IMG/VR virus record: IMGVR_UViG_3300042864_000422 | Span: 1 to 43,185 of that record | Origin: a virus | Length of the DNA stretch: 43,185 bases | Reading direction: 5' to 3' (one strand) | Translations under genes and position numbers: made by a program | Notes under the pieces: generated by a model | Databases searched by the model: none | Told to the model about the DNA's origin: nothing | Seen by the model: the letters and a program-made list of their open reading frames with translations, nothing else | Shown here: positions 1 through 43,185 of the stretch, in pieces | Numbering within the stretch: the first letter of the stretch is position 1 | Layout: every line of letters begins with the position of its first letter

Positions 1-127
1 TCTAAGGTCAGTTTCCCTGCTGGCGAGACTATCACAACCCAAGACGGATGTGATGTAGTTACTGCTGTTGACCATGTTTACATCAGCCGTGGCTGGAGTA
101 AGCGTCCTTTAAAATGGGACTTAAATG
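1..127. repeat. Direct terminal repeat, left copy (circular contig)
   Basis: The first 127 bases are identical to 43059-43185 and the reading frame of a structural gene continues seamlessly across the join. This is what an assembler leaves at the ends of a circular or circularly permuted molecule. It lies inside a coding sequence with no sign of being a packaged terminal repeat, and 127 is a common assembly k-mer length, so I read it as an assembly overlap. Confidence 0.95.
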
Positions 128-1323
128 TCACTATTATAGCCCTGCCTACCACCCCCTCTTCTGGACACCAGTTCCCTAATTGTGAAGGTATGCTTTATTA
201 CGCCAATCGTATGATTGTGCAAGGCAAGTACCACGCTGAGACTAACACGCTTAGAAACTTTGACACAGTTTCGGTCAGCAACTTCCTTGATTTCCAGCAT
301 TGGGATGCGATTGATGCGTTCACGATAAACAACGGAAGCAATGACCAAGTTGTTGGTGTCGCACCTTGGACTCTGAATGAGTTCTTGGTGTTTATGCGTA
401 ACAGCATATTCTATGTGAATGTCGGCAACGACAGATATATATCTGGCGATGGTCTGTCTGCCACATCGTTCATCAAGACGCTTGCCACGGATATCGGTTG
501 CTCTGCCAGAAAGTCTGTCGTACAGGCTGGCGGGGGCGTGTTCTTCCTGTCTGACAATGGCGTATACTTCCTGCAACCACAGCCAGCATCCGCAGAGTCG
601 ATGAAGTTGCTCACGATGTCTGACCCAATTTCGTCTCCTATCGATGATGTCATCCAACGAATCAATCGCAATTACGCTCATCGTGCTGTCGCTACCTATT
701 GGAATAACAGATATTATCTTGCCGTCCCTCTGGATAACTCTGTCGATAACAACGCTGTTCTTGTATATAACTTTATTCTAAAGCAATGGGAGTCTGTTGA
801 TACTTATCCTTCTGGGTTTGATGTGTTTGACTTCGTGATTGCCAAGAAGGACAATCAAAGGCGTATGTATGGAATTGATTCCGACCAAGGTGTCTTTTTA
901 ATGGAGCAACTAAACTGGGATGAATATGGCGTTTCCACAGGTACTCCTATCCTGCCGTTCTATATTCCTACTACGCTTTCCCCTGCTTCGTTTACGCCTA
1001 ATCCTATCACGGCTGTATTAAAGACAAGGCGTTATTCGTTTAACAGCATCGGTGACAAGAGATTCAGCACCGCTGAGACCGAGATGGTTTCTGACGCTGG
1101 CTCTCAGATAGAGACAGTCGCTGAAGTCTTTAACCCCGATATTACGGCTGTTGTAGATACCTTTGGTGCTCAGTTCACGGAAGACTCCGCAAGACGAGTC
1201 GGTCTTCGTAAGATAGGCACAGGCATCCAACTTCAGTACACTTCCAGCAATCTCAGACCTTCTATTCGTTCTGCGTATATCTACGCTACAGTCCAGAAAC
1301 AAACCAACACTTCTAAAACATAA
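1..1323 (+). CDS. Tail nozzle-like structural protein, C-terminal part (gene starts at 42771)
   Basis: This is the 3' part of a gene cut by the linear representation. Frame 1 is open from base 1, and joined with 42771-43058 it gives a 536-residue protein. The N-terminal piece holds the pattern NPSSLPQGIVSQSQNFRLDRGVATVRKG in effect (see the 42771 entry), typical of podoviral proteins at the T7 gp12 position. The body is beta-rich with repeated aromatic strands and no membrane segment, as in beta-propeller nozzle proteins. It stops 2 bases before the tail fibre gene. The ATG at 190 is internal and not the start. The nozzle role rests on synteny and composition. Confidence 0.75.
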   Translation, partial: SKVSFPAGETITTQDGCDVVTAVDHVYISRGWSKRPLKWDLNVTIIALPTTPSSGHQFPNCEGMLYYANRMIVQGKYHAETNTLRNFDTVSVSNFLDFQHWDAIDAFTINNGSNDQVVGVAPWTLNEFLVFMRNSIFYVNVGNDRYISGDGLSATSFIKTLATDIGCSARKSVVQAGGGVFFLSDNGVYFLQPQPASAESMKLLTMSDPISSPIDDVIQRINRNYAHRAVATYWNNRYYLAVPLDNSVDNNAVLVYNFILKQWESVDTYPSGFDVFDFVIAKKDNQRRMYGIDSDQGVFLMEQLNWDEYGVSTGTPILPFYIPTTLSPASFTPNPITAVLKTRRYSFNSIGDKRFSTAETEMVSDAGSQIETVAEVFNPDITAVVDTFGAQFTEDSARRVGLRKIGTGIQLQYTSSNLRPSIRSAYIYATVQKQTNTSKT

Positions 1324-1325
1324 CA

Positions 1326-2126
1326 ATGGCTCAAATTTCCAAAGGCGATACTTTTACGGACGGACAACAGGTGACTGGTGCTCGTCTGAACCAACTCGTA
1401 GATTCCTCCGTCCTGCTTGTCGGTGCTATCACAGACCAGCCCAGCATCACGGCTAACACCCTTGAGGCTACGGATACTACAATCGTCAATGACGCTGGCG
1501 TCCTCAAGGAAGCCACCATCGGTGACTTTCTGAACAGCAATCTGCCAATTACGGCTTCTTCTGTTACCACATCGTCTATTACTGGCGGTGCTGGCGTTGA
1601 CATCGCTGTTACCCCTGCGGCTGGTCAGAAGTTCGATGTCGCTGGTGCATTTGAGGCTAACAGCATCAACTCTACTGGTGCTGTTACTGCTGGAGGCAAT
1701 CTTACAGTTACTGGCACTTCTACTCTTACTGGTGGAATAGCAGGAAATCTTACAGTTGGTGGTCTTGTTACAGGTTCTGGTGCTCCTACAACTGGAGAGC
1801 ATCTTGCAAATAAAACATATGTTGATGGAACAGTCTCTAAGGCGACAAATGGCTCTGTTACGCTACCAAATGGATTAATTATTAAGTGGGGATTTTTTTC
1901 TGGTAATCCTGTATCGTCAAATATAACAACTTCTTTTTCAACTGCTTTTCCTAATTCTTGCGTAAATGTTTCAGTTACGCTTAGTACTGGGTATGCCGCT
2001 ATTCAAGAAGGAAAGGCTTTGTCGCTATGCGTTACATCAAAAACAACATCGCAATTTGTTGTTAATGCTATAGGTTGGAATTCTGCATCTGCTGATGGAT
2101 TTTACTGGATGGCTATTGGATACTAA
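1326..2126 (+). CDS. Tail fibre / receptor-binding protein with gp53-like C-terminal domain
   Basis: A 266-residue virion protein. The first two thirds are Thr/Ser/Gly/Ala-rich repetitive beta sequence (many T-G-T, A-G-G steps), as in trimeric fibre shafts. From about residue 180 the pattern LPNGLIIKWG ... FSTAFPNSC ... DGFYWMAIGY is characteristic of the gp53-like C-terminal fibre domain, which forms the receptor-facing tip. The start ATG follows TAACA with no Shine-Dalgarno sequence. Base composition turns AT-rich from about 1790, just where the tip domain starts, suggesting that the tip was exchanged as a module. It sits directly after the nozzle-like protein, the expected place for a podovirus fibre. 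Confidence 0.8.
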   Translation: MAQISKGDTFTDGQQVTGARLNQLVDSSVLLVGAITDQPSITANTLEATDTTIVNDAGVLKEATIGDFLNSNLPITASSVTTSSITGGAGVDIAVTPAAGQKFDVAGAFEANSINSTGAVTAGGNLTVTGTSTLTGGIAGNLTVGGLVTGSGAPTTGEHLANKTYVDGTVSKATNGSVTLPNGLIIKWGFFSGNPVSSNITTSFSTAFPNSCVNVSVTLSTGYAAIQEGKALSLCVTSKTTSQFVVNAIGWNSASADGFYWMAIGY

Positions 2127-2127
2127 T

Positions 2128-2541
2128 ATGCTTTTATCTAACCTCAAGTCCTTTGTCCAGACGCACCGAAGCAAGGGGCGTGGAGAGGCTTTCGGCTTTG
2201 ATGACATCACCACGGAGACCTACCTTAAGTGGGCGTTCTCGCACGACTACCTTATACTTCAAACAAGGGACAGCGAGATTACAGGGATAGCCATCATATA
2301 CCCTGTCAAGGACACCTCCAGCGATGACGCTATCTGCACCTTTAACTACAAGATTCCCAGAGACAAAGAGCATTTATACGCTATTTGTATTATGGATATG
2401 ATTTCGCTCGATTCAGAATCAACGAAAAACATTGTCAAAGACTTTAAAATCCGTTACCCGCATTGGGACTGCTGTAAGAAGTGGGCTTTGCGGTTCGGTA
2501 ATCTCAAAGAAATAACCAACCAATATATCAACCTTTTATAA
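2128..2541 (+). CDS. Small virion-assembly protein at the T7 gp13 position
   Basis: A 137-residue protein starting at ATG 2128, one base after the fibre stop codon; an in-frame ATG at 2095 lies inside the fibre gene and is rejected. It sits between the fibre and the Gln/Ala-rich ejection protein, the place of T7 internal protein A (gp13, about 138 residues), and the length matches. The sequence has an alternating beta/alpha pattern (ITGIAIIYPV, then HLYAICIMDMISL, then a Trp/Cys-rich tail with WDCCKKWALRFG) that could be an acetyltransferase-like fold. I see no catalytic signature. The assignment rests on position and size. Confidence 0.6.
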   Translation: MLLSNLKSFVQTHRSKGRGEAFGFDDITTETYLKWAFSHDYLILQTRDSEITGIAIIYPVKDTSSDDAICTFNYKIPRDKEHLYAICIMDMISLDSESTKNIVKDFKIRYPHWDCCKKWALRFGNLKEITNQYINLL

Positions 2542-2543
2542 CA

Positions 2544-3551
2544 ATGGGAAGAACAAAGAAAGTCACAGCCCCTACTCCTAGAGACTACAAACAGGAGATG
2601 ATGGACTCTCTGAACGCACAGGCGGCTATCCAGCCCCGTCTGCTTGAATTAGAGCGTCAGTACGCACCTCAATGGCAACAGTTGCAGAGCGAGAACCAGA
2701 TTCGTGGTATGCAGTTAATGCAGGATGCGTATGGTCAGACCATGCCCCGTTCTGCTCAGTTGACTCAGCAGTACGCTGAGGGTATGCAACCTGCCTTTGC
2801 CAGCATAGGCACATCGGCTAGAAACGCCTACAATGCCACGCTAGACCCCTCTGTTAGCGGTCTGATGGGTATGCTGGGTCAACAGTCTGCCGCTGACCTC
2901 GCCAGAGGCACAGCCCTTTCCCCCGAAGAACAGAAGCAGTCTGAACAAGCGGCTCGTATCGCTATGGCGGCTAGAGGTCTTTCTGGCAACCAAGCGGTTG
3001 CTCAAGAAGTGCTTAACAATTATAACCTAGGTAGAGCCAGACAAAATGAAGCCCGACAGTTCGCTGGTAGCGTCTATGGTATGGGTCAACAGGCGGCTCA
3101 ACAGGCTATGGGTATGTACGGCAATACAATGCTTGGTGCGGCTCAAGCGTACTCTCCTGCGTCTATGTATGGCTTAACAGCCCAAATGAACCAAGGTCTT
3201 GGTGCTCAACTCTTCCAGCCCGAATCCCAGTACAACGCTGGTCTTATCACGGCTAACCGCAAGGAACAGATGGATGCGGCTATTGCAAATGCACAGGCTA
3301 GTAACGCCAAGCAACTTGGCATTATCAATGCTGTTGGCAAGATTGCTAGTTCGGCTGTGGGTGGTATGGATTTCGGTGGTTTCGGTGGTGGCGGTGGAGG
3401 CGGTAGTAGCGGTATTCAAGCCACAGTAAGTGGCGGTGTAAACTATGCAACACCCATGTCTTATTTTAATCAAGGTTGGACTCCTTCTGCTCCAAACTTA
3501 ATTAAGCCGATGACCCCCACGCAAGTTACTAACTTCTGGAGTGGAAAATAA
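2544..3551 (+). CDS. Internal virion (ejection) protein, T7 gp14-like
   Basis: A 335-residue protein very rich in Gln, Ala, Met and Gly, with long predicted helices, a glycine run near residue 280 (GGFGGGGGGGSSG) and a Pro/Thr-rich tail. This composition and its place just before a coiled-coil protein and a giant C-terminal ejection protein match podoviral internal virion protein B (T7 gp14), which enters the host envelope to form the DNA channel. The ATG is 2 bases after the previous stop in the context TATAACAATG, without a Shine-Dalgarno sequence. Confidence 0.65.
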   Translation: MGRTKKVTAPTPRDYKQEMMDSLNAQAAIQPRLLELERQYAPQWQQLQSENQIRGMQLMQDAYGQTMPRSAQLTQQYAEGMQPAFASIGTSARNAYNATLDPSVSGLMGMLGQQSAADLARGTALSPEEQKQSEQAARIAMAARGLSGNQAVAQEVLNNYNLGRARQNEARQFAGSVYGMGQQAAQQAMGMYGNTMLGAAQAYSPASMYGLTAQMNQGLGAQLFQPESQYNAGLITANRKEQMDAAIANAQASNAKQLGIINAVGKIASSAVGGMDFGGFGGGGGGGSSGIQATVSGGVNYATPMSYFNQGWTPSAPNLIKPMTPTQVTNFWSGK

Positions 3552-3567
3552 TTTAATTTTATAATTT

Positions 3568-5997
3568 ATGGCTTCTCCCTTTCAACGATACACAGGTGGC
3601 ATTGAGGCTTCTACTGGAAACCTCGTCCCTGCTTATAGCCAAATGGCAGAGCAGACCATCAAAGCCTATTCTAGTTTTGGTGAAAATATAGCCGAAGGCA
3701 TAAAAACTTATAACGAAAATTCGCAAAAATCTGAGGCGGCTAACGCTAAGATTCAGATGCTTGGTCAAGCCTACGCTGACAAGATAGCCATGTACAGCAA
3801 AGACCCAGAGATTGCCCAATCTGGTATCCTTGATAGTTTGATGGCTAAGGCTAAGATGCTTCAAGACGCACCCACCAAGGGTCTCAGTCAGCGAGTGATG
3901 ATTGCACACGAAGCGGAGACATCCCTTTCTGGTTTCGGAAACCAACTGCAAGAATGGTCGTTCCTCAGAGGTCGAGAAATGGAGCGAGTCACGCAACAAG
4001 GGCTTGACCAATTTGCTGGTGTCAAAACAGTCACAGACCCTAAGTTTACAAGAGAACTTAAATTAGACCCTAATAAGTCTTTACAACAGAATAAAGCCGA
4101 TGCATTGGCTTATCTAAACAAGGTCAGACAACTTAATCCTAAACTTGAGGGTAGCGATGAAGACTTCCTTGCCAGCGTTTTAAGCGGTTATGAGCAGACT
4201 GCTTCCAAGGCTGACTCTAGTCTTATCCCTGCGGCTGTCACTAGTTCCATTCTTGAGCAAATTGCGGCTGACAAACGACTGATTAAAAGTAATAAGGAGT
4301 CTCAAAAGACAGGTCTTATCGAGGACTTCCTAGCCAGAGGCAAGCAGTCTTCTAGGGCTGACTTTGAAAAGACCAACACAGCGGCAAGCGATGTTCTTAT
4401 TCCAAAAGCAGAAGCACCACAGGGGGTTGTTCCTGCTGGAATAACTGCTCCGTCTAGAGTTAGAAAACCTGTTTCTATTGAAGAAGCCAAAGCCGCTGGA
4501 GAAAAGGCTATTTCTCTTCAAAAAGACATTAATGCTCTTTTTGGAACAAGAAAGAACCTTGAGCCTTACGAGCAAAAAAGAAAAGATAAGATGCTTGCGG
4601 AAATTAAGTCTCTTAAGGAAACAGCCTCATCTGCTGGCGGCACATTTGCTGAAGCGTCTGCGGCTACGCAGATGACTGGAATTAACAAGGTCAGAACAAA
4701 GATTCAATCCATTGCTGACAAGTCTGAAATACAATATCTTTCAAAACTACAAGAAGAACTTCAGTCTGGTGGTTATATTGGATTCTTAGATAGAATGGCT
4801 CAATACGGACTTGGAGATGAAAAACTTCTCAAAGAAACAGAGGCTGGAATTTATTCCGACCCTATTTCTAGAACTGTTCCACAAAAAGCCATTGTTAAAG
4901 AACTTGCTAATATTGATAAGAGAAGGTCTGAACTAGATACTTTCGTTTCTAAACTTAGAGGAATTCAAGACTTGGGACTCACAGAAAGCGGTGCAGATAT
5001 TCTTCCAGACAGAAAACTTGCCATTCAAAAACTTCTCAAAGAAAGAATTGATGCACTTTCTAAGCCTAGAGCAGAGCCAGAAAAAGTTACACCCGAAAAG
5101 ATTAGAGAAATGGCTGGAAATGTTGTTGGAGCAAAGCCAGTTGCTCCACAAAAGCCTACAGTTCCCGTTCTTGAAGTCGGTGATGTCGTCCTTGGTAGCG
5201 TCACGGAAGAGCAGAGACTTGGAGTCAGAGAACGCCAAAAACAGGTCGCTGACTTTGTTACCAGCCGTATGGGTGCAATCGACCCAAATGACCCAGAGCG
5301 TAAGCGGAGACTGCCTGTCGCTGGCTTTGAGAAATTCTACCAGAGCCTTGTTCCAGAATCTGAAATTCGTGAATTCACAACAGATAGTGGAATCAGAATG
5401 TTACACGCTAACGGAAAATGGGAACAAATTAAGGCATCTCAGCCTATGACTCCCGCTGAAATGCGTAAGGCTAATCTCGGAGTCTTTGGCAAACAAACAG
5501 CAGACGGCAGACTTGTTCCGTCTGAGTTTATTCCAGACTCTGGCGTGTTTATCGGAGGCTTGTTTAATGGTTCTGATTCGGCTGTTGATAAGTATCAAGA
5601 GGAAATGCCTAAACTTATTGACGCAAAGAGAGGCATTAAGGAACTGAGGCGTATAAATGACCTTGTTGGTGAATCATTGATGCCTACAGAACGAGGCAAG
5701 GCGTTGGTTGAAGAAATGAACCTTTCTGCCATGCTCAGAACTGACATCGTTGGCGTTGGTACAGTTTCTAACTACGAACAAAAACTGATTAAGGATGTTA
5801 CTGAGAACGCTGTTAACTTCTTCTCTCTTGAAGCCAAGGATAGAGCCATCTTAATCGCTCTTGCTGAACGAGTTGACAGGCGTATCAAGAATCTATCTGC
5901 GGCTCATGGCTTGACAGTTATAATTAAAGATGACACAGGTGGTAACAAGTACCAAGCCCTTCGTGAGCAATATCTGAGGGAAAAGGGAATACTATAA
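3568..5997 (+). CDS. Internal virion (ejection) protein, T7 gp15-like
   Basis: An 809-residue, Lys/Glu/Ala-rich, mostly helical protein. The first about 180 residues resemble the N-terminal parts of podoviral internal virion protein C, and coiled-coil stretches rich in K, E and L fill residues about 300-510. No enzymatic motif is visible. Order and size (T7 gp15 is about 750 residues) support an ejectosome tube component between the gp14-like and giant gp16-like proteins. The middle (about 4480-5150) is richer in A and T and in AGA codons than its flanks, hinting at mosaic ancestry. The start is ATAATTTATGG, with no Shine-Dalgarno sequence. Confidence 0.65.
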   Translation: MASPFQRYTGGIEASTGNLVPAYSQMAEQTIKAYSSFGENIAEGIKTYNENSQKSEAANAKIQMLGQAYADKIAMYSKDPEIAQSGILDSLMAKAKMLQDAPTKGLSQRVMIAHEAETSLSGFGNQLQEWSFLRGREMERVTQQGLDQFAGVKTVTDPKFTRELKLDPNKSLQQNKADALAYLNKVRQLNPKLEGSDEDFLASVLSGYEQTASKADSSLIPAAVTSSILEQIAADKRLIKSNKESQKTGLIEDFLARGKQSSRADFEKTNTAASDVLIPKAEAPQGVVPAGITAPSRVRKPVSIEEAKAAGEKAISLQKDINALFGTRKNLEPYEQKRKDKMLAEIKSLKETASSAGGTFAEASAATQMTGINKVRTKIQSIADKSEIQYLSKLQEELQSGGYIGFLDRMAQYGLGDEKLLKETEAGIYSDPISRTVPQKAIVKELANIDKRRSELDTFVSKLRGIQDLGLTESGADILPDRKLAIQKLLKERIDALSKPRAEPEKVTPEKIREMAGNVVGAKPVAPQKPTVPVLEVGDVVLGSVTEEQRLGVRERQKQVADFVTSRMGAIDPNDPERKRRLPVAGFEKFYQSLVPESEIREFTTDSGIRMLHANGKWEQIKASQPMTPAEMRKANLGVFGKQTADGRLVPSEFIPDSGVFIGGLFNGSDSAVDKYQEEMPKLIDAKRGIKELRRINDLVGESLMPTERGKALVEEMNLSAMLRTDIVGVGTVSNYEQKLIKDVTENAVNFFSLEAKDRAILIALAERVDRRIKNLSAAHGLTVIIKDDTGGNKYQALREQYLREKGIL

Positions 5998-6001
5998 TTT
6001 T

Positions 6002-9000
6002 ATGGCTGAACTTTACGAATCCCCCAAGCAGTATATTTCCCTTGGAGGGCAATCTGGAACTGCATCTGATGCACCTCCCAGCATCGAAAGCATCATAGAT
6101 AGCCTTCCTGCGGACGAAAGGGAAGAGGCGTTAAAGTATATTACAGCCCCTCCTACTGGTGAGGAAGTAGCAAGAGCAATGGCTCAGAAGAACGCCAATG
6201 GCGAACTGATGGACATGACATTAGACCAATACAGACTGTTCAAGGCTCATCAAAAATCTAAGGAAACAGATGTCATCGGCACGATTGGCGAGGCGGCTAG
6301 CACAGTATTTGACGAGATTTTTAAGGCGGCTGGGTCTATCTATGACAAGCCCGTAGACTCGATGAAGAAACTTACGCCCTCTGTAATCGAGGCGTTTGCC
6401 CAAGGCACAAGAAACCTCTATGGAATGGCGGCTCAGTCTGCCGACCCTACTAGCGTATTCTTCCGAATGAAGAACGCCTTGTTAGCCAATGGCGATGACG
6501 AGGCGGCTGAGTACCAGCAGTTCATGGAGGCTCAAGCCTTCAATCTGCATTCGATGCGTCTGATGACTGGTCAAGATACCCTTGTCATGGACAAAGATGT
6601 CATCAACCCAGAGATGACACAGGTGATGTCCTACATCGCTGACCCTACCCTGTTTATCCCGTTCGGTGGGATTGCGGCTAAGGGTGCTACGATGATTGGC
6701 ATGGGCGAGAAGTTGGCTATGGCTTCTGCCCGTACTGCGGCTATCAAGCGTGGCATTATGGGTGGTGTTCTCAAGTGGGGCGTTGGTGCTCCCATTGAGT
6801 TCATGGGTACTGCCGTCAGAAATACGATTGATTATGGCTTAGAGCGTAGTGCCAAGGCTTTCGAGACTGTATCTGGTATCTCTGCCGCTGAGGTCAAGAC
6901 AACCGCACAGATGTACGGATGGACTTCTGCGACTGCGGCTATGACAGGTGCTACAATTCCCCTTCCTATTGTCGGGGATGTCGCTGGTGCGATGGTCGGC
7001 TCTACTACCGCCCGTGGCGTTGGTGAGGCTATCAGTATGTTTGGTGAGCAGATGCAAAAGCAGAAGAACACAGGTCGTGGCGTTCTTGGCTATGCTGGAC
7101 AGGCTCTTAGAGACACCAAGAAACAAGGCATCGTTCTCTCTAAACACGCCCAAGGACTGCTTAAGATTATTGAGGCTGTTGACCCGTTCTTCGCCTATGC
7201 CGATGAAATTACCTCTGGTGCTTTTCAAGGTGCGGCTATCGGTGGCGGTCTAGGTTATCTTGCTGGCGGTGAAGAAGGCATGGCTGGCGGTATCGGCTCT
7301 GGCATGGCACTCGGTGCTGTCGGTGCTGGTGCTGGCAGGCTTACCTCTGACATCACAGGCAACACGAAGATGGAGCAGATTGCCATCCAGCGTAAGTTGG
7401 TCATCGAAGGACTCAAGGACGCTGGCAATGAAAACCATGTGGCTCTTGAGGCTATGGCTATTGCGGCTGAGGCTACTGGAGATAGACGATTCCAAGCCCA
7501 GATTGATGGTATCATCGCTGGTCTGGATGTCGTGAACCCCGATGCGGTCATCAAGGCGTTTAACGAGAAAGGTTACGCTGAAGCGTTAACTAGCCAAGGA
7601 ATTGACCCCAGCACGGGCAAACTCAGAGAGAAGTCCAGAATCTTCCCCGAAATCGGAGACAGAAGAACCATCGCTGATGTCCTCGGCATCCTCAGAGACA
7701 ACGGAGGCAACTTCGCTGGAGACCCTGCTGGCTTTGAGAAGGCTATCACAACCGAAGCCAGATACAAGAAACTGAAGCCCGTCTGGGAGCGTCTGGATGA
7801 CAACGCCAAGGCTGTCCTGCTCAAGCAGATTAAGGAAAACAGCAACCCCGATTTCATCAAGTCCCTCAAGGGCAGACAGGTAAACGCTCACTTCGGTGAC
7901 CTCGCCTATGCCGAAAGATTGGCTGAGATGATTAACACCCTTAACCAGAAGAACGCTAATCTCGTCTCTGGTAAGATTGCTGAGACCCTCAAGGCTGAGA
8001 CACGCTCCGACAAGAAACTGACCCGCAGAGGTCAGATGCTTAAGGAGAAACTCCAAGCGGACGGATACATCGACAAGGATGGCACAATCAGAAAGTCTCG
8101 CAACATGGATGTCGAAGAGACGCTTCAATCGTTTGACGCTTCCGCTGGTTGGACTAAGCGTAGGAACTCTACTGGTCAGACTGAAATCTACATCAACCTA
8201 GATAAGTTCATGGCTAAGGGCAATCGTGAGTCGATGCCCCACGAACTCTTCCACTCCGTGATGAGAGACTCTGTGTTCGCTAAGGACTACTCCGACAGAC
8301 TCATCCAGAAACTTGTCGGCACATTTGACCCTCAGACTGGCAAGATGCTTGAGAAGGCTGTCGTTGACCCGACCCAACTCCAGAAGTTCATGGAAGGCTA
8401 TATCAACAGCGTCCATAGAAACCAAAGCGAAGAATTCCGTAAACGCAAGATTGATGAACTCAAGGGTTCTATCGAGGAATACAAGAAGCGTAACGACCCT
8501 AATCGTGTCGCTGACACTACCCAGACACCGCTTGAGCATCTAGTTGAGGAGTTCGGTGCTTACTATTTTGCCAAGTTCGTGATGGACAAGCCCGTGGACT
8601 TCCTGTTCAGAGGTGGCGAATACAGCGGACTCAGAGCCGTCTTTGAGACCTCCAAGGAGTCGTTCCTCGACTTCTGGAAGGCTAAGATTGGCAAGAACAA
8701 CCCGTCCGTCAATTTCGACAACATCGAGGGATATGCCCTGTCCAGAGGATTTGGCAAAGACGGCAAGAGAGCCAAGGTAACAGCCCTAGACCTCTTGATG
8801 CAGGACATGATTCGGATGCAGTCTAACATCAACAAGGGTGGCAAGTTCGACATCAGCAACCTCTCCCCCGATGCCCGTAAGCAGTTCATCCAGACGCATG
8901 GTCTGCGTGGACAGGGCTTTGAGACCATCGACAAGGCTGGCAACTTAAAGAAGCCTAAACTCCGCAGATACACAGCCGAAGAAATCCGACAGGGCAAGGA

Positions 9001-12000
9001 GATGTTCAAGGTTCTAGACTCCCTTTCTGATGCTGACCACAGGGGCGGTATGCGTAGGGATGGTGACGGCAACTGGTCTGGCAAGCCCAACACGGCTCAG
9101 ATGAACGCCCTTGTGGGTACAGGTTACCTCCAGAGAGCGTGGTTCGACAGACTTACAGCCGCCTATAACATCCTTGAAGGCAAGGGTTCTAATGTGGTCG
9201 AGTTCGGCTACCTTGGTTACTCTGCCCACATTGGTGACGGCAACGAGCGTGTCTATGGTGCGGCTGTGCCGTTCAAGAACAGACGGGCTGTACTTCTTGA
9301 TGTGAACTTCAAGGTCAAAGCCGATGGTACGACCTTCGCTAACTTTGACACCCTTGACCTCAGAGTCATCGAGGCTAGAGGCAACGAGGTCTGGCGTGAC
9401 CCTCAAGTCCGTGACCTCTGGAACGGAGACAGAACAAGCATGGAGGCTGACTTCTACGCCTACCTCAGCAACGCCTCCCTTCCGTCTGGAGACCCTAACC
9501 GCAAGCCCTCCTTCCGTCTTCTTGACAGGGGTGACGGCTTAGGCGGTCAGCGTAGAGATGCCCTGCACCAGATGCTTGGATTCCACAAGGGTTCTGACCT
9601 CCCGTACATCAACAAGCCCATCGCTGAGATTCCTGTCGGCATCCGACACAGCGTTACGACCTTCAGCAATGACGGCATCGTGGCTATGCGTACCGCTGGC
9701 AGGGAGCGTGTGGACTACAACCACAACAACGCCCACCTAGACCTCACCCGCAACTTCATGCCAGATGAGATGAGGCAGGAGACTACTCCCTCTGGTGGCA
9801 AGATAATCCGTCACGCTACGGGCTATAACATCAGCAAACAGGCTGGCGAAAAGTTCAAGGTGTTCGACCCAGAGGGCAAGTCGCTTGGTCAATTCGATAC
9901 AATCGCTGACGCTGGTCGTGCGGCTCAAAAACACTTCAATGAATCCTTCGACAAGAGCGTTGAGGGTAAAGACACCGCTGTGCCTCCGACTGAAATTCCT
10001 CCGTCAAGAGTTGGATACAAAGATAAGCGTGTTCAAAAGATTTTAGATGATAATAAAATTGAACAAAGTGTAATAGAAGCATTAGAAAAACAAATAAACG
10101 ATATAAACTCAAAAGAGAATCAAGCAGAGTCTGCGAGCAATTATTACTCAAGACCATCTAAAGATGCTTTAGAAGTAGTTAAAAAAGAAGGTTTAATAAA
10201 GGCATTACGCAATGAAAATGTAAGTTCTATTTTAGAACAAGTTAAAATTAAACCAGATGTTTCTTCTTTAGGTGATATTGACATAGGAATACCTCATTAT
10301 GCAAAAGATTTAAAAGTTTCTTATTTGTTAGATAAGTTAACAAATTTATCACATCACGAATATGACGCAATGTATCCGATGGAAATCAAGTCTGCCCTGC
10401 ACCCCAGACTTGCCCAAATTTTCCAAGACTACCCTAACCTCACAGCCCAAGGTCTTCTCAAGAAGTTAGTCGTGTACGGCTCGCAGGGTAGCAGAATGTT
10501 CCAAGAAGCCACGGAGATTGGTCTTGTTGACTTGTTGAAGTCCAAGATTCAGAAGACCACTACGCCTAGATTCCTTGAAGATGGCACACGGATTGACATG
10601 GCACAGGGCGTTACTCAGCCTAAGTTAGACATGACCGAAATCCTAGACTTCGCTAAGTCCAAGGAAATCAAGGTAACTATTGAAGAGGGTGCTAAGGAAA
10701 GAAGTGGAATGGACACCTCTAGGTTCACCCTTGGCGGTGCTAAGGATAACTACAAGCAGACGGCAATTAGAATCAATCCAGAGTACGCTCACGGCATCCG
10801 TGGTCACTACGGAGAAGATACTATTGTTCACTTCCGAACCACGGAGCGTATTGACGCTGACGGCAACAGACACCTGTTCATCGAAGAAGTACAGGCTAAT
10901 AATACGGATAAAAGAAAAGTATCTGGAAGACTTACTCCAGATAGAGAATTTATAGTTAGAAGAAATGTAAGAACTCAAAAAACACTTTATAACAAAGCAA
11001 GAGAAGAAGGAATTTATGTACAAAACAGCAATGGAGAAGGTTTTGAGACTCAAAAAACTGCGTACATAAAAGCAGGGTTATGGAATAGCGAAAAATTAAA
11101 TTCTGAAATAACATTATTGTTAAAAGAAATATTCCCGTCTCAAGGTTATGATGCCGCTATGTCAAGACAAGATGCGAGGAAAGTTTTACAGGAAGGGTTA
11201 GACCATGTGTTTACCATGATAGGTACAGCAACAAGTTTTAGCGATTTCTTAAATAGACTTGAAGCAGAAACAGAATCAGTTTTTGACAAACATTTTAAAG
11301 TTTGGAAAAAGTTACGACTTAGCGATGAATTGTTAAATCAATTTAATACAATAAAAAAGTTTGAAGTCGAACGGCAGAAATTTTACCGAACAGAAGGAAT
11401 TCAAAGTCTTATAGATGAAGGACACATAACTAATTATACTTTAGACAATCCAGACATTATGCTTGAATCTATTCAAGACAATGAGTCGTTGATTCAATTG
11501 CATGAATTAAGTTTAAGTCAAAAAGAGCCTACTCCTTTGCCGCTTACTGCCGCTAAGGACTGGACGCTCACAGGACTCAAGGGAATCATCAGACAGGCTA
11601 TCCGTGACGGCTTAGATAGGATTACGCTAACGCACCCCGATGACAGCCCTACTGTCTCGCACATGAAAGGCGATGCCAGACAGGGACTCTACGGCAAGTT
11701 AATCCCAGAAATCTGGGGTGCTTGGCTTCGCAAGTACGGGATTGAGATGAAGCAGACTAACAAGTTGGCTGACGCTACCATTGATACCGCCAAGGGTCAG
11801 ATGGCTGAGATTACCAACAAGTTGCACGATGCTAATAAGGCAGTACTTGAACACTTTGAACAGGTCAAGGGTAGTGAAGACCCTGCGACCATCAACAAAC
11901 TTGCTGAGTTAATGGCAATGCCCGTGCATGAGTCTGACGAATTCGTTGGTGTAAAAATCCAAAATGAGGCTAAAAATCTTAACGATAACAAACTGAGAAC

Positions 12001-15000
12001 GCTTATCGGTGAAGTTGCAATGATAAAGTCTGCCGAAAAGGATGCTTACAACAGAATTAATAAACTTCGTGAGAATGGTATCCGTGGCGAAATCGGCTCA
12101 ATGTCTACTACAGACTCTGGTATTTCCGCTGAGGCTATCGACAGAGGCATGACCTTTGTCCTCAATGACCGCATCAAGCAAGACTTCCTAGACGGCAAGA
12201 TACAGACGCACATGATGCCTTCGGAGGGTGAAAAAGGCGGTTTTGATTTTGAACCAAACAGCAACAAGGCTTATAAACTGTTAACTGAATATCTATACGG
12301 ATTAAAGACGGGCAAGTCTCATCAAGAGATGATGACTCCAGAATTAGATTATGTCTTTAACAACATAGAGAATTTCACAAAAGCAAGCAACGATGATGTT
12401 GTTGAGGCTATCTTAAAACTTGGAAGCAAGGGTGGTGCTATTGTTGACAGATTTCAGAACAAAGAAATCACATTAAAGCAAGCCGTTCAAGAGGCACAAA
12501 ACATCGACCAATATACATACCTTGCAAAACTGAAAGACATTAGAGACGCAAGAAAAGGTTTATACAATGCGTTCATGCGAGCGACTGGTCAGATGCGTAA
12601 GATTTCTGACAAGGATGGAAGACGCTACAATACAGAAGGAGAAAGAGAGCATAGAGATACTGCATATCAGCCAGCGGAAATTCCATTAGAGGCTCATCAA
12701 AAGCCTTGGAGTGGAAATAAGTTTGTCCTTATTGATGTTAAGAAGTTTAATGACGAATTCCAAAGAACTAATCCTTCTAATACAGTAAGAGATGTAAAGA
12801 ATCAAAAGCCTAATAGCCTTGCTAATGCTACTAAGTGGATTCAAGAAAGACCTTGGGAAAGAAAAAATAACCGAGAGATGGCTGAAGCCCCAGTCGTGTC
12901 GGTATTCCCAGAAAAGACTTTTATTGAAGGACAAGGTGCTGTTAATCAAGTTCGTGTTTCCAATGGAAGACACAGGCTTCAAGCCTATGAAGACCTTGGC
13001 ATTAAATACGCTTGGGTTCAGACACCAATCAAGGAAGAAGGAAGACTTAATCAATTCAGAGTTTCAGAAGAAGATACGGGCAGAGAAAATCGTCCCAACT
13101 TCATGCCAGCGGAGGGCGATGCTGAGGGTGGTCGTACTTACACGCCAGAGCAGATGTCTGGTAAATTTATTGGTCGCTATGCTTCTGAAAATCCTAAAGC
13201 AATAAAATATAAAAAGATTATATTCACCAAGGATACTGAAAAAGGAAGATTTGGAGAAGAGACATATAGGCTTACTATTAAACCAAAGGATGAAGTTGCA
13301 AATGAAGTTAAGGTAGGATATATAAATGTTGAAGTCAATGGAACTGATGCGTCTGTTGAATATGTAAAAGTAAATCCTAGATGGGAAGGCGAAGGATACG
13401 GGAATCTTCTTTACTCTGAAATGGTTGAGCGTCTTCGCTCCCTTGGCGTAAAAGAATTCAGCGGAATGATTGTCGATGAATCTGGAAGACCTCAGAAGAT
13501 TCGCAAAAGAATCATTGACCAAGAAAACACTAGGATTGGAGAGCCAGATGACACTCTTATTGGAAGAACAAGAAGGGATAGGTATGGCGATACGCAGACA
13601 GATGTCACTTCTTACTTGAAGGAAAAGGCTTGGTATATGCCTTCTGAGTCTTGGGAAAAGACAAGGGAACTGGGAATGAAGTCTACTTGGGATGCTCTTC
13701 CAGAAGCATCTAGAAAACTGTTTGAACTTAACATTAAGAAGTTTGGACTTACAAACAGTCCGTATGAGGCTGGCTATATATTGCCAGACGCAAGAATGCT
13801 CGACTTCTCTGGACGCTCACAAAGTTCTGGGTTCAAGAGAGTAAACGACAAATACATTCCCACCACAAAGTTTGATGACTTCAAGAATTCAAGAGGCTTA
13901 GACCATAGAGAAGCCGTAATGCTTCCAGAGGTTAAGAGAAAAATGAAGGAAGAGTATGGCTGGGAAGAAGACAAGATTGGCAAAATGCAAGAGGCTGGTG
14001 CTATCCGCATAGACCACAATGATTATGGCACAGATGACGGACGCACTTATTTAGACATAGGTTCTGTTCCTACAAACAAACAGTATGAGGCTATCTTAGA
14101 TATCCTTAAAAATAGCGTTAAAAACAAAGAAAAGCATACGCTAGGCGTAGACATAAGAGTAAACGGAAAGGCAATAAACCATCCTTTACATGATGTGAAT
14201 TTAGAAAATCCAGAAAGGGCTGTTCTTGCTCTTAAGCGTGAAGTCAACAAGGCGTTCAAGAACAACGAGGCTGGTAAAGACAGAACATCTTTCATGCCAG
14301 CGGAAGGCGAGCAGGGCGAACCCATCAGACTCTCTGGTAAGAAGAAGACCATCAGCACAAAAAAGGTCAGCACAAATCAGTACGAGATGGGTGAAGGCAA
14401 CAGAACCTATGATACAGATAGCCGTCAATGGACTAATGGCTTCATTGGCAGATATGCTGAGGAGAACCCTATCCTTACGAAAGGTTTGAAACTCAGCATG
14501 AAGAACTGGGATAAGAGAACCGATGATTATGGAAGACGCTCTATTGAGTTAAAGGAAGGAAACAAACTTATCGGCAGAATAGATTACGAAGTTAAGAAGG
14601 GTAGCGGAGGTAAGTGGTTGCTTTCTGACCCTGCGGTTCGTGTATGGGAACAGTACAGGGGCAAGGGATACTCTAATCTTCTTTACTCTGAAATGGCTGA
14701 ACGGGCGAGGTTCTTAGGGGCTGAAGACTTCCTTCAGAGAATTGAAAACGACTTAGCACTTCCTATGTACGCTCAAGTCAATACCTTTGGCTTTGGAGAG
14801 TCTAAGTTAATTGATGCAGATAGGGGTCAGTATTTCCCGCCCACAAAGGAAAACTTCGACAAACTCAAAAAGCCTTTAATCGATATTCAGAAACAGGATG
14901 GCTCTTATGAGACAATGGAAGGCTATGAGCCTTGGGTTCACTCTTGGAGCAAGATATTCTCTGATAGACATTATCAGCCCGCTGAAGGCTGGCGTGACTG

Positions 15001-15172
15001 GCAATCTGAACGCACCTCGCTTGGCTCTGTGGTCAAGAACGCTGTCGGCTATGTCATCATGGTGCAGGGCGATAAGTTCAAGGTCTACAACCCCTACAAG
15101 GCTATGGTCGGCATCTACAACGACCTAGAGCAAGCCAAGCGGAGAGTCCAAAGGGACGAGCCTAAGCAATGA
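6002..15172 (+). CDS. Giant polyvalent virion protein at the gp16 position (zincin, ParB-like and two GNAT domains)
   Basis: A 3,056-residue protein, over twice the length of T7 gp16, ending the ejection-protein row. Visible modules: Gly/Ala-rich, probably membrane-active segments near residues 215-235 and 405-445; a zincin-type HELFH motif at 747-751 with a further acidic pair E849-E850; a ParB-like segment around 2310-2345 with NGRHRL at 2321; GNAT acetyltransferase motifs R-x-x-G-x-G at 2460 and Q-x-x-G-x-G at 2884; and two related GY-x-I...KFKV..P segments near 1275-1315 and 3008-3050. Seven [FMY]-x-P-x-E motifs (about 1252, 2071, 2222, 2367, 2545, 2764, 2991) separate modules. This is the architecture of phage polyvalent proteins, which are injected with the DNA and act against host defences or remodel the cell. 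Domain identities rest on motifs only. Two AT-rich islands (about 10018-10378 and 10900-11530) look like inserted domains. Confidence 0.8.
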   Translation: MAELYESPKQYISLGGQSGTASDAPPSIESIIDSLPADEREEALKYITAPPTGEEVARAMAQKNANGELMDMTLDQYRLFKAHQKSKETDVIGTIGEAASTVFDEIFKAAGSIYDKPVDSMKKLTPSVIEAFAQGTRNLYGMAAQSADPTSVFFRMKNALLANGDDEAAEYQQFMEAQAFNLHSMRLMTGQDTLVMDKDVINPEMTQVMSYIADPTLFIPFGGIAAKGATMIGMGEKLAMASARTAAIKRGIMGGVLKWGVGAPIEFMGTAVRNTIDYGLERSAKAFETVSGISAAEVKTTAQMYGWTSATAAMTGATIPLPIVGDVAGAMVGSTTARGVGEAISMFGEQMQKQKNTGRGVLGYAGQALRDTKKQGIVLSKHAQGLLKIIEAVDPFFAYADEITSGAFQGAAIGGGLGYLAGGEEGMAGGIGSGMALGAVGAGAGRLTSDITGNTKMEQIAIQRKLVIEGLKDAGNENHVALEAMAIAAEATGDRRFQAQIDGIIAGLDVVNPDAVIKAFNEKGYAEALTSQGIDPSTGKLREKSRIFPEIGDRRTIADVLGILRDNGGNFAGDPAGFEKAITTEARYKKLKPVWERLDDNAKAVLLKQIKENSNPDFIKSLKGRQVNAHFGDLAYAERLAEMINTLNQKNANLVSGKIAETLKAETRSDKKLTRRGQMLKEKLQADGYIDKDGTIRKSRNMDVEETLQSFDASAGWTKRRNSTGQTEIYINLDKFMAKGNRESMPHELFHSVMRDSVFAKDYSDRLIQKLVGTFDPQTGKMLEKAVVDPTQLQKFMEGYINSVHRNQSEEFRKRKIDELKGSIEEYKKRNDPNRVADTTQTPLEHLVEEFGAYYFAKFVMDKPVDFLFRGGEYSGLRAVFETSKESFLDFWKAKIGKNNPSVNFDNIEGYALSRGFGKDGKRAKVTALDLLMQDMIRMQSNINKGGKFDISNLSPDARKQFIQTHGLRGQGFETIDKAGNLKKPKLRRYTAEEIRQGKEMFKVLDSLSDADHRGGMRRDGDGNWSGKPNTAQMNALVGTGYLQRAWFDRLTAAYNILEGKGSNVVEFGYLGYSAHIGDGNERVYGAAVPFKNRRAVLLDVNFKVKADGTTFANFDTLDLRVIEARGNEVWRDPQVRDLWNGDRTSMEADFYAYLSNASLPSGDPNRKPSFRLLDRGDGLGGQRRDALHQMLGFHKGSDLPYINKPIAEIPVGIRHSVTTFSNDGIVAMRTAGRERVDYNHNNAHLDLTRNFMPDEMRQETTPSGGKIIRHATGYNISKQAGEKFKVFDPEGKSLGQFDTIADAGRAAQKHFNESFDKSVEGKDTAVPPTEIPPSRVGYKDKRVQKILDDNKIEQSVIEALEKQINDINSKENQAESASNYYSRPSKDALEVVKKEGLIKALRNENVSSILEQVKIKPDVSSLGDIDIGIPHYAKDLKVSYLLDKLTNLSHHEYDAMYPMEIKSALHPRLAQIFQDYPNLTAQGLLKKLVVYGSQGSRMFQEATEIGLVDLLKSKIQKTTTPRFLEDGTRIDMAQGVTQPKLDMTEILDFAKSKEIKVTIEEGAKERSGMDTSRFTLGGAKDNYKQTAIRINPEYAHGIRGHYGEDTIVHFRTTERIDADGNRHLFIEEVQANNTDKRKVSGRLTPDREFIVRRNVRTQKTLYNKAREEGIYVQNSNGEGFETQKTAYIKAGLWNSEKLNSEITLLLKEIFPSQGYDAAMSRQDARKVLQEGLDHVFTMIGTATSFSDFLNRLEAETESVFDKHFKVWKKLRLSDELLNQFNTIKKFEVERQKFYRTEGIQSLIDEGHITNYTLDNPDIMLESIQDNESLIQLHELSLSQKEPTPLPLTAAKDWTLTGLKGIIRQAIRDGLDRITLTHPDDSPTVSHMKGDARQGLYGKLIPEIWGAWLRKYGIEMKQTNKLADATIDTAKGQMAEITNKLHDANKAVLEHFEQVKGSEDPATINKLAELMAMPVHESDEFVGVKIQNEAKNLNDNKLRTLIGEVAMIKSAEKDAYNRINKLRENGIRGEIGSMSTTDSGISAEAIDRGMTFVLNDRIKQDFLDGKIQTHMMPSEGEKGGFDFEPNSNKAYKLLTEYLYGLKTGKSHQEMMTPELDYVFNNIENFTKASNDDVVEAILKLGSKGGAIVDRFQNKEITLKQAVQEAQNIDQYTYLAKLKDIRDARKGLYNAFMRATGQMRKISDKDGRRYNTEGEREHRDTAYQPAEIPLEAHQKPWSGNKFVLIDVKKFNDEFQRTNPSNTVRDVKNQKPNSLANATKWIQERPWERKNNREMAEAPVVSVFPEKTFIEGQGAVNQVRVSNGRHRLQAYEDLGIKYAWVQTPIKEEGRLNQFRVSEEDTGRENRPNFMPAEGDAEGGRTYTPEQMSGKFIGRYASENPKAIKYKKIIFTKDTEKGRFGEETYRLTIKPKDEVANEVKVGYINVEVNGTDASVEYVKVNPRWEGEGYGNLLYSEMVERLRSLGVKEFSGMIVDESGRPQKIRKRIIDQENTRIGEPDDTLIGRTRRDRYGDTQTDVTSYLKEKAWYMPSESWEKTRELGMKSTWDALPEASRKLFELNIKKFGLTNSPYEAGYILPDARMLDFSGRSQSSGFKRVNDKYIPTTKFDDFKNSRGLDHREAVMLPEVKRKMKEEYGWEEDKIGKMQEAGAIRIDHNDYGTDDGRTYLDIGSVPTNKQYEAILDILKNSVKNKEKHTLGVDIRVNGKAINHPLHDVNLENPERAVLALKREVNKAFKNNEAGKDRTSFMPAEGEQGEPIRLSGKKKTISTKKVSTNQYEMGEGNRTYDTDSRQWTNGFIGRYAEENPILTKGLKLSMKNWDKRTDDYGRRSIELKEGNKLIGRIDYEVKKGSGGKWLLSDPAVRVWEQYRGKGYSNLLYSEMAERARFLGAEDFLQRIENDLALPMYAQVNTFGFGESKLIDADRGQYFPPTKENFDKLKKPLIDIQKQDGSYETMEGYEPWVHSWSKIFSDRHYQPAEGWRDWQSERTSLGSVVKNAVGYVIMVQGDKFKVYNPYKAMVGIYNDLEQAKRRVQRDEPKQ

Positions 15173-15474
15173 GTCCTGTAGACCCTAGCATTCTAGAAAC
15201 AGCCGAAGACTTCAAGAAGGGTGGCTGGATAGTTGCTGTCCTAGGAGCGTTAGGTGCTGTCGCTAGGCTCATCATAACTGAGGAGAAGTGGCAAGCCATC
15301 ATCTGGGTACGCAAGGCTCTGGCGGGTGCTATCGTTGGTACTCTGATTTACTTCGCCATCAACCACGCCCCTCTGGACGCTATGTACAAGGGCATCATCT
15401 ACTCCTCTGCTGGTGCGTTAGCCCCAGATATTTTTGAGTGGCTGAAGCGTAAATTTATTAAACAGACTAAATAA
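15169..15474 (+). CDS. Holin (LydA/phage holin 3-like)
   Basis: A 101-residue membrane protein whose start overlaps the giant protein stop (ATGA). It has a hydrophobic segment at about 18-36 (GGWIVAVLGALGAVARLI), a second at about 50-64 (LAGAIVGTLIYFAI), a third weak one around 74-85 with AGALAPDIFEWLKRKF, and a basic C-terminus. This pattern, small size and place after the virion genes match LydA-type holins, which permeabilise the inner membrane to trigger lysis. The endolysin is not adjacent but encoded leftward at 21354-21833. Confidence 0.75.
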   Translation: MSPVDPSILETAEDFKKGGWIVAVLGALGAVARLIITEEKWQAIIWVRKALAGAIVGTLIYFAINHAPLDAMYKGIIYSSAGALAPDIFEWLKRKFIKQTK

Positions 15475-15475
15475 T

Positions 15476-16588
15476 ATGGAAGAACAACTTGCTAGACTTC
15501 GTGAATTCGGATTCGACCTAGACGCAATCCCTGTCGGTAAAGACAAAACTTCGTACATAATTAATCTCACGGGCGATGCCGACAGACCTATGGTTGTTGC
15601 CAATGTTAATGGAGAAAAGATGCCTTTTTATTTTAGTTCTGGTGCAGGAGGAAAATCTCATGTTCCTCCTAACAGATGGTATCCTGCGGCTGGCATCGGC
15701 TCAAAAGACGGATGGATTAATAAAGGTGTTCAGAAAGCAGATGATTTATTCTATGGAAATAAACAGTTAGAACGAGTTGGGATGGCTCTTGATGAAGTCT
15801 TTGGAAACGCTAACGCTGATGAGTTCGTTGAAGCGTTGCCTATGGTCAATAACAAGGGAAGCAACATAACAAAAGACTTTATTAATTCGGGACAAAAGTT
15901 TACTGATTTAACTCCAGACAGAAAACCTACAGACCCAGAAGCATATAAAGTAGCAATGAATAGGTTGCGTACCTTTGCTTCGGATAAGCCGCTTCCAACA
16001 CCTCCTGCCCCTCCTGTTCCCGTTGCTAAAACACCTTACACTCCTCAGTTTATTCAACAAGGACAGGTAGCGACTACAGAAACAGCCGTCAGTCCTCCTA
16101 CCGCTACCGCTGTTCGTGCAATGGCACAAAGTCCTCAAGTTGTAAATGCAAGAACTCCTGCAAGTCTTCTTTCTGGATTATATAATATTAAACTTCCTCC
16201 TGCCACAGCCCCAGCCCTTGGTGCAGTAGGAGGTCTGGCAAGTATGGGCATGATGGGTTACGGGGCTACGAGAGAAAATTATTATGATAGAAATCACGGG
16301 GCTTCAGACATCTATGGAACACGCCCTGCTTGGGATTTTATGGGAAAGATAACTGGTCTATATGAAGACTCTAGTTCCAATAAAGGAAACTCTGTTCAAC
16401 AAGCGTGGGGAGAAATGAAAGCCCAAGTTGCTGACCCAGAATATCAGATTCGTAGTCCTATTAGTGCTACTGTTTATAATTTGCTTGCTGGAAATACTGA
16501 GCCTGCAAAAGCATTTATAGGAGGCTATGTCCCAGAGTTTTTAAATAGGGAAACAAGCACAGGTTCTATGATGGAAATGCGTAGATGA
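15476..16588 (+). CDS. Virion-associated protein with a GAGGK...WYPAAGIG domain, function unknown
   Basis: A 370-residue protein. Residues about 25-85 carry the string SSGAGGKSHVPPNRWYP followed by AAGIGSKDGWINKG, a block I recognise from other phage virion and polyvalent proteins without a known function. The middle is Pro/Ala-rich linker (about 175-245), then a Gly/Met-rich hydrophobic stretch (LGAVGGLASMGMMGYG). It lies between the holin and the lipoprotein, with its stop overlapping the next start by 4 bases. It could be a further ejection protein or a lysis accessory. Its codons are more AT-rich than those of the holin. Confidence 0.6.
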   Translation: MEEQLARLREFGFDLDAIPVGKDKTSYIINLTGDADRPMVVANVNGEKMPFYFSSGAGGKSHVPPNRWYPAAGIGSKDGWINKGVQKADDLFYGNKQLERVGMALDEVFGNANADEFVEALPMVNNKGSNITKDFINSGQKFTDLTPDRKPTDPEAYKVAMNRLRTFASDKPLPTPPAPPVPVAKTPYTPQFIQQGQVATTETAVSPPTATAVRAMAQSPQVVNARTPASLLSGLYNIKLPPATAPALGAVGGLASMGMMGYGATRENYYDRNHGASDIYGTRPAWDFMGKITGLYEDSSSNKGNSVQQAWGEMKAQVADPEYQIRSPISATVYNLLAGNTEPAKAFIGGYVPEFLNRETSTGSMMEMRR

Positions 16589-17304
16589 GATTCATTTTAC
16601 TAGCCCTGCTCCTTGTTGGTTGCTCTACCGCCCCTAAGCCTACCCCCTTACCCCCTGCCCCCGTTGAAACGAAGAACCAAGAGAAGGACAAGTACATCAC
16701 TAGGGTCGAAGATATCGTCTCTGATTCCGCTTCTGCCCTTACTGCTGTCGTTCCTAGCCTCGATAAAGGCAATGTACGAGGACTTGTCGAAGCCCAAGTG
16801 ACACGCCTCTCTGGGGTTGCCAAGCCCTCAGTTGCTAAGGTAGAGGAGTACACTAGGATTATAAAACAAAACGACTTCAAGGCGGTAGAGAAGGATAAGA
16901 AAGAGGCATCCAAGGTAGAGGATGAGACCACAGCCCTGTACGCAATGGTAGAACAAAAGGATTATGAACTCGCTGAGGCTCACTCTAGGGCTGACGCTGA
17001 GTTCAAGCAGAAGGTGCTATGGCAGTTCAGTACGGCTGGGTTAGGGCTGTTCGTGACTGGGCTTCTTGTGGTTGCGTTCACTCCGTTCAAGAAGTCTGGG
17101 GCTATTGTTATGGGTGGTGGTTCTCTGGCTATGGCTTCCCTCTGGATATTCGACAGCCAATGGTTCACTTGGATAGCAGGAGGCTCAGTCGGGATAGTTT
17201 GCATATCCCTGCTTGCCGTGCTTATCAAGAAACTTACTTCCAGAACTCCTCTGGAATCACATCCACAAAAACAGGAGTCCGCTGACCAACATCCGCACCA
17301 ATGA
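16585..17304 (+). CDS. Lipoprotein with C-terminal membrane helices, u-spanin candidate
   Basis: A 239-residue protein with a textbook lipoprotein signal: basic start, hydrophobic core and lipobox LVGC, with Cys at about residue 13. A Pro-rich periplasmic linker follows, then a charged helical region (about 40-145), then two or three hydrophobic segments (about 148-170, 175-190, 195-215). An outer-membrane lipid anchor at one end and inner-membrane helices at the other is the layout of unimolecular spanins, which fuse the two membranes in the last step of lysis, and the gene is near the holin. Classical u-spanins have one C-terminal helix, so the extra helices leave the role open. Its end overlaps the convergent gene 17234-17518 by 71 bases. 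Confidence 0.55.
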   Translation: MRFILLALLLVGCSTAPKPTPLPPAPVETKNQEKDKYITRVEDIVSDSASALTAVVPSLDKGNVRGLVEAQVTRLSGVAKPSVAKVEEYTRIIKQNDFKAVEKDKKEASKVEDETTALYAMVEQKDYELAEAHSRADAEFKQKVLWQFSTAGLGLFVTGLLVVAFTPFKKSGAIVMGGGSLAMASLWIFDSQWFTWIAGGSVGIVCISLLAVLIKKLTSRTPLESHPQKQESADQHPHQ

Positions 17305-17518
17305 TGTTGTGGTACATATACTCTTCAGCCGTCTCAAAGTCCATAGCATCATTCTCCATTAGGTTAGAGATGATACGCTCTGTGGAATAGACCGCCACAA
17401 CCCCATTAGGAGTATTGGTCAGCCCTACAAAGGCGTGAGCAAGCCCATCAGCGATGACAATCTCATCGTCTAATTCAGCAAGGAATTCTTCAAGTTTTTC
17501 GTTGTCTGTTTTGCTCAT
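17234..17518 (-). CDS. Conserved phage protein, unknown function
   Basis: A 94-residue acidic protein, last gene of the leftward block. It contains FETAEEYMYHNIIGADVGQR followed by TPVFV, a pattern I recognise from short hypothetical proteins of many unrelated phages, but no function is known to me. The first 29 bases overlap the end of the previous leftward gene. The 3' end runs into the convergent lipoprotein gene by 71 bases. Confidence 0.6.
   Translation of the reverse strand: MSKTDNEKLEEFLAELDDEIVIADGLAHAFVGLTNTPNGVVAVYSTERIISNLMENDAMDFETAEEYMYHNIIGADVGQRTPVFVDVIPEEFWK
17238..17256. terminator. Hairpin in the overlapping ends of two convergent genes
   Basis: A perfect 7-bp stem (TTCCAGA / TCTGGAA) with a 5-base loop lies within the overlapping 3' ends of the rightward lipoprotein gene and the leftward gene 17234-17518. 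On the minus strand it is followed by a short T-rich run after the stop codon. It may stop transcription from both sides; the T-tracts are weak. Confidence 0.4.
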
Positions 17519-17750
17519 TTTTAATTCGGTAGTGGGGGATTGGACGAGTTACCATTCCAGAAGTAACCCTATACATACGGACTTCAAGAAGATTGTTCTT
17601 TAGGGCAACGCTTAGTTTCTTGGTAATGATAGGTTCAGAAAGATTCCAGAGTTTCTGAATTTCCCTTCGTGTATAGAATCCTTTCTCTGGCTTTTCTTGG
17701 ACAACCTTGCCAAAGAGTTTCTCCATTGCCCGTAGGTCTTTGTTGTTCAT
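17490..17750 (-). CDS. Small basic winged-helix-like protein
   Basis: An 86-residue basic protein. Residues about 25-75 (GFYTRREIQKLWNLSEPIIT, then KKLSVALKNNLLEVRMYRV) have the spacing of a helix-turn-helix followed by a wing, so DNA binding is plausible. It overlaps both neighbours and belongs to a tightly packed leftward operon. Target and role are unknown. Confidence 0.55.
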   Translation of the reverse strand: MNNKDLRAMEKLFGKVVQEKPEKGFYTRREIQKLWNLSEPIITKKLSVALKNNLLEVRMYRVTSGMVTRPIPHYRIKNEQNRQRKT

Positions 17751-18484
17751 AGTCCTTTTACAGAATAGATAAATTCTTTACCGACCCTGTGGGCTTGCCA
17801 GACCTTCCAGTCCGACCCTTGAGTGAATCCGTAAGTCCAACCCGACCCCCACTTAGAAGTTCCTAATCTGTTTTTTGCGTAGTCTGGGGACTTGTGGCAT
17901 AGGCAACCACCAGAGAAGCCGACAGCACCTTGGTGCTTTCTGGCATTGATTTGCTGAATGCTGTGAAGGTGTCCCATAATTACAGCACCTTGAGGCTCTG
18001 CGTAATGGATAGCGTGTTCCTCCACGGCACGGACACCGCAGGAATATCCGTGTACGAAGGCAATCTTGCCAAGCCTGTGTACGCCTTCCTCTGCGTGGTA
18101 ATCGTAAATCTTCTTACATCCGTTCTTCTTGAGGTGATTGCGGATGTCGTTCTTGAGGTCGTGGCAGTAGTCTACCATCATCCCGCTGGTCGAGCCATTG
18201 ATAATCTGGTCGAGGCGGTCATCGTGGTTTCCGTTTAAGAAAATAGTAGGCTGGACACGGGTGATGAATTCTTTGCCAGCCTTGACATCAGCGACCAGAG
18301 ATTCATCTTCTTCCTTGCGTCCCGCACCCCTGCGGATAGAACGAAAATCAAAGTTATCGCCTAAGTGGATGACCTCGTCTGGGTCGAACCATTTTAGGAA
18401 TTTATAAAACTGCTTGGCAACATCCTCATCGATGTGGTCTCCGTGGTTATCTCCCACGGCTACGAACTTAATTAGTTTAGACAT
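17747..18484 (-). CDS. Calcineurin-like metallophosphoesterase
   Basis: A 245-residue protein with the full metallophosphoesterase set: D12-x-H14 in GDNHGD, GDNFD at 42-46, GNHD at 85-88, a His in FVHG near 145 and GHLH at 171-174. These residues bind two metals and hydrolyse phosphoester bonds. Phage members can act on DNA ends, cyclic nucleotides or other phosphoesters, and the substrate cannot be read here. It lies downstream of replication and recombination genes and overlaps both neighbours by a few bases. The start ATG has the context CTTCCCTATG, lacking a Shine-Dalgarno sequence. Confidence 0.85.
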   Translation of the reverse strand: MSKLIKFVAVGDNHGDHIDEDVAKQFYKFLKWFDPDEVIHLGDNFDFRSIRRGAGRKEEDESLVADVKAGKEFITRVQPTIFLNGNHDDRLDQIINGSTSGMMVDYCHDLKNDIRNHLKKNGCKKIYDYHAEEGVHRLGKIAFVHGYSCGVRAVEEHAIHYAEPQGAVIMGHLHSIQQINARKHQGAVGFSGGCLCHKSPDYAKNRLGTSKWGSGWTYGFTQGSDWKVWQAHRVGKEFIYSVKGL

Positions 18485-18881
18485 AGGGAAGAGAGGCTTT
18501 ATATAGTTGAGACATTGGAACTACGATTAAGTCAGAGGTATGGTCGTCTCCTCCTGTGCAAATTCTTGCTCCGTAGTTATAAGGATTGCGGTACACAAGT
18601 CGAAGAAAGTCTCTGAGGTCTTCGATGTCAAATGTAATAGAGTGTTTACATCTTCCCTTGAGAAAGAAATTGTGCATCCAGTAGTCGGCTTGAGTCACAG
18701 CAAATCCAGAAGGCTTACCCCGTGAACGGAATTCAAAGATGGCGTTGCCTGTGGTGAACCACTTGTCACGCTCTGTCTTGACCTCTACCCTTGCTTGGTC
18801 TACGCCTAGCCACATAAGCCAGCGTTCACCCTCTTGCCCGTATTGGAGGTCAATGTCAAACCTGTTGTCTTTGTTAAACAT
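18477..18881 (-). CDS. PD-(D/E)XK-like nuclease candidate
   Basis: A 134-residue protein starting at ATG 18881, which gives an 8-base overlap with the upstream gene; an upstream in-frame ATG at 19016 would run through that gene and is rejected. The N-terminus contains FDIDLQYGQEGERWLMWLG and then RVEVKTERD, and the E-V-K with an upstream acidic residue resembles the catalytic core of PD-(D/E)XK nucleases and resolvases. The following FAVTQADYW would be the helix after the core. A Holliday-junction or repair nuclease would fit its neighbours, but the motif is short and unproven. Confidence 0.5.
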   Translation of the reverse strand: MFNKDNRFDIDLQYGQEGERWLMWLGVDQARVEVKTERDKWFTTGNAIFEFRSRGKPSGFAVTQADYWMHNFFLKGRCKHSITFDIEDLRDFLRLVYRNPYNYGARICTGGDDHTSDLIVVPMSQLYKASLPYV

Positions 18882-19080
18882 CGGATTTGTTCTTGATGTC
18901 AAAAGTTGGATTCTGTAGAACCTTGAACTGGTCTGTACGCATATGACGGATGACCCCGTCTTGCTCCAGCACGATAGCAAAGATATCGTTAGACCAAGTG
19001 CCACCATCCCGCACATACATCAGCCAGCCATAGCCGATGTCGGTATGCACAGGGATAGGGTTACGGAATTCGTGAATCAT
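18874..19080 (-). CDS. Conserved small phage protein, unknown function
   Basis: A 68-residue protein beginning MIHEFRNPIPVHTDIGYGWL, with the end VLQNPTFDI. I recognise this beta-rich pattern (FRNPIPV ... NDIFAIVL ... NATFDI-like end) from many phages and prophages, always without a known function. Short overlaps with the genes on each side indicate co-transcription. Confidence 0.65.
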   Translation of the reverse strand: MIHEFRNPIPVHTDIGYGWLMYVRDGGTWSNDIFAIVLEQDGVIRHMRTDQFKVLQNPTFDIKNKSDV

Positions 19081-19322
19081 TTTAGATTACGGAGATGTTC
19101 TAGGTCTTCCAGCGTCCGCAACCAGCGTCCGTGGTCGCACTCAGCCTCAATCTTCCAGTAGTTAACCCTGCCCTTAAGCATCTCGTTCTCTTCTTTGAGA
19201 CGCTTGTTCTCCTCAGCCAAGGCACGGCACTCGTTTCCTAGATTGAGAACATTCTTTGACAGGCTCTGAATCAAAGTGTCATCGAAACTGTGTTCGTAGA
19301 ATACTACTGTTGGGGTTTCCAT
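19077..19322 (-). CDS. Small coiled-coil protein
   Basis: An 81-residue protein dominated by a heptad-like coiled coil (about residues 22-55, ECRALAEENKRLKEENEMLK) followed by an aromatic and charged tail. It starts in the context GAACAAATGG and overlaps its downstream neighbour by 4 bases. Probably dimeric; no function visible. Confidence 0.55.
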   Translation of the reverse strand: METPTVVFYEHSFDDTLIQSLSKNVLNLGNECRALAEENKRLKEENEMLKGRVNYWKIEAECDHGRWLRTLEDLEHLRNLK

Positions 19323-19513
19323 TTGTTCAGAGGTTTAGCAAGAAGGATAGCCCAGCGTTCTTTGTTGCGTTGTAACTCTTCGGTGGCTCTAGAAACCTCC
19401 CAAGCCGTTGGCAGTTTTCCAGCCAATACGCTACCGCCTCTGTGCGAGCCTTGGACTCTTCCTCTAGGTCTACGACTGAGTAACTGTTTTGCATAGTCGT
19501 TTAGTTCGGACAT
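19304..19513 (-). CDS. Small basic protein, unknown function
   Basis: A 69-residue protein rich in Arg, Lys and Gly (RRPRGRVQGSHRGG) with a helical second half ending KPLNKWKPQQ. Its overlaps of 13 and 19 bases with the genes on either side fit this packed operon, and it may bind nucleic acid. No family recognised. Confidence 0.45.
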   Translation of the reverse strand: MSELNDYAKQLLSRRPRGRVQGSHRGGSVLAGKLPTAWEVSRATEELQRNKERWAILLAKPLNKWKPQQ

Positions 19514-19794
19514 AGCATTCGGCTCTGAAGCAGACGCTTGCAGACGCTGAGTTCACGGGCAGACTTATAATTCTTAGGCAGAGAAAGAAGGTCGTGGTAG
19601 TGGAGCAACTGCTTGTCGCTGAACTTTCCTAACTTCTCTTCATAGCCAGCATCCCACTCGTTCCTCAGCGTGGGGAGGTTATATCTAGTCTTGCATTTGG
19701 CGATGCTCTGGGGGTTAAGATTGAACTTAGCACCCGCTTGCTTGGCAGTCAGCCCTTCGATGAGGGCAAGGCGATAGGCTTCAAGGAGGGTCAT
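19501..19794 (-). CDS. Helix-turn-helix protein
   Basis: A 97-residue protein. The ATG at 19794 forms an ATGA overlap with the stop of the upstream gene, so I prefer it to the ATG 21 bases further upstream. Residues about 5-45 (LALIEGLTAKQAGAKFNLNP, then QSIAKCKTRYNLP) form a resolvase or transposase-type helix-turn-helix (GLTAKQAGAKFNL). The rest is charged helix. A small DNA-binding regulator or packaging factor is possible. Confidence 0.55.
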   Translation of the reverse strand: MTLLEAYRLALIEGLTAKQAGAKFNLNPQSIAKCKTRYNLPTLRNEWDAGYEEKLGKFSDKQLLHYHDLLSLPKNYKSARELSVCKRLLQSRMLCPN

Positions 19795-20162
19795 AGGGAC
19801 TTCGCTCGCACCCATTCCTTGATGGCTTCCTTGCTGGCGGTGCGGGCTAGGACATCCCCAGCCTCAGACATTGCCTTCAGTCGGCACTTAGCCTCAGCCA
19901 AGTCGTTTAGAATCTTGGATGGGGTAGGGCAGTTCAGACGCTCGATGAGTTCCTTGACATCCATAGCCAGCACCACAGCCGCCCCCTTGACGGAGTTACT
20001 CCTAAGAGTATACTCTCCGTGCGTGGGTTGGAAGCCGTTAGATGCGTCTAGGATTTCTTGTGCTTTATCCACAGGGAGACTGATGTAATTCAGTTTCTTG
20101 TTTCTGTGACTGACAGCGTGGCGTAAGTAGGAAAGCCCGTGGGACTTAATAGGTCTTTCCAT
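19791..20162 (-). CDS. Unknown protein of the leftward operon
   Basis: A 123-residue protein when started at ATG 20162, in an overlap of 17 bases with the upstream gene; an ATG at 20180 is the alternative. The middle contains HGEYTLRSNSVKGAAVVLAM and then DVKELIERL; the rest is charged helix. No family recognised. The downstream stop and the next start overlap by ATGA. Confidence 0.5.
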   Translation of the reverse strand: MERPIKSHGLSYLRHAVSHRNKKLNYISLPVDKAQEILDASNGFQPTHGEYTLRSNSVKGAAVVLAMDVKELIERLNCPTPSKILNDLAEAKCRLKAMSEAGDVLARTASKEAIKEWVRAKSL

Positions 20163-20346
20163 TCTCGTCTGCTTCAGCAAACATCTTCGCCAGTTCCTGC
20201 GTGTTCACCCGCTTCATTTTCTTGTCGATGATGAAATTGATGTAGGTCTGCTGGTGAATCTTTGTGGGCTTTAATAGACGAGCGACACGACCATCGCTGA
20301 GGATGATGTACTGCGTGTCGTTATATTGCTTGGCTTGTAGGGACAT
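20146..20346 (-). CDS. Small basic protein, unknown function
   Basis: A 66-residue protein with the string YIILSDGRVARLLKPTKIHQ, then a Lys/Arg-rich helix. The DGRVARLLKPT pattern occurs in small phage proteins linked to DNA binding, but I cannot name a family. It starts in the context CAAATCCTATG, the same start context as the cassette in the rightward operon. Confidence 0.5.
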   Translation of the reverse strand: MSLQAKQYNDTQYIILSDGRVARLLKPTKIHQQTYINFIIDKKMKRVNTQELAKMFAEADENGKTY

Positions 20347-20364
20347 AGGATTTGTGTTTAGGGA

Positions 20365-21168
20365 TTAGAAGGGTACTTCGTCTTGGGTTACAGTCGGAGG
20401 CTCGATGTCTCCGTTGGCGATAGCCCAGAGGCGTTCAGCCTCAGCCTTGACACGGAGGTCACGGGGGCTGATTTCGGTGTTGTCACCGAAGGGCTTGGGT
20501 TTCCAGACATTAGCGAAGTAATTGAGGTCACCGAACTTGACGCTTCGGTCAGCAGACTTCAGCGGGAGTTGGGACAGGGGAGTTCCCTTGAGGTCACCGA
20601 AAGGAGCAACGGCTTCACCGCCAGCAGGGGCTTTGGCTGTGGGGTTAGGAATGAACTTTGTTCCAGAAGCAGTCGGCTTCGTTTCGAGTTTAACATACTC
20701 CTTCTTAGGAGCAGACTTAGTAGAAGTCTTAGCGAGGCGGTCGGATTCCGCATCGTCATCCTCAGTTGCAATTCCAGCAATGGAAGCAAGGCTGTATCTA
20801 CGGACATAAGAATACAGGCTACCCGCTTGCTGACCAGACATACCCTTCTCAGCAGGGACGAGAGCGTTGCACGAAAGCATACCTCCGTCTTCGTGGATGA
20901 TGATGTTACGGATACCGACAGCATCGATGTCACCGATGGGCATCTGGATGATGGCGAGTCCGTGCTTCTTAGCGAGAGGCTTAAGGGCGATGAGGTGGGC
21001 TTGGAGACTGGCATAGCGTGACTTATGAAATGGATTGTCGCTGTCAGCGTGGACATCTTGGGCTTCAGACACAAAGGCTACGAGAGCCTTGATGAGACTG
21101 ACTTGTTGTTCGGGGTTGTTGTCGTGCATTTTATTTGGTGTGTAGGTGAAGAGTGATTCGGTGAACAT
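20365..21168 (-). CDS. ERF-family single-strand annealing protein
   Basis: A 267-residue recombinase. The N-terminal half has the ERF signature: LIKALVAFVSEAQ, a segment with NPFHKSRYASLQAHLIALKP, then HGLAIIQMP, and GSLYSYVRRYSLASIAGIAT followed by an acidic run. ERF proteins form rings that anneal single-stranded DNA with an exonuclease partner, here probably 23620-24435. The C-terminal half is a Pro/Lys-rich linker and an acidic end (EVPF), often used to bind SSB or the replisome. The ATG at 21168 follows CTAACT, as at 27200; the ATG at 21129 is an alternative start. Confidence 0.85.
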   Translation of the reverse strand: MFTESLFTYTPNKMHDNNPEQQVSLIKALVAFVSEAQDVHADSDNPFHKSRYASLQAHLIALKPLAKKHGLAIIQMPIGDIDAVGIRNIIIHEDGGMLSCNALVPAEKGMSGQQAGSLYSYVRRYSLASIAGIATEDDDAESDRLAKTSTKSAPKKEYVKLETKPTASGTKFIPNPTAKAPAGGEAVAPFGDLKGTPLSQLPLKSADRSVKFGDLNYFANVWKPKPFGDNTEISPRDLRVKAEAERLWAIANGDIEPPTVTQDEVPF

Positions 21169-21203
21169 AGTTAGGTAGTATTACGAGAGGGGGTGTGTGT
21201 CAA
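21169..21203 (-). promoter_or_regulatory. Candidate promoter of the ERF gene, nearly leaderless
   Basis: On the minus strand TTGACA (21203-21198) is followed after exactly 17 bases by TACTAC (21180-21175), and the ERF ATG begins 6 bases later. Transcription would start at or beside the ATG. It overlaps the end of the upstream ribbon-helix-helix gene, which could regulate it. Confidence 0.4.
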
Positions 21204-21357
21204 CATCTCTCTGCAAAATAGTTCTCACATAATCTGAGCGAGTCATTGAGATTCTGCTTGACACTTTGTTGAGTAAGTTGAACAGCGACTTAGACACACG
21301 GAGTGTGAGCATAAGTTCGTGGTTACGGGTTCGTTTCTTGGTGTTAGTTTTCTTCAT
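21181..21357 (-). CDS. Ribbon-helix-helix DNA-binding protein
   Basis: A 58-residue gene found by direct reading. ATG 21357 overlaps the endolysin stop (ATGA) and the TAA is at 21183-21181. A basic N-terminal tail (KKTNTKKRTRN) precedes ELMLTLRVSKSLFNLLNKVS and SRISMTRSDYVRTILQRDV. The LTLRVSKSLF strand followed by a helix, turn and S-x-x-xR-SDYVR helix is a MetJ/Arc/CopG ribbon-helix-helix fold, which binds operators as a dimer. Lying between endolysin and recombinase, it may control the leftward or late genes. Confidence 0.7.
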   Translation of the reverse strand: MKKTNTKKRTRNHELMLTLRVSKSLFNLLNKVSSRISMTRSDYVRTILQRDVDTHPLS

Positions 21358-21833
21358 CGGGAAAGGATTTGGTTGGCACGGGCAAGGATGCCTCTGCGTT
21401 TGCCGTCAAGGTAAAAAGACTTGAAGTTGAAGTCTTTGTTGTATGCACCTTGGAAGCCCATATTGTAAGCCATATAAAGGGAGATAGGCGTGACCTTAAT
21501 CTTGGAGTTATTCATCTGGGTCTCAAGAATCTGTAAGTACATTTTGGCTACGAGTCGGCTGACCAGAGGGTCGGTTGCGAACTTTTTGTGGTTCTTGGAG
21601 AAGTCATCCCACGGACTGAAGCCAGCACAGTCCTTTCGAGCAAGACGCTGACAGGACTCACGCCAACTATCTTCGTGCATCTGCCACGCTCCGATAGCCT
21701 TGCCCTTGTCACCAACGGCTTCGTAGTTAAAGTTGGATTCAATCATTGCGACCTTGTCTAAGTAATCTTCCGTGATGATAGACCTTGCTTCGACAGAAGC
21801 GTAACTGAGCAGGAGTGCGAATAGGCGTTTCAT
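21354..21833 (-). CDS. Endolysin, lytic transglycosylase/lysozyme-like, with signal sequence
   Basis: A 159-residue protein. The N-terminus MKRLFALLLSYASVEA looks like a signal or signal-arrest segment, so it may be exported without the holin. The catalytic block has Glu32 in AMIESNFNYEAVGD followed by KGKAIGAWQMHEDSW, typical of SLT/lysozyme-fold enzymes that cut the glycan backbone of peptidoglycan. A later YMAYNMGFQGAYN matches the second SLT motif region. It sits in the leftward replication block, far from the holin and spanin-like genes, which is unusual. ATGA overlap with the next gene. Confidence 0.75.
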   Translation of the reverse strand: MKRLFALLLSYASVEARSIITEDYLDKVAMIESNFNYEAVGDKGKAIGAWQMHEDSWRESCQRLARKDCAGFSPWDDFSKNHKKFATDPLVSRLVAKMYLQILETQMNNSKIKVTPISLYMAYNMGFQGAYNKDFNFKSFYLDGKRRGILARANQILSR

Positions 21834-21879
21834 AGGTTGCTGATAGAAAGAAATGGTATTACTGATGCAAGCAGGAAAG

Positions 21880-22554
21880 TTAACCTACTCCAACGCCCCT
21901 GTAATAATCCTTTAATCTTCGGATTAGGGCAACGCCCGTCTCTTTGTCACGATTGTCGAATCGCTCCAGAAGGGTAGAGCCGTTGAAGTTCGTGCTGATG
22001 ATGGTAGCCCTACGGCTGGTGCTACGCTCGTCCACGATAGCGAAGATGTCAGAAGCCATACGCTGGGTCAGACGCTCCTTGCCGAAGTCATCGAGGATGA
22101 GCAGGGGGCAGGAGATAAGGTAGTCGATGGCAGAGCCGTGCTTGCGGTCTTCAAAGCCCTTCTCGATTACAGTTTCTAGTTTCCGCATCGTGAGGAATTC
22201 AAAGTTAAGTTGCTTGTCCTTCTTGGTCTCCTCAGCCCAGAGACGCTTGATGATTTCCCAGATGCCACGGGTCTTGCCTACGCCTGTTGTGCCGTGCAGG
22301 AGGAGTCCAGAGACATCCCCTTCGGGCTTCCAATCGAGGGCAGTCTGAATCTTGGGGTGGAGGCGGGTCACATCCGTATCTAAGAAAATCTGAGGGATGG
22401 CGGGGGGAATGGTCGAGTCAATCAGCCCAGCGTAGGCAACTCGCTCCTTGTCCAGATGCTCACGGCAATGATGCCAGCGAACCAACTTCAGAGAGCCATC
22501 GTTCTTGGCGAACAACGCACCCCTGCGTCCGCAATGACAGGCAATCTCGCTCAT
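21880..22554 (-). CDS. DnaC-like replicative helicase loader ATPase
   Basis: A 224-residue AAA+ protein. A Cys/His-rich start (ACHCGRRG ... HHCREH) could bind zinc. Walker A is GTTGVGKT at 88-95 and Walker B LLILDDFGKE at about 151-160; further on are ERSTSRRATIISTNFNGSTL, a sensor-1-type Asn, and an Arg-rich end (RDKETGVALIRRLKDYYRG). This is the DnaC/lambda P-type loader that places host DnaB at the origin. It is downstream of the initiator gene 22952-23623, giving an O-P like pair. The start ATG follows GGAAAAACAA. Confidence 0.85.
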   Translation of the reverse strand: MSEIACHCGRRGALFAKNDGSLKLVRWHHCREHLDKERVAYAGLIDSTIPPAIPQIFLDTDVTRLHPKIQTALDWKPEGDVSGLLLHGTTGVGKTRGIWEIIKRLWAEETKKDKQLNFEFLTMRKLETVIEKGFEDRKHGSAIDYLISCPLLILDDFGKERLTQRMASDIFAIVDERSTSRRATIISTNFNGSTLLERFDNRDKETGVALIRRLKDYYRGVGVG

Positions 22555-22706
22555 TTGTTTTTCCTGTCTAGTTCTTCGTCAAGTTTCTTGTCAAGGTAAG
22601 CGACATTGTTCTTCAGTCGCTCAATCTCTGACCTAAGAAAAGCGTTCTCCTTGTTGAGTTCGCCAATGCGTTTCATCATAGACACTTCTAGGGATACGGG
22701 TTTCAT
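22551..22706 (-). CDS. Short coiled-coil protein
   Basis: A 51-residue protein starting at ATG 22706 (context TTAAATAATATG), directly after the upstream stop; a longer reading from 22823 would run back through that gene. Nearly all of it is coiled coil (ELNKENAFLRSEIERLKNNV, then LDKKLDEELDRKNK). The stop overlaps the helicase loader start by 4 bases, so it may be a loader partner. No family known. Confidence 0.5.
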   Translation of the reverse strand: MKPVSLEVSMMKRIGELNKENAFLRSEIERLKNNVAYLDKKLDEELDRKNK

Positions 22707-22707
22707 A

Positions 22708-22944
22708 TTATTTAATCTTGATGTTCTGGTCAAAGGTCTGCCATCCGTCCCCGTCCACATAGGCACGGACAGTAATCGAGAGCGAGCAGTCATTCCAACT
22801 AGCATTGATGGTGTAGTGTTCACGCTCGATGCTGTGGTTGCCGTTGCTGGACTTGATTACATCGCTGTAGTCCTCGATGTAGTTCACGATGATGTTCTCA
22901 GCCCAAGCCCCATAGCCAAGGCGATTGATTACTTCTGGGTTCAT
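22708..22944 (-). CDS. Unknown small protein between initiator and loader
   Basis: A 78-residue protein with a beta-rich C-terminal half (HYTINASWNDCSLSITVRAY, then VDGDGWQTFDQNIKIK). No known motif. It starts 8 bases after the initiator gene stop in a run of tightly spaced leftward genes. Confidence 0.5.
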   Translation of the reverse strand: MNPEVINRLGYGAWAENIIVNYIEDYSDVIKSSNGNHSIEREHYTINASWNDCSLSITVRAYVDGDGWQTFDQNIKIK

Positions 22945-22951
22945 AGTGCTA

Positions 22952-23623
22952 TTAGAATGCTTCGTGGTCTCTGGCGGTCAAGACATTTGTATTACCTTTG
23001 CCAAATACTTGCTTGGGTTCAAAGAGACCCTGCCAGCCCTGCTTGATGGACTGCTCGATGCTGGCGATTGACTTGGCTTCGCCCCACAGGACGAACTCCT
23101 TGCATTGAGCCTGTACGCTGGAGTCGGTAAGGGTCTTCTTCATCTCCTTGCGATAGGCTACCCAAGACTTCCAAGCCGTAAGGAAAGCCTCAGAACCAAA
23201 GGGTAAACGGGCAATCCAAATCTGCTGTTTGACTGTATCTTTATCTCCTTTATTATCTTCTTTGTTATATGTAGGCAATTTTTTGCCACCCCCCGTGGCA
23301 ATATTTTTCCTCCCCCCTAGGCAATTCTTTGCCTCCCCAAGAGCATTTACAATCGCAGTCTTCTCGACAGTACGGATGACCCTGCGACCATCGACCTCGA
23401 CACGGGTAATCAGATTAGCCTCATCGAGTTCCTGTAGGATGTTTCGGACTTGCCTCTCCCCTAGCCCAAGGTGGCGAGACAGGTAGGCATTGGATGCGAA
23501 GCACCCATCGTCATTGTCAAGGGCTTCTACGACCCCGTAGACCACCTTAGCGGTGATGCTAATGGTGGTGTGCTGGAACACCCCAGCAGGAATCCAGACT
23601 CCCGTGAACTTCGGTTCGCTCAT
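22952..23623 (-). CDS. Winged-helix replication initiator (lambda O-like)
   Basis: A 223-residue protein. Residues about 1-80 form a winged helix typical of phage replication initiators: TGVWIPAGVF, TAKVVYGVVEALDNDDG, AYLSRHLGLGERQVRNILQE and then ITRVEVDGRRV. A low-complexity linker (about 95-130) is encoded by the iteron region 23274-23338. The C-terminal part (about 135-210) has FGSEAFLTAWKSWVAYRKEM, a helical domain as in DnaD/DnaT-like or RepO C-termini that contacts the helicase. The neighbouring DnaC-like loader supports this role. The start overlaps the exonuclease stop by 4 bases. Confidence 0.75.
   Translation of the reverse strand: MSEPKFTGVWIPAGVFQHTTISITAKVVYGVVEALDNDDGCFASNAYLSRHLGLGERQVRNILQELDEANLITRVEVDGRRVIRTVEKTAIVNALGEAKNCLGGRKNIATGGGKKLPTYNKEDNKGDKDTVKQQIWIARLPFGSEAFLTAWKSWVAYRKEMKKTLTDSSVQAQCKEFVLWGEAKSIASIEQSIKQGWQGLFEPKQVFGKGNTNVLTARDHEAF
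23238..23338. other. Candidate replication origin: three 23-bp-spaced iterons beside an AT-rich stretch
   Basis: Three near-identical blocks start at 23274, 23297 and 23320, an exact 23-bp period. Each has GGCAAT, four to six T, then GCC or CC and a C-run; blocks 1 and 3 contain the inverted repeat GGCAA...TTGCC. Because 23 is not a multiple of three, the repeats are read in different codon frames, so the DNA sequence itself is being conserved. An AT-rich stretch (23238-23273) adjoins them. This mirrors lambda, where ori iterons and an AT-rich unwinding element lie inside the O gene. Confidence 0.7.
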
Positions 23624-24435
23624 AGAGACAGTTCGATGATGTCGTCAGAGTACGCCTTCCAGATTCCAGAGGAGGTACAAGCCCCGTACTCGATGACGAG
23701 GTCTTCCCAGCGTCCAGCAGACTTCAGCAGGGACTCAGCGGAAATGCTGTATACCGCCACCGCCCAAGGACTCTTCTTCTCCACACAGATGAAATTAAAC
23801 TGATTGACAGGCTTGCCAGCATTTTCCAGCAACCAAGAATATTGCACATCTTGAAAATCGTATCTCCTGTCCCAGATGGCTCGCTTAAAATCTTCTGGCG
23901 ATGCTGATTCACAGGTTTTGATATCGTTGATGAATCCAAGTTTAGAATCGTAAGCATCAATCAGACCCTTCAAGCGGACATCGCCATAGGGCGTGGGGTA
24001 AGTGCCGAAGACAGGTAGTTCCTTGTAGTCGCTGTCAGCCAGCAGTTGAGAAGCCTTGGGGTGGCTGAGGATGCTCTTCTGCATAGCCAGCAGTTGGGCT
24101 TCCTGCTCCACATTGATGATGAACTTGCCAGCGTTCTCCACGGCAAAATTCTCGTTGTAGGCTTTACCTTCCTTGGAGCGACCATCTACCTTGAGTTTAA
24201 CAGCGTACAGGTTCTTCGCCTCATCGGGCTGGAGCATCATAGCGTGAAAGACAGAACCCAGAATCATAGCGTCCGTGGGTTCAGCCTGTTCCTCCGTGGA
24301 GGCGAGGTAGTGGGCTGGACTTTTGTGAAAAATCTTCAGCGAGGACTGCGAGAGTCCGAGGGCTTTGCGATAGTCGGCTTCAGTCATTCCCGCACAGAAT
24401 GCGGGGTCTTTGCCTTGAGCGAGGTTGTTATTCAT
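23620..24435 (-). CDS. RecE/lambda-exonuclease-like PD-(D/E)XK nuclease
   Basis: A 271-residue exonuclease. It has SQSSLKIFHKSPAHYLA near the start, GSVFHAMML (the G-x-x-x-H motif), a catalytic LKGLIDAYDSKLGFINDIKT (D about 160, D171-I-K173) and the Q-x-x-x-Y motif in FQDVQYSWLL. These define the RecE/DUF3799 family of dsDNA 5'-3' exonucleases, which make single strands for an annealing protein, here the ERF gene at 20365. I use ATG 24435; a TTG at 24471 overlapping the previous stop would add 12 residues. Confidence 0.85.
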   Translation of the reverse strand: MNNNLAQGKDPAFCAGMTEADYRKALGLSQSSLKIFHKSPAHYLASTEEQAEPTDAMILGSVFHAMMLQPDEAKNLYAVKLKVDGRSKEGKAYNENFAVENAGKFIINVEQEAQLLAMQKSILSHPKASQLLADSDYKELPVFGTYPTPYGDVRLKGLIDAYDSKLGFINDIKTCESASPEDFKRAIWDRRYDFQDVQYSWLLENAGKPVNQFNFICVEKKSPWAVAVYSISAESLLKSAGRWEDLVIEYGACTSSGIWKAYSDDIIELSL

Positions 24436-24467
24436 CTCCGCTAGGGAAACAAATGGTAATACGCCTG

Positions 24468-24833
24468 TCAACCTTTCTTTCGTCTCTCTCTCGCTTTTTT
24501 ATTTCGTCTCAATCTCTTCTCATCTGTCGTCTTGTGCGTAGGGTGAATCTCATTACGCTGACAGGCAGAAAAGAAATTCCAATACGACAGCACCTTGGCA
24601 ACGAAATCGTATTTTGTTTTATCACGCTTGGCTCGTCTGGCAAGATTAGTAATCTTACCTTCAATGCCATTACAGTTTCCACAAAGCACCCCACGGATGT
24701 GACCCGTTTCGTGATTGTGGTCTAGACACGGCACGACTAATTTTAAATCAATATCGCACAGCCAGCACTTGCCCTGCTGTTCAGCGATTATCTTTTCCCG
24801 CAGAACGGGGATGTCTTTGGTTTTAATTCTCAT
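24468..24833 (-). CDS. Endonuclease VII-like HNH nuclease
   Basis: A 121-residue protein. CWLC (C23, C26) and CGNC (C51, C54) form a zinc site around LDHNHETGHIRG, the catalytic His/Asn block of the endonuclease VII family, which cleaves branched DNA such as Holliday junctions. The C-terminus is very basic (EKRLRRNKKARERRKKG). ATG 24833 overlaps the stop of the small membrane protein upstream (ATGA) and follows a purine-rich AGAAGAAGAA. The ATG at 24872 is rejected because it runs back into that gene. Likely role: resolving replication or recombination intermediates before packaging. Confidence 0.85.
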   Translation of the reverse strand: MRIKTKDIPVLREKIIAEQQGKCWLCDIDLKLVVPCLDHNHETGHIRGVLCGNCNGIEGKITNLARRAKRDKTKYDFVAKVLSYWNFFSACQRNEIHPTHKTTDEKRLRRNKKARERRKKG

Positions 24834-24934
24834 TTCTTCTTCTTGGTAGGTAGGCAAGCACCGACTGAGCATACAAGGAGTAAAATCCCTTGCAGGGCAA
24901 CCAGAGCGAAAAAGCCTAATGCGAGTAGTTCCAT
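24830..24934 (-). CDS. 34-residue single-span membrane protein
   Basis: A short gene seen by direct reading: ATG 24934, TGA overlapping the HNH start. The product MELLALGFFALVALQGILLL, followed by VCSVGACLPTKKKK, has one strong membrane helix and a Lys-rich end. It heads this part of the leftward operon, back-to-back with the rightward gene 24981-25463. ATGA coupling with the HNH gene argues that it is translated. It might be an antiholin-like or regulatory microprotein; no family recognised. Confidence 0.55.
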   Translation of the reverse strand: MELLALGFFALVALQGILLLVCSVGACLPTKKKK

Positions 24935-24980
24935 AGCCCGTATAGCCTTTATGCTTGCTTTTCGAGCGTCAACACGGATA

Positions 24981-25463
24981 ATGACAAATAATTTTATGGA
25001 TTACGAGTCAAGCCCAGAACGCCTATCTACTAACCCCACCCACAAACGGACGGGGAAGCGACTGCCCAAGGAGACGCAGGAGAAGGTGCAGGAGATGCTC
25101 AAGGACGGCTCTGGGGCTTCGGAGATTAACCAAGTCACGGGGGTGAACCGCACGACTGTGATTGCGATGCGACAGAATATGGAGTCCAATTCTGAATTCC
25201 AATTAGGCACTTGGAAAAAGCAAACTGCGACTTTGATGTCCCAGATTGTCAGCCGTGGCTCTACCCGCCTCCTAGAAGAAATCGAGAATATTCCCGCTGG
25301 TCAGTTGCCCCTAGCCATCGCCATTATGACCGACAAGGTCTTAGCCCTACAGGACGCTCCCACAGTCATCGTAGAGCATAGGCTTAGGGTCAGCCACGAA
25401 GATATCAACGCTATGCTGAAGGGCGATATCATTGATTTGCCCCCTGCCAAAGAATCACCTTGA
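24981..25463 (+). CDS. Helix-turn-helix protein, small terminase or regulator candidate
   Basis: A 160-residue protein. ATG 24981 clears the divergent gene, while the open frame further upstream overlaps leftward coding. Residues about 20-55 (RLPKETQEKVQEMLKDGSGA, then SEINQVTGVNRTTVIAMRQ) are a resolvase-type helix-turn-helix. The middle is a helical, probably oligomerising region and the end is acidic and Pro-rich (DIIDLPPAKESP). This order resembles phage small terminases, but it lies far from the large terminase and against the surrounding direction, so a transcription regulator is as likely. Confidence 0.6.
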   Translation: MTNNFMDYESSPERLSTNPTHKRTGKRLPKETQEKVQEMLKDGSGASEINQVTGVNRTTVIAMRQNMESNSEFQLGTWKKQTATLMSQIVSRGSTRLLEEIENIPAGQLPLAIAIMTDKVLALQDAPTVIVEHRLRVSHEDINAMLKGDIIDLPPAKESP

Positions 25464-25489
25464 CAGAGTAATACTGCTTTGTTTATTGG
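25460..25489 (+). promoter_or_regulatory. Possible promoter for 25499-25762
   Basis: TTGACA at 25460-25465 overlaps the stop codon of the upstream gene and is followed after 16-17 bases by TTTATTG. The next ATG is 10 bases beyond, so the transcript would have almost no leader. The -10 match is weak. Confidence 0.3.
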
Positions 25490-25498
25490 GTCTTCTGT

Positions 25499-25762
25499 AT
25501 GTTCCAATACAGATTCAAAAACCTAAACATCAAGCACGAAGGACTTGACCTGTTGGTCAATGGCTCTGCTGGATACACAATCGAAGACTACGAAGAGGAC
25601 GGCAAGCAAGCCCTGTTTGAGTCCGCTGAACTCTATGACGCTCTGGGCAAGGACGGCTATGTGACCTCTAAGGAAGTCCTAGGCTATATGTCCGACAGCG
25701 TGGTCGAAGCCTTAAACAAGGACTCCCACCTGTGCCGTGTCTTAGGCGGGAAGATTATCTAA
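25499..25762 (+). CDS. Small acidic protein, unknown function
   Basis: An 87-residue acidic protein (YTIEDYEEDGKQALFESAEL near the middle). It is the second of two rightward genes inserted in the leftward block and has no Shine-Dalgarno sequence. A leftward terminator lies just after its end. No family recognised. Confidence 0.5.
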   Translation: MFQYRFKNLNIKHEGLDLLVNGSAGYTIEDYEEDGKQALFESAELYDALGKDGYVTSKEVLGYMSDSVVEALNKDSHLCRVLGGKII

Positions 25763-25795
25763 AATAACAAAGCCCACCAGCCATATCTGGTGAGC
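25762..25795 (-). terminator. Intrinsic terminator for the leftward transcript
   Basis: The arms GCCCACCAG (25772-25780) and CTGGTGAGC (25787-25795) pair over 9 positions with one mismatch around a 6-base loop. Reading leftward the hairpin is followed by TTTGTTATTTT. It would stop transcripts from the 28-26 kb genes before they enter the convergent gene 25499-25762. Confidence 0.7.
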
Positions 25796-25834
25796 CTTGT
25801 GAACTCTGACTTTATATGGGAAGTTAGTTCAGTA

Positions 25835-26065
25835 TCATTTGGATTCTTGGGATTCGATGTAGGAGACTCGCTCAAGGTTGGCTTTAAGGAATCGCACGAC
25901 CTCCTCACAGGCGTAGGACTCGTTACCAGCCTCCTCAAGTTGGTCTTCCCACTCCCACTCTTCATTGTTGTGGGGGTTATTCTTGATTTCATTAAACTCC
26001 CTGCGAGCGACCTTGAGGTTCGCTTCAGCGATTTTAATCAGCATTTTGATTGTCTTGGTATCCAT
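25835..26065 (-). CDS. Small helical acidic protein
   Basis: A 76-residue protein from ATG 26065 (context CGCCTAATATGG); the longer frame from 26155 overlaps the previous gene and is rejected. Helical and charged (MLIKIAEANLKVARREFNEI, then a Glu/Asn-rich stretch and YACEEVVRFLKANLERV). No family recognised. It is the last leftward gene before the terminator. Confidence 0.5.
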   Translation of the reverse strand: MDTKTIKMLIKIAEANLKVARREFNEIKNNPHNNEEWEWEDQLEEAGNESYACEEVVRFLKANLERVSYIESQESK

Positions 26066-26066
26066 A

Positions 26067-26312
26067 TTAGGCGAAGGTCTTCTTGGCGATGACAGAGAAC
26101 TCGTCCCCGTCCTTGACCAGACGGACACGGAAGCCAGCCTTGCGGACAGCCTCACAGGTGGAGTTGTAGTAGCGGATAGCCTTCACGGGGTCAGTAGAGG
26201 AGAACATCCCCTCATATGTGGCTTTAGAATTCCTAGACTCCTCCACACGGAATACTGTTTTATCAGTAACCGCAATGGACTTGCCGAGGACGAGGATGCT
26301 GTGGTTTTGCAT
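26067..26312 (-). CDS. Small unknown protein
   Basis: An 81-residue protein from ATG 26312 (context AATCCTAAAATG); the upstream frame to 26501 lies over the preceding gene. Content: HSILVLGKSIAVTDKTVFRV, then DPVKAIRYYNSTCEAVRKAG and VRLVKDGDEFSV. The alternating strands and single helix resemble small beta-alpha-beta proteins in phage early regions. Function unknown. Confidence 0.5.
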   Translation of the reverse strand: MQNHSILVLGKSIAVTDKTVFRVEESRNSKATYEGMFSSTDPVKAIRYYNSTCEAVRKAGFRVRLVKDGDEFSVIAKKTFA

Positions 26313-26313
26313 T

Positions 26314-26622
26314 TTAGGATTGGGCATCGATGAGAGCCTGTTCTTCCTTTGCGTGTAACTCAAGCAATTCTTCTGAATTGGTGTCGCTGGCGAGGACACC
26401 AGCAGAGCCGTAACTGCAAATCTGAATGAGGAAAAGGTGGTACTTAACAACAGAACCTTTTTCAGTTTCCCAGATAACCTTGGTCTTCTTGCGGTCAACA
26501 AGAAGTTTGAGCATATCGATACTGCTTGTGTGCTGATAGAACTGCTGGTCGAGGCACTTGCCTTCGTTGTCTACGAGGGTCGTGTTTAGAATCCAGCAGG
26601 AGTGGTTATCTTTGATTTTCAT
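26314..26622 (-). CDS. Small unknown protein
   Basis: A 102-residue protein beginning MKIKDNHSCWILNTTLVDNE and ending with an acidic helix (SEELLELHAKEEQALIDAQS). Hydrophobic strands surround KYHLFLIQICSYGSAGVLAS. The start lies after AAGCCAAATG, with no Shine-Dalgarno sequence. No known motif. Confidence 0.5.
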   Translation of the reverse strand: MKIKDNHSCWILNTTLVDNEGKCLDQQFYQHTSSIDMLKLLVDRKKTKVIWETEKGSVVKYHLFLIQICSYGSAGVLASDTNSEELLELHAKEEQALIDAQS

Positions 26623-26638
26623 TTGGCTTTATTTTGGG

Positions 26639-26908
26639 TTAGGAAAGGTATTCTCCAGCGAGGTAGTCGCAGAGTTCAAAGTTTTCGTTTAAGTTATCTA
26701 GGATAGAATCTTGGAGAGCCGTGATGTCTTCCTTGGTCAGACCCGTTTCGACCTTCGGGTCGTATGGCGTTACCATAAAAGACCAATCTTTAATCTTTAC
26801 GCTGGTGAAGCGAGCGAACCCGCCCTCGACCTCGTAGTGTGCGTGACCGCTGACTTTTACAGTACGGCTACCGAGTTCGATTTCGATGTTATCCAGAGGA
26901 TATTTCAT
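26639..26908 (-). CDS. Small beta-rich unknown protein
   Basis: An 89-residue protein from ATG 26908, preceded by CAAATCCTAATCCTATG, a variant of the start context used in the rightward operon. The N-terminal half is beta-rich (YPLDNIEIELGSRTVKVSGH), the end acidic and helical. The upstream frame to 26992 overlaps the neighbouring gene and is rejected. No family recognised. Confidence 0.5.
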   Translation of the reverse strand: MKYPLDNIEIELGSRTVKVSGHAHYEVEGGFARFTSVKIKDWSFMVTPYDPKVETGLTKEDITALQDSILDNLNENFELCDYLAGEYLS

Positions 26909-26912
26909 AGGA

Positions 26913-27200
26913 TTAGGATTTGAGGTAGATGCAGATGACCTTGGTGCTTTTTGCGTTACTGCTGATTTCAATTTCAAAAATGTTGTCGTCAATTGATTCC
27001 ACTTCGTAGATACCGCTGGACATCTTTTCGAGGGCGTTCTTTACCTTCTTAGGATTCTCTTCGGCGTAGTAGTATTCGCCTTCGCATCCGCATCGGCAAC
27101 AGTTTCCTTTACCGATGTAGACCTTATCTACTTGGGAGAGCGAGATGACCTTGTTCGTCTTTCGAGCGACAGGCGTGTGGTGGATGAAGTACGAGTCCAT
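26913..27200 (-). CDS. Small protein with a Cys cluster
   Basis: A 95-residue protein from ATG 27200, context CTTCTAACTATGG. It has CCRCGCEG at about residues 34-41, a possible partial metal site, then acidic strands (YEVESIDDNIFEIEISSNAK). The frame stays open another 97 codons upstream to 27491, but that stretch holds strong hairpins and reads as leader RNA. No known family. Confidence 0.5.
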   Translation of the reverse strand: MDSYFIHHTPVARKTNKVISLSQVDKVYIGKGNCCRCGCEGEYYYAEENPKKVKNALEKMSSGIYEVESIDDNIFEIEISSNAKSTKVICIYLKS

Positions 27201-27255
27201 AGTTAGAAGTGTGGAGGGTTTTTTATGTATTACAAGAAGTATTTTAAGGAAAGTC

Positions 27256-27282
27256 GGGGGAGAGTTTAGCCTCCCCTTTTTA
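27256..27282. terminator. GC hairpin with T-run, leader of 26913-27200
   Basis: GGGGAG (27257-27262) and CTCCCC (27271-27276) pair around an 8-base loop. On the plus strand TTTTTA follows directly, while on the minus strand only a mixed CGACTTTCC follows. It lies in the untranslated stretch before a leftward gene, so it may stop rightward antisense transcripts or be a structured leader element. Confidence 0.35.
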
Positions 27283-27310
27283 TTATGGGTTGGTGCATTT
27301 GAAATTAATC

Positions 27311-27392
27311 GCTCACGACAGCACCCATCTGTAACCAAATATGAGTTAGAAAACAGCGGACTTCGTTGCCTATAATCCGTACTGCCGTGAGC
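27311..27392 (-). ncRNA. Candidate structured RNA with an 11-bp closing helix
   Basis: The ends GCTCACGGCAG and CTGTCGTGAGC (minus strand) pair over 11 positions. Ten are Watson-Crick and one is G-U on the minus strand but A-C on the plus strand, pointing to a leftward RNA. Inside are two shorter helices (CGGA/TCCG and ACAG/CTGT). It lies in a 313-base gene-free gap between 27200 and 27514. It does not fold as a normal tRNA because no T-loop consensus is present. Type unknown: ncRNA or cis-regulatory leader. Confidence 0.45.
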
Positions 27393-27424
27393 AAAGTGAA
27401 TTAGGAAAACCATATGGCTTTTAC

Positions 27425-27472
27425 CTGTTTCTTTTATTATTGGGCAATGATGAATCCACCCGCAAGAAACAG
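27425..27472 (-). other. 9-bp inverted repeat beside the structured RNA
   Basis: CTGTTTCTT (27425-27433) and AAGAAACAG (27464-27472) are perfect inverted repeats 30 bases apart, in the same gene-free gap as the 27311-27392 element. They may form a second stem-loop of one leader RNA or an operator. Nothing coding is convincing here. Confidence 0.35.
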
Positions 27473-27489
27473 AACCTAAATTTTCCCGC

Positions 27490-27510
27490 ATAAAGGGGAG
27501 TTACCCCCTG
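27490..27510 (-). terminator. Hairpin after the histone-fold-like gene
   Basis: Just past the leftward stop at 27514, AGGGG and CCCCT pair around a 6-base loop, followed in the leftward direction by TTTATG. A short, moderate terminator that would separate this gene from the structured RNA. Confidence 0.4.
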
Positions 27511-27513
27511 CAA

Positions 27514-27717
27514 CTATCGACCAGAGCGACCAAGGACATAGCCAGCGAGGGCGTTATCCAAGGTCTTCTTGCCACCATTATGTTCAGAGCAAGCGGAGCG
27601 AAGTTTGTTTTGAAGATAGTAATCGAGTTGAGCGAGGAAATCCTTGCTTACACGCTTACCATATTCCTGTTTGCAAAACTTCTTAACGCCAGCCGTGTTA
27701 ATGTATTTTAGTTTCAT
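27514..27717 (-). CDS. Histone-fold-like small protein
   Basis: A 67-residue basic protein from ATG 27717. The string GKRVSKDFLAQLDYYLQNKL followed by RSACSEHNGGKKTLDNALAG matches the layout of single histone-fold units: R-V-S before a long central helix, an Ala-rich end and G-(R/K)-K-T-L before the last helix. It resembles small bacterial and phage histone-fold (DUF1931-like) sequences. It could compact or coat phage or host DNA. The call is from pattern recognition alone. It has its own weak terminator downstream and another hairpin upstream. Confidence 0.45.
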   Translation of the reverse strand: MKLKYINTAGVKKFCKQEYGKRVSKDFLAQLDYYLQNKLRSACSEHNGGKKTLDNALAGYVLGRSGR

Positions 27718-27769
27718 ATGCGGGATGTGAAAGAACAGAAAGGGAATCAATCTACTGTAATACCATTCG

Positions 27770-27804
27770 TCAAACAAAAAGAAGGGGTTAGTAACTTCCC
27801 CCCT
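27770..27804 (-). terminator. Intrinsic terminator after 27809-28234
   Basis: Immediately past the leftward stop at 27809, a G4 and C4 arm pair (27784-27787 with 27798-27801) around TTAGTAACTT, followed leftward by TTCTTTTTGTTTG. The T-rich tail is convincing, the stem short. Confidence 0.5.
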
Positions 27805-27808
27805 CGGA

Positions 27809-28234
27809 TTACTTCTGCTGGTCAGCCAGAGCCTTGACCATCTTCTCCAGCGTCACCTTGACGGCTTCAGCGACCTCCTTCTTGATGTCCTCCTCGCTCA
27901 TAGGAGCAGGGCTGGCATCGTTGAACAGGTCACGAACCTTCTCGTCAATGTCGAGGTCTTCGACAGCGGACTCGACAGCATCGGAAACCTTGTTTTCAAC
28001 TTCATCATCCACATAGGAGATGGTAGCGTAATCGTTATTATTGAGATACGATTCGATGTTGTCGTCTAAATCGCACGAGGCGATGTAGTCGTCCATATCG
28101 GGAATCTCAATTTCCTCGACCACATTTTCGAGGTTTTCGATTTTGGTTTTCAGTTCCTCGTTTTGCTTTTTGAGCAGAGCGAGGTCAGAGACCAGCGTGT
28201 TCAGACCCAGCAGTTTCATAATCAGTTTTTTCAT
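27809..28234 (-). CDS. Acidic coiled-coil protein, first leftward gene
   Basis: A 141-residue protein from ATG 28234; the frame continues upstream to 28381 but passes through a hairpin and A-rich leader, so the shorter form is preferred. A basic start (MKKLIMKLLGLN), then a coiled coil (LALLKKQNEELKTKIENLEN), then a very acidic middle rich in Asp/Glu (about 48-110) and a helical end (EVAEAVKVTLEKMVKALADQ). Such acidic proteins sometimes mimic DNA, but no motif proves it. First gene of the leftward block, so probably expressed early. Confidence 0.6.
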   Translation of the reverse strand: MKKLIMKLLGLNTLVSDLALLKKQNEELKTKIENLENVVEEIEIPDMDDYIASCDLDDNIESYLNNNDYATISYVDDEVENKVSDAVESAVEDLDIDEKVRDLFNDASPAPMSEEDIKKEVAEAVKVTLEKMVKALADQQK

Positions 28235-28269
28235 ATCGGTTTTTTGTTTTTGTTTTTTGGTATCCCCCT

Positions 28270-28285
28270 CCCGCACGATTGCGGG
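28270..28285. promoter_or_regulatory. Hairpin in the leader of the first leftward gene
   Basis: A perfect 6-bp stem CCCGCA/TGCGGG with loop CGAT, 36 bases before the ATG at 28234 and followed leftward by an A-rich leader. It could stabilise or attenuate the leftward early transcript. Confidence 0.4.
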
Positions 28286-28589
28286 TTTAGGGAAAGTAGA
28301 CTGAGAAAGAGCGTGAGGGTTTTTAGACCCTGCACATACGATGGAAAGACTTTTTACGACAGGCTCAACTGCTTTTATCAAGAACCTTTACGCAGTAGTA
28401 ACGCTAATGGTCTTTATAAGTTTACCTCAGTTTATAATATTATAATAGAATTATAAATAACCAGCCGTGGTTTATTATAGAATTATAAAAGCACAGTAGA
28501 ATCTAGATTTAGAATCCTAATCCCGTTAACCTAACCTGTGATTCCGTGATTAGAAAACAGGTAGCAGGCTTCGTGCCAAGACCCTATAC

Positions 28590-28676
28590 ACAATTGTAAA
28601 TAAGATGTAAAAATGCAAAGAGCCTCTACAATCGATTCTAAGGTGGGGGTATCAAGAGCCTATACCTACCCCTAGG
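28590..28676. repeat. Intergenic long repeat, copy 1
   Basis: Begins ACAATTGTAAATAAGATGTA, then further on CGATTCTAAGGTGGGGGTAT and a CTATACCTACCCCTA end. Copy 2 at 28951 has the same order of words with diverged spacers. On the minus strand this copy reads TTTACA, 17 bases, TATAGG, a plausible leftward promoter. Confidence 0.6.
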
Positions 28677-28950
28677 CTGACCCTTGCAAGAGCCTTGTAG
28701 GGCAACTGTGCAAGAAGTTGTAAAGCGTTGTAAATCAACGACTTGCAAACGATAGTGAACATCCGTTCAATCAAGCACAAAATAGGGGGTCAGAGACTGC
28801 TATAAGCAATCCTAATGCCCCGTGTAGAATCTCTAATCATAGGTCTGTCAAGTAGGATTCGGACTCTAATCCTGTAATCCTAACTAAAGATATAATGATA
28901 AGTAGATGACTAATGATAACAGGATTCGGGCTGGATAGAATCATTCCAGC

Positions 28951-29041
28951 CAATTGTAAAAAAGATGTCAAATCAACGCTAAGGGGTCTGGCTTCGATTC
29001 TAAGGGGGGTATGTGCAAAGGGTATATCTACCCCTTCACCC
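28951..29041. repeat. Intergenic long repeat, copy 2
   Basis: Begins CCAATTGTAAAAAAGATGTC, then TCGATTCTAAGGGGGGTATG, and ends in GGTATATCTACCCCT. The conserved words are CAATTGTAAA, AAGATGT, CGATTCTAAGG and GGGGTAT. On the minus strand it carries TTGACA in the position of TTTACA of copy 1. A diverged third fragment may lie at 32437-32467. Confidence 0.6.
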
Positions 29042-29222
29042 CTACCTGTAAAGGGCTTGTACACCCCAAAGAATGTGAGACTGAGAAACACACGAAAACC
29101 CCAATAAAAAGGGGTCTATTCTCAATAAGGTGAGACAAGCAAATTCTGCGTCTAAATAGCAAATAAACCTCAATCCTGTAAAGAGACTTGGCACGCTCTC
29201 TGCTATGCGGGCGGGTGCGTTC

Positions 29223-29308
29223 ACTCCAAGGGCGAAGGCTCTGGAAATAAAATGCAGAAATCTGAAAATAGAACTTGAATCGGTAATACACCTGTCCCAC
29301 CTTGGAGT
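29223..29308 (+). other. Long stem-loop candidate upstream of the rightward operon
   Basis: ACTCCAAGG (29223-29231) and CCTTGGAGT (29300-29308) are perfect 9-base inverted repeats enclosing 68 bases. With the hairpins at about 29337 and 29365-29381 (GCGGGC/GCCCGC) they form a row of structures before the ribozyme, suggesting a long folded leader RNA. Confidence 0.4.
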
Positions 29309-29364
29309 CCTGTTCTTCGTCAATCGGTTCTCTCCTCCCGCCCTGCGGGATGGTCGCACAAGAT

Positions 29365-29381
29365 GCGGGCAACTCGCCCGC
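29365..29381 (+). other. GC-rich hairpin in the upstream leader
   Basis: A perfect 6-bp stem GCGGGC/GCCCGC with loop AACTC. No T-run follows, so it is more likely RNA structure than a terminator. Confidence 0.4.
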
Positions 29382-29583
29382 CAGCCAGATGCGTAAAGAT
29401 TCGATACAGAACTCGGTTCATTGAAATTCTACTGTAGGAAGCCCCAGCCCCAGAAGGGCATCGGCATTAATTCCTAAACGACAATCCAGCGTGTGCTAGG
29501 CTGATATATTCCCCGCACGATGGCAGACATTCAGAAACCTAGAAACCTACGGGTAAGAGATTCTAGATTCGTGAATCAACAAA

Positions 29584-29652
29584 GGACGAAACACGGGGGT
29601 AGGTGAAAATCCCACCCCCTTGTCCGTAGGTTACGCCTACGCTGACGAGTCC
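29584..29652 (+). ncRNA. Type II hammerhead ribozyme
   Basis: All core residues are present in the order of a type II (open stem II) hammerhead. GGAC (29584-29587) and GTCC (29649-29652) form stem II. GAA plus A15.1 (29588-29591) precede stem III, where 29591-29600 pairs with 29614-29623 at nine of ten positions, closed by a loop holding GGTGAAAATCC. The cleavage triplet is GTC (C17 at 29624). Stem I is CGTAGG/CCTACG (29625-29630 with 29636-29641) with loop TTACG, followed by the core CTGACGA (29642-29648). Self-cleavage is predicted between 29624 and 29625, about 76 bases before the first gene of the rightward operon, leaving a 5'-OH leader. Confidence 0.85.
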
Positions 29653-29700
29653 GCAGTCACAGATTCAAAACCCATACCAAAAACCAAATACCAAAAACCA

Positions 29701-30006
29701 ATGCACACCGCCGACAAAATGAAACAGGAATTCCGTGTGAGGCAGTTCGCCTCGCTGGACTTCCGTGGTCAACGCTCCGAATGGATTCAAGCGTACTACA
29801 GCAACCTCTTCGACCTCTGGGAGAACCCGCCCTGCGACTACAACTTCAACACGGACGAACTGCTCGCTGAGGCTCGCTGGAAGGTCGAGGACTACGCTGA
29901 GTCCAAAGGCTGGTATCTCGAAAGGGATTCCAAGTGGCAAGTTGCGATGGAGTCTGACGGAGAAATTCACGCTCCGCACGACAAGCACGGAACGCTCTTC
30001 GCCTAA
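29701..30006 (+). CDS. Small acidic unknown protein, first of the rightward operon
   Basis: A 101-residue protein from ATG 29701; the frame is open back to 29620 but that would put the hammerhead core inside coding sequence. It contains FRVRQFASLDFRGQRSEWIQ and a helical AEARWKVEDYAESKG. The leader is a run of AAAACC-like words (CCAAAAACCAATG) without a Shine-Dalgarno sequence. Codons are strongly C-ending compared with the virion genes. No family recognised. Confidence 0.55.
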   Translation: MHTADKMKQEFRVRQFASLDFRGQRSEWIQAYYSNLFDLWENPPCDYNFNTDELLAEARWKVEDYAESKGWYLERDSKWQVAMESDGEIHAPHDKHGTLFA

Positions 30007-30061
30007 TCCTGCATCCAAATTCTAACTACAATTCCCCCCAACCCAAAACCAAAACACAGAT

Positions 30062-30925
30062 ATGAAAATCCAAATCGAAGAAAACGAAACCAAGGTGACG
30101 GACAACCCGTTCTACCAAGTCACGCAGGAGCGTCTCCACCTCCCCGATGGCACGCCCACCCCGTTCTACGGCAATGTCCGCAAGGACACGGGCGTGTGCC
30201 TCAAGGCTGTCACGGAGTCCTACACCATCGTGCAGAACCAAGACCTCATCGAGAAGGCTGAGTCCATCTTCGACACGAAGGGGATGAAGTTCACCCGCAA
30301 GTTCGATGTCACGCAGGACGGCTCTCGGATGTACGCCAACTACACCTTCGCCAATCACGGATTCAAGGTGCAGAAGGATGACTTCCAGATGCGTGTCTCG
30401 ATTCGCAATTCCTTCGATGGCTCGATGAAGGTCAGCCTTGTCGTGGGACTCCTGCGGGTCGTGTGCAGTAACGGAGCGTGGTCGATGGATGGCGGTATCG
30501 ACTTGATGCGGAAGCACACGGCTTCCGTGGATGTCGAGTTCGCCTCCAACGCTGTCGATGTCGCTGTCCGCAACTTCCAATCGCAGTACGACACGCTCGA
30601 CCTCTTCAGTCGCACGAAACTCAATCAGCAGGAAGGTCACGAACTGCTGAATGGTCTGGTGAAGCGTAGCGTTCTCGCTGACAGGGTCGCTGACAAGGTT
30701 CGTGAAATCTGGGAGAAGCCCACTTACGAGCAAGACCGCCAGAGGAATGTCTACAACCTCTGGAACGCTATCACTCAGCACACCACGCACGAGGTCGATG
30801 GTGTCCGCAGGAAGGTGGAACTCGCTACCCGCCTGTCCACCAACGCCACGATGGTTCTGGCTGACCACGCTCGCAAGGGTCGCATCAGCGACCTCTTCGT
30901 CAAGGAACTCCAGAAGAACAACTAA
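30062..30925 (+). CDS. DUF932 family protein
   Basis: A 287-residue protein with the DUF932 layout: PTPFYGNVRKDTG near the start, AVTESYTIVQNQDLIEKAES, ANYTFANHGFKV, a conserved SLVVGLLRVVCSNGAWSMDG and a helical C-terminal half (LVKRSVLADRVADKVREIWE, then VYNLWNAITQHTTH). DUF932 proteins occur in phages and plasmids, often near DNA metabolism or anti-defence genes; their activity is unknown. The leader is A/C-rich (AAACACAGATATG) and preceded by a partial copy of the intergenic cassette. Confidence 0.8.
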   Translation: MKIQIEENETKVTDNPFYQVTQERLHLPDGTPTPFYGNVRKDTGVCLKAVTESYTIVQNQDLIEKAESIFDTKGMKFTRKFDVTQDGSRMYANYTFANHGFKVQKDDFQMRVSIRNSFDGSMKVSLVVGLLRVVCSNGAWSMDGGIDLMRKHTASVDVEFASNAVDVAVRNFQSQYDTLDLFSRTKLNQQEGHELLNGLVKRSVLADRVADKVREIWEKPTYEQDRQRNVYNLWNAITQHTTHEVDGVRRKVELATRLSTNATMVLADHARKGRISDLFVKELQKNN

Positions 30926-30978
30926 TCCTAATCCGACAAAGGGGAAGGGCTGACAACTCAGCCCGACCCCAGCGTCAC

Positions 30979-31004
30979 CAAATCCTAACTACAAAAATCC
31001 TATG
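30979..31004 (+). repeat. Stop-start cassette, copy 1
   Basis: The word CAAATCC followed by TAACTACAAAAATCCTATG runs into the start codon of 31002-31331. The same block recurs before the next three genes with almost no change. It replaces a Shine-Dalgarno leader. Confidence 0.7.
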
Positions 31005-31331
31005 ACCGAAACCGAAATCCTGCCCACATACTTTCTGGGCTTGTATCAAATCGAACTGTGCTACGGAGGTGCAGAAGAGGGTGGCTGGTGGTACACCACC
31101 TACGACCACCAAATCTCGATTCAGATTCCCGCTGGCACAGCGGAAGAACAGGAACTTGCGGACAGCGTTGCCCGCAAGGAATTGGCTGAGACCGCCCTCG
31201 ACCTCGGCTTGACCCTGCCAGAGAAGGGCAAGCGTGGTTACAGGTCTGCCTCGCCAGAGCAGGACGCTATCATCATCCAAGACGAAATCCTCAAAGGCTC
31301 GCACGATACCGACCGCAAGTTCTACGAGTAA
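31002..31331 (+). CDS. Conserved small phage protein, unknown function
   Basis: A 109-residue acidic protein. It has the pattern QIELCYGGAEEGGWWYTTYD, which I recognise from short hypothetical proteins of several phage groups, then an acidic helix and a basic segment (LPEKGKRGYRSASPEQDA). No known activity. Confidence 0.6.
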   Translation: MTETEILPTYFLGLYQIELCYGGAEEGGWWYTTYDHQISIQIPAGTAEEQELADSVARKELAETALDLGLTLPEKGKRGYRSASPEQDAIIIQDEILKGSHDTDRKFYE

Positions 31332-31341
31332 TCCCCGTCAC

Positions 31342-31362
31342 CAAATCCTAACTACAAAAATG
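31342..31362 (+). repeat. Stop-start cassette, copy 2 (short form)
   Basis: CAAATCC followed by TAACTACAAAAATG, lacking the second TCCT of the other copies, leading into the ATG at 31360. Confidence 0.65.
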
Positions 31363-31650
31363 GACTACCCGTCTCTCAACCACCTGTCGGAAGAACAAAT
31401 CCAGATTCTAAAAACCACCTGCGAAGGTGGGACGCTGGAAACGATGAACACAGTTATGTCTGGTTTCGCTTCGTGGGGTCACGCCTCCTTCCTCGCCAAC
31501 GAGGTCGTGCGTCTTGCCCTTGAACTTGAATCCAGAAACAAAGCCAAATCGCAACTGCACTCTGAGGTCGTAGACCTCCTCCATCGTCTCAAGAAAAAGG
31601 AGGAAGAAATCCTCTACCTCATCGCCAACCTCCCCGTATCAAAATCCTAA
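31360..31650 (+). CDS. Small helical protein, unknown function
   Basis: A 96-residue protein from ATG 31360, set by the cassette; the frame upstream overlaps the previous gene. Helical, with a possible coiled coil at the end (HSEVVDLLHRLKKKEEEILY). Its stop codon TAA is supplied by the next cassette. Confidence 0.55.
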   Translation: MDYPSLNHLSEEQIQILKTTCEGGTLETMNTVMSGFASWGHASFLANEVVRLALELESRNKAKSQLHSEVVDLLHRLKKKEEEILYLIANLPVSKS

Positions 31651-31666
31651 CTACAAAAATCCTATG
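31641..31666 (+). repeat. Stop-start cassette, copy 3
   Basis: AAAATCC then TAACTACAAAAATCCTATG. The TAA ends gene 31360-31650 and the ATG starts gene 31664-31885, so one block punctuates both genes. Confidence 0.7.
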
Positions 31667-31885
31667 ACCGCATCCGAATATCACCGACTCCTCCTCGCCC
31701 GTCTCAATCGCAATGCCAAGCACAGCCTTCATATGGCTGACGAGGCTGGAAAGCGAGGAGACACGAATGAGGAGGCTTGGTGGCGTGACCAACTCGCCCG
31801 TGATATGTGGGCTGAAGAGATGGCGTACCAACTCGACCCACAATGGTTCATTGTCAATCGAGCCGTATACAAAACCAAATCCTAA
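31664..31885 (+). CDS. Small Arg/Trp-rich helical protein
   Basis: A 73-residue protein (LLLARLNRNAKHSLHMADEA, then EEAWWRDQLARDMWAEEMAY). Both its start and stop lie in cassette copies. No family recognised. Confidence 0.55.
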   Translation: MTASEYHRLLLARLNRNAKHSLHMADEAGKRGDTNEEAWWRDQLARDMWAEEMAYQLDPQWFIVNRAVYKTKS

Positions 31886-31901
31886 CTACAAAAATCCTAT
31901 G
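31876..31901 (+). repeat. Stop-start cassette, copy 4
   Basis: CAAATCC then TAACTACAAAAATCCTATG. The TAA ends 31664-31885 and the ATG starts 31899-32228. Identical to copy 1 over the whole block. Confidence 0.7.
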
Positions 31902-32228
31902 CACCAAATCCTAGTTCAGTTCTCGCCTTCGTCTGTGCAAGCACAGCACCAGACCGCAACCTCGCTGGAGACCGCCCTCCACTTCGCCCTCAAGGGCGAG
32001 GAGACGCTCTGGCGGGAATGTGAAAGGCTGAAAAACGATTCAGAAAAATACGAGACGCTCTGCGAAGTCTGGCGTGACCAAGAGCGAACCTGTAAGGACA
32101 TTATGCGGACGCTCAAGAATCTGAATCCAGAATTCAAGCACCCAGCGTTTGAGGACTCCTACGGGAGCAACCTCCTCAAGCGTTACCCCCAGCGACTCGC
32201 TGAAGGTATCCTCACGCATCAATTGTAA
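31899..32228 (+). CDS. Small helical protein, unknown function
   Basis: A 109-residue protein from ATG 31899; the longer open frame back to 31713 overlaps the previous gene. Mostly helical and charged (LWRECERLKNDSEKYETLCE, then VWRDQERTCKDIMRTLKNL). No family recognised. Confidence 0.55.
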   Translation: MHQILVQFSPSSVQAQHQTATSLETALHFALKGEETLWRECERLKNDSEKYETLCEVWRDQERTCKDIMRTLKNLNPEFKHPAFEDSYGSNLLKRYPQRLAEGILTHQL

Positions 32229-32233
32229 TCCGT

Positions 32234-32326
32234 ATGTACAAACTACTGACAGCCCTCGCTCTGCTCTGCATCGCCCTCACGGGCTTTGCGTGTCTGGTCG
32301 GCTTCCTAGCCTTCGCTACCCGCTGA
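32234..32326 (+). CDS. 30-residue membrane protein
   Basis: A short gene seen by direct reading, ATG 32234 to TGA 32326. MYKLLTALALLCIALTGFAC followed by LVGFLAFATR is almost wholly one hydrophobic segment with a basic start; a cleavable signal or a membrane anchor. It ends the rightward operon, 30 bases before a strong terminator. No family recognised. Confidence 0.5.
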   Translation: MYKLLTALALLCIALTGFACLVGFLAFATR

Positions 32327-32356
32327 CCGCCCCCGTGTCCGTCCTCTGACCACCCA

Positions 32357-32400
32357 AGCCCACCCTGTGCCTAACCCGCCTCGGTGGGCTTTCTTGTTTG
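32357..32400 (+). terminator. Strong intrinsic terminator of the rightward operon
   Basis: A perfect 8-bp stem AGCCCACC / GGTGGGCT (32357-32364 with 32383-32390) followed directly by TTCTTGTTTG. The 18-base loop is long, but position right after the last gene and the T-rich tail make this convincing. Confidence 0.75.
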
Positions 32401-32570
32401 CCGATTAGACCCGCCTCCGTGACCCTGTGAGCCTGTATAGAGCCTTTGCCTATACCCTAGCCTACCCCAGCCCATCAAAAGGCTTCCTAGGGCATCCTAG
32501 ACCCCTTCCCCGACTACTGACCACCTGTTCACTACCTACCTAATTCGGCTTTTTACCTTCTTTTTACAAT

Positions 32571-32602
32571 CAGAGCCTTTTAGGTTTATAATTATATAAT
32601 AA
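32571..32602 (+). repeat. AT-rich repeat, copy 1
   Basis: CAGAGCCTTTTAGG followed by TTTATAATTATATAATAA. The AT core is identical to copy 2 at 32696. Possible DNA-unwinding or promoter array. Confidence 0.6.
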
Positions 32603-32695
32603 CTATATAAGAGATGGGTAACAGCACACAGGCTACAAATATAATAACTCTTTTATAATTCTATAATAATCTTTTTATAATCTTATTATATAACC

Positions 32696-32726
32696 TCAGC
32701 CTTTTTACTTTATAATTATATAATAA
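32696..32726 (+). repeat. AT-rich repeat, copy 2
   Basis: TCAGCCTTTTTAC followed by TTTATAATTATATAATAA. A related word (CTCAGTTTATAATATTATAA) is at 28426-28445 in the other gene-free region. Confidence 0.6.
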
Positions 32727-32730
32727 ACAC

Positions 32731-32770
32731 TCCCCACCCACGGGGGGGCGGGGGTCTTTTACTTTTTTAG
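32731..32770 (+). terminator. GC hairpin followed by T-run
   Basis: CCCCACCC pairs imperfectly with the G-rich run GGGGGGGCGGGGG, followed by TCTTTTACTTTTTT. It may be a backup terminator for the rightward operon or for promoters in the AT-rich array. Confidence 0.45.
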
Positions 32771-32920
32771 GTTAGGGTCTTTTATACCCATCCCAACAGA
32801 TACTTTTTTTATACTAAAAAGCATCAACCGAAGGTTCGACTTGTAGCGAAGCACGACTGAGTGCGTAGCGTCCTAGGGGTTATTAGGGGAGTGCAAAGAC
32901 CTTGCGTCAAGGAAGAAGTA

Positions 32921-33058
32921 ATGGACGAGCCGAATCTGGACGATACTTTCCGTGTTGACACAAGGAAATGTAAACCCCTTAGTAATCCCCGTGGCTTCAC
33001 CCCCTCAGTCCCCCAATTCTGGGGGAAGGGGTTTATGGTTCGTAGAGAAAAGAGTTGA
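32921..33058 (+). CDS. Doubtful 45-codon frame
   Basis: ATG 32921 follows AAGGAAGAAGTA, the best Shine-Dalgarno-like context in this region. The product MDEPNLDDTFRVDTRKCKPL continues through a terminator-like hairpin and has no visible fold. Listed only because the start context is better than average. Confidence 0.2.
   Translation: MDEPNLDDTFRVDTRKCKPLSNPRGFTPSVPQFWGKGFMVRREKS
33001..33034 (+). terminator. Hairpin upstream of the tRNA cluster
   Basis: The inner stem TCCCCC/GGGGGA with loop AATTCT and outer C/G pairing, followed by TTTAT. It would insulate the tRNAs from upstream transcription; TTGACT at 33055 could then be the -35 of a tRNA promoter. Confidence 0.5.
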
Positions 33059-33102
33059 CTGTCAGAGAAAACTCAATGAATACATAGTCGCTCTTTGATT
33101 TC

Positions 33103-33174
33103 GCCTTGATAGCACAATGGTAGTGCATCAGTTTTGTAAACTGAGGGTTGTCGGTTCAAGTCCGACTCAAGGCT
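33103..33174 (+). tRNA. tRNA-Thr (TGT)
   Basis: Complete cloverleaf: acceptor GCCTTGA/TCAAGGC fully paired, D-arm GCAC/GTGC, anticodon stem TCAGT/ACTGA with loop TTTGTAA (anticodon TGT, reads ACA), T-arm GTCGG TTCAAGT CCGAC. Discriminator T; CCA not encoded. Confidence 0.95.
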
Positions 33175-33229
33175 CGCTTTAGTACCACCCCGCCCTCTCT
33201 ACGATGGTTTCTCTGGGGTGGTCGTTTTA

Positions 33230-33301
33230 CGACCCGTAGTTCAACGGATAGAACACCCGCCTTCTAAGCGGGTTATCTAGGTTCGATTCCTAGCGGGTCG
33301 A
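33230..33301 (+). tRNA. tRNA-Arg (TCT)
   Basis: Acceptor CGACCCG/CGGGTCG, D-arm GTTC/GAAC, anticodon stem CCCGC/GCGGG with loop CTTCTAA (anticodon TCT, reads AGA), T-arm CTAGG TTCGATT CCTAG. Discriminator A; CCA not encoded. AGA codons are common in the virion genes. Confidence 0.95.
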
Positions 33302-33306
33302 TTCTC

Positions 33307-33377
33307 AGTCTTGTGGTGTAATGGTAGCACGGGAGATTTTGGTTCTCTCTGTCTAGGTTCAAGTCCTAGCAAGACTA
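33307..33377 (+). tRNA. tRNA-Gln (TTG)
   Basis: Acceptor AGTCTTG/CAAGACT, anticodon stem GGAGA/TCTCT with loop TTTTGGT (anticodon TTG, reads CAA), T-arm CTAGG TTCAAGT CCTAG. Discriminator A; no encoded CCA. Starts 5 bases after tRNA-Arg. Confidence 0.93.
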
Positions 33378-33380
33378 TTT

Positions 33381-33464
33381 GCTGAAGTGGTGGAATGGTA
33401 TACACGACTGACTTAAAATCAGTTGCCCAACGGCTTGCGGGTTCAAGTCCCGCCCTCAGCACCA
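33381..33464 (+). tRNA. tRNA-Leu (TAA)
   Basis: Long variable arm typical of tRNA-Leu. Acceptor GCTGAAG/CCTCAGC with one A-C mismatch, anticodon stem ACTGA/TCAGT with loop CTTAAAA (anticodon TAA, reads TTA), T-arm GCGGG TTCAAGT CCCGC. It alone in the cluster encodes a 3' CCA (33462-33464), suggesting a separate origin. Confidence 0.93.
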
Positions 33465-33469
33465 CTTAC

Positions 33470-33542
33470 GGGGGTGTAGTTCAAAGGTAAGAACACTCTG
33501 CTCATAACGGAAGAAACGCTGGTTCAAATCCAGCCGCCCCCA
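33470..33542 (+). tRNA. tRNA with CAT anticodon (Met or Ile2)
   Basis: Acceptor GGGGGTG/CGCCCCC, D-arm GTTC/GAAC, anticodon loop CTCATAA on a stem with four good pairs, T-arm GCTGG TTCAAAT CCAGC, discriminator A, followed by CCT not CCA. The first acceptor pair is G-C and three G-C pairs are missing from the anticodon stem, so it is not an initiator. Elongator Met versus lysidine-modified Ile cannot be told from sequence by eye. Confidence 0.85.
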
Positions 33543-33546
33543 CCTT

Positions 33547-33596
33547 TCGACATATCGCTTGACATATATCTATAATTCGTCCAGAAATCGACATAT
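33547..33596 (+). promoter_or_regulatory. Late promoter with three T(C/T)GACATAT operator-like copies
   Basis: The 9-mer T(C/T)GACATAT occurs at 33547, 33559 and 33588. A perfect TATAAT lies at 33571-33576 between copies 2 and 3, and TCGACA 18 bases upstream can serve as -35. Copy 3 overlaps the start codon at 33595. A repressor binding these sites would block the promoter of the packaging and head genes; the ribbon-helix-helix protein (21181-21357) is a candidate. Confidence 0.55.
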
Positions 33597-33993
33597 GAAA
33601 GAAAAGGCTCTCTCCCTAGCCCTAGGTCTCTCCAGAGACTTGCTCAAGGAACTCCGCACCTCCTACGAGGAGGGTCTGCATTGGAAGCGTATCGAGTCCC
33701 GCAAGCCTAGCCATCTCTGGGAAATCGAGTGGAGCGACATAGGCATCGCCCTCCTTCGTGAGAACCTAGGTATCAAGCCAGAAGAGGCAGTTGCCTCCCC
33801 AGAAGTCAAGCGTGGCACAGTCTACTGCAAGTACAAGAACCCCCGTGTCATCGGTGTCCTCATCGAGGGCAAGCAGAACACAGTACTCTGCCGTGAGTCC
33901 GTGAAGTTCGGTATCGGTATGCCTGTCGATGTCCGATGGGATGGAGCACGATGGGTTGTCGTGCGACATCCGAGGTTCATCGGGAAGTACTAA
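33595..33993 (+). CDS. Protein upstream of large terminase, possible small terminase
   Basis: A 132-residue protein from ATG 33595; a start at 33559 would include the promoter. The N-terminal half is helical (LGLSRDLLKELRTSYEEGLH, then a helix with IGIALLRENLGI) and the C-terminal half beta-rich (NPRVIGVLIEGKQNTVLC, then DVRWDGARWVVVRHPRF). Directly upstream of the large terminase, it takes the usual small-terminase place and could recognise DNA through the helical part. No family recognised; 24981-25463 is the rival candidate. Confidence 0.5.
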   Translation: MKEKALSLALGLSRDLLKELRTSYEEGLHWKRIESRKPSHLWEIEWSDIGIALLRENLGIKPEEAVASPEVKRGTVYCKYKNPRVIGVLIEGKQNTVLCRESVKFGIGMPVDVRWDGARWVVVRHPRFIGKY

Positions 33994-34072
33994 AATAAAA
34001 AAATTTTAAAACCTTCATGGAAGGCTCTGATGACACAGAAGAAGACGAAGAGATACCCTTCCAAGAACTAAT

Positions 34073-35680
34073 ATGGCTTTCACTCCTACTCCGCATCCGA
34101 TTCTTGTCACTCCTACCGAGGATGATATTAAGAGATTGTCGGAAAAAGTGGGTGTCGAGAAGGTGGCTGAAATCCTCAATCTAAGAGAGGATAAGATTCT
34201 AGCAGAAAAACTTGACCCGTATAGGCACGGGTTCGACCTACCGCATTGGAAAGAAGCCGACCAGTTGCTAAAGGAGAACAACGAAGTTCTCATCCTTGGC
34301 GGTAACAGAGCGTCCAAAACTGAATGGGCGGCTAAGAGAGTCGTTCAGACGCTCATCAACACGAAGGACGCAAGAGTCTGGTGTCTTCACACGACCAACC
34401 AGTCCAGCATCCAGATGCAACAGCCTGTGATATTCAAGTACCTTCCTTCTGAGTTCAAAGACCTCAAAAAGAACAAGGTGCAGAATGTCCAATACACCCA
34501 GAAGAACGGGTTCTCAGACAACACCTTCATCCTGCCGAACAAGAGCCAATGCTTCTTTATGAACTACGCTCAGAAGCGGGATGTCATCGAAGGTGGTGAG
34601 GTTGACCTCATCTGGTGCGATGAATTAGTCCCTTTGGATTGGATTGAAACGCTGAGATATCGTATCGTTACCAGAAGCGGTAAGTTAATCGTCACTTTCA
34701 CTCCAATCACGGGTTACAGTAGCGTTGTAAAGGAGTATGTAAGCGGTGCTAAGATACTGGAGAACAAGACCTCTCCCCTTCTTCCCGACAACATAAATGT
34801 GAACGGATGCCCCAGAGGGACGATGCCGTATAAGGCGAAGTCCTATGTCCGTCCTGCCGCAGTAATGTGGTTTCATAGCCAACTGAACCCGTATAATCCT
34901 TTCGAGCAGTTAAAGAAAACGCTCGCTGGCAAGAAACCTTATGAAGTCAAAATCAGAGCATACGGCTGGGCTGATAATATTAGCGGAAGCCAGTTCCCAA
35001 GATTCACCCAAGAAGTCAATGTCGTTAAGGCTGAAAGCGTTCCAGAAGAAGGCACGAACTATATGGTCGTTGACCCTGCGGGTGCTAGAAACTGGTTTAT
35101 GCTTTGGTTACGAGTCGATAAATCTGGAGATATGTATGTCTATCGTGAGTTCCCAGATTCTTCAGATGGCGAATGGGCTTTGCCTTCGGCTGAACCAGAT
35201 GGCAAGGCTGGTACAGCACAGCGTAATGGGGCTGGACGCTCTCTTGCGGAATATAAAGCCTTAATTCTAGACTTGGAAAAAGGCGAAGAAATTTGGGAAA
35301 GATATATCGACCCCCGTGCTGGCGGCTCTAAGGCTGTCACCGAAGACGGAGGCACTACCCTCATTGAGATGCTCGATGACGGGGAAATACCTATGCACTT
35401 CCAGCCAGCGGCTGGCATCCGTATCGAACAAGGCGTTGCCCTCATCAATGACGGCTTCTCCTACGATATGAATCAAGAAATAACACCTTTGAACAAACCT
35501 AAACTTTACATCAGCGAATCATGTCAAAATCTAATATACTGTCTCAAGGAGTGGACTGGACAGGACGGGGAGAAGGGTGCGACCAAAGACCCTATCGACT
35601 GCCTTCGCTACTTAATGACTATGAATCCACAATACCAAGGAAACGATGCAATCAAGGGATGGGGTGGGGGAGGCTACTAA
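34073..35680 (+). CDS. terL: Terminase large subunit
   Basis: A 535-residue packaging motor ATPase-nuclease. Walker A is GGNRASKT at 76-83 (Ala in place of the usual Gly), Walker B VDLIWCDE with D183-E184, and the RNase H-like nuclease domain begins with MVVDPAGARNWF (D334), followed by YIDPRAGG and KDPIDCLRYL near the end. It translocates DNA into the prohead through the portal and cuts the concatemer. It starts in the context GAACTAATATGG and ends overlapping the next start (TAATG). Confidence 0.93.
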   Translation: MAFTPTPHPILVTPTEDDIKRLSEKVGVEKVAEILNLREDKILAEKLDPYRHGFDLPHWKEADQLLKENNEVLILGGNRASKTEWAAKRVVQTLINTKDARVWCLHTTNQSSIQMQQPVIFKYLPSEFKDLKKNKVQNVQYTQKNGFSDNTFILPNKSQCFFMNYAQKRDVIEGGEVDLIWCDELVPLDWIETLRYRIVTRSGKLIVTFTPITGYSSVVKEYVSGAKILENKTSPLLPDNINVNGCPRGTMPYKAKSYVRPAAVMWFHSQLNPYNPFEQLKKTLAGKKPYEVKIRAYGWADNISGSQFPRFTQEVNVVKAESVPEEGTNYMVVDPAGARNWFMLWLRVDKSGDMYVYREFPDSSDGEWALPSAEPDGKAGTAQRNGAGRSLAEYKALILDLEKGEEIWERYIDPRAGGSKAVTEDGGTTLIEMLDDGEIPMHFQPAAGIRIEQGVALINDGFSYDMNQEITPLNKPKLYISESCQNLIYCLKEWTGQDGEKGATKDPIDCLRYLMTMNPQYQGNDAIKGWGGGGY

Positions 35681-35859
35681 TGGAAATCTACTATCCAGCA
35701 CTCTTGTCTCGTCAGAAAGCGATGCACTTGACCAAGTTCGGAAGGATTAGGCTTGAAAACCTAGTCAAAAAAGGACTAGTTCGCATTTTTACGACTAAGG
35801 GCGGTCACAAACGCTACTTTAGAGACGATTTAATCAAATTCTTATATGAGCAAGTATAA
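35680..35859 (+). CDS. Small MerR/excisionase-like DNA-binding protein
   Basis: A 59-residue protein starting inside the terminase stop (TAATG) and overlapping the portal start by 14 bases. The pattern MHLTKFGRIRLENLVKKGLV followed by RIFTTKGGHKRYFRDDLIKF is a winged helix of the MerR/AlpA/HTH_17 type. Genes of this kind rarely sit between terminase and portal; it may contact packaging-site DNA or regulate late genes. Confidence 0.6.
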   Translation: MEIYYPALLSRQKAMHLTKFGRIRLENLVKKGLVRIFTTKGGHKRYFRDDLIKFLYEQV

Positions 35860-38038
35860 AAACGGGAAAGACCAACTGGTTTTTGCCAGCGACAAGCCCG
35901 ATATTCCTTATCTTTATAGCGAATACCAGCGTTCCACTCAAAATGGCGGCAACACCGCTAACATCGCTGAGAACGATGACATTCGCCTTGCTCGATGGGC
36001 TGGTCAGACAGATGACGGCAAAAAGCACAGCGAAAACTTGCCAGATGGTCAGCCAGCGTTCCCGTTTGAAGGTGCGTCTGACATCAGATGCCGTTTAGTC
36101 GATAGAACCATCAACGACCTTGTTTCGATGATGATGACCACCTTTGACCGATGCCAAGTCAAGGTCAAGGGTACAGAATTTAGTGACTCGGAAGCCTCCG
36201 CAACTTCTAATATATTAATGAGTTGGCTACTGGAGTCACGCCTTCGTTCGGAACTGAGACGGGAAGCGGAACTCCTATCTCAATACACAATGCAGTACGG
36301 GTGGTCTGGTCTGCACATCATCTGGGAGCAGGAGATGGGGACAAGACATCAGCAGATTCGCATGGATGAAATCGTGCAAATTGTTCAACAGGCGGTTCAG
36401 CAGAACCCAGAAGCGACAATGAAAGACTTGCCGAATGCGATTATGAATCCAGAGCAGGAAGACTATGCTGTGGATTTAATCATGCAGTATCTACAAGCAG
36501 TTAAGCCAAAGGATGTCAAAAAGGCTGTCAGAGAACTCCGTGAGACTGGCACAGCCTATATCCCCGAAGTCTTTGTCTCTAAGAATCAGCCGTGTCTTGT
36601 GGCTCTAAAGCCCTATGACGAAATCTCCTTCCCGCCCGAAACTATTGACATTCAAAAGGCAAGAGTAGTGTTTAGACGCACATTCGTATCCGAAGTCGAA
36701 CTCAGAGGTATGGCGGCTGTTGAAGAATGGTCGGACGAGTTCGTAGAACAAGCGGTCAATACCGCTGGTATGCAGTCTCAGTTTAATGACCCTAACCTCC
36801 TTCCAGCCGCCGCCTTGATTAACTATCAAGTCAAGAGAAGCGACAACCTAATTGAACTCGTCTACGCTTATAGTCGTAACATTGATGAAGACGGAGTAAG
36901 CGGAATTTACCAGACCATTTTTAGCCCTCAGTCTGGTTCTGAAATCTACGCTTCGCATGGTCTCCTTGGCTATGCCCACAACAAGTATCCGTTTGTCATC
37001 TCCCGCAGGGAACGCACACGCAGAGCCATCGTTGAATCCCGTGGTGTCCCAGAAATTGCGATGACCGACCAAGAGGAAATCAAAGCCCAGCACGACTCCG
37101 TTCGTGACCGCACGGCTTTTACGACTCTTCCTCCCATCCTTGTTAAGAAGCGACTGGGTGGTATCAATAGAATTGCCCCCGGAATTCATCTTCCTGTTAC
37201 AAGCCCCGATGACTACAAGTTCATGCCCACGCCCACGGGCGAAACAGGTACTGCTTTCAATCTCATCGACAGAGTGGAAATGAACCACGCTTCGTACTTC
37301 GGTCTGCCGCATCCGAACATCATGCCTCAGAAGACACAGACCACCCAGCAGTTCATCATCAATAACTGGCTGGATGTCTGGAGTGAAGCCTTTGCCATGA
37401 CATTCTCGCTGATGCTTCAGTATATGGGAGCAGAAGAAATCGAAGCAATCACGGGCAAGCCGTTACCGCAGAACATTAGTTCTATCAGTAGTATGTTTGA
37501 CTTCCAAGTGAAGTACGATGTGCGAGAACTGGATACAAACTTTGTCATTGAAAAACTCAAGGCTATCACGCAGTTCGTCCTGCCGCTAGACGCTGGCGGT
37601 GTCATCGACAAGAACAAGTTGGTCAAGGCGGCTATCGAGGCTATCGACCCCGACAAGGCTAAGGAACTCATCATTAACACAGGCACGGCTTCCCAGTTGC
37701 TGTACAAGGAGATTCAGACCGACCTTGGCTTGATGATGCTTGGCAACGAAGCCAACTATGTCGAGAACGACCCGTCTGCGGCTACCAAGATGCAGTACCT
37801 TCAAGATATCATGGGCAAGAACCAGAAAGCCCAGCAGTCAATGCAATCTGACCCGAACTTCCGTGCGTTGCTGGAGAACTACATGAAGAACCTTCAGATG
37901 TCTGTCAGCCAACAACAGAACAAGCAGATAGGTCGCACAGGCGTGACCCCTGTTGCTCAACAGGCTGGAGACCAGATGCAACAGCAGATTGCCCAAGCCG
38001 AACAAATGCAGTCTGAGCAAGAAGGAATGATGCAATGA
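35846..38038 (+). CDS. Portal protein
   Basis: A 730-residue protein next to the large terminase, with length and helical, Gln-rich C-terminus (about 640-730, many Q) as in podovirus portals. It contains PFEGASDIRCRLVDRTINDL near residue 75, a pattern typical of portal proteins of this group, and FVISRRERTRRAIVESRGVP around 380. Twelve copies form the ring through which DNA enters and to which the tail attaches. It ends with an ATGA overlap. Confidence 0.85.
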   Translation: MSKYKNGKDQLVFASDKPDIPYLYSEYQRSTQNGGNTANIAENDDIRLARWAGQTDDGKKHSENLPDGQPAFPFEGASDIRCRLVDRTINDLVSMMMTTFDRCQVKVKGTEFSDSEASATSNILMSWLLESRLRSELRREAELLSQYTMQYGWSGLHIIWEQEMGTRHQQIRMDEIVQIVQQAVQQNPEATMKDLPNAIMNPEQEDYAVDLIMQYLQAVKPKDVKKAVRELRETGTAYIPEVFVSKNQPCLVALKPYDEISFPPETIDIQKARVVFRRTFVSEVELRGMAAVEEWSDEFVEQAVNTAGMQSQFNDPNLLPAAALINYQVKRSDNLIELVYAYSRNIDEDGVSGIYQTIFSPQSGSEIYASHGLLGYAHNKYPFVISRRERTRRAIVESRGVPEIAMTDQEEIKAQHDSVRDRTAFTTLPPILVKKRLGGINRIAPGIHLPVTSPDDYKFMPTPTGETGTAFNLIDRVEMNHASYFGLPHPNIMPQKTQTTQQFIINNWLDVWSEAFAMTFSLMLQYMGAEEIEAITGKPLPQNISSISSMFDFQVKYDVRELDTNFVIEKLKAITQFVLPLDAGGVIDKNKLVKAAIEAIDPDKAKELIINTGTASQLLYKEIQTDLGLMMLGNEANYVENDPSAATKMQYLQDIMGKNQKAQQSMQSDPNFRALLENYMKNLQMSVSQQQNKQIGRTGVTPVAQQAGDQMQQQIAQAEQMQSEQEGMMQ

Positions 38039-38307
38039 GCCTACCCCAGCAAATCATAGTCGGGATGTCGTTTGATAAGTCTAATGAACTCTGGACGGCT
38101 TTGCACATCATGCTAGATGCTTCCATTGAGGCTGAGACTATTAACGCCATCTCTAAGGAGCATAAGGGCGAAGACAGGGCTTGGCATTGTGGAAGGGCGG
38201 ACGCTCTGAACGCTTTCAAGGATATCCTTATCAACACACGCAACGATGTCCTTCGTGACCAAGGCAGACCCTCTGAAGACCATAATCCATCGGAAAATGG
38301 TATGTGA
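38035..38307 (+). CDS. Small unknown protein between portal and scaffold
   Basis: A 90-residue helical protein (ELWTALHIMLDASIEAETIN, then a helix with HCGRADALNAFKDILINTRN). Translationally coupled to the portal by ATGA. Position suggests a head-assembly helper; no known motif. A 100-base gap with TATAAC/CTATAA words follows, where a promoter for the scaffold-capsid genes may lie. Confidence 0.55.
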   Translation: MSLPQQIIVGMSFDKSNELWTALHIMLDASIEAETINAISKEHKGEDRAWHCGRADALNAFKDILINTRNDVLRDQGRPSEDHNPSENGM

Positions 38308-38410
38308 GACAGTTAGCACTTGCTTGCAATCTCTTTAGGTCGTAACTGACCAATAGTTCTGGGACTATAACACCCTGCCATAACCTATAAGGACTTTAGA
38401 CCTATATCTA

Positions 38411-39412
38411 ATGAATACAGAAAATCAAGCCGACCTTAGCACGGCACAAAATAACGCTACGACTCCCGAAGGCACATCCACTCCCTTCGATATCAGTAAA
38501 CTCGCTGACATAGTTAGCGATTCGTTCCTAGGTGGTAAGGAATCGAGTGCGGACTCATCCGCAGACGAAAACGATGAGTCAGAGGCTCAAGCGACCTCTG
38601 AGGAAGATGTTCATTCACAAGAAACCGAAACAACTACCGAACAAGAAACCGAAGCAGACTCCGAGGAAACCGAAGAAACCAAGTCTGAAGAGGAAATTGA
38701 ACGGGGGTTGCCCAAAGGAGTTAAGAAACGCATCGACAAACTCTCTGCTAAACGCAGGGAAGCCGAGGCAGAAGTGGAAAGACTGAAGGAGGAAGTGGAA
38801 AGACTGTCGCAAGAGGCTACCAAGCCAGCACGGATTCCTACCCCCGACAATCCCTACGCTAACCTGTCTACACTTGAAGAAGTTAATCGTGAGGCTGAAC
38901 AAGCCAAGCAGATTAGGCGTTGGTGCGAGATGAACCCCGATGGTGCAGTAGTTACGAACAAAGATGGTTCTGAGACAGATTATTCTGCTGAGGAAGTCCG
39001 AAACATCAAGATTAAAGCCCTTGATGCCCTTGAGGAACACCTCCCAGCCCGTGCTCATTATCTGCAAAATTATATGCAGATGGAACAGGTGGCGGTAAAA
39101 GAATATCCTTGGTGGAAGGATAAGTCGGCAAAGGAAAGACAAATTGCTGAAGCCTTTATCAAGCACTTCCCAGAAATCCAAAAGTTCCCCGACTATAAGG
39201 TGGTGGTAGGAGATTATATCCGTGGCGTTCAAGCCCGTGAATCTAAGTCTAAACAGACTGCTCCTGTAAAAGCCCCATCCCAGCCTAGACCTTCAGCATC
39301 CCCTGCCCGTGTCCCTCAACAGGATGCGAACGCACAGGTAGCAAAGAAGCGTTTTACTGTTTCTGGCAATCGTGATGATTTATCCTCTATAATCGCTAAC
39401 CGATTCCTGTAA
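38411..39412 (+). CDS. Scaffolding protein
   Basis: A 333-residue, very acidic protein. Residues about 45-100 are almost all Glu/Ser/Thr/Asp, followed by a coiled coil (KRREAEAEVERLKEEVERLS), a globular middle (about 150-275) and a basic C-terminal tail ending NRDDLSSIIANRFL. This acidic plus coiled-coil layout immediately before the capsid gene marks podoviral scaffolds, which guide prohead assembly and then leave. Confidence 0.85.
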   Translation: MNTENQADLSTAQNNATTPEGTSTPFDISKLADIVSDSFLGGKESSADSSADENDESEAQATSEEDVHSQETETTTEQETEADSEETEETKSEEEIERGLPKGVKKRIDKLSAKRREAEAEVERLKEEVERLSQEATKPARIPTPDNPYANLSTLEEVNREAEQAKQIRRWCEMNPDGAVVTNKDGSETDYSAEEVRNIKIKALDALEEHLPARAHYLQNYMQMEQVAVKEYPWWKDKSAKERQIAEAFIKHFPEIQKFPDYKVVVGDYIRGVQARESKSKQTAPVKAPSQPRPSASPARVPQQDANAQVAKKRFTVSGNRDDLSSIIANRFL

Positions 39413-39438
39413 TCAAACCCTAACCCCTATATACACAT

Positions 39439-40473
39439 ATGGCTAATCTAACAGAACCCTCCTTCTCGTCTGGTAAGAGAGAAGAACTCGCTGACCTCAT
39501 CTCGCTGGTTGACGCTAAGGACACCCCCTTCACCTCTATGGCGAAGAAGGGTAGCAAACCTGGAAATACCCTTTTCAGATGGCAAGCCGACTCCCTTCCG
39601 ACACCGAAGATGACTGGTACAGTCGATGGTACGGATGTCACCGCCTACGACAACTATGTCAAGGATGGTGCTACAACCTATCGTGCTGAACTCAGCAACT
39701 ACATCCAAATCTTCCGCAGAGCCGTCCGTGTCTCCCCGCTTACGCAGGACATCACGACTGTTGCTGGCGTTAGAGACGAACTGGCTAACAATGTTGCCAA
39801 GGGCATCCAAGCCCTTAAGCGTGACATGGAAGTCACCCTCTGCTCCAACAATGGTGCTCAAGCCGACAACGGCACGAACCCCTACCTCACCCGTGGTCTC
39901 CACAAGTGGCTTCAAGTCGCTGGTGGTGGTGGTCAAGATGCCGTCCTCCCGATTGCCTCTACCTTCCAGACCCCCTCTGCTAATCGCTCGACAGTCGGCA
40001 CAGCCGCCCTTACCGAGTCGGTTGTCCAGAATGTTCTGACAGGCATCTACTCCCAGACTGGTCAATACAGAGACTATGACGCTCTGGTCGGCACAGCCCT
40101 CAAGAGAGCCTTCACTAACCTCGTCTTCACGACAGCCCAAGGCACAGGCACAGCCCCGATGACCGCCATCAGAACCCTCAATCGTGAGTCGGACTCTTCG
40201 TCCTACATCTCTTCGGTTGATGTTTTCGAGGGCGATTTCGGTAAGTTACGCCTCCACCCCTCCCACTACCTCAACGCCACCGCTGGTGTTGGCTCGACCT
40301 TCGCTGGTTATGTCATCCCGTTCGACCAAGTCGAAGTGCGTTATGGTGGTAATGTCGCTGGTGTCACAAGCCTCACCAACAATGGTGGTGGCGAAGCCCG
40401 AATGATTGAAGCGGTTGCTGGACTCTGCGTCTACAACCCCCTCGCCTTCGGTGTCTTTGACTTCACAGCCTAA
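39439..40473 (+). CDS. Major capsid protein (SU10/DUF5309 type, HK97 fold)
   Basis: A 344-residue protein starting MANLTEPSFSSGKREELADL with DTPFTSMAKKGSKPGNTLF, the N-terminal pattern of SU10-like (DUF5309) capsid proteins; the C-terminus contains AVAGLCVYNPLAFGVF. The family adopts the HK97 fold and builds the icosahedral shell. C-ending codons dominate, as expected of the most highly expressed gene. The leader ATATACACATATGG lacks a Shine-Dalgarno sequence. Confidence 0.9.
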   Translation: MANLTEPSFSSGKREELADLISLVDAKDTPFTSMAKKGSKPGNTLFRWQADSLPTPKMTGTVDGTDVTAYDNYVKDGATTYRAELSNYIQIFRRAVRVSPLTQDITTVAGVRDELANNVAKGIQALKRDMEVTLCSNNGAQADNGTNPYLTRGLHKWLQVAGGGGQDAVLPIASTFQTPSANRSTVGTAALTESVVQNVLTGIYSQTGQYRDYDALVGTALKRAFTNLVFTTAQGTGTAPMTAIRTLNRESDSSSYISSVDVFEGDFGKLRLHPSHYLNATAGVGSTFAGYVIPFDQVEVRYGGNVAGVTSLTNNGGGEARMIEAVAGLCVYNPLAFGVFDFTA

Positions 40474-40482
40474 TCGCTGAGG

Positions 40483-40848
40483 ATGTCAGACATTATCGAA
40501 AGTCTGGCTGATGCAATCCCCTCCCACCTTAGAAATAGGGTGGAGAGGGAACTCATCAACGGATGGAGAGTGTCTGAGGTAAAAGCACAGGCAACTGCAA
40601 AGCAGAATGCCGTTTTTAACCACGCCAATGAAGCACACAACATTGATGGCGTGGGTCGCTTAAAAGCGAGAATACCAGTTGAGGCGTGGCACTATTGGGG
40701 TCAACGCCTTGGCTATGAGTGCTGGGAGGACAATCAGTTTCTTGACGAGTTCCTCCGAGACAACCCCGAAACAGCCATAAGAAACTATGCAAAGAGAACA
40801 GTCGTAAATGGTGCTCTCTTCACAGGTGACGGATATCTGACCAAATGA
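40483..40848 (+). CDS. Conserved unknown protein after the capsid gene
   Basis: A 121-residue protein, helical at both ends (LRNRVERELINGWRVSEVKA, then FLDEFLRDNPETAIRNYAKR), with YWGQRLGYECWEDNQF. Small proteins of this kind often follow the capsid gene in related phages without a known role. Its stop overlaps the next start by 4 bases. Confidence 0.6.
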   Translation: MSDIIESLADAIPSHLRNRVERELINGWRVSEVKAQATAKQNAVFNHANEAHNIDGVGRLKARIPVEAWHYWGQRLGYECWEDNQFLDEFLRDNPETAIRNYAKRTVVNGALFTGDGYLTK

Positions 40849-41612
40849 GAACAACCGACTTTTCCAAAGTCCTATTTGACGCTCTCCAGTATTCTGGAAA
40901 CGACAGGCACAACATCACTTCTGAGACATTTGCTCAGTTCCGTGATTTTGCTTCTGCTCGTATGCGTGAGGCTTGGGAATCGAATCAATGGGCTGATATC
41001 TGCCGCCTGTCCCCTTTCACGGCATCTATTGATGTCAACAATGTAGCGTACTTCACTCCAGTTGAAGAAGCGGACGAAATCTTGGGCGTATATACTCGTA
41101 ACCCTCAAGAATCGACCAAGGCTATTCAGATGGCTTACCAGATTTACGATTCTGGTTCTTCCAGAAGGGTGGTCATCAACAACCAACAGGCTGACGGCTA
41201 CTACCTGTACCGCAAGGACTGCCCTTCGTTTGAGGGAGACCTCTACAGCCCTACTGTTGTCTACTACCAAGGAGCACAGGTCTACTTCGACTCTGGCTCT
41301 GGCACAGGTTCTTATACTCCTGTCCTTGGCAAGCCCCACGCTGGCAATTTCTATATCTGCACAGTCGCTTCTACAACGGCTGGTCAGAATCCTAACTCAC
41401 ACCCTGCATCTTGGACGAAGATTGATATTCCGTATATCTTCGGTGCGTTCATGTCTTGGTCTGCCGCCGCCAACTGGTTCGTGTCCGAAGGACAGGTTCA
41501 AGAAGCGGCTTCTATCGAGGCTAAGGCTGTTCAAGTCCTTGAACAAGAGTACGACAAGTACCTCAGACAACAGGGTCAGAACAGCAGGATAAACATGACA
41601 AACACTTACTAA
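40845..41612 (+). CDS. Head-tail adaptor / tail tubular-like protein (T7 gp11 position)
   Basis: A 255-residue protein. Residues about 1-60 are helical (FAQFRDFASARMREAWESNQ), the centre is beta-rich, and a C-terminal helix (AASIEAKAVQVLEQEYDKYL) closes it. In podoviruses the protein between capsid and nozzle genes is the adaptor ring (gp11-like), whose helical-bundle and beta parts fit. There is a Gly/Ser insert near 145-155. Confidence 0.6.
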   Translation: MRTTDFSKVLFDALQYSGNDRHNITSETFAQFRDFASARMREAWESNQWADICRLSPFTASIDVNNVAYFTPVEEADEILGVYTRNPQESTKAIQMAYQIYDSGSSRRVVINNQQADGYYLYRKDCPSFEGDLYSPTVVYYQGAQVYFDSGSGTGSYTPVLGKPHAGNFYICTVASTTAGQNPNSHPASWTKIDIPYIFGAFMSWSAAANWFVSEGQVQEAASIEAKAVQVLEQEYDKYLRQQGQNSRINMTNTY

Positions 41613-41613
41613 A

Positions 41614-41913
41614 ATGGCTAACATCTCATTCACATCTCCCTTTATCCGTGGCTTTACGCATACGGAAACTTCTGTCGGCACTTCCGCTGTTACAGCCCTT
41701 GCTACTGCTGTTACCCCCGAAAGACGGGTCAGCGTTCTTATCCAGAACCAACACGCTTCTGCCTTGCTTACTGTTGTCCTTGCTGACACAGGCACGACTG
41801 GTCTTAAGGTCAAGGCTGGCGAAAGCATCTCGCTGGATAACTACAACGGCATCATCCGTTGCATTTCTGATACAGCCGCCACCCCTGTCCATATCGCCTA
41901 CGCTACTTGCTAA
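41614..41913 (+). CDS. Small beta-rich virion protein
   Basis: A 99-residue protein of short strands (RRVSVLIQNQHASALLTVVL, then LKVKAGESISLDNYNG and HIAYATC), low in charge. This jelly-roll-like pattern appears in small decoration or head-fibre proteins. Stop overlaps the next start (TAATG). Confidence 0.5.
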   Translation: MANISFTSPFIRGFTHTETSVGTSAVTALATAVTPERRVSVLIQNQHASALLTVVLADTGTTGLKVKAGESISLDNYNGIIRCISDTAATPVHIAYATC

Positions 41914-42476
41914 TGGGCGTTGACTTCCATTGGATAGGTACGACTATATCCTCTGGGTCTAGTCACAACGGATTCGGCAAGATAGTGTCGTTCCCTAGCG
42001 TGGTTGTGTCGTACCCTGCGGCTGGGACTTTCAACAGTTGGCTATACGATGTTGCATACCCTATTGCTGAAGGCGGGGCTTCTGTTAGTCCCAATGGAAC
42101 GACATACTATCCAAGCCAATTCTGTGATGTTCAAGTAAAAAACAATGGTTCTGGAGGAACTTACACAGATTGGGCAACCGCTACGGATGTTCAATATTAT
42201 GCTTGGGGTGTTGAGATTTACTCTGAGACTGGTAATGCGTATATCAGCATTACCACATCTTGTAACGGAACTCAAAATATAGTTGGAGGCACATCCACTA
42301 CTGTTTACAACCACGATGGAACTGGAGGCTATGGAATGACTGGAGGAAACAACTGGTATAGCAACGGAACATTTCTTTATAGCGAAACTTGCACTTATGA
42401 TGACGGGACTGGAAGCACATACGATATCACCTATAATTATGCCGCTGATGGCTCTGGAGGATATTACTCCTACTAA
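41913..42476 (+). CDS. Gly/Ser/Tyr-rich virion protein
   Basis: A 187-residue protein from ATG 41913 (TAATG overlap). The second half is extremely rich in Gly, Thr, Tyr and Asn (HDGTGGYGMTGGNNWYSNGT, then TYDDGTGSTYDITYNYAADG). A beta-solenoid or fibre-like surface protein is likely. Composition is more AT-rich than its neighbours, as in the fibre tip. No family recognised. Confidence 0.5.
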   Translation: MGVDFHWIGTTISSGSSHNGFGKIVSFPSVVVSYPAAGTFNSWLYDVAYPIAEGGASVSPNGTTYYPSQFCDVQVKNNGSGGTYTDWATATDVQYYAWGVEIYSETGNAYISITTSCNGTQNIVGGTSTTVYNHDGTGGYGMTGGNNWYSNGTFLYSETCTYDDGTGSTYDITYNYAADGSGGYYSY

Positions 42477-42481
42477 ACTTT

Positions 42482-42667
42482 ATGGCTACTGAACCTGTCG
42501 AAATCCCTGTCTCTTGGACTGCCTTTGTTAAGGACAAGTCCTGCCTTGGCTATCGTGAGTTCCCTACTGGCGGCAAGTACTTCGGCACTCTGACGCTCAT
42601 CAACAAGCCCACCGAGGCTGAACTGAAGGCTGAACTTACCCGTCTCAAAATCTCACTACCTAAATGA
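42482..42667 (+). CDS. Small unknown protein before the nozzle gene
   Basis: A 61-residue protein (VSWTAFVKDKSCLGYREFPT, then a charged helix EAELKAELTRLKISLPK). Stop overlaps the next start (ATGA). It may be a virion or chaperone component; no family recognised. Confidence 0.5.
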   Translation: MATEPVEIPVSWTAFVKDKSCLGYREFPTGGKYFGTLTLINKPTEAELKAELTRLKISLPK

Positions 42668-42771
42668 TTACACTTATCATCGCTACAGTCACCTTCCTTG
42701 GTGGCGTTTATGTCGGTACACGCTGGTCTGAAAAGATTAAGGCTGTGTACTATTCTATTGTTTCTCAGTAA
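42664..42771 (+). CDS. 35-residue single-span membrane protein
   Basis: A short gene seen by direct reading: ATG 42664 overlaps the previous stop (ATGA) and its TAA overlaps the next start (TAATG). MITLIIATVTFLGGVYVGTR followed by WSEKIKAVYYSIVSQ has one membrane helix with a GG-x-x-x-G-like face and a basic amphipathic end. Overlaps at both ends argue that it is translated. It could be a small holin-like or virion membrane protein. Confidence 0.55.
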   Translation: MITLIIATVTFLGGVYVGTRWSEKIKAVYYSIVSQ

Positions 42772-43185
42772 TGCCTAATGAATACCAAAAGGACGGGGAC
42801 ATAGGATTTGTCGGGCTTAACAGCCGTGACAACCCTAGTTCTTTGCCCCAAGGTATCGTTAGTCAATCTCAGAATTTCAGACTAGACAGAGGTGTTGCTA
42901 CTGTCCGTAAGGGTTTGCAACGCAAGACAATTGGTGCTCTTATCGGGCAGACTGTCTATGGCGTAGGCACTTACATCAACAGCACAGGGCAGGAAATCAT
43001 TATCTGCGTGGTTACTGATGGACTATACTCGTATAATCCTCAGTCCGAAACCCTGTCTTCTAAGGTCAGTTTCCCTGCTGGCGAGACTATCACAACCCAA
43101 GACGGATGTGATGTAGTTACTGCTGTTGACCATGTTTACATCAGCCGTGGCTGGAGTAAGCGTCCTTTAAAATGGGACTTAAATG
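42771..43185 (+). CDS. Tail nozzle-like structural protein, N-terminal part (continues at base 1)
   Basis: The 5' part of the 536-residue gene completed at 1-1323. ATG 42771 overlaps the preceding TAA. The N-terminus reads DIGFVGLNSRDNPSSLPQGI, then NFRLDRGVATVRKG, which matches the start of podoviral proteins at the T7 gp12 position (an NPxxLxxG...QNxRxxxGVAxxRKG pattern). The frame is in register with base 1 (96 codons to the join). Confidence 0.75.
   Translation, partial: MPNEYQKDGDIGFVGLNSRDNPSSLPQGIVSQSQNFRLDRGVATVRKGLQRKTIGALIGQTVYGVGTYINSTGQEIIICVVTDGLYSYNPQSETLSSKVSFPAGETITTQDGCDVVTAVDHVYISRGWSKRPLKWDLN
43059..43185. repeat. Direct terminal repeat, right copy
   Basis: Identical to bases 1-127; see the left copy. 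These bases should be counted once in the circular genome. Confidence 0.95.

Follow-up and report, generated by a model that had tools for sequence, protein, structure and literature searches.

A type II hammerhead ribozyme predicted to trim the leader of a phage operon

The window analyzed here, a 43,185-nucleotide stretch of viral DNA (IMG/VR record IMGVR_UViG_3300042864_000422), contains on its plus strand, at 29584-29652, a segment that, judged by its sequence, is a complete type II hammerhead ribozyme (HHR) and very probably a cleaving one. The reading that we prefer, with a probability of about 65%, is that this ribozyme trims the leader of a rightward operon, so that the operon mRNA begins at a fixed 5'-OH end with a hairpin. 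The relevant features of the window are the following.

28563-28579, minus strand: divergent sigma54-like promoter toward the leftward genes (motif match)
29188-29204, plus strand: sigma54-like promoter TTGGCACG-CTCT-CTGCT (exact motif match; start expected near 29216)
29205-29583, plus strand: non-coding leader, predicted to be cut off (conserved in kin)
29584-29652, plus strand: type II HHR, whole (descriptor scan; covariance model built without kin, 59.4 bits)
29584-29587, plus strand: 3' strand of stem II, GGAC, open stem (pairs with 29649-29652)
29588-29590, plus strand: core G12-A13-A14 (invariant in kin and in 60 viral HHRs)
29591-29623, plus strand: stem III hairpin, A15.1 to U16.1 (break after a short basal helix)
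29624, plus strand: C17, predicted cleavage 3' of this base (from its place in the hammerhead scheme)
29625-29641, plus strand: stem I hairpin CGUAGG-UUACG-CCUACG, predicted to lie flush at the new 5'-OH end
29642-29648, plus strand: core CUGACGA (kin differ at N7 only)
29649-29652, plus strand: 5' strand of stem II, GUCC
29701-30006, plus strand: first gene 3' of the ribozyme, 101 aa, no family (window and L054 only)
30062-30925, plus strand: DUF932 protein gene (Pfam PF06067, E=5.1e-20)

The HHR reads GGAC GAA ACACGGGGGTAGGTGAAAATCCCACCCCCTTGT C^CGTAGGTTACGCCTACG CTGACGA GTCC, with the predicted cut at the caret, and its elements follow each other in the order GGAC, GAAA, stem III hairpin, UC, stem I hairpin, CUGACGA and GUCC. 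The catalytic core is complete (CUGACGA, GAAA, and U29623 C29624 as the UH before the cut), stem II is open, and stems I and III are closed by loops, as in type II. Stem III has ten positions with one mismatch, namely, the pairs A-U, C-G and A-U, a C.U mismatch, five G-C pairs and one U-A pair. All elements listed in the preliminary description (GGAC, GAAA, stem III, GTC, stem I, CTGACGA and GTCC) were found where it had placed them, and its assignment to type II, the predicted cut after 29624 and the location in the leader of a rightward operon are backed by the sequence, by covariation and by kin phages. A terminator-like match on the minus strand over stem III shows no clear excess over shuffles and was discarded.

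A loose descriptor, applied to both strands of the entire window, matched this segment only, and no further type I, II or III HHR was detected; 300 dinucleotide shuffles of the whole window yielded 51 loose matches in total, with a match as good in 0/300. The cmscan search of the window against Rfam reported no hammerhead, whether run at the gathering score or with E<=10, and the HHR does not reach the RF02276 cut-off of 37 bits, a score that is a library cut-off and not a property of the class. The same model exceeded its cut-off in one of 20 viral records that were chosen for obvious HHRs, and cmscan gave no HHR in a second set of 20 HHR loci. Because RF02276 misses most of the clear viral HHRs of this shape, the silence of Rfam is not evidence against the HHR. 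The preliminary description had proposed the Rfam hammerhead II search as a check, with the lack of a hit to count against the ribozyme; taken literally, this was the outcome, yet it is uninformative, and a purpose-built model does match.

A pattern scan of IMG/VR (GGACGAAA, GTC and CTGANGAGTCC, with free gaps) retrieved at least 119 stretches. Among the matches listed, stems I and III are complementary in 117 of 120 loci; stem I is mostly 17 nt long with a UNANG loop, which the UUACG of the window fits. The covariance model R1, aligned from 60 viral type II HHRs of other phages, with the window and its kin left out, matches the window HHR over model positions 1-57 of 57 with 59.4 bits (E=2.6e-18), the core identity within the training set being there by construction because the retrieval pattern was copied from the core of the window, so that only loop I, by its shape, and stems I and III, by their complementarity, contribute independent information to R1. 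The training sequences had been filtered for pairing, and pair counts in their alignment lean that way. The second-best place in the window scores 14 bits. A pseudoknot between loop I and the tail is common, not defining, in type II hammerheads; in the window, the loop UUACG has no 3-bp complement in the tail GCAGUCACAG that follows stem II, and this pseudoknot is also missing in half of the viral HHR set.

An HHR is present at the same place in L054 (identical to that of the window), L077, L009, L027, L113, L099, L095, L175 and L233. Over the eight distinct HHR sequences of the kin, all stem cells are paired (104/104), and six of the 13 stem pairs have changed on both sides with pairing kept. 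The covariation score of this alignment was reached in 0 of 500 shuffles, and sliding the partners against each other abolishes the pairing. The double changes are confined to stem I, with compensation at four of six pairs, and stem II, which occurs as GGAC/GUCC, AGGC/GCCU and GGGC/GCCC; the three basal pairs of stem III never vary, and the catalytic core is invariant across the eight sequences apart from N7. At the level of sequence, selection for a folded RNA is shown by the invariant core and by the compensation within stems I and II.

The HHR starts 380 nt 3' of the sigma54-like site at 29188-29204. The motif TTGGCACG-N4-YTGCW has exactly two occurrences in the window, vs 0.01 expected by chance (shuffles, both strands), and the sites at 29188-29204 and 28563-28579 look like divergent sigma54 promoters. 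The divergent motifs border a non-coding region of ~600 nt and are kept in kin and in some ribozyme-less relatives. A sigma54-like site lies 174-380 nt 5' of the HHR in all type II kin whose sequence extends far enough upstream, with both the -24 and the -12 boxes kept, a variable spacer and, in L175, one C to T change; L207 has such a site as well. L154 has the sigma54-like site and no HHR, and because relatives of this kind exist, the ribozyme step seems to be dispensable in the wider family. No gene for a sigma54 activator was found among the proteins scanned. Two 76% copies of TCGATTCTAAGG...GGGGGTAT...CTACCCCT, at 28632-28673 and 28994-29035, lie between the divergent promoters and may be where a sigma54 activator binds. 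A sigma70-type promoter in the leader was considered and rejected, the one weak match (28913-28941) being fewer than shuffles give. AT-rich repeats (TTATAATATTATAATAGAATTATAA) flank the leader and the operon in inverted orientation (28430-28496 and 32562-32728) and include perfect inverted copies at 28472-28491 and 32650-32669.

The predicted cut lies 76 nt 5' of the ATG of the first gene (29701). In the other kin, the DUF932 gene comes first after the HHR; in the window and L054, the single 101-aa gene lies between. Among the relatives found through the terminase that have DUF932 in the examined stretch, seven of nine carry a type II HHR and one more (L207) a type I HHR, counts that do not represent independent events because the phages are related. 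None of the longer terminase-found loci without DUF932 has an HHR, nor was one seen in DUF932 loci that are more distant, in which the gene is often inside an operon or behind another leader. A Shine-Dalgarno-like motif is located within 30 nt 3' of 169 of the 208 viral type II HHRs listed (81%), vs 29% at random places; it is absent 3' of the window HHR, and the leaders of the window are A/C-rich. The sequence AATCCTAACTACAAAAAT recurs just 5' of four consecutive start codons (30981-30998, 31344-31361, 31643-31660 and 31878-31895), with a variant near 30015-30031, and is also present in kin; these repeats are perhaps an initiation signal of a non-Shine-Dalgarno kind. Five tRNA genes (Thr, Arg, Gln, Leu, Met) at 33103-33544 separate the DUF932 operon from the terminase, with a similar arrangement in relatives.

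Under the preferred reading, RNA polymerase would initiate at about 29216, at the putative sigma54-type promoter, and produce a non-coding leader of ~410 nt. As it emerges, the RNA would fold as a hammerhead and, as the sequence strongly suggests, cut itself between C29624 and C29625. The leader would depart with a 2',3'-cyclic phosphate just 3' of the stem III hairpin, and the operon mRNA would begin with a 5'-OH and the flush 6-bp stem I hairpin, after which come A/C-rich sequence and the ATG (29701); it can be deduced that a type II cut leaves each new end with a hairpin, stem III for the upstream piece and stem I for the downstream piece. The mRNA would thus have a single fixed start, whatever lies upstream, and, by general knowledge and by analogy to the engineered insulator RiboJ, the 5'-OH and the terminal hairpin would probably slow decay that depends on the 5' end. 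In E. coli, the average effect of RiboJ is an approximately twofold increase in mRNA (PMC6206723). Like RiboJ, the window HHR is a hammerhead in a 5' leader that would, upon its predicted cleavage, remove the upstream RNA and leave the mRNA with a hairpin close to its new 5' end; unlike the window HHR, in which stem I itself would be the 5' hairpin, RiboJ combines the ribozyme of the plant satellite RNA sTRSV with an added hairpin (PMC6206723). The placement between promoter and first gene that insulation implies is clear on the side of the gene and given by a motif match on the side of the promoter, and action as a RiboJ-like insulator is the best reading of the window HHR. Among the roles in an operon leader that had been suggested before, trimming to a new, protected mRNA 5' end is the best supported, by position and by the conservation of an HHR, of type II or type I, in front of the same operon.

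Two contigs, L207 and L226, bear on the generality of this arrangement. In L207, TerL identity is 76%, and the order of the elements is kept (sigma54-like site, leader, DUF932, tRNAs, terminase), with a type I hammerhead directly 5' of the DUF932 gene (L207:3639-3708; ATG at 3743). It reads CCAC CTGATGA GTCC-TAGAC-GGAC GAA ACAGAG...CTCTGT A^GTGG and is the only type I match in the 2.0 Mb scanned; because the two contigs are identical at this site, L207 and L226 count as one lineage. The type I model RF00163 gives 12.6 bits in the record of L207, under its cut-off of 34. The element resides in a matching leader and has the same GUCC/GGAC stem II as the window HHR, and differs from it in the permuted order, with stem I open and stems II and III closed. 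Given that a type I HHR occupies this site in L207/L226, it is cleavage at this place in the operon leader, rather than a single topology, that appears to be conserved. Cleavage of the type I element, predicted between 3704 and 3705, would leave no stem I hairpin at the 5' end, and such a hairpin is, for this reason, not essential everywhere.

An alternative to mRNA trimming is that the upstream piece is the wanted product, an independently acting leader RNA of ~410 nt (~29216-29624) whose exact 3' end is set by the ribozyme. This agrees with the considerable length of the leader, with the sigma54-like start at 29188-29204 and with the near-identity of the last ~180 nt 5' of the HHR in the window, L077 and L009, a part that is more conserved than the sequence farther upstream. 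However, L099, L095 and L175 keep the HHR even though their leader just 5' of it is largely unrelated, no Rfam family matched, and a conserved fold of the leader (29205-29583) was not found: only two of 90 predicted pairs are doubly compensated and the covariation term is nil, in an alignment with little variation. We consider this explanation unlikely; the processed ncRNA from 29.2-29.6 kb that was suggested earlier is possible, and the sigma54-like site would start it at ~29216, with no conserved fold found for it. A BLAST search of the leader against named phages gave no match.

The HHR might also be regulated, with cleavage being conditional rather than constitutive as the leader switches from the hammerhead to a competing fold and back. 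In all eight kin, as in the window, stem III is broken by a mismatch, a bulge or an internal loop after a short basal helix, which has three pairs in most kin and five in L233; three or fewer basal pairs are found in 14 of the 202 other viral HHRs among the matches listed. Because stem III is interrupted, the hammerhead fold in the window group (window and kin) is 0-2.4 kcal/mol less stable than the competitor, the isolated window HHR being at 2.4 kcal/mol with tertiary contacts excluded from the calculation; at least 90% of the other viral HHRs among the matches listed have the hammerhead as their minimum-energy fold. Against a switch, the competing fold partly depends on N7=C, which varies in kin, and there is no evident ligand-binding domain. 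The cut site has a perfect 7-nt complement upstream (29546-29552), which initially speaks for a switch but is not kept where stem I changes (L027, L113, L099), and was rejected in this role. Conditional cleavage accordingly seems quite improbable to us.

Still less probable is a third alternative, in which the HHR is mainly a recombination seam, that is, a relic or neutral sequence whose conserved core serves as short homology for the exchange of gene cassettes. The similarity between the window and its kin does stop at the 3' edge of the HHR, the TerL proteins of the window and L009 are 99% identical as compared to 38% for DUF932, and the HHR of L099 has its 5' half in common with L113 and its 3' half in common with L027. 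Yet, the compensation in both stem I and stem II and the invariance of the core imply selection for a folded RNA, and replacement by a type I HHR at the same place is not expected of a neutral seam. Similar modularity is seen in the viral set, where, among the matches listed, nine pairs of HHRs share stem III with clearly different stems I and 33 pairs show the converse; identical stem I pairs number 19, vs 0.2 expected under independence of columns. Reassortment of halves at the cut site was observed in L099, L113, L027, L044, L042, L019, L032, L086 and others, and also within one genome. A tentative and rather doubtful extension of the preferred reading is that selection in this phage group maintains self-cutting in front of the operon, by type II in most lineages and by type I in one, and that the ribozyme doubles as a joint for cassette swaps and a punctuation mark of the mRNA. 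In this extension, the halves of a type II HHR would be freely exchangeable because each is a self-contained hairpin and the stem II that joins them (GGAC/GUCC) is near-universal.

Chance resemblance to the hammerhead consensus, for which the missing Rfam match might speak, is refuted by the shuffles (0/300), by the match to the independent model (E=2.6e-18) and by the covariation in kin, and its probability is negligible. Formation of circular RNA from paired ribozymes was likewise rejected, the phage having a single HHR copy.

Type II HHRs in phages, gene-flanking clusters of HHRs and the idea that they process transcripts were published in 2011 (Perreault et al., PMC3088659); related phage and prophage HHRs cleave in vitro, and an Agrobacterium HHR does so also in E. 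coli (PMC3088659). The window HHR resembles those described (PMC3088659; RF02276) in the open stem II, the closed stems I and III and the full CUGANGA/GAAA/UH core, as well as in the phage location ahead of a gene and the proposed role in processing of long transcripts (PMC3088659). It departs from them (PMC3088659; RF02276) in the missing pseudoknot between loop I and the tail, the 6-bp stem I with a five-base UNANG loop, the 4-bp stem II, the break in stem III after three pairs and the silence of RF02276. The window HHR thus belongs to a kind known since 2011, while the swap of topology and the swapping of halves look new: in the open-access literature, we came across no description of a site at which type I and type II are swapped, of a phage with 10-13 copies or of half-swaps. 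The best match of the major head protein of the window to a phage is 33.5% identical (phage C75C1). In the structural region, a single ORF of 3056 codons extends over 6002-15172.

The locus offers a clean test of what hammerheads do in bacteria and phages, a question since 2011, with one ribozyme, one strong promoter candidate and one operon, and with sister phages that have the same, a permuted or no ribozyme. Furthermore, a very common viral form escapes the Rfam type II model, and surveys that rely on RF02276 therefore undercount phage ribozymes. Among the matches listed, some phages have 10-13 HHR copies, one before nearly each gene, and operons punctuated by ribozymes are a testable idea. 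Among the matches listed, L124 (G006:C1:19000-33000), G049, G018, G046 and L125 have 13, 13, 11, 10 and 7 type II HHRs, respectively, and in these phages the HHRs sit just 5' of the ribosome-binding site of nearly each gene. One phage contig with type II hammerheads also encodes, at L066:745-803 on the minus strand, a ribozyme of the Rfam Twister-P5 family (45.2 bits).
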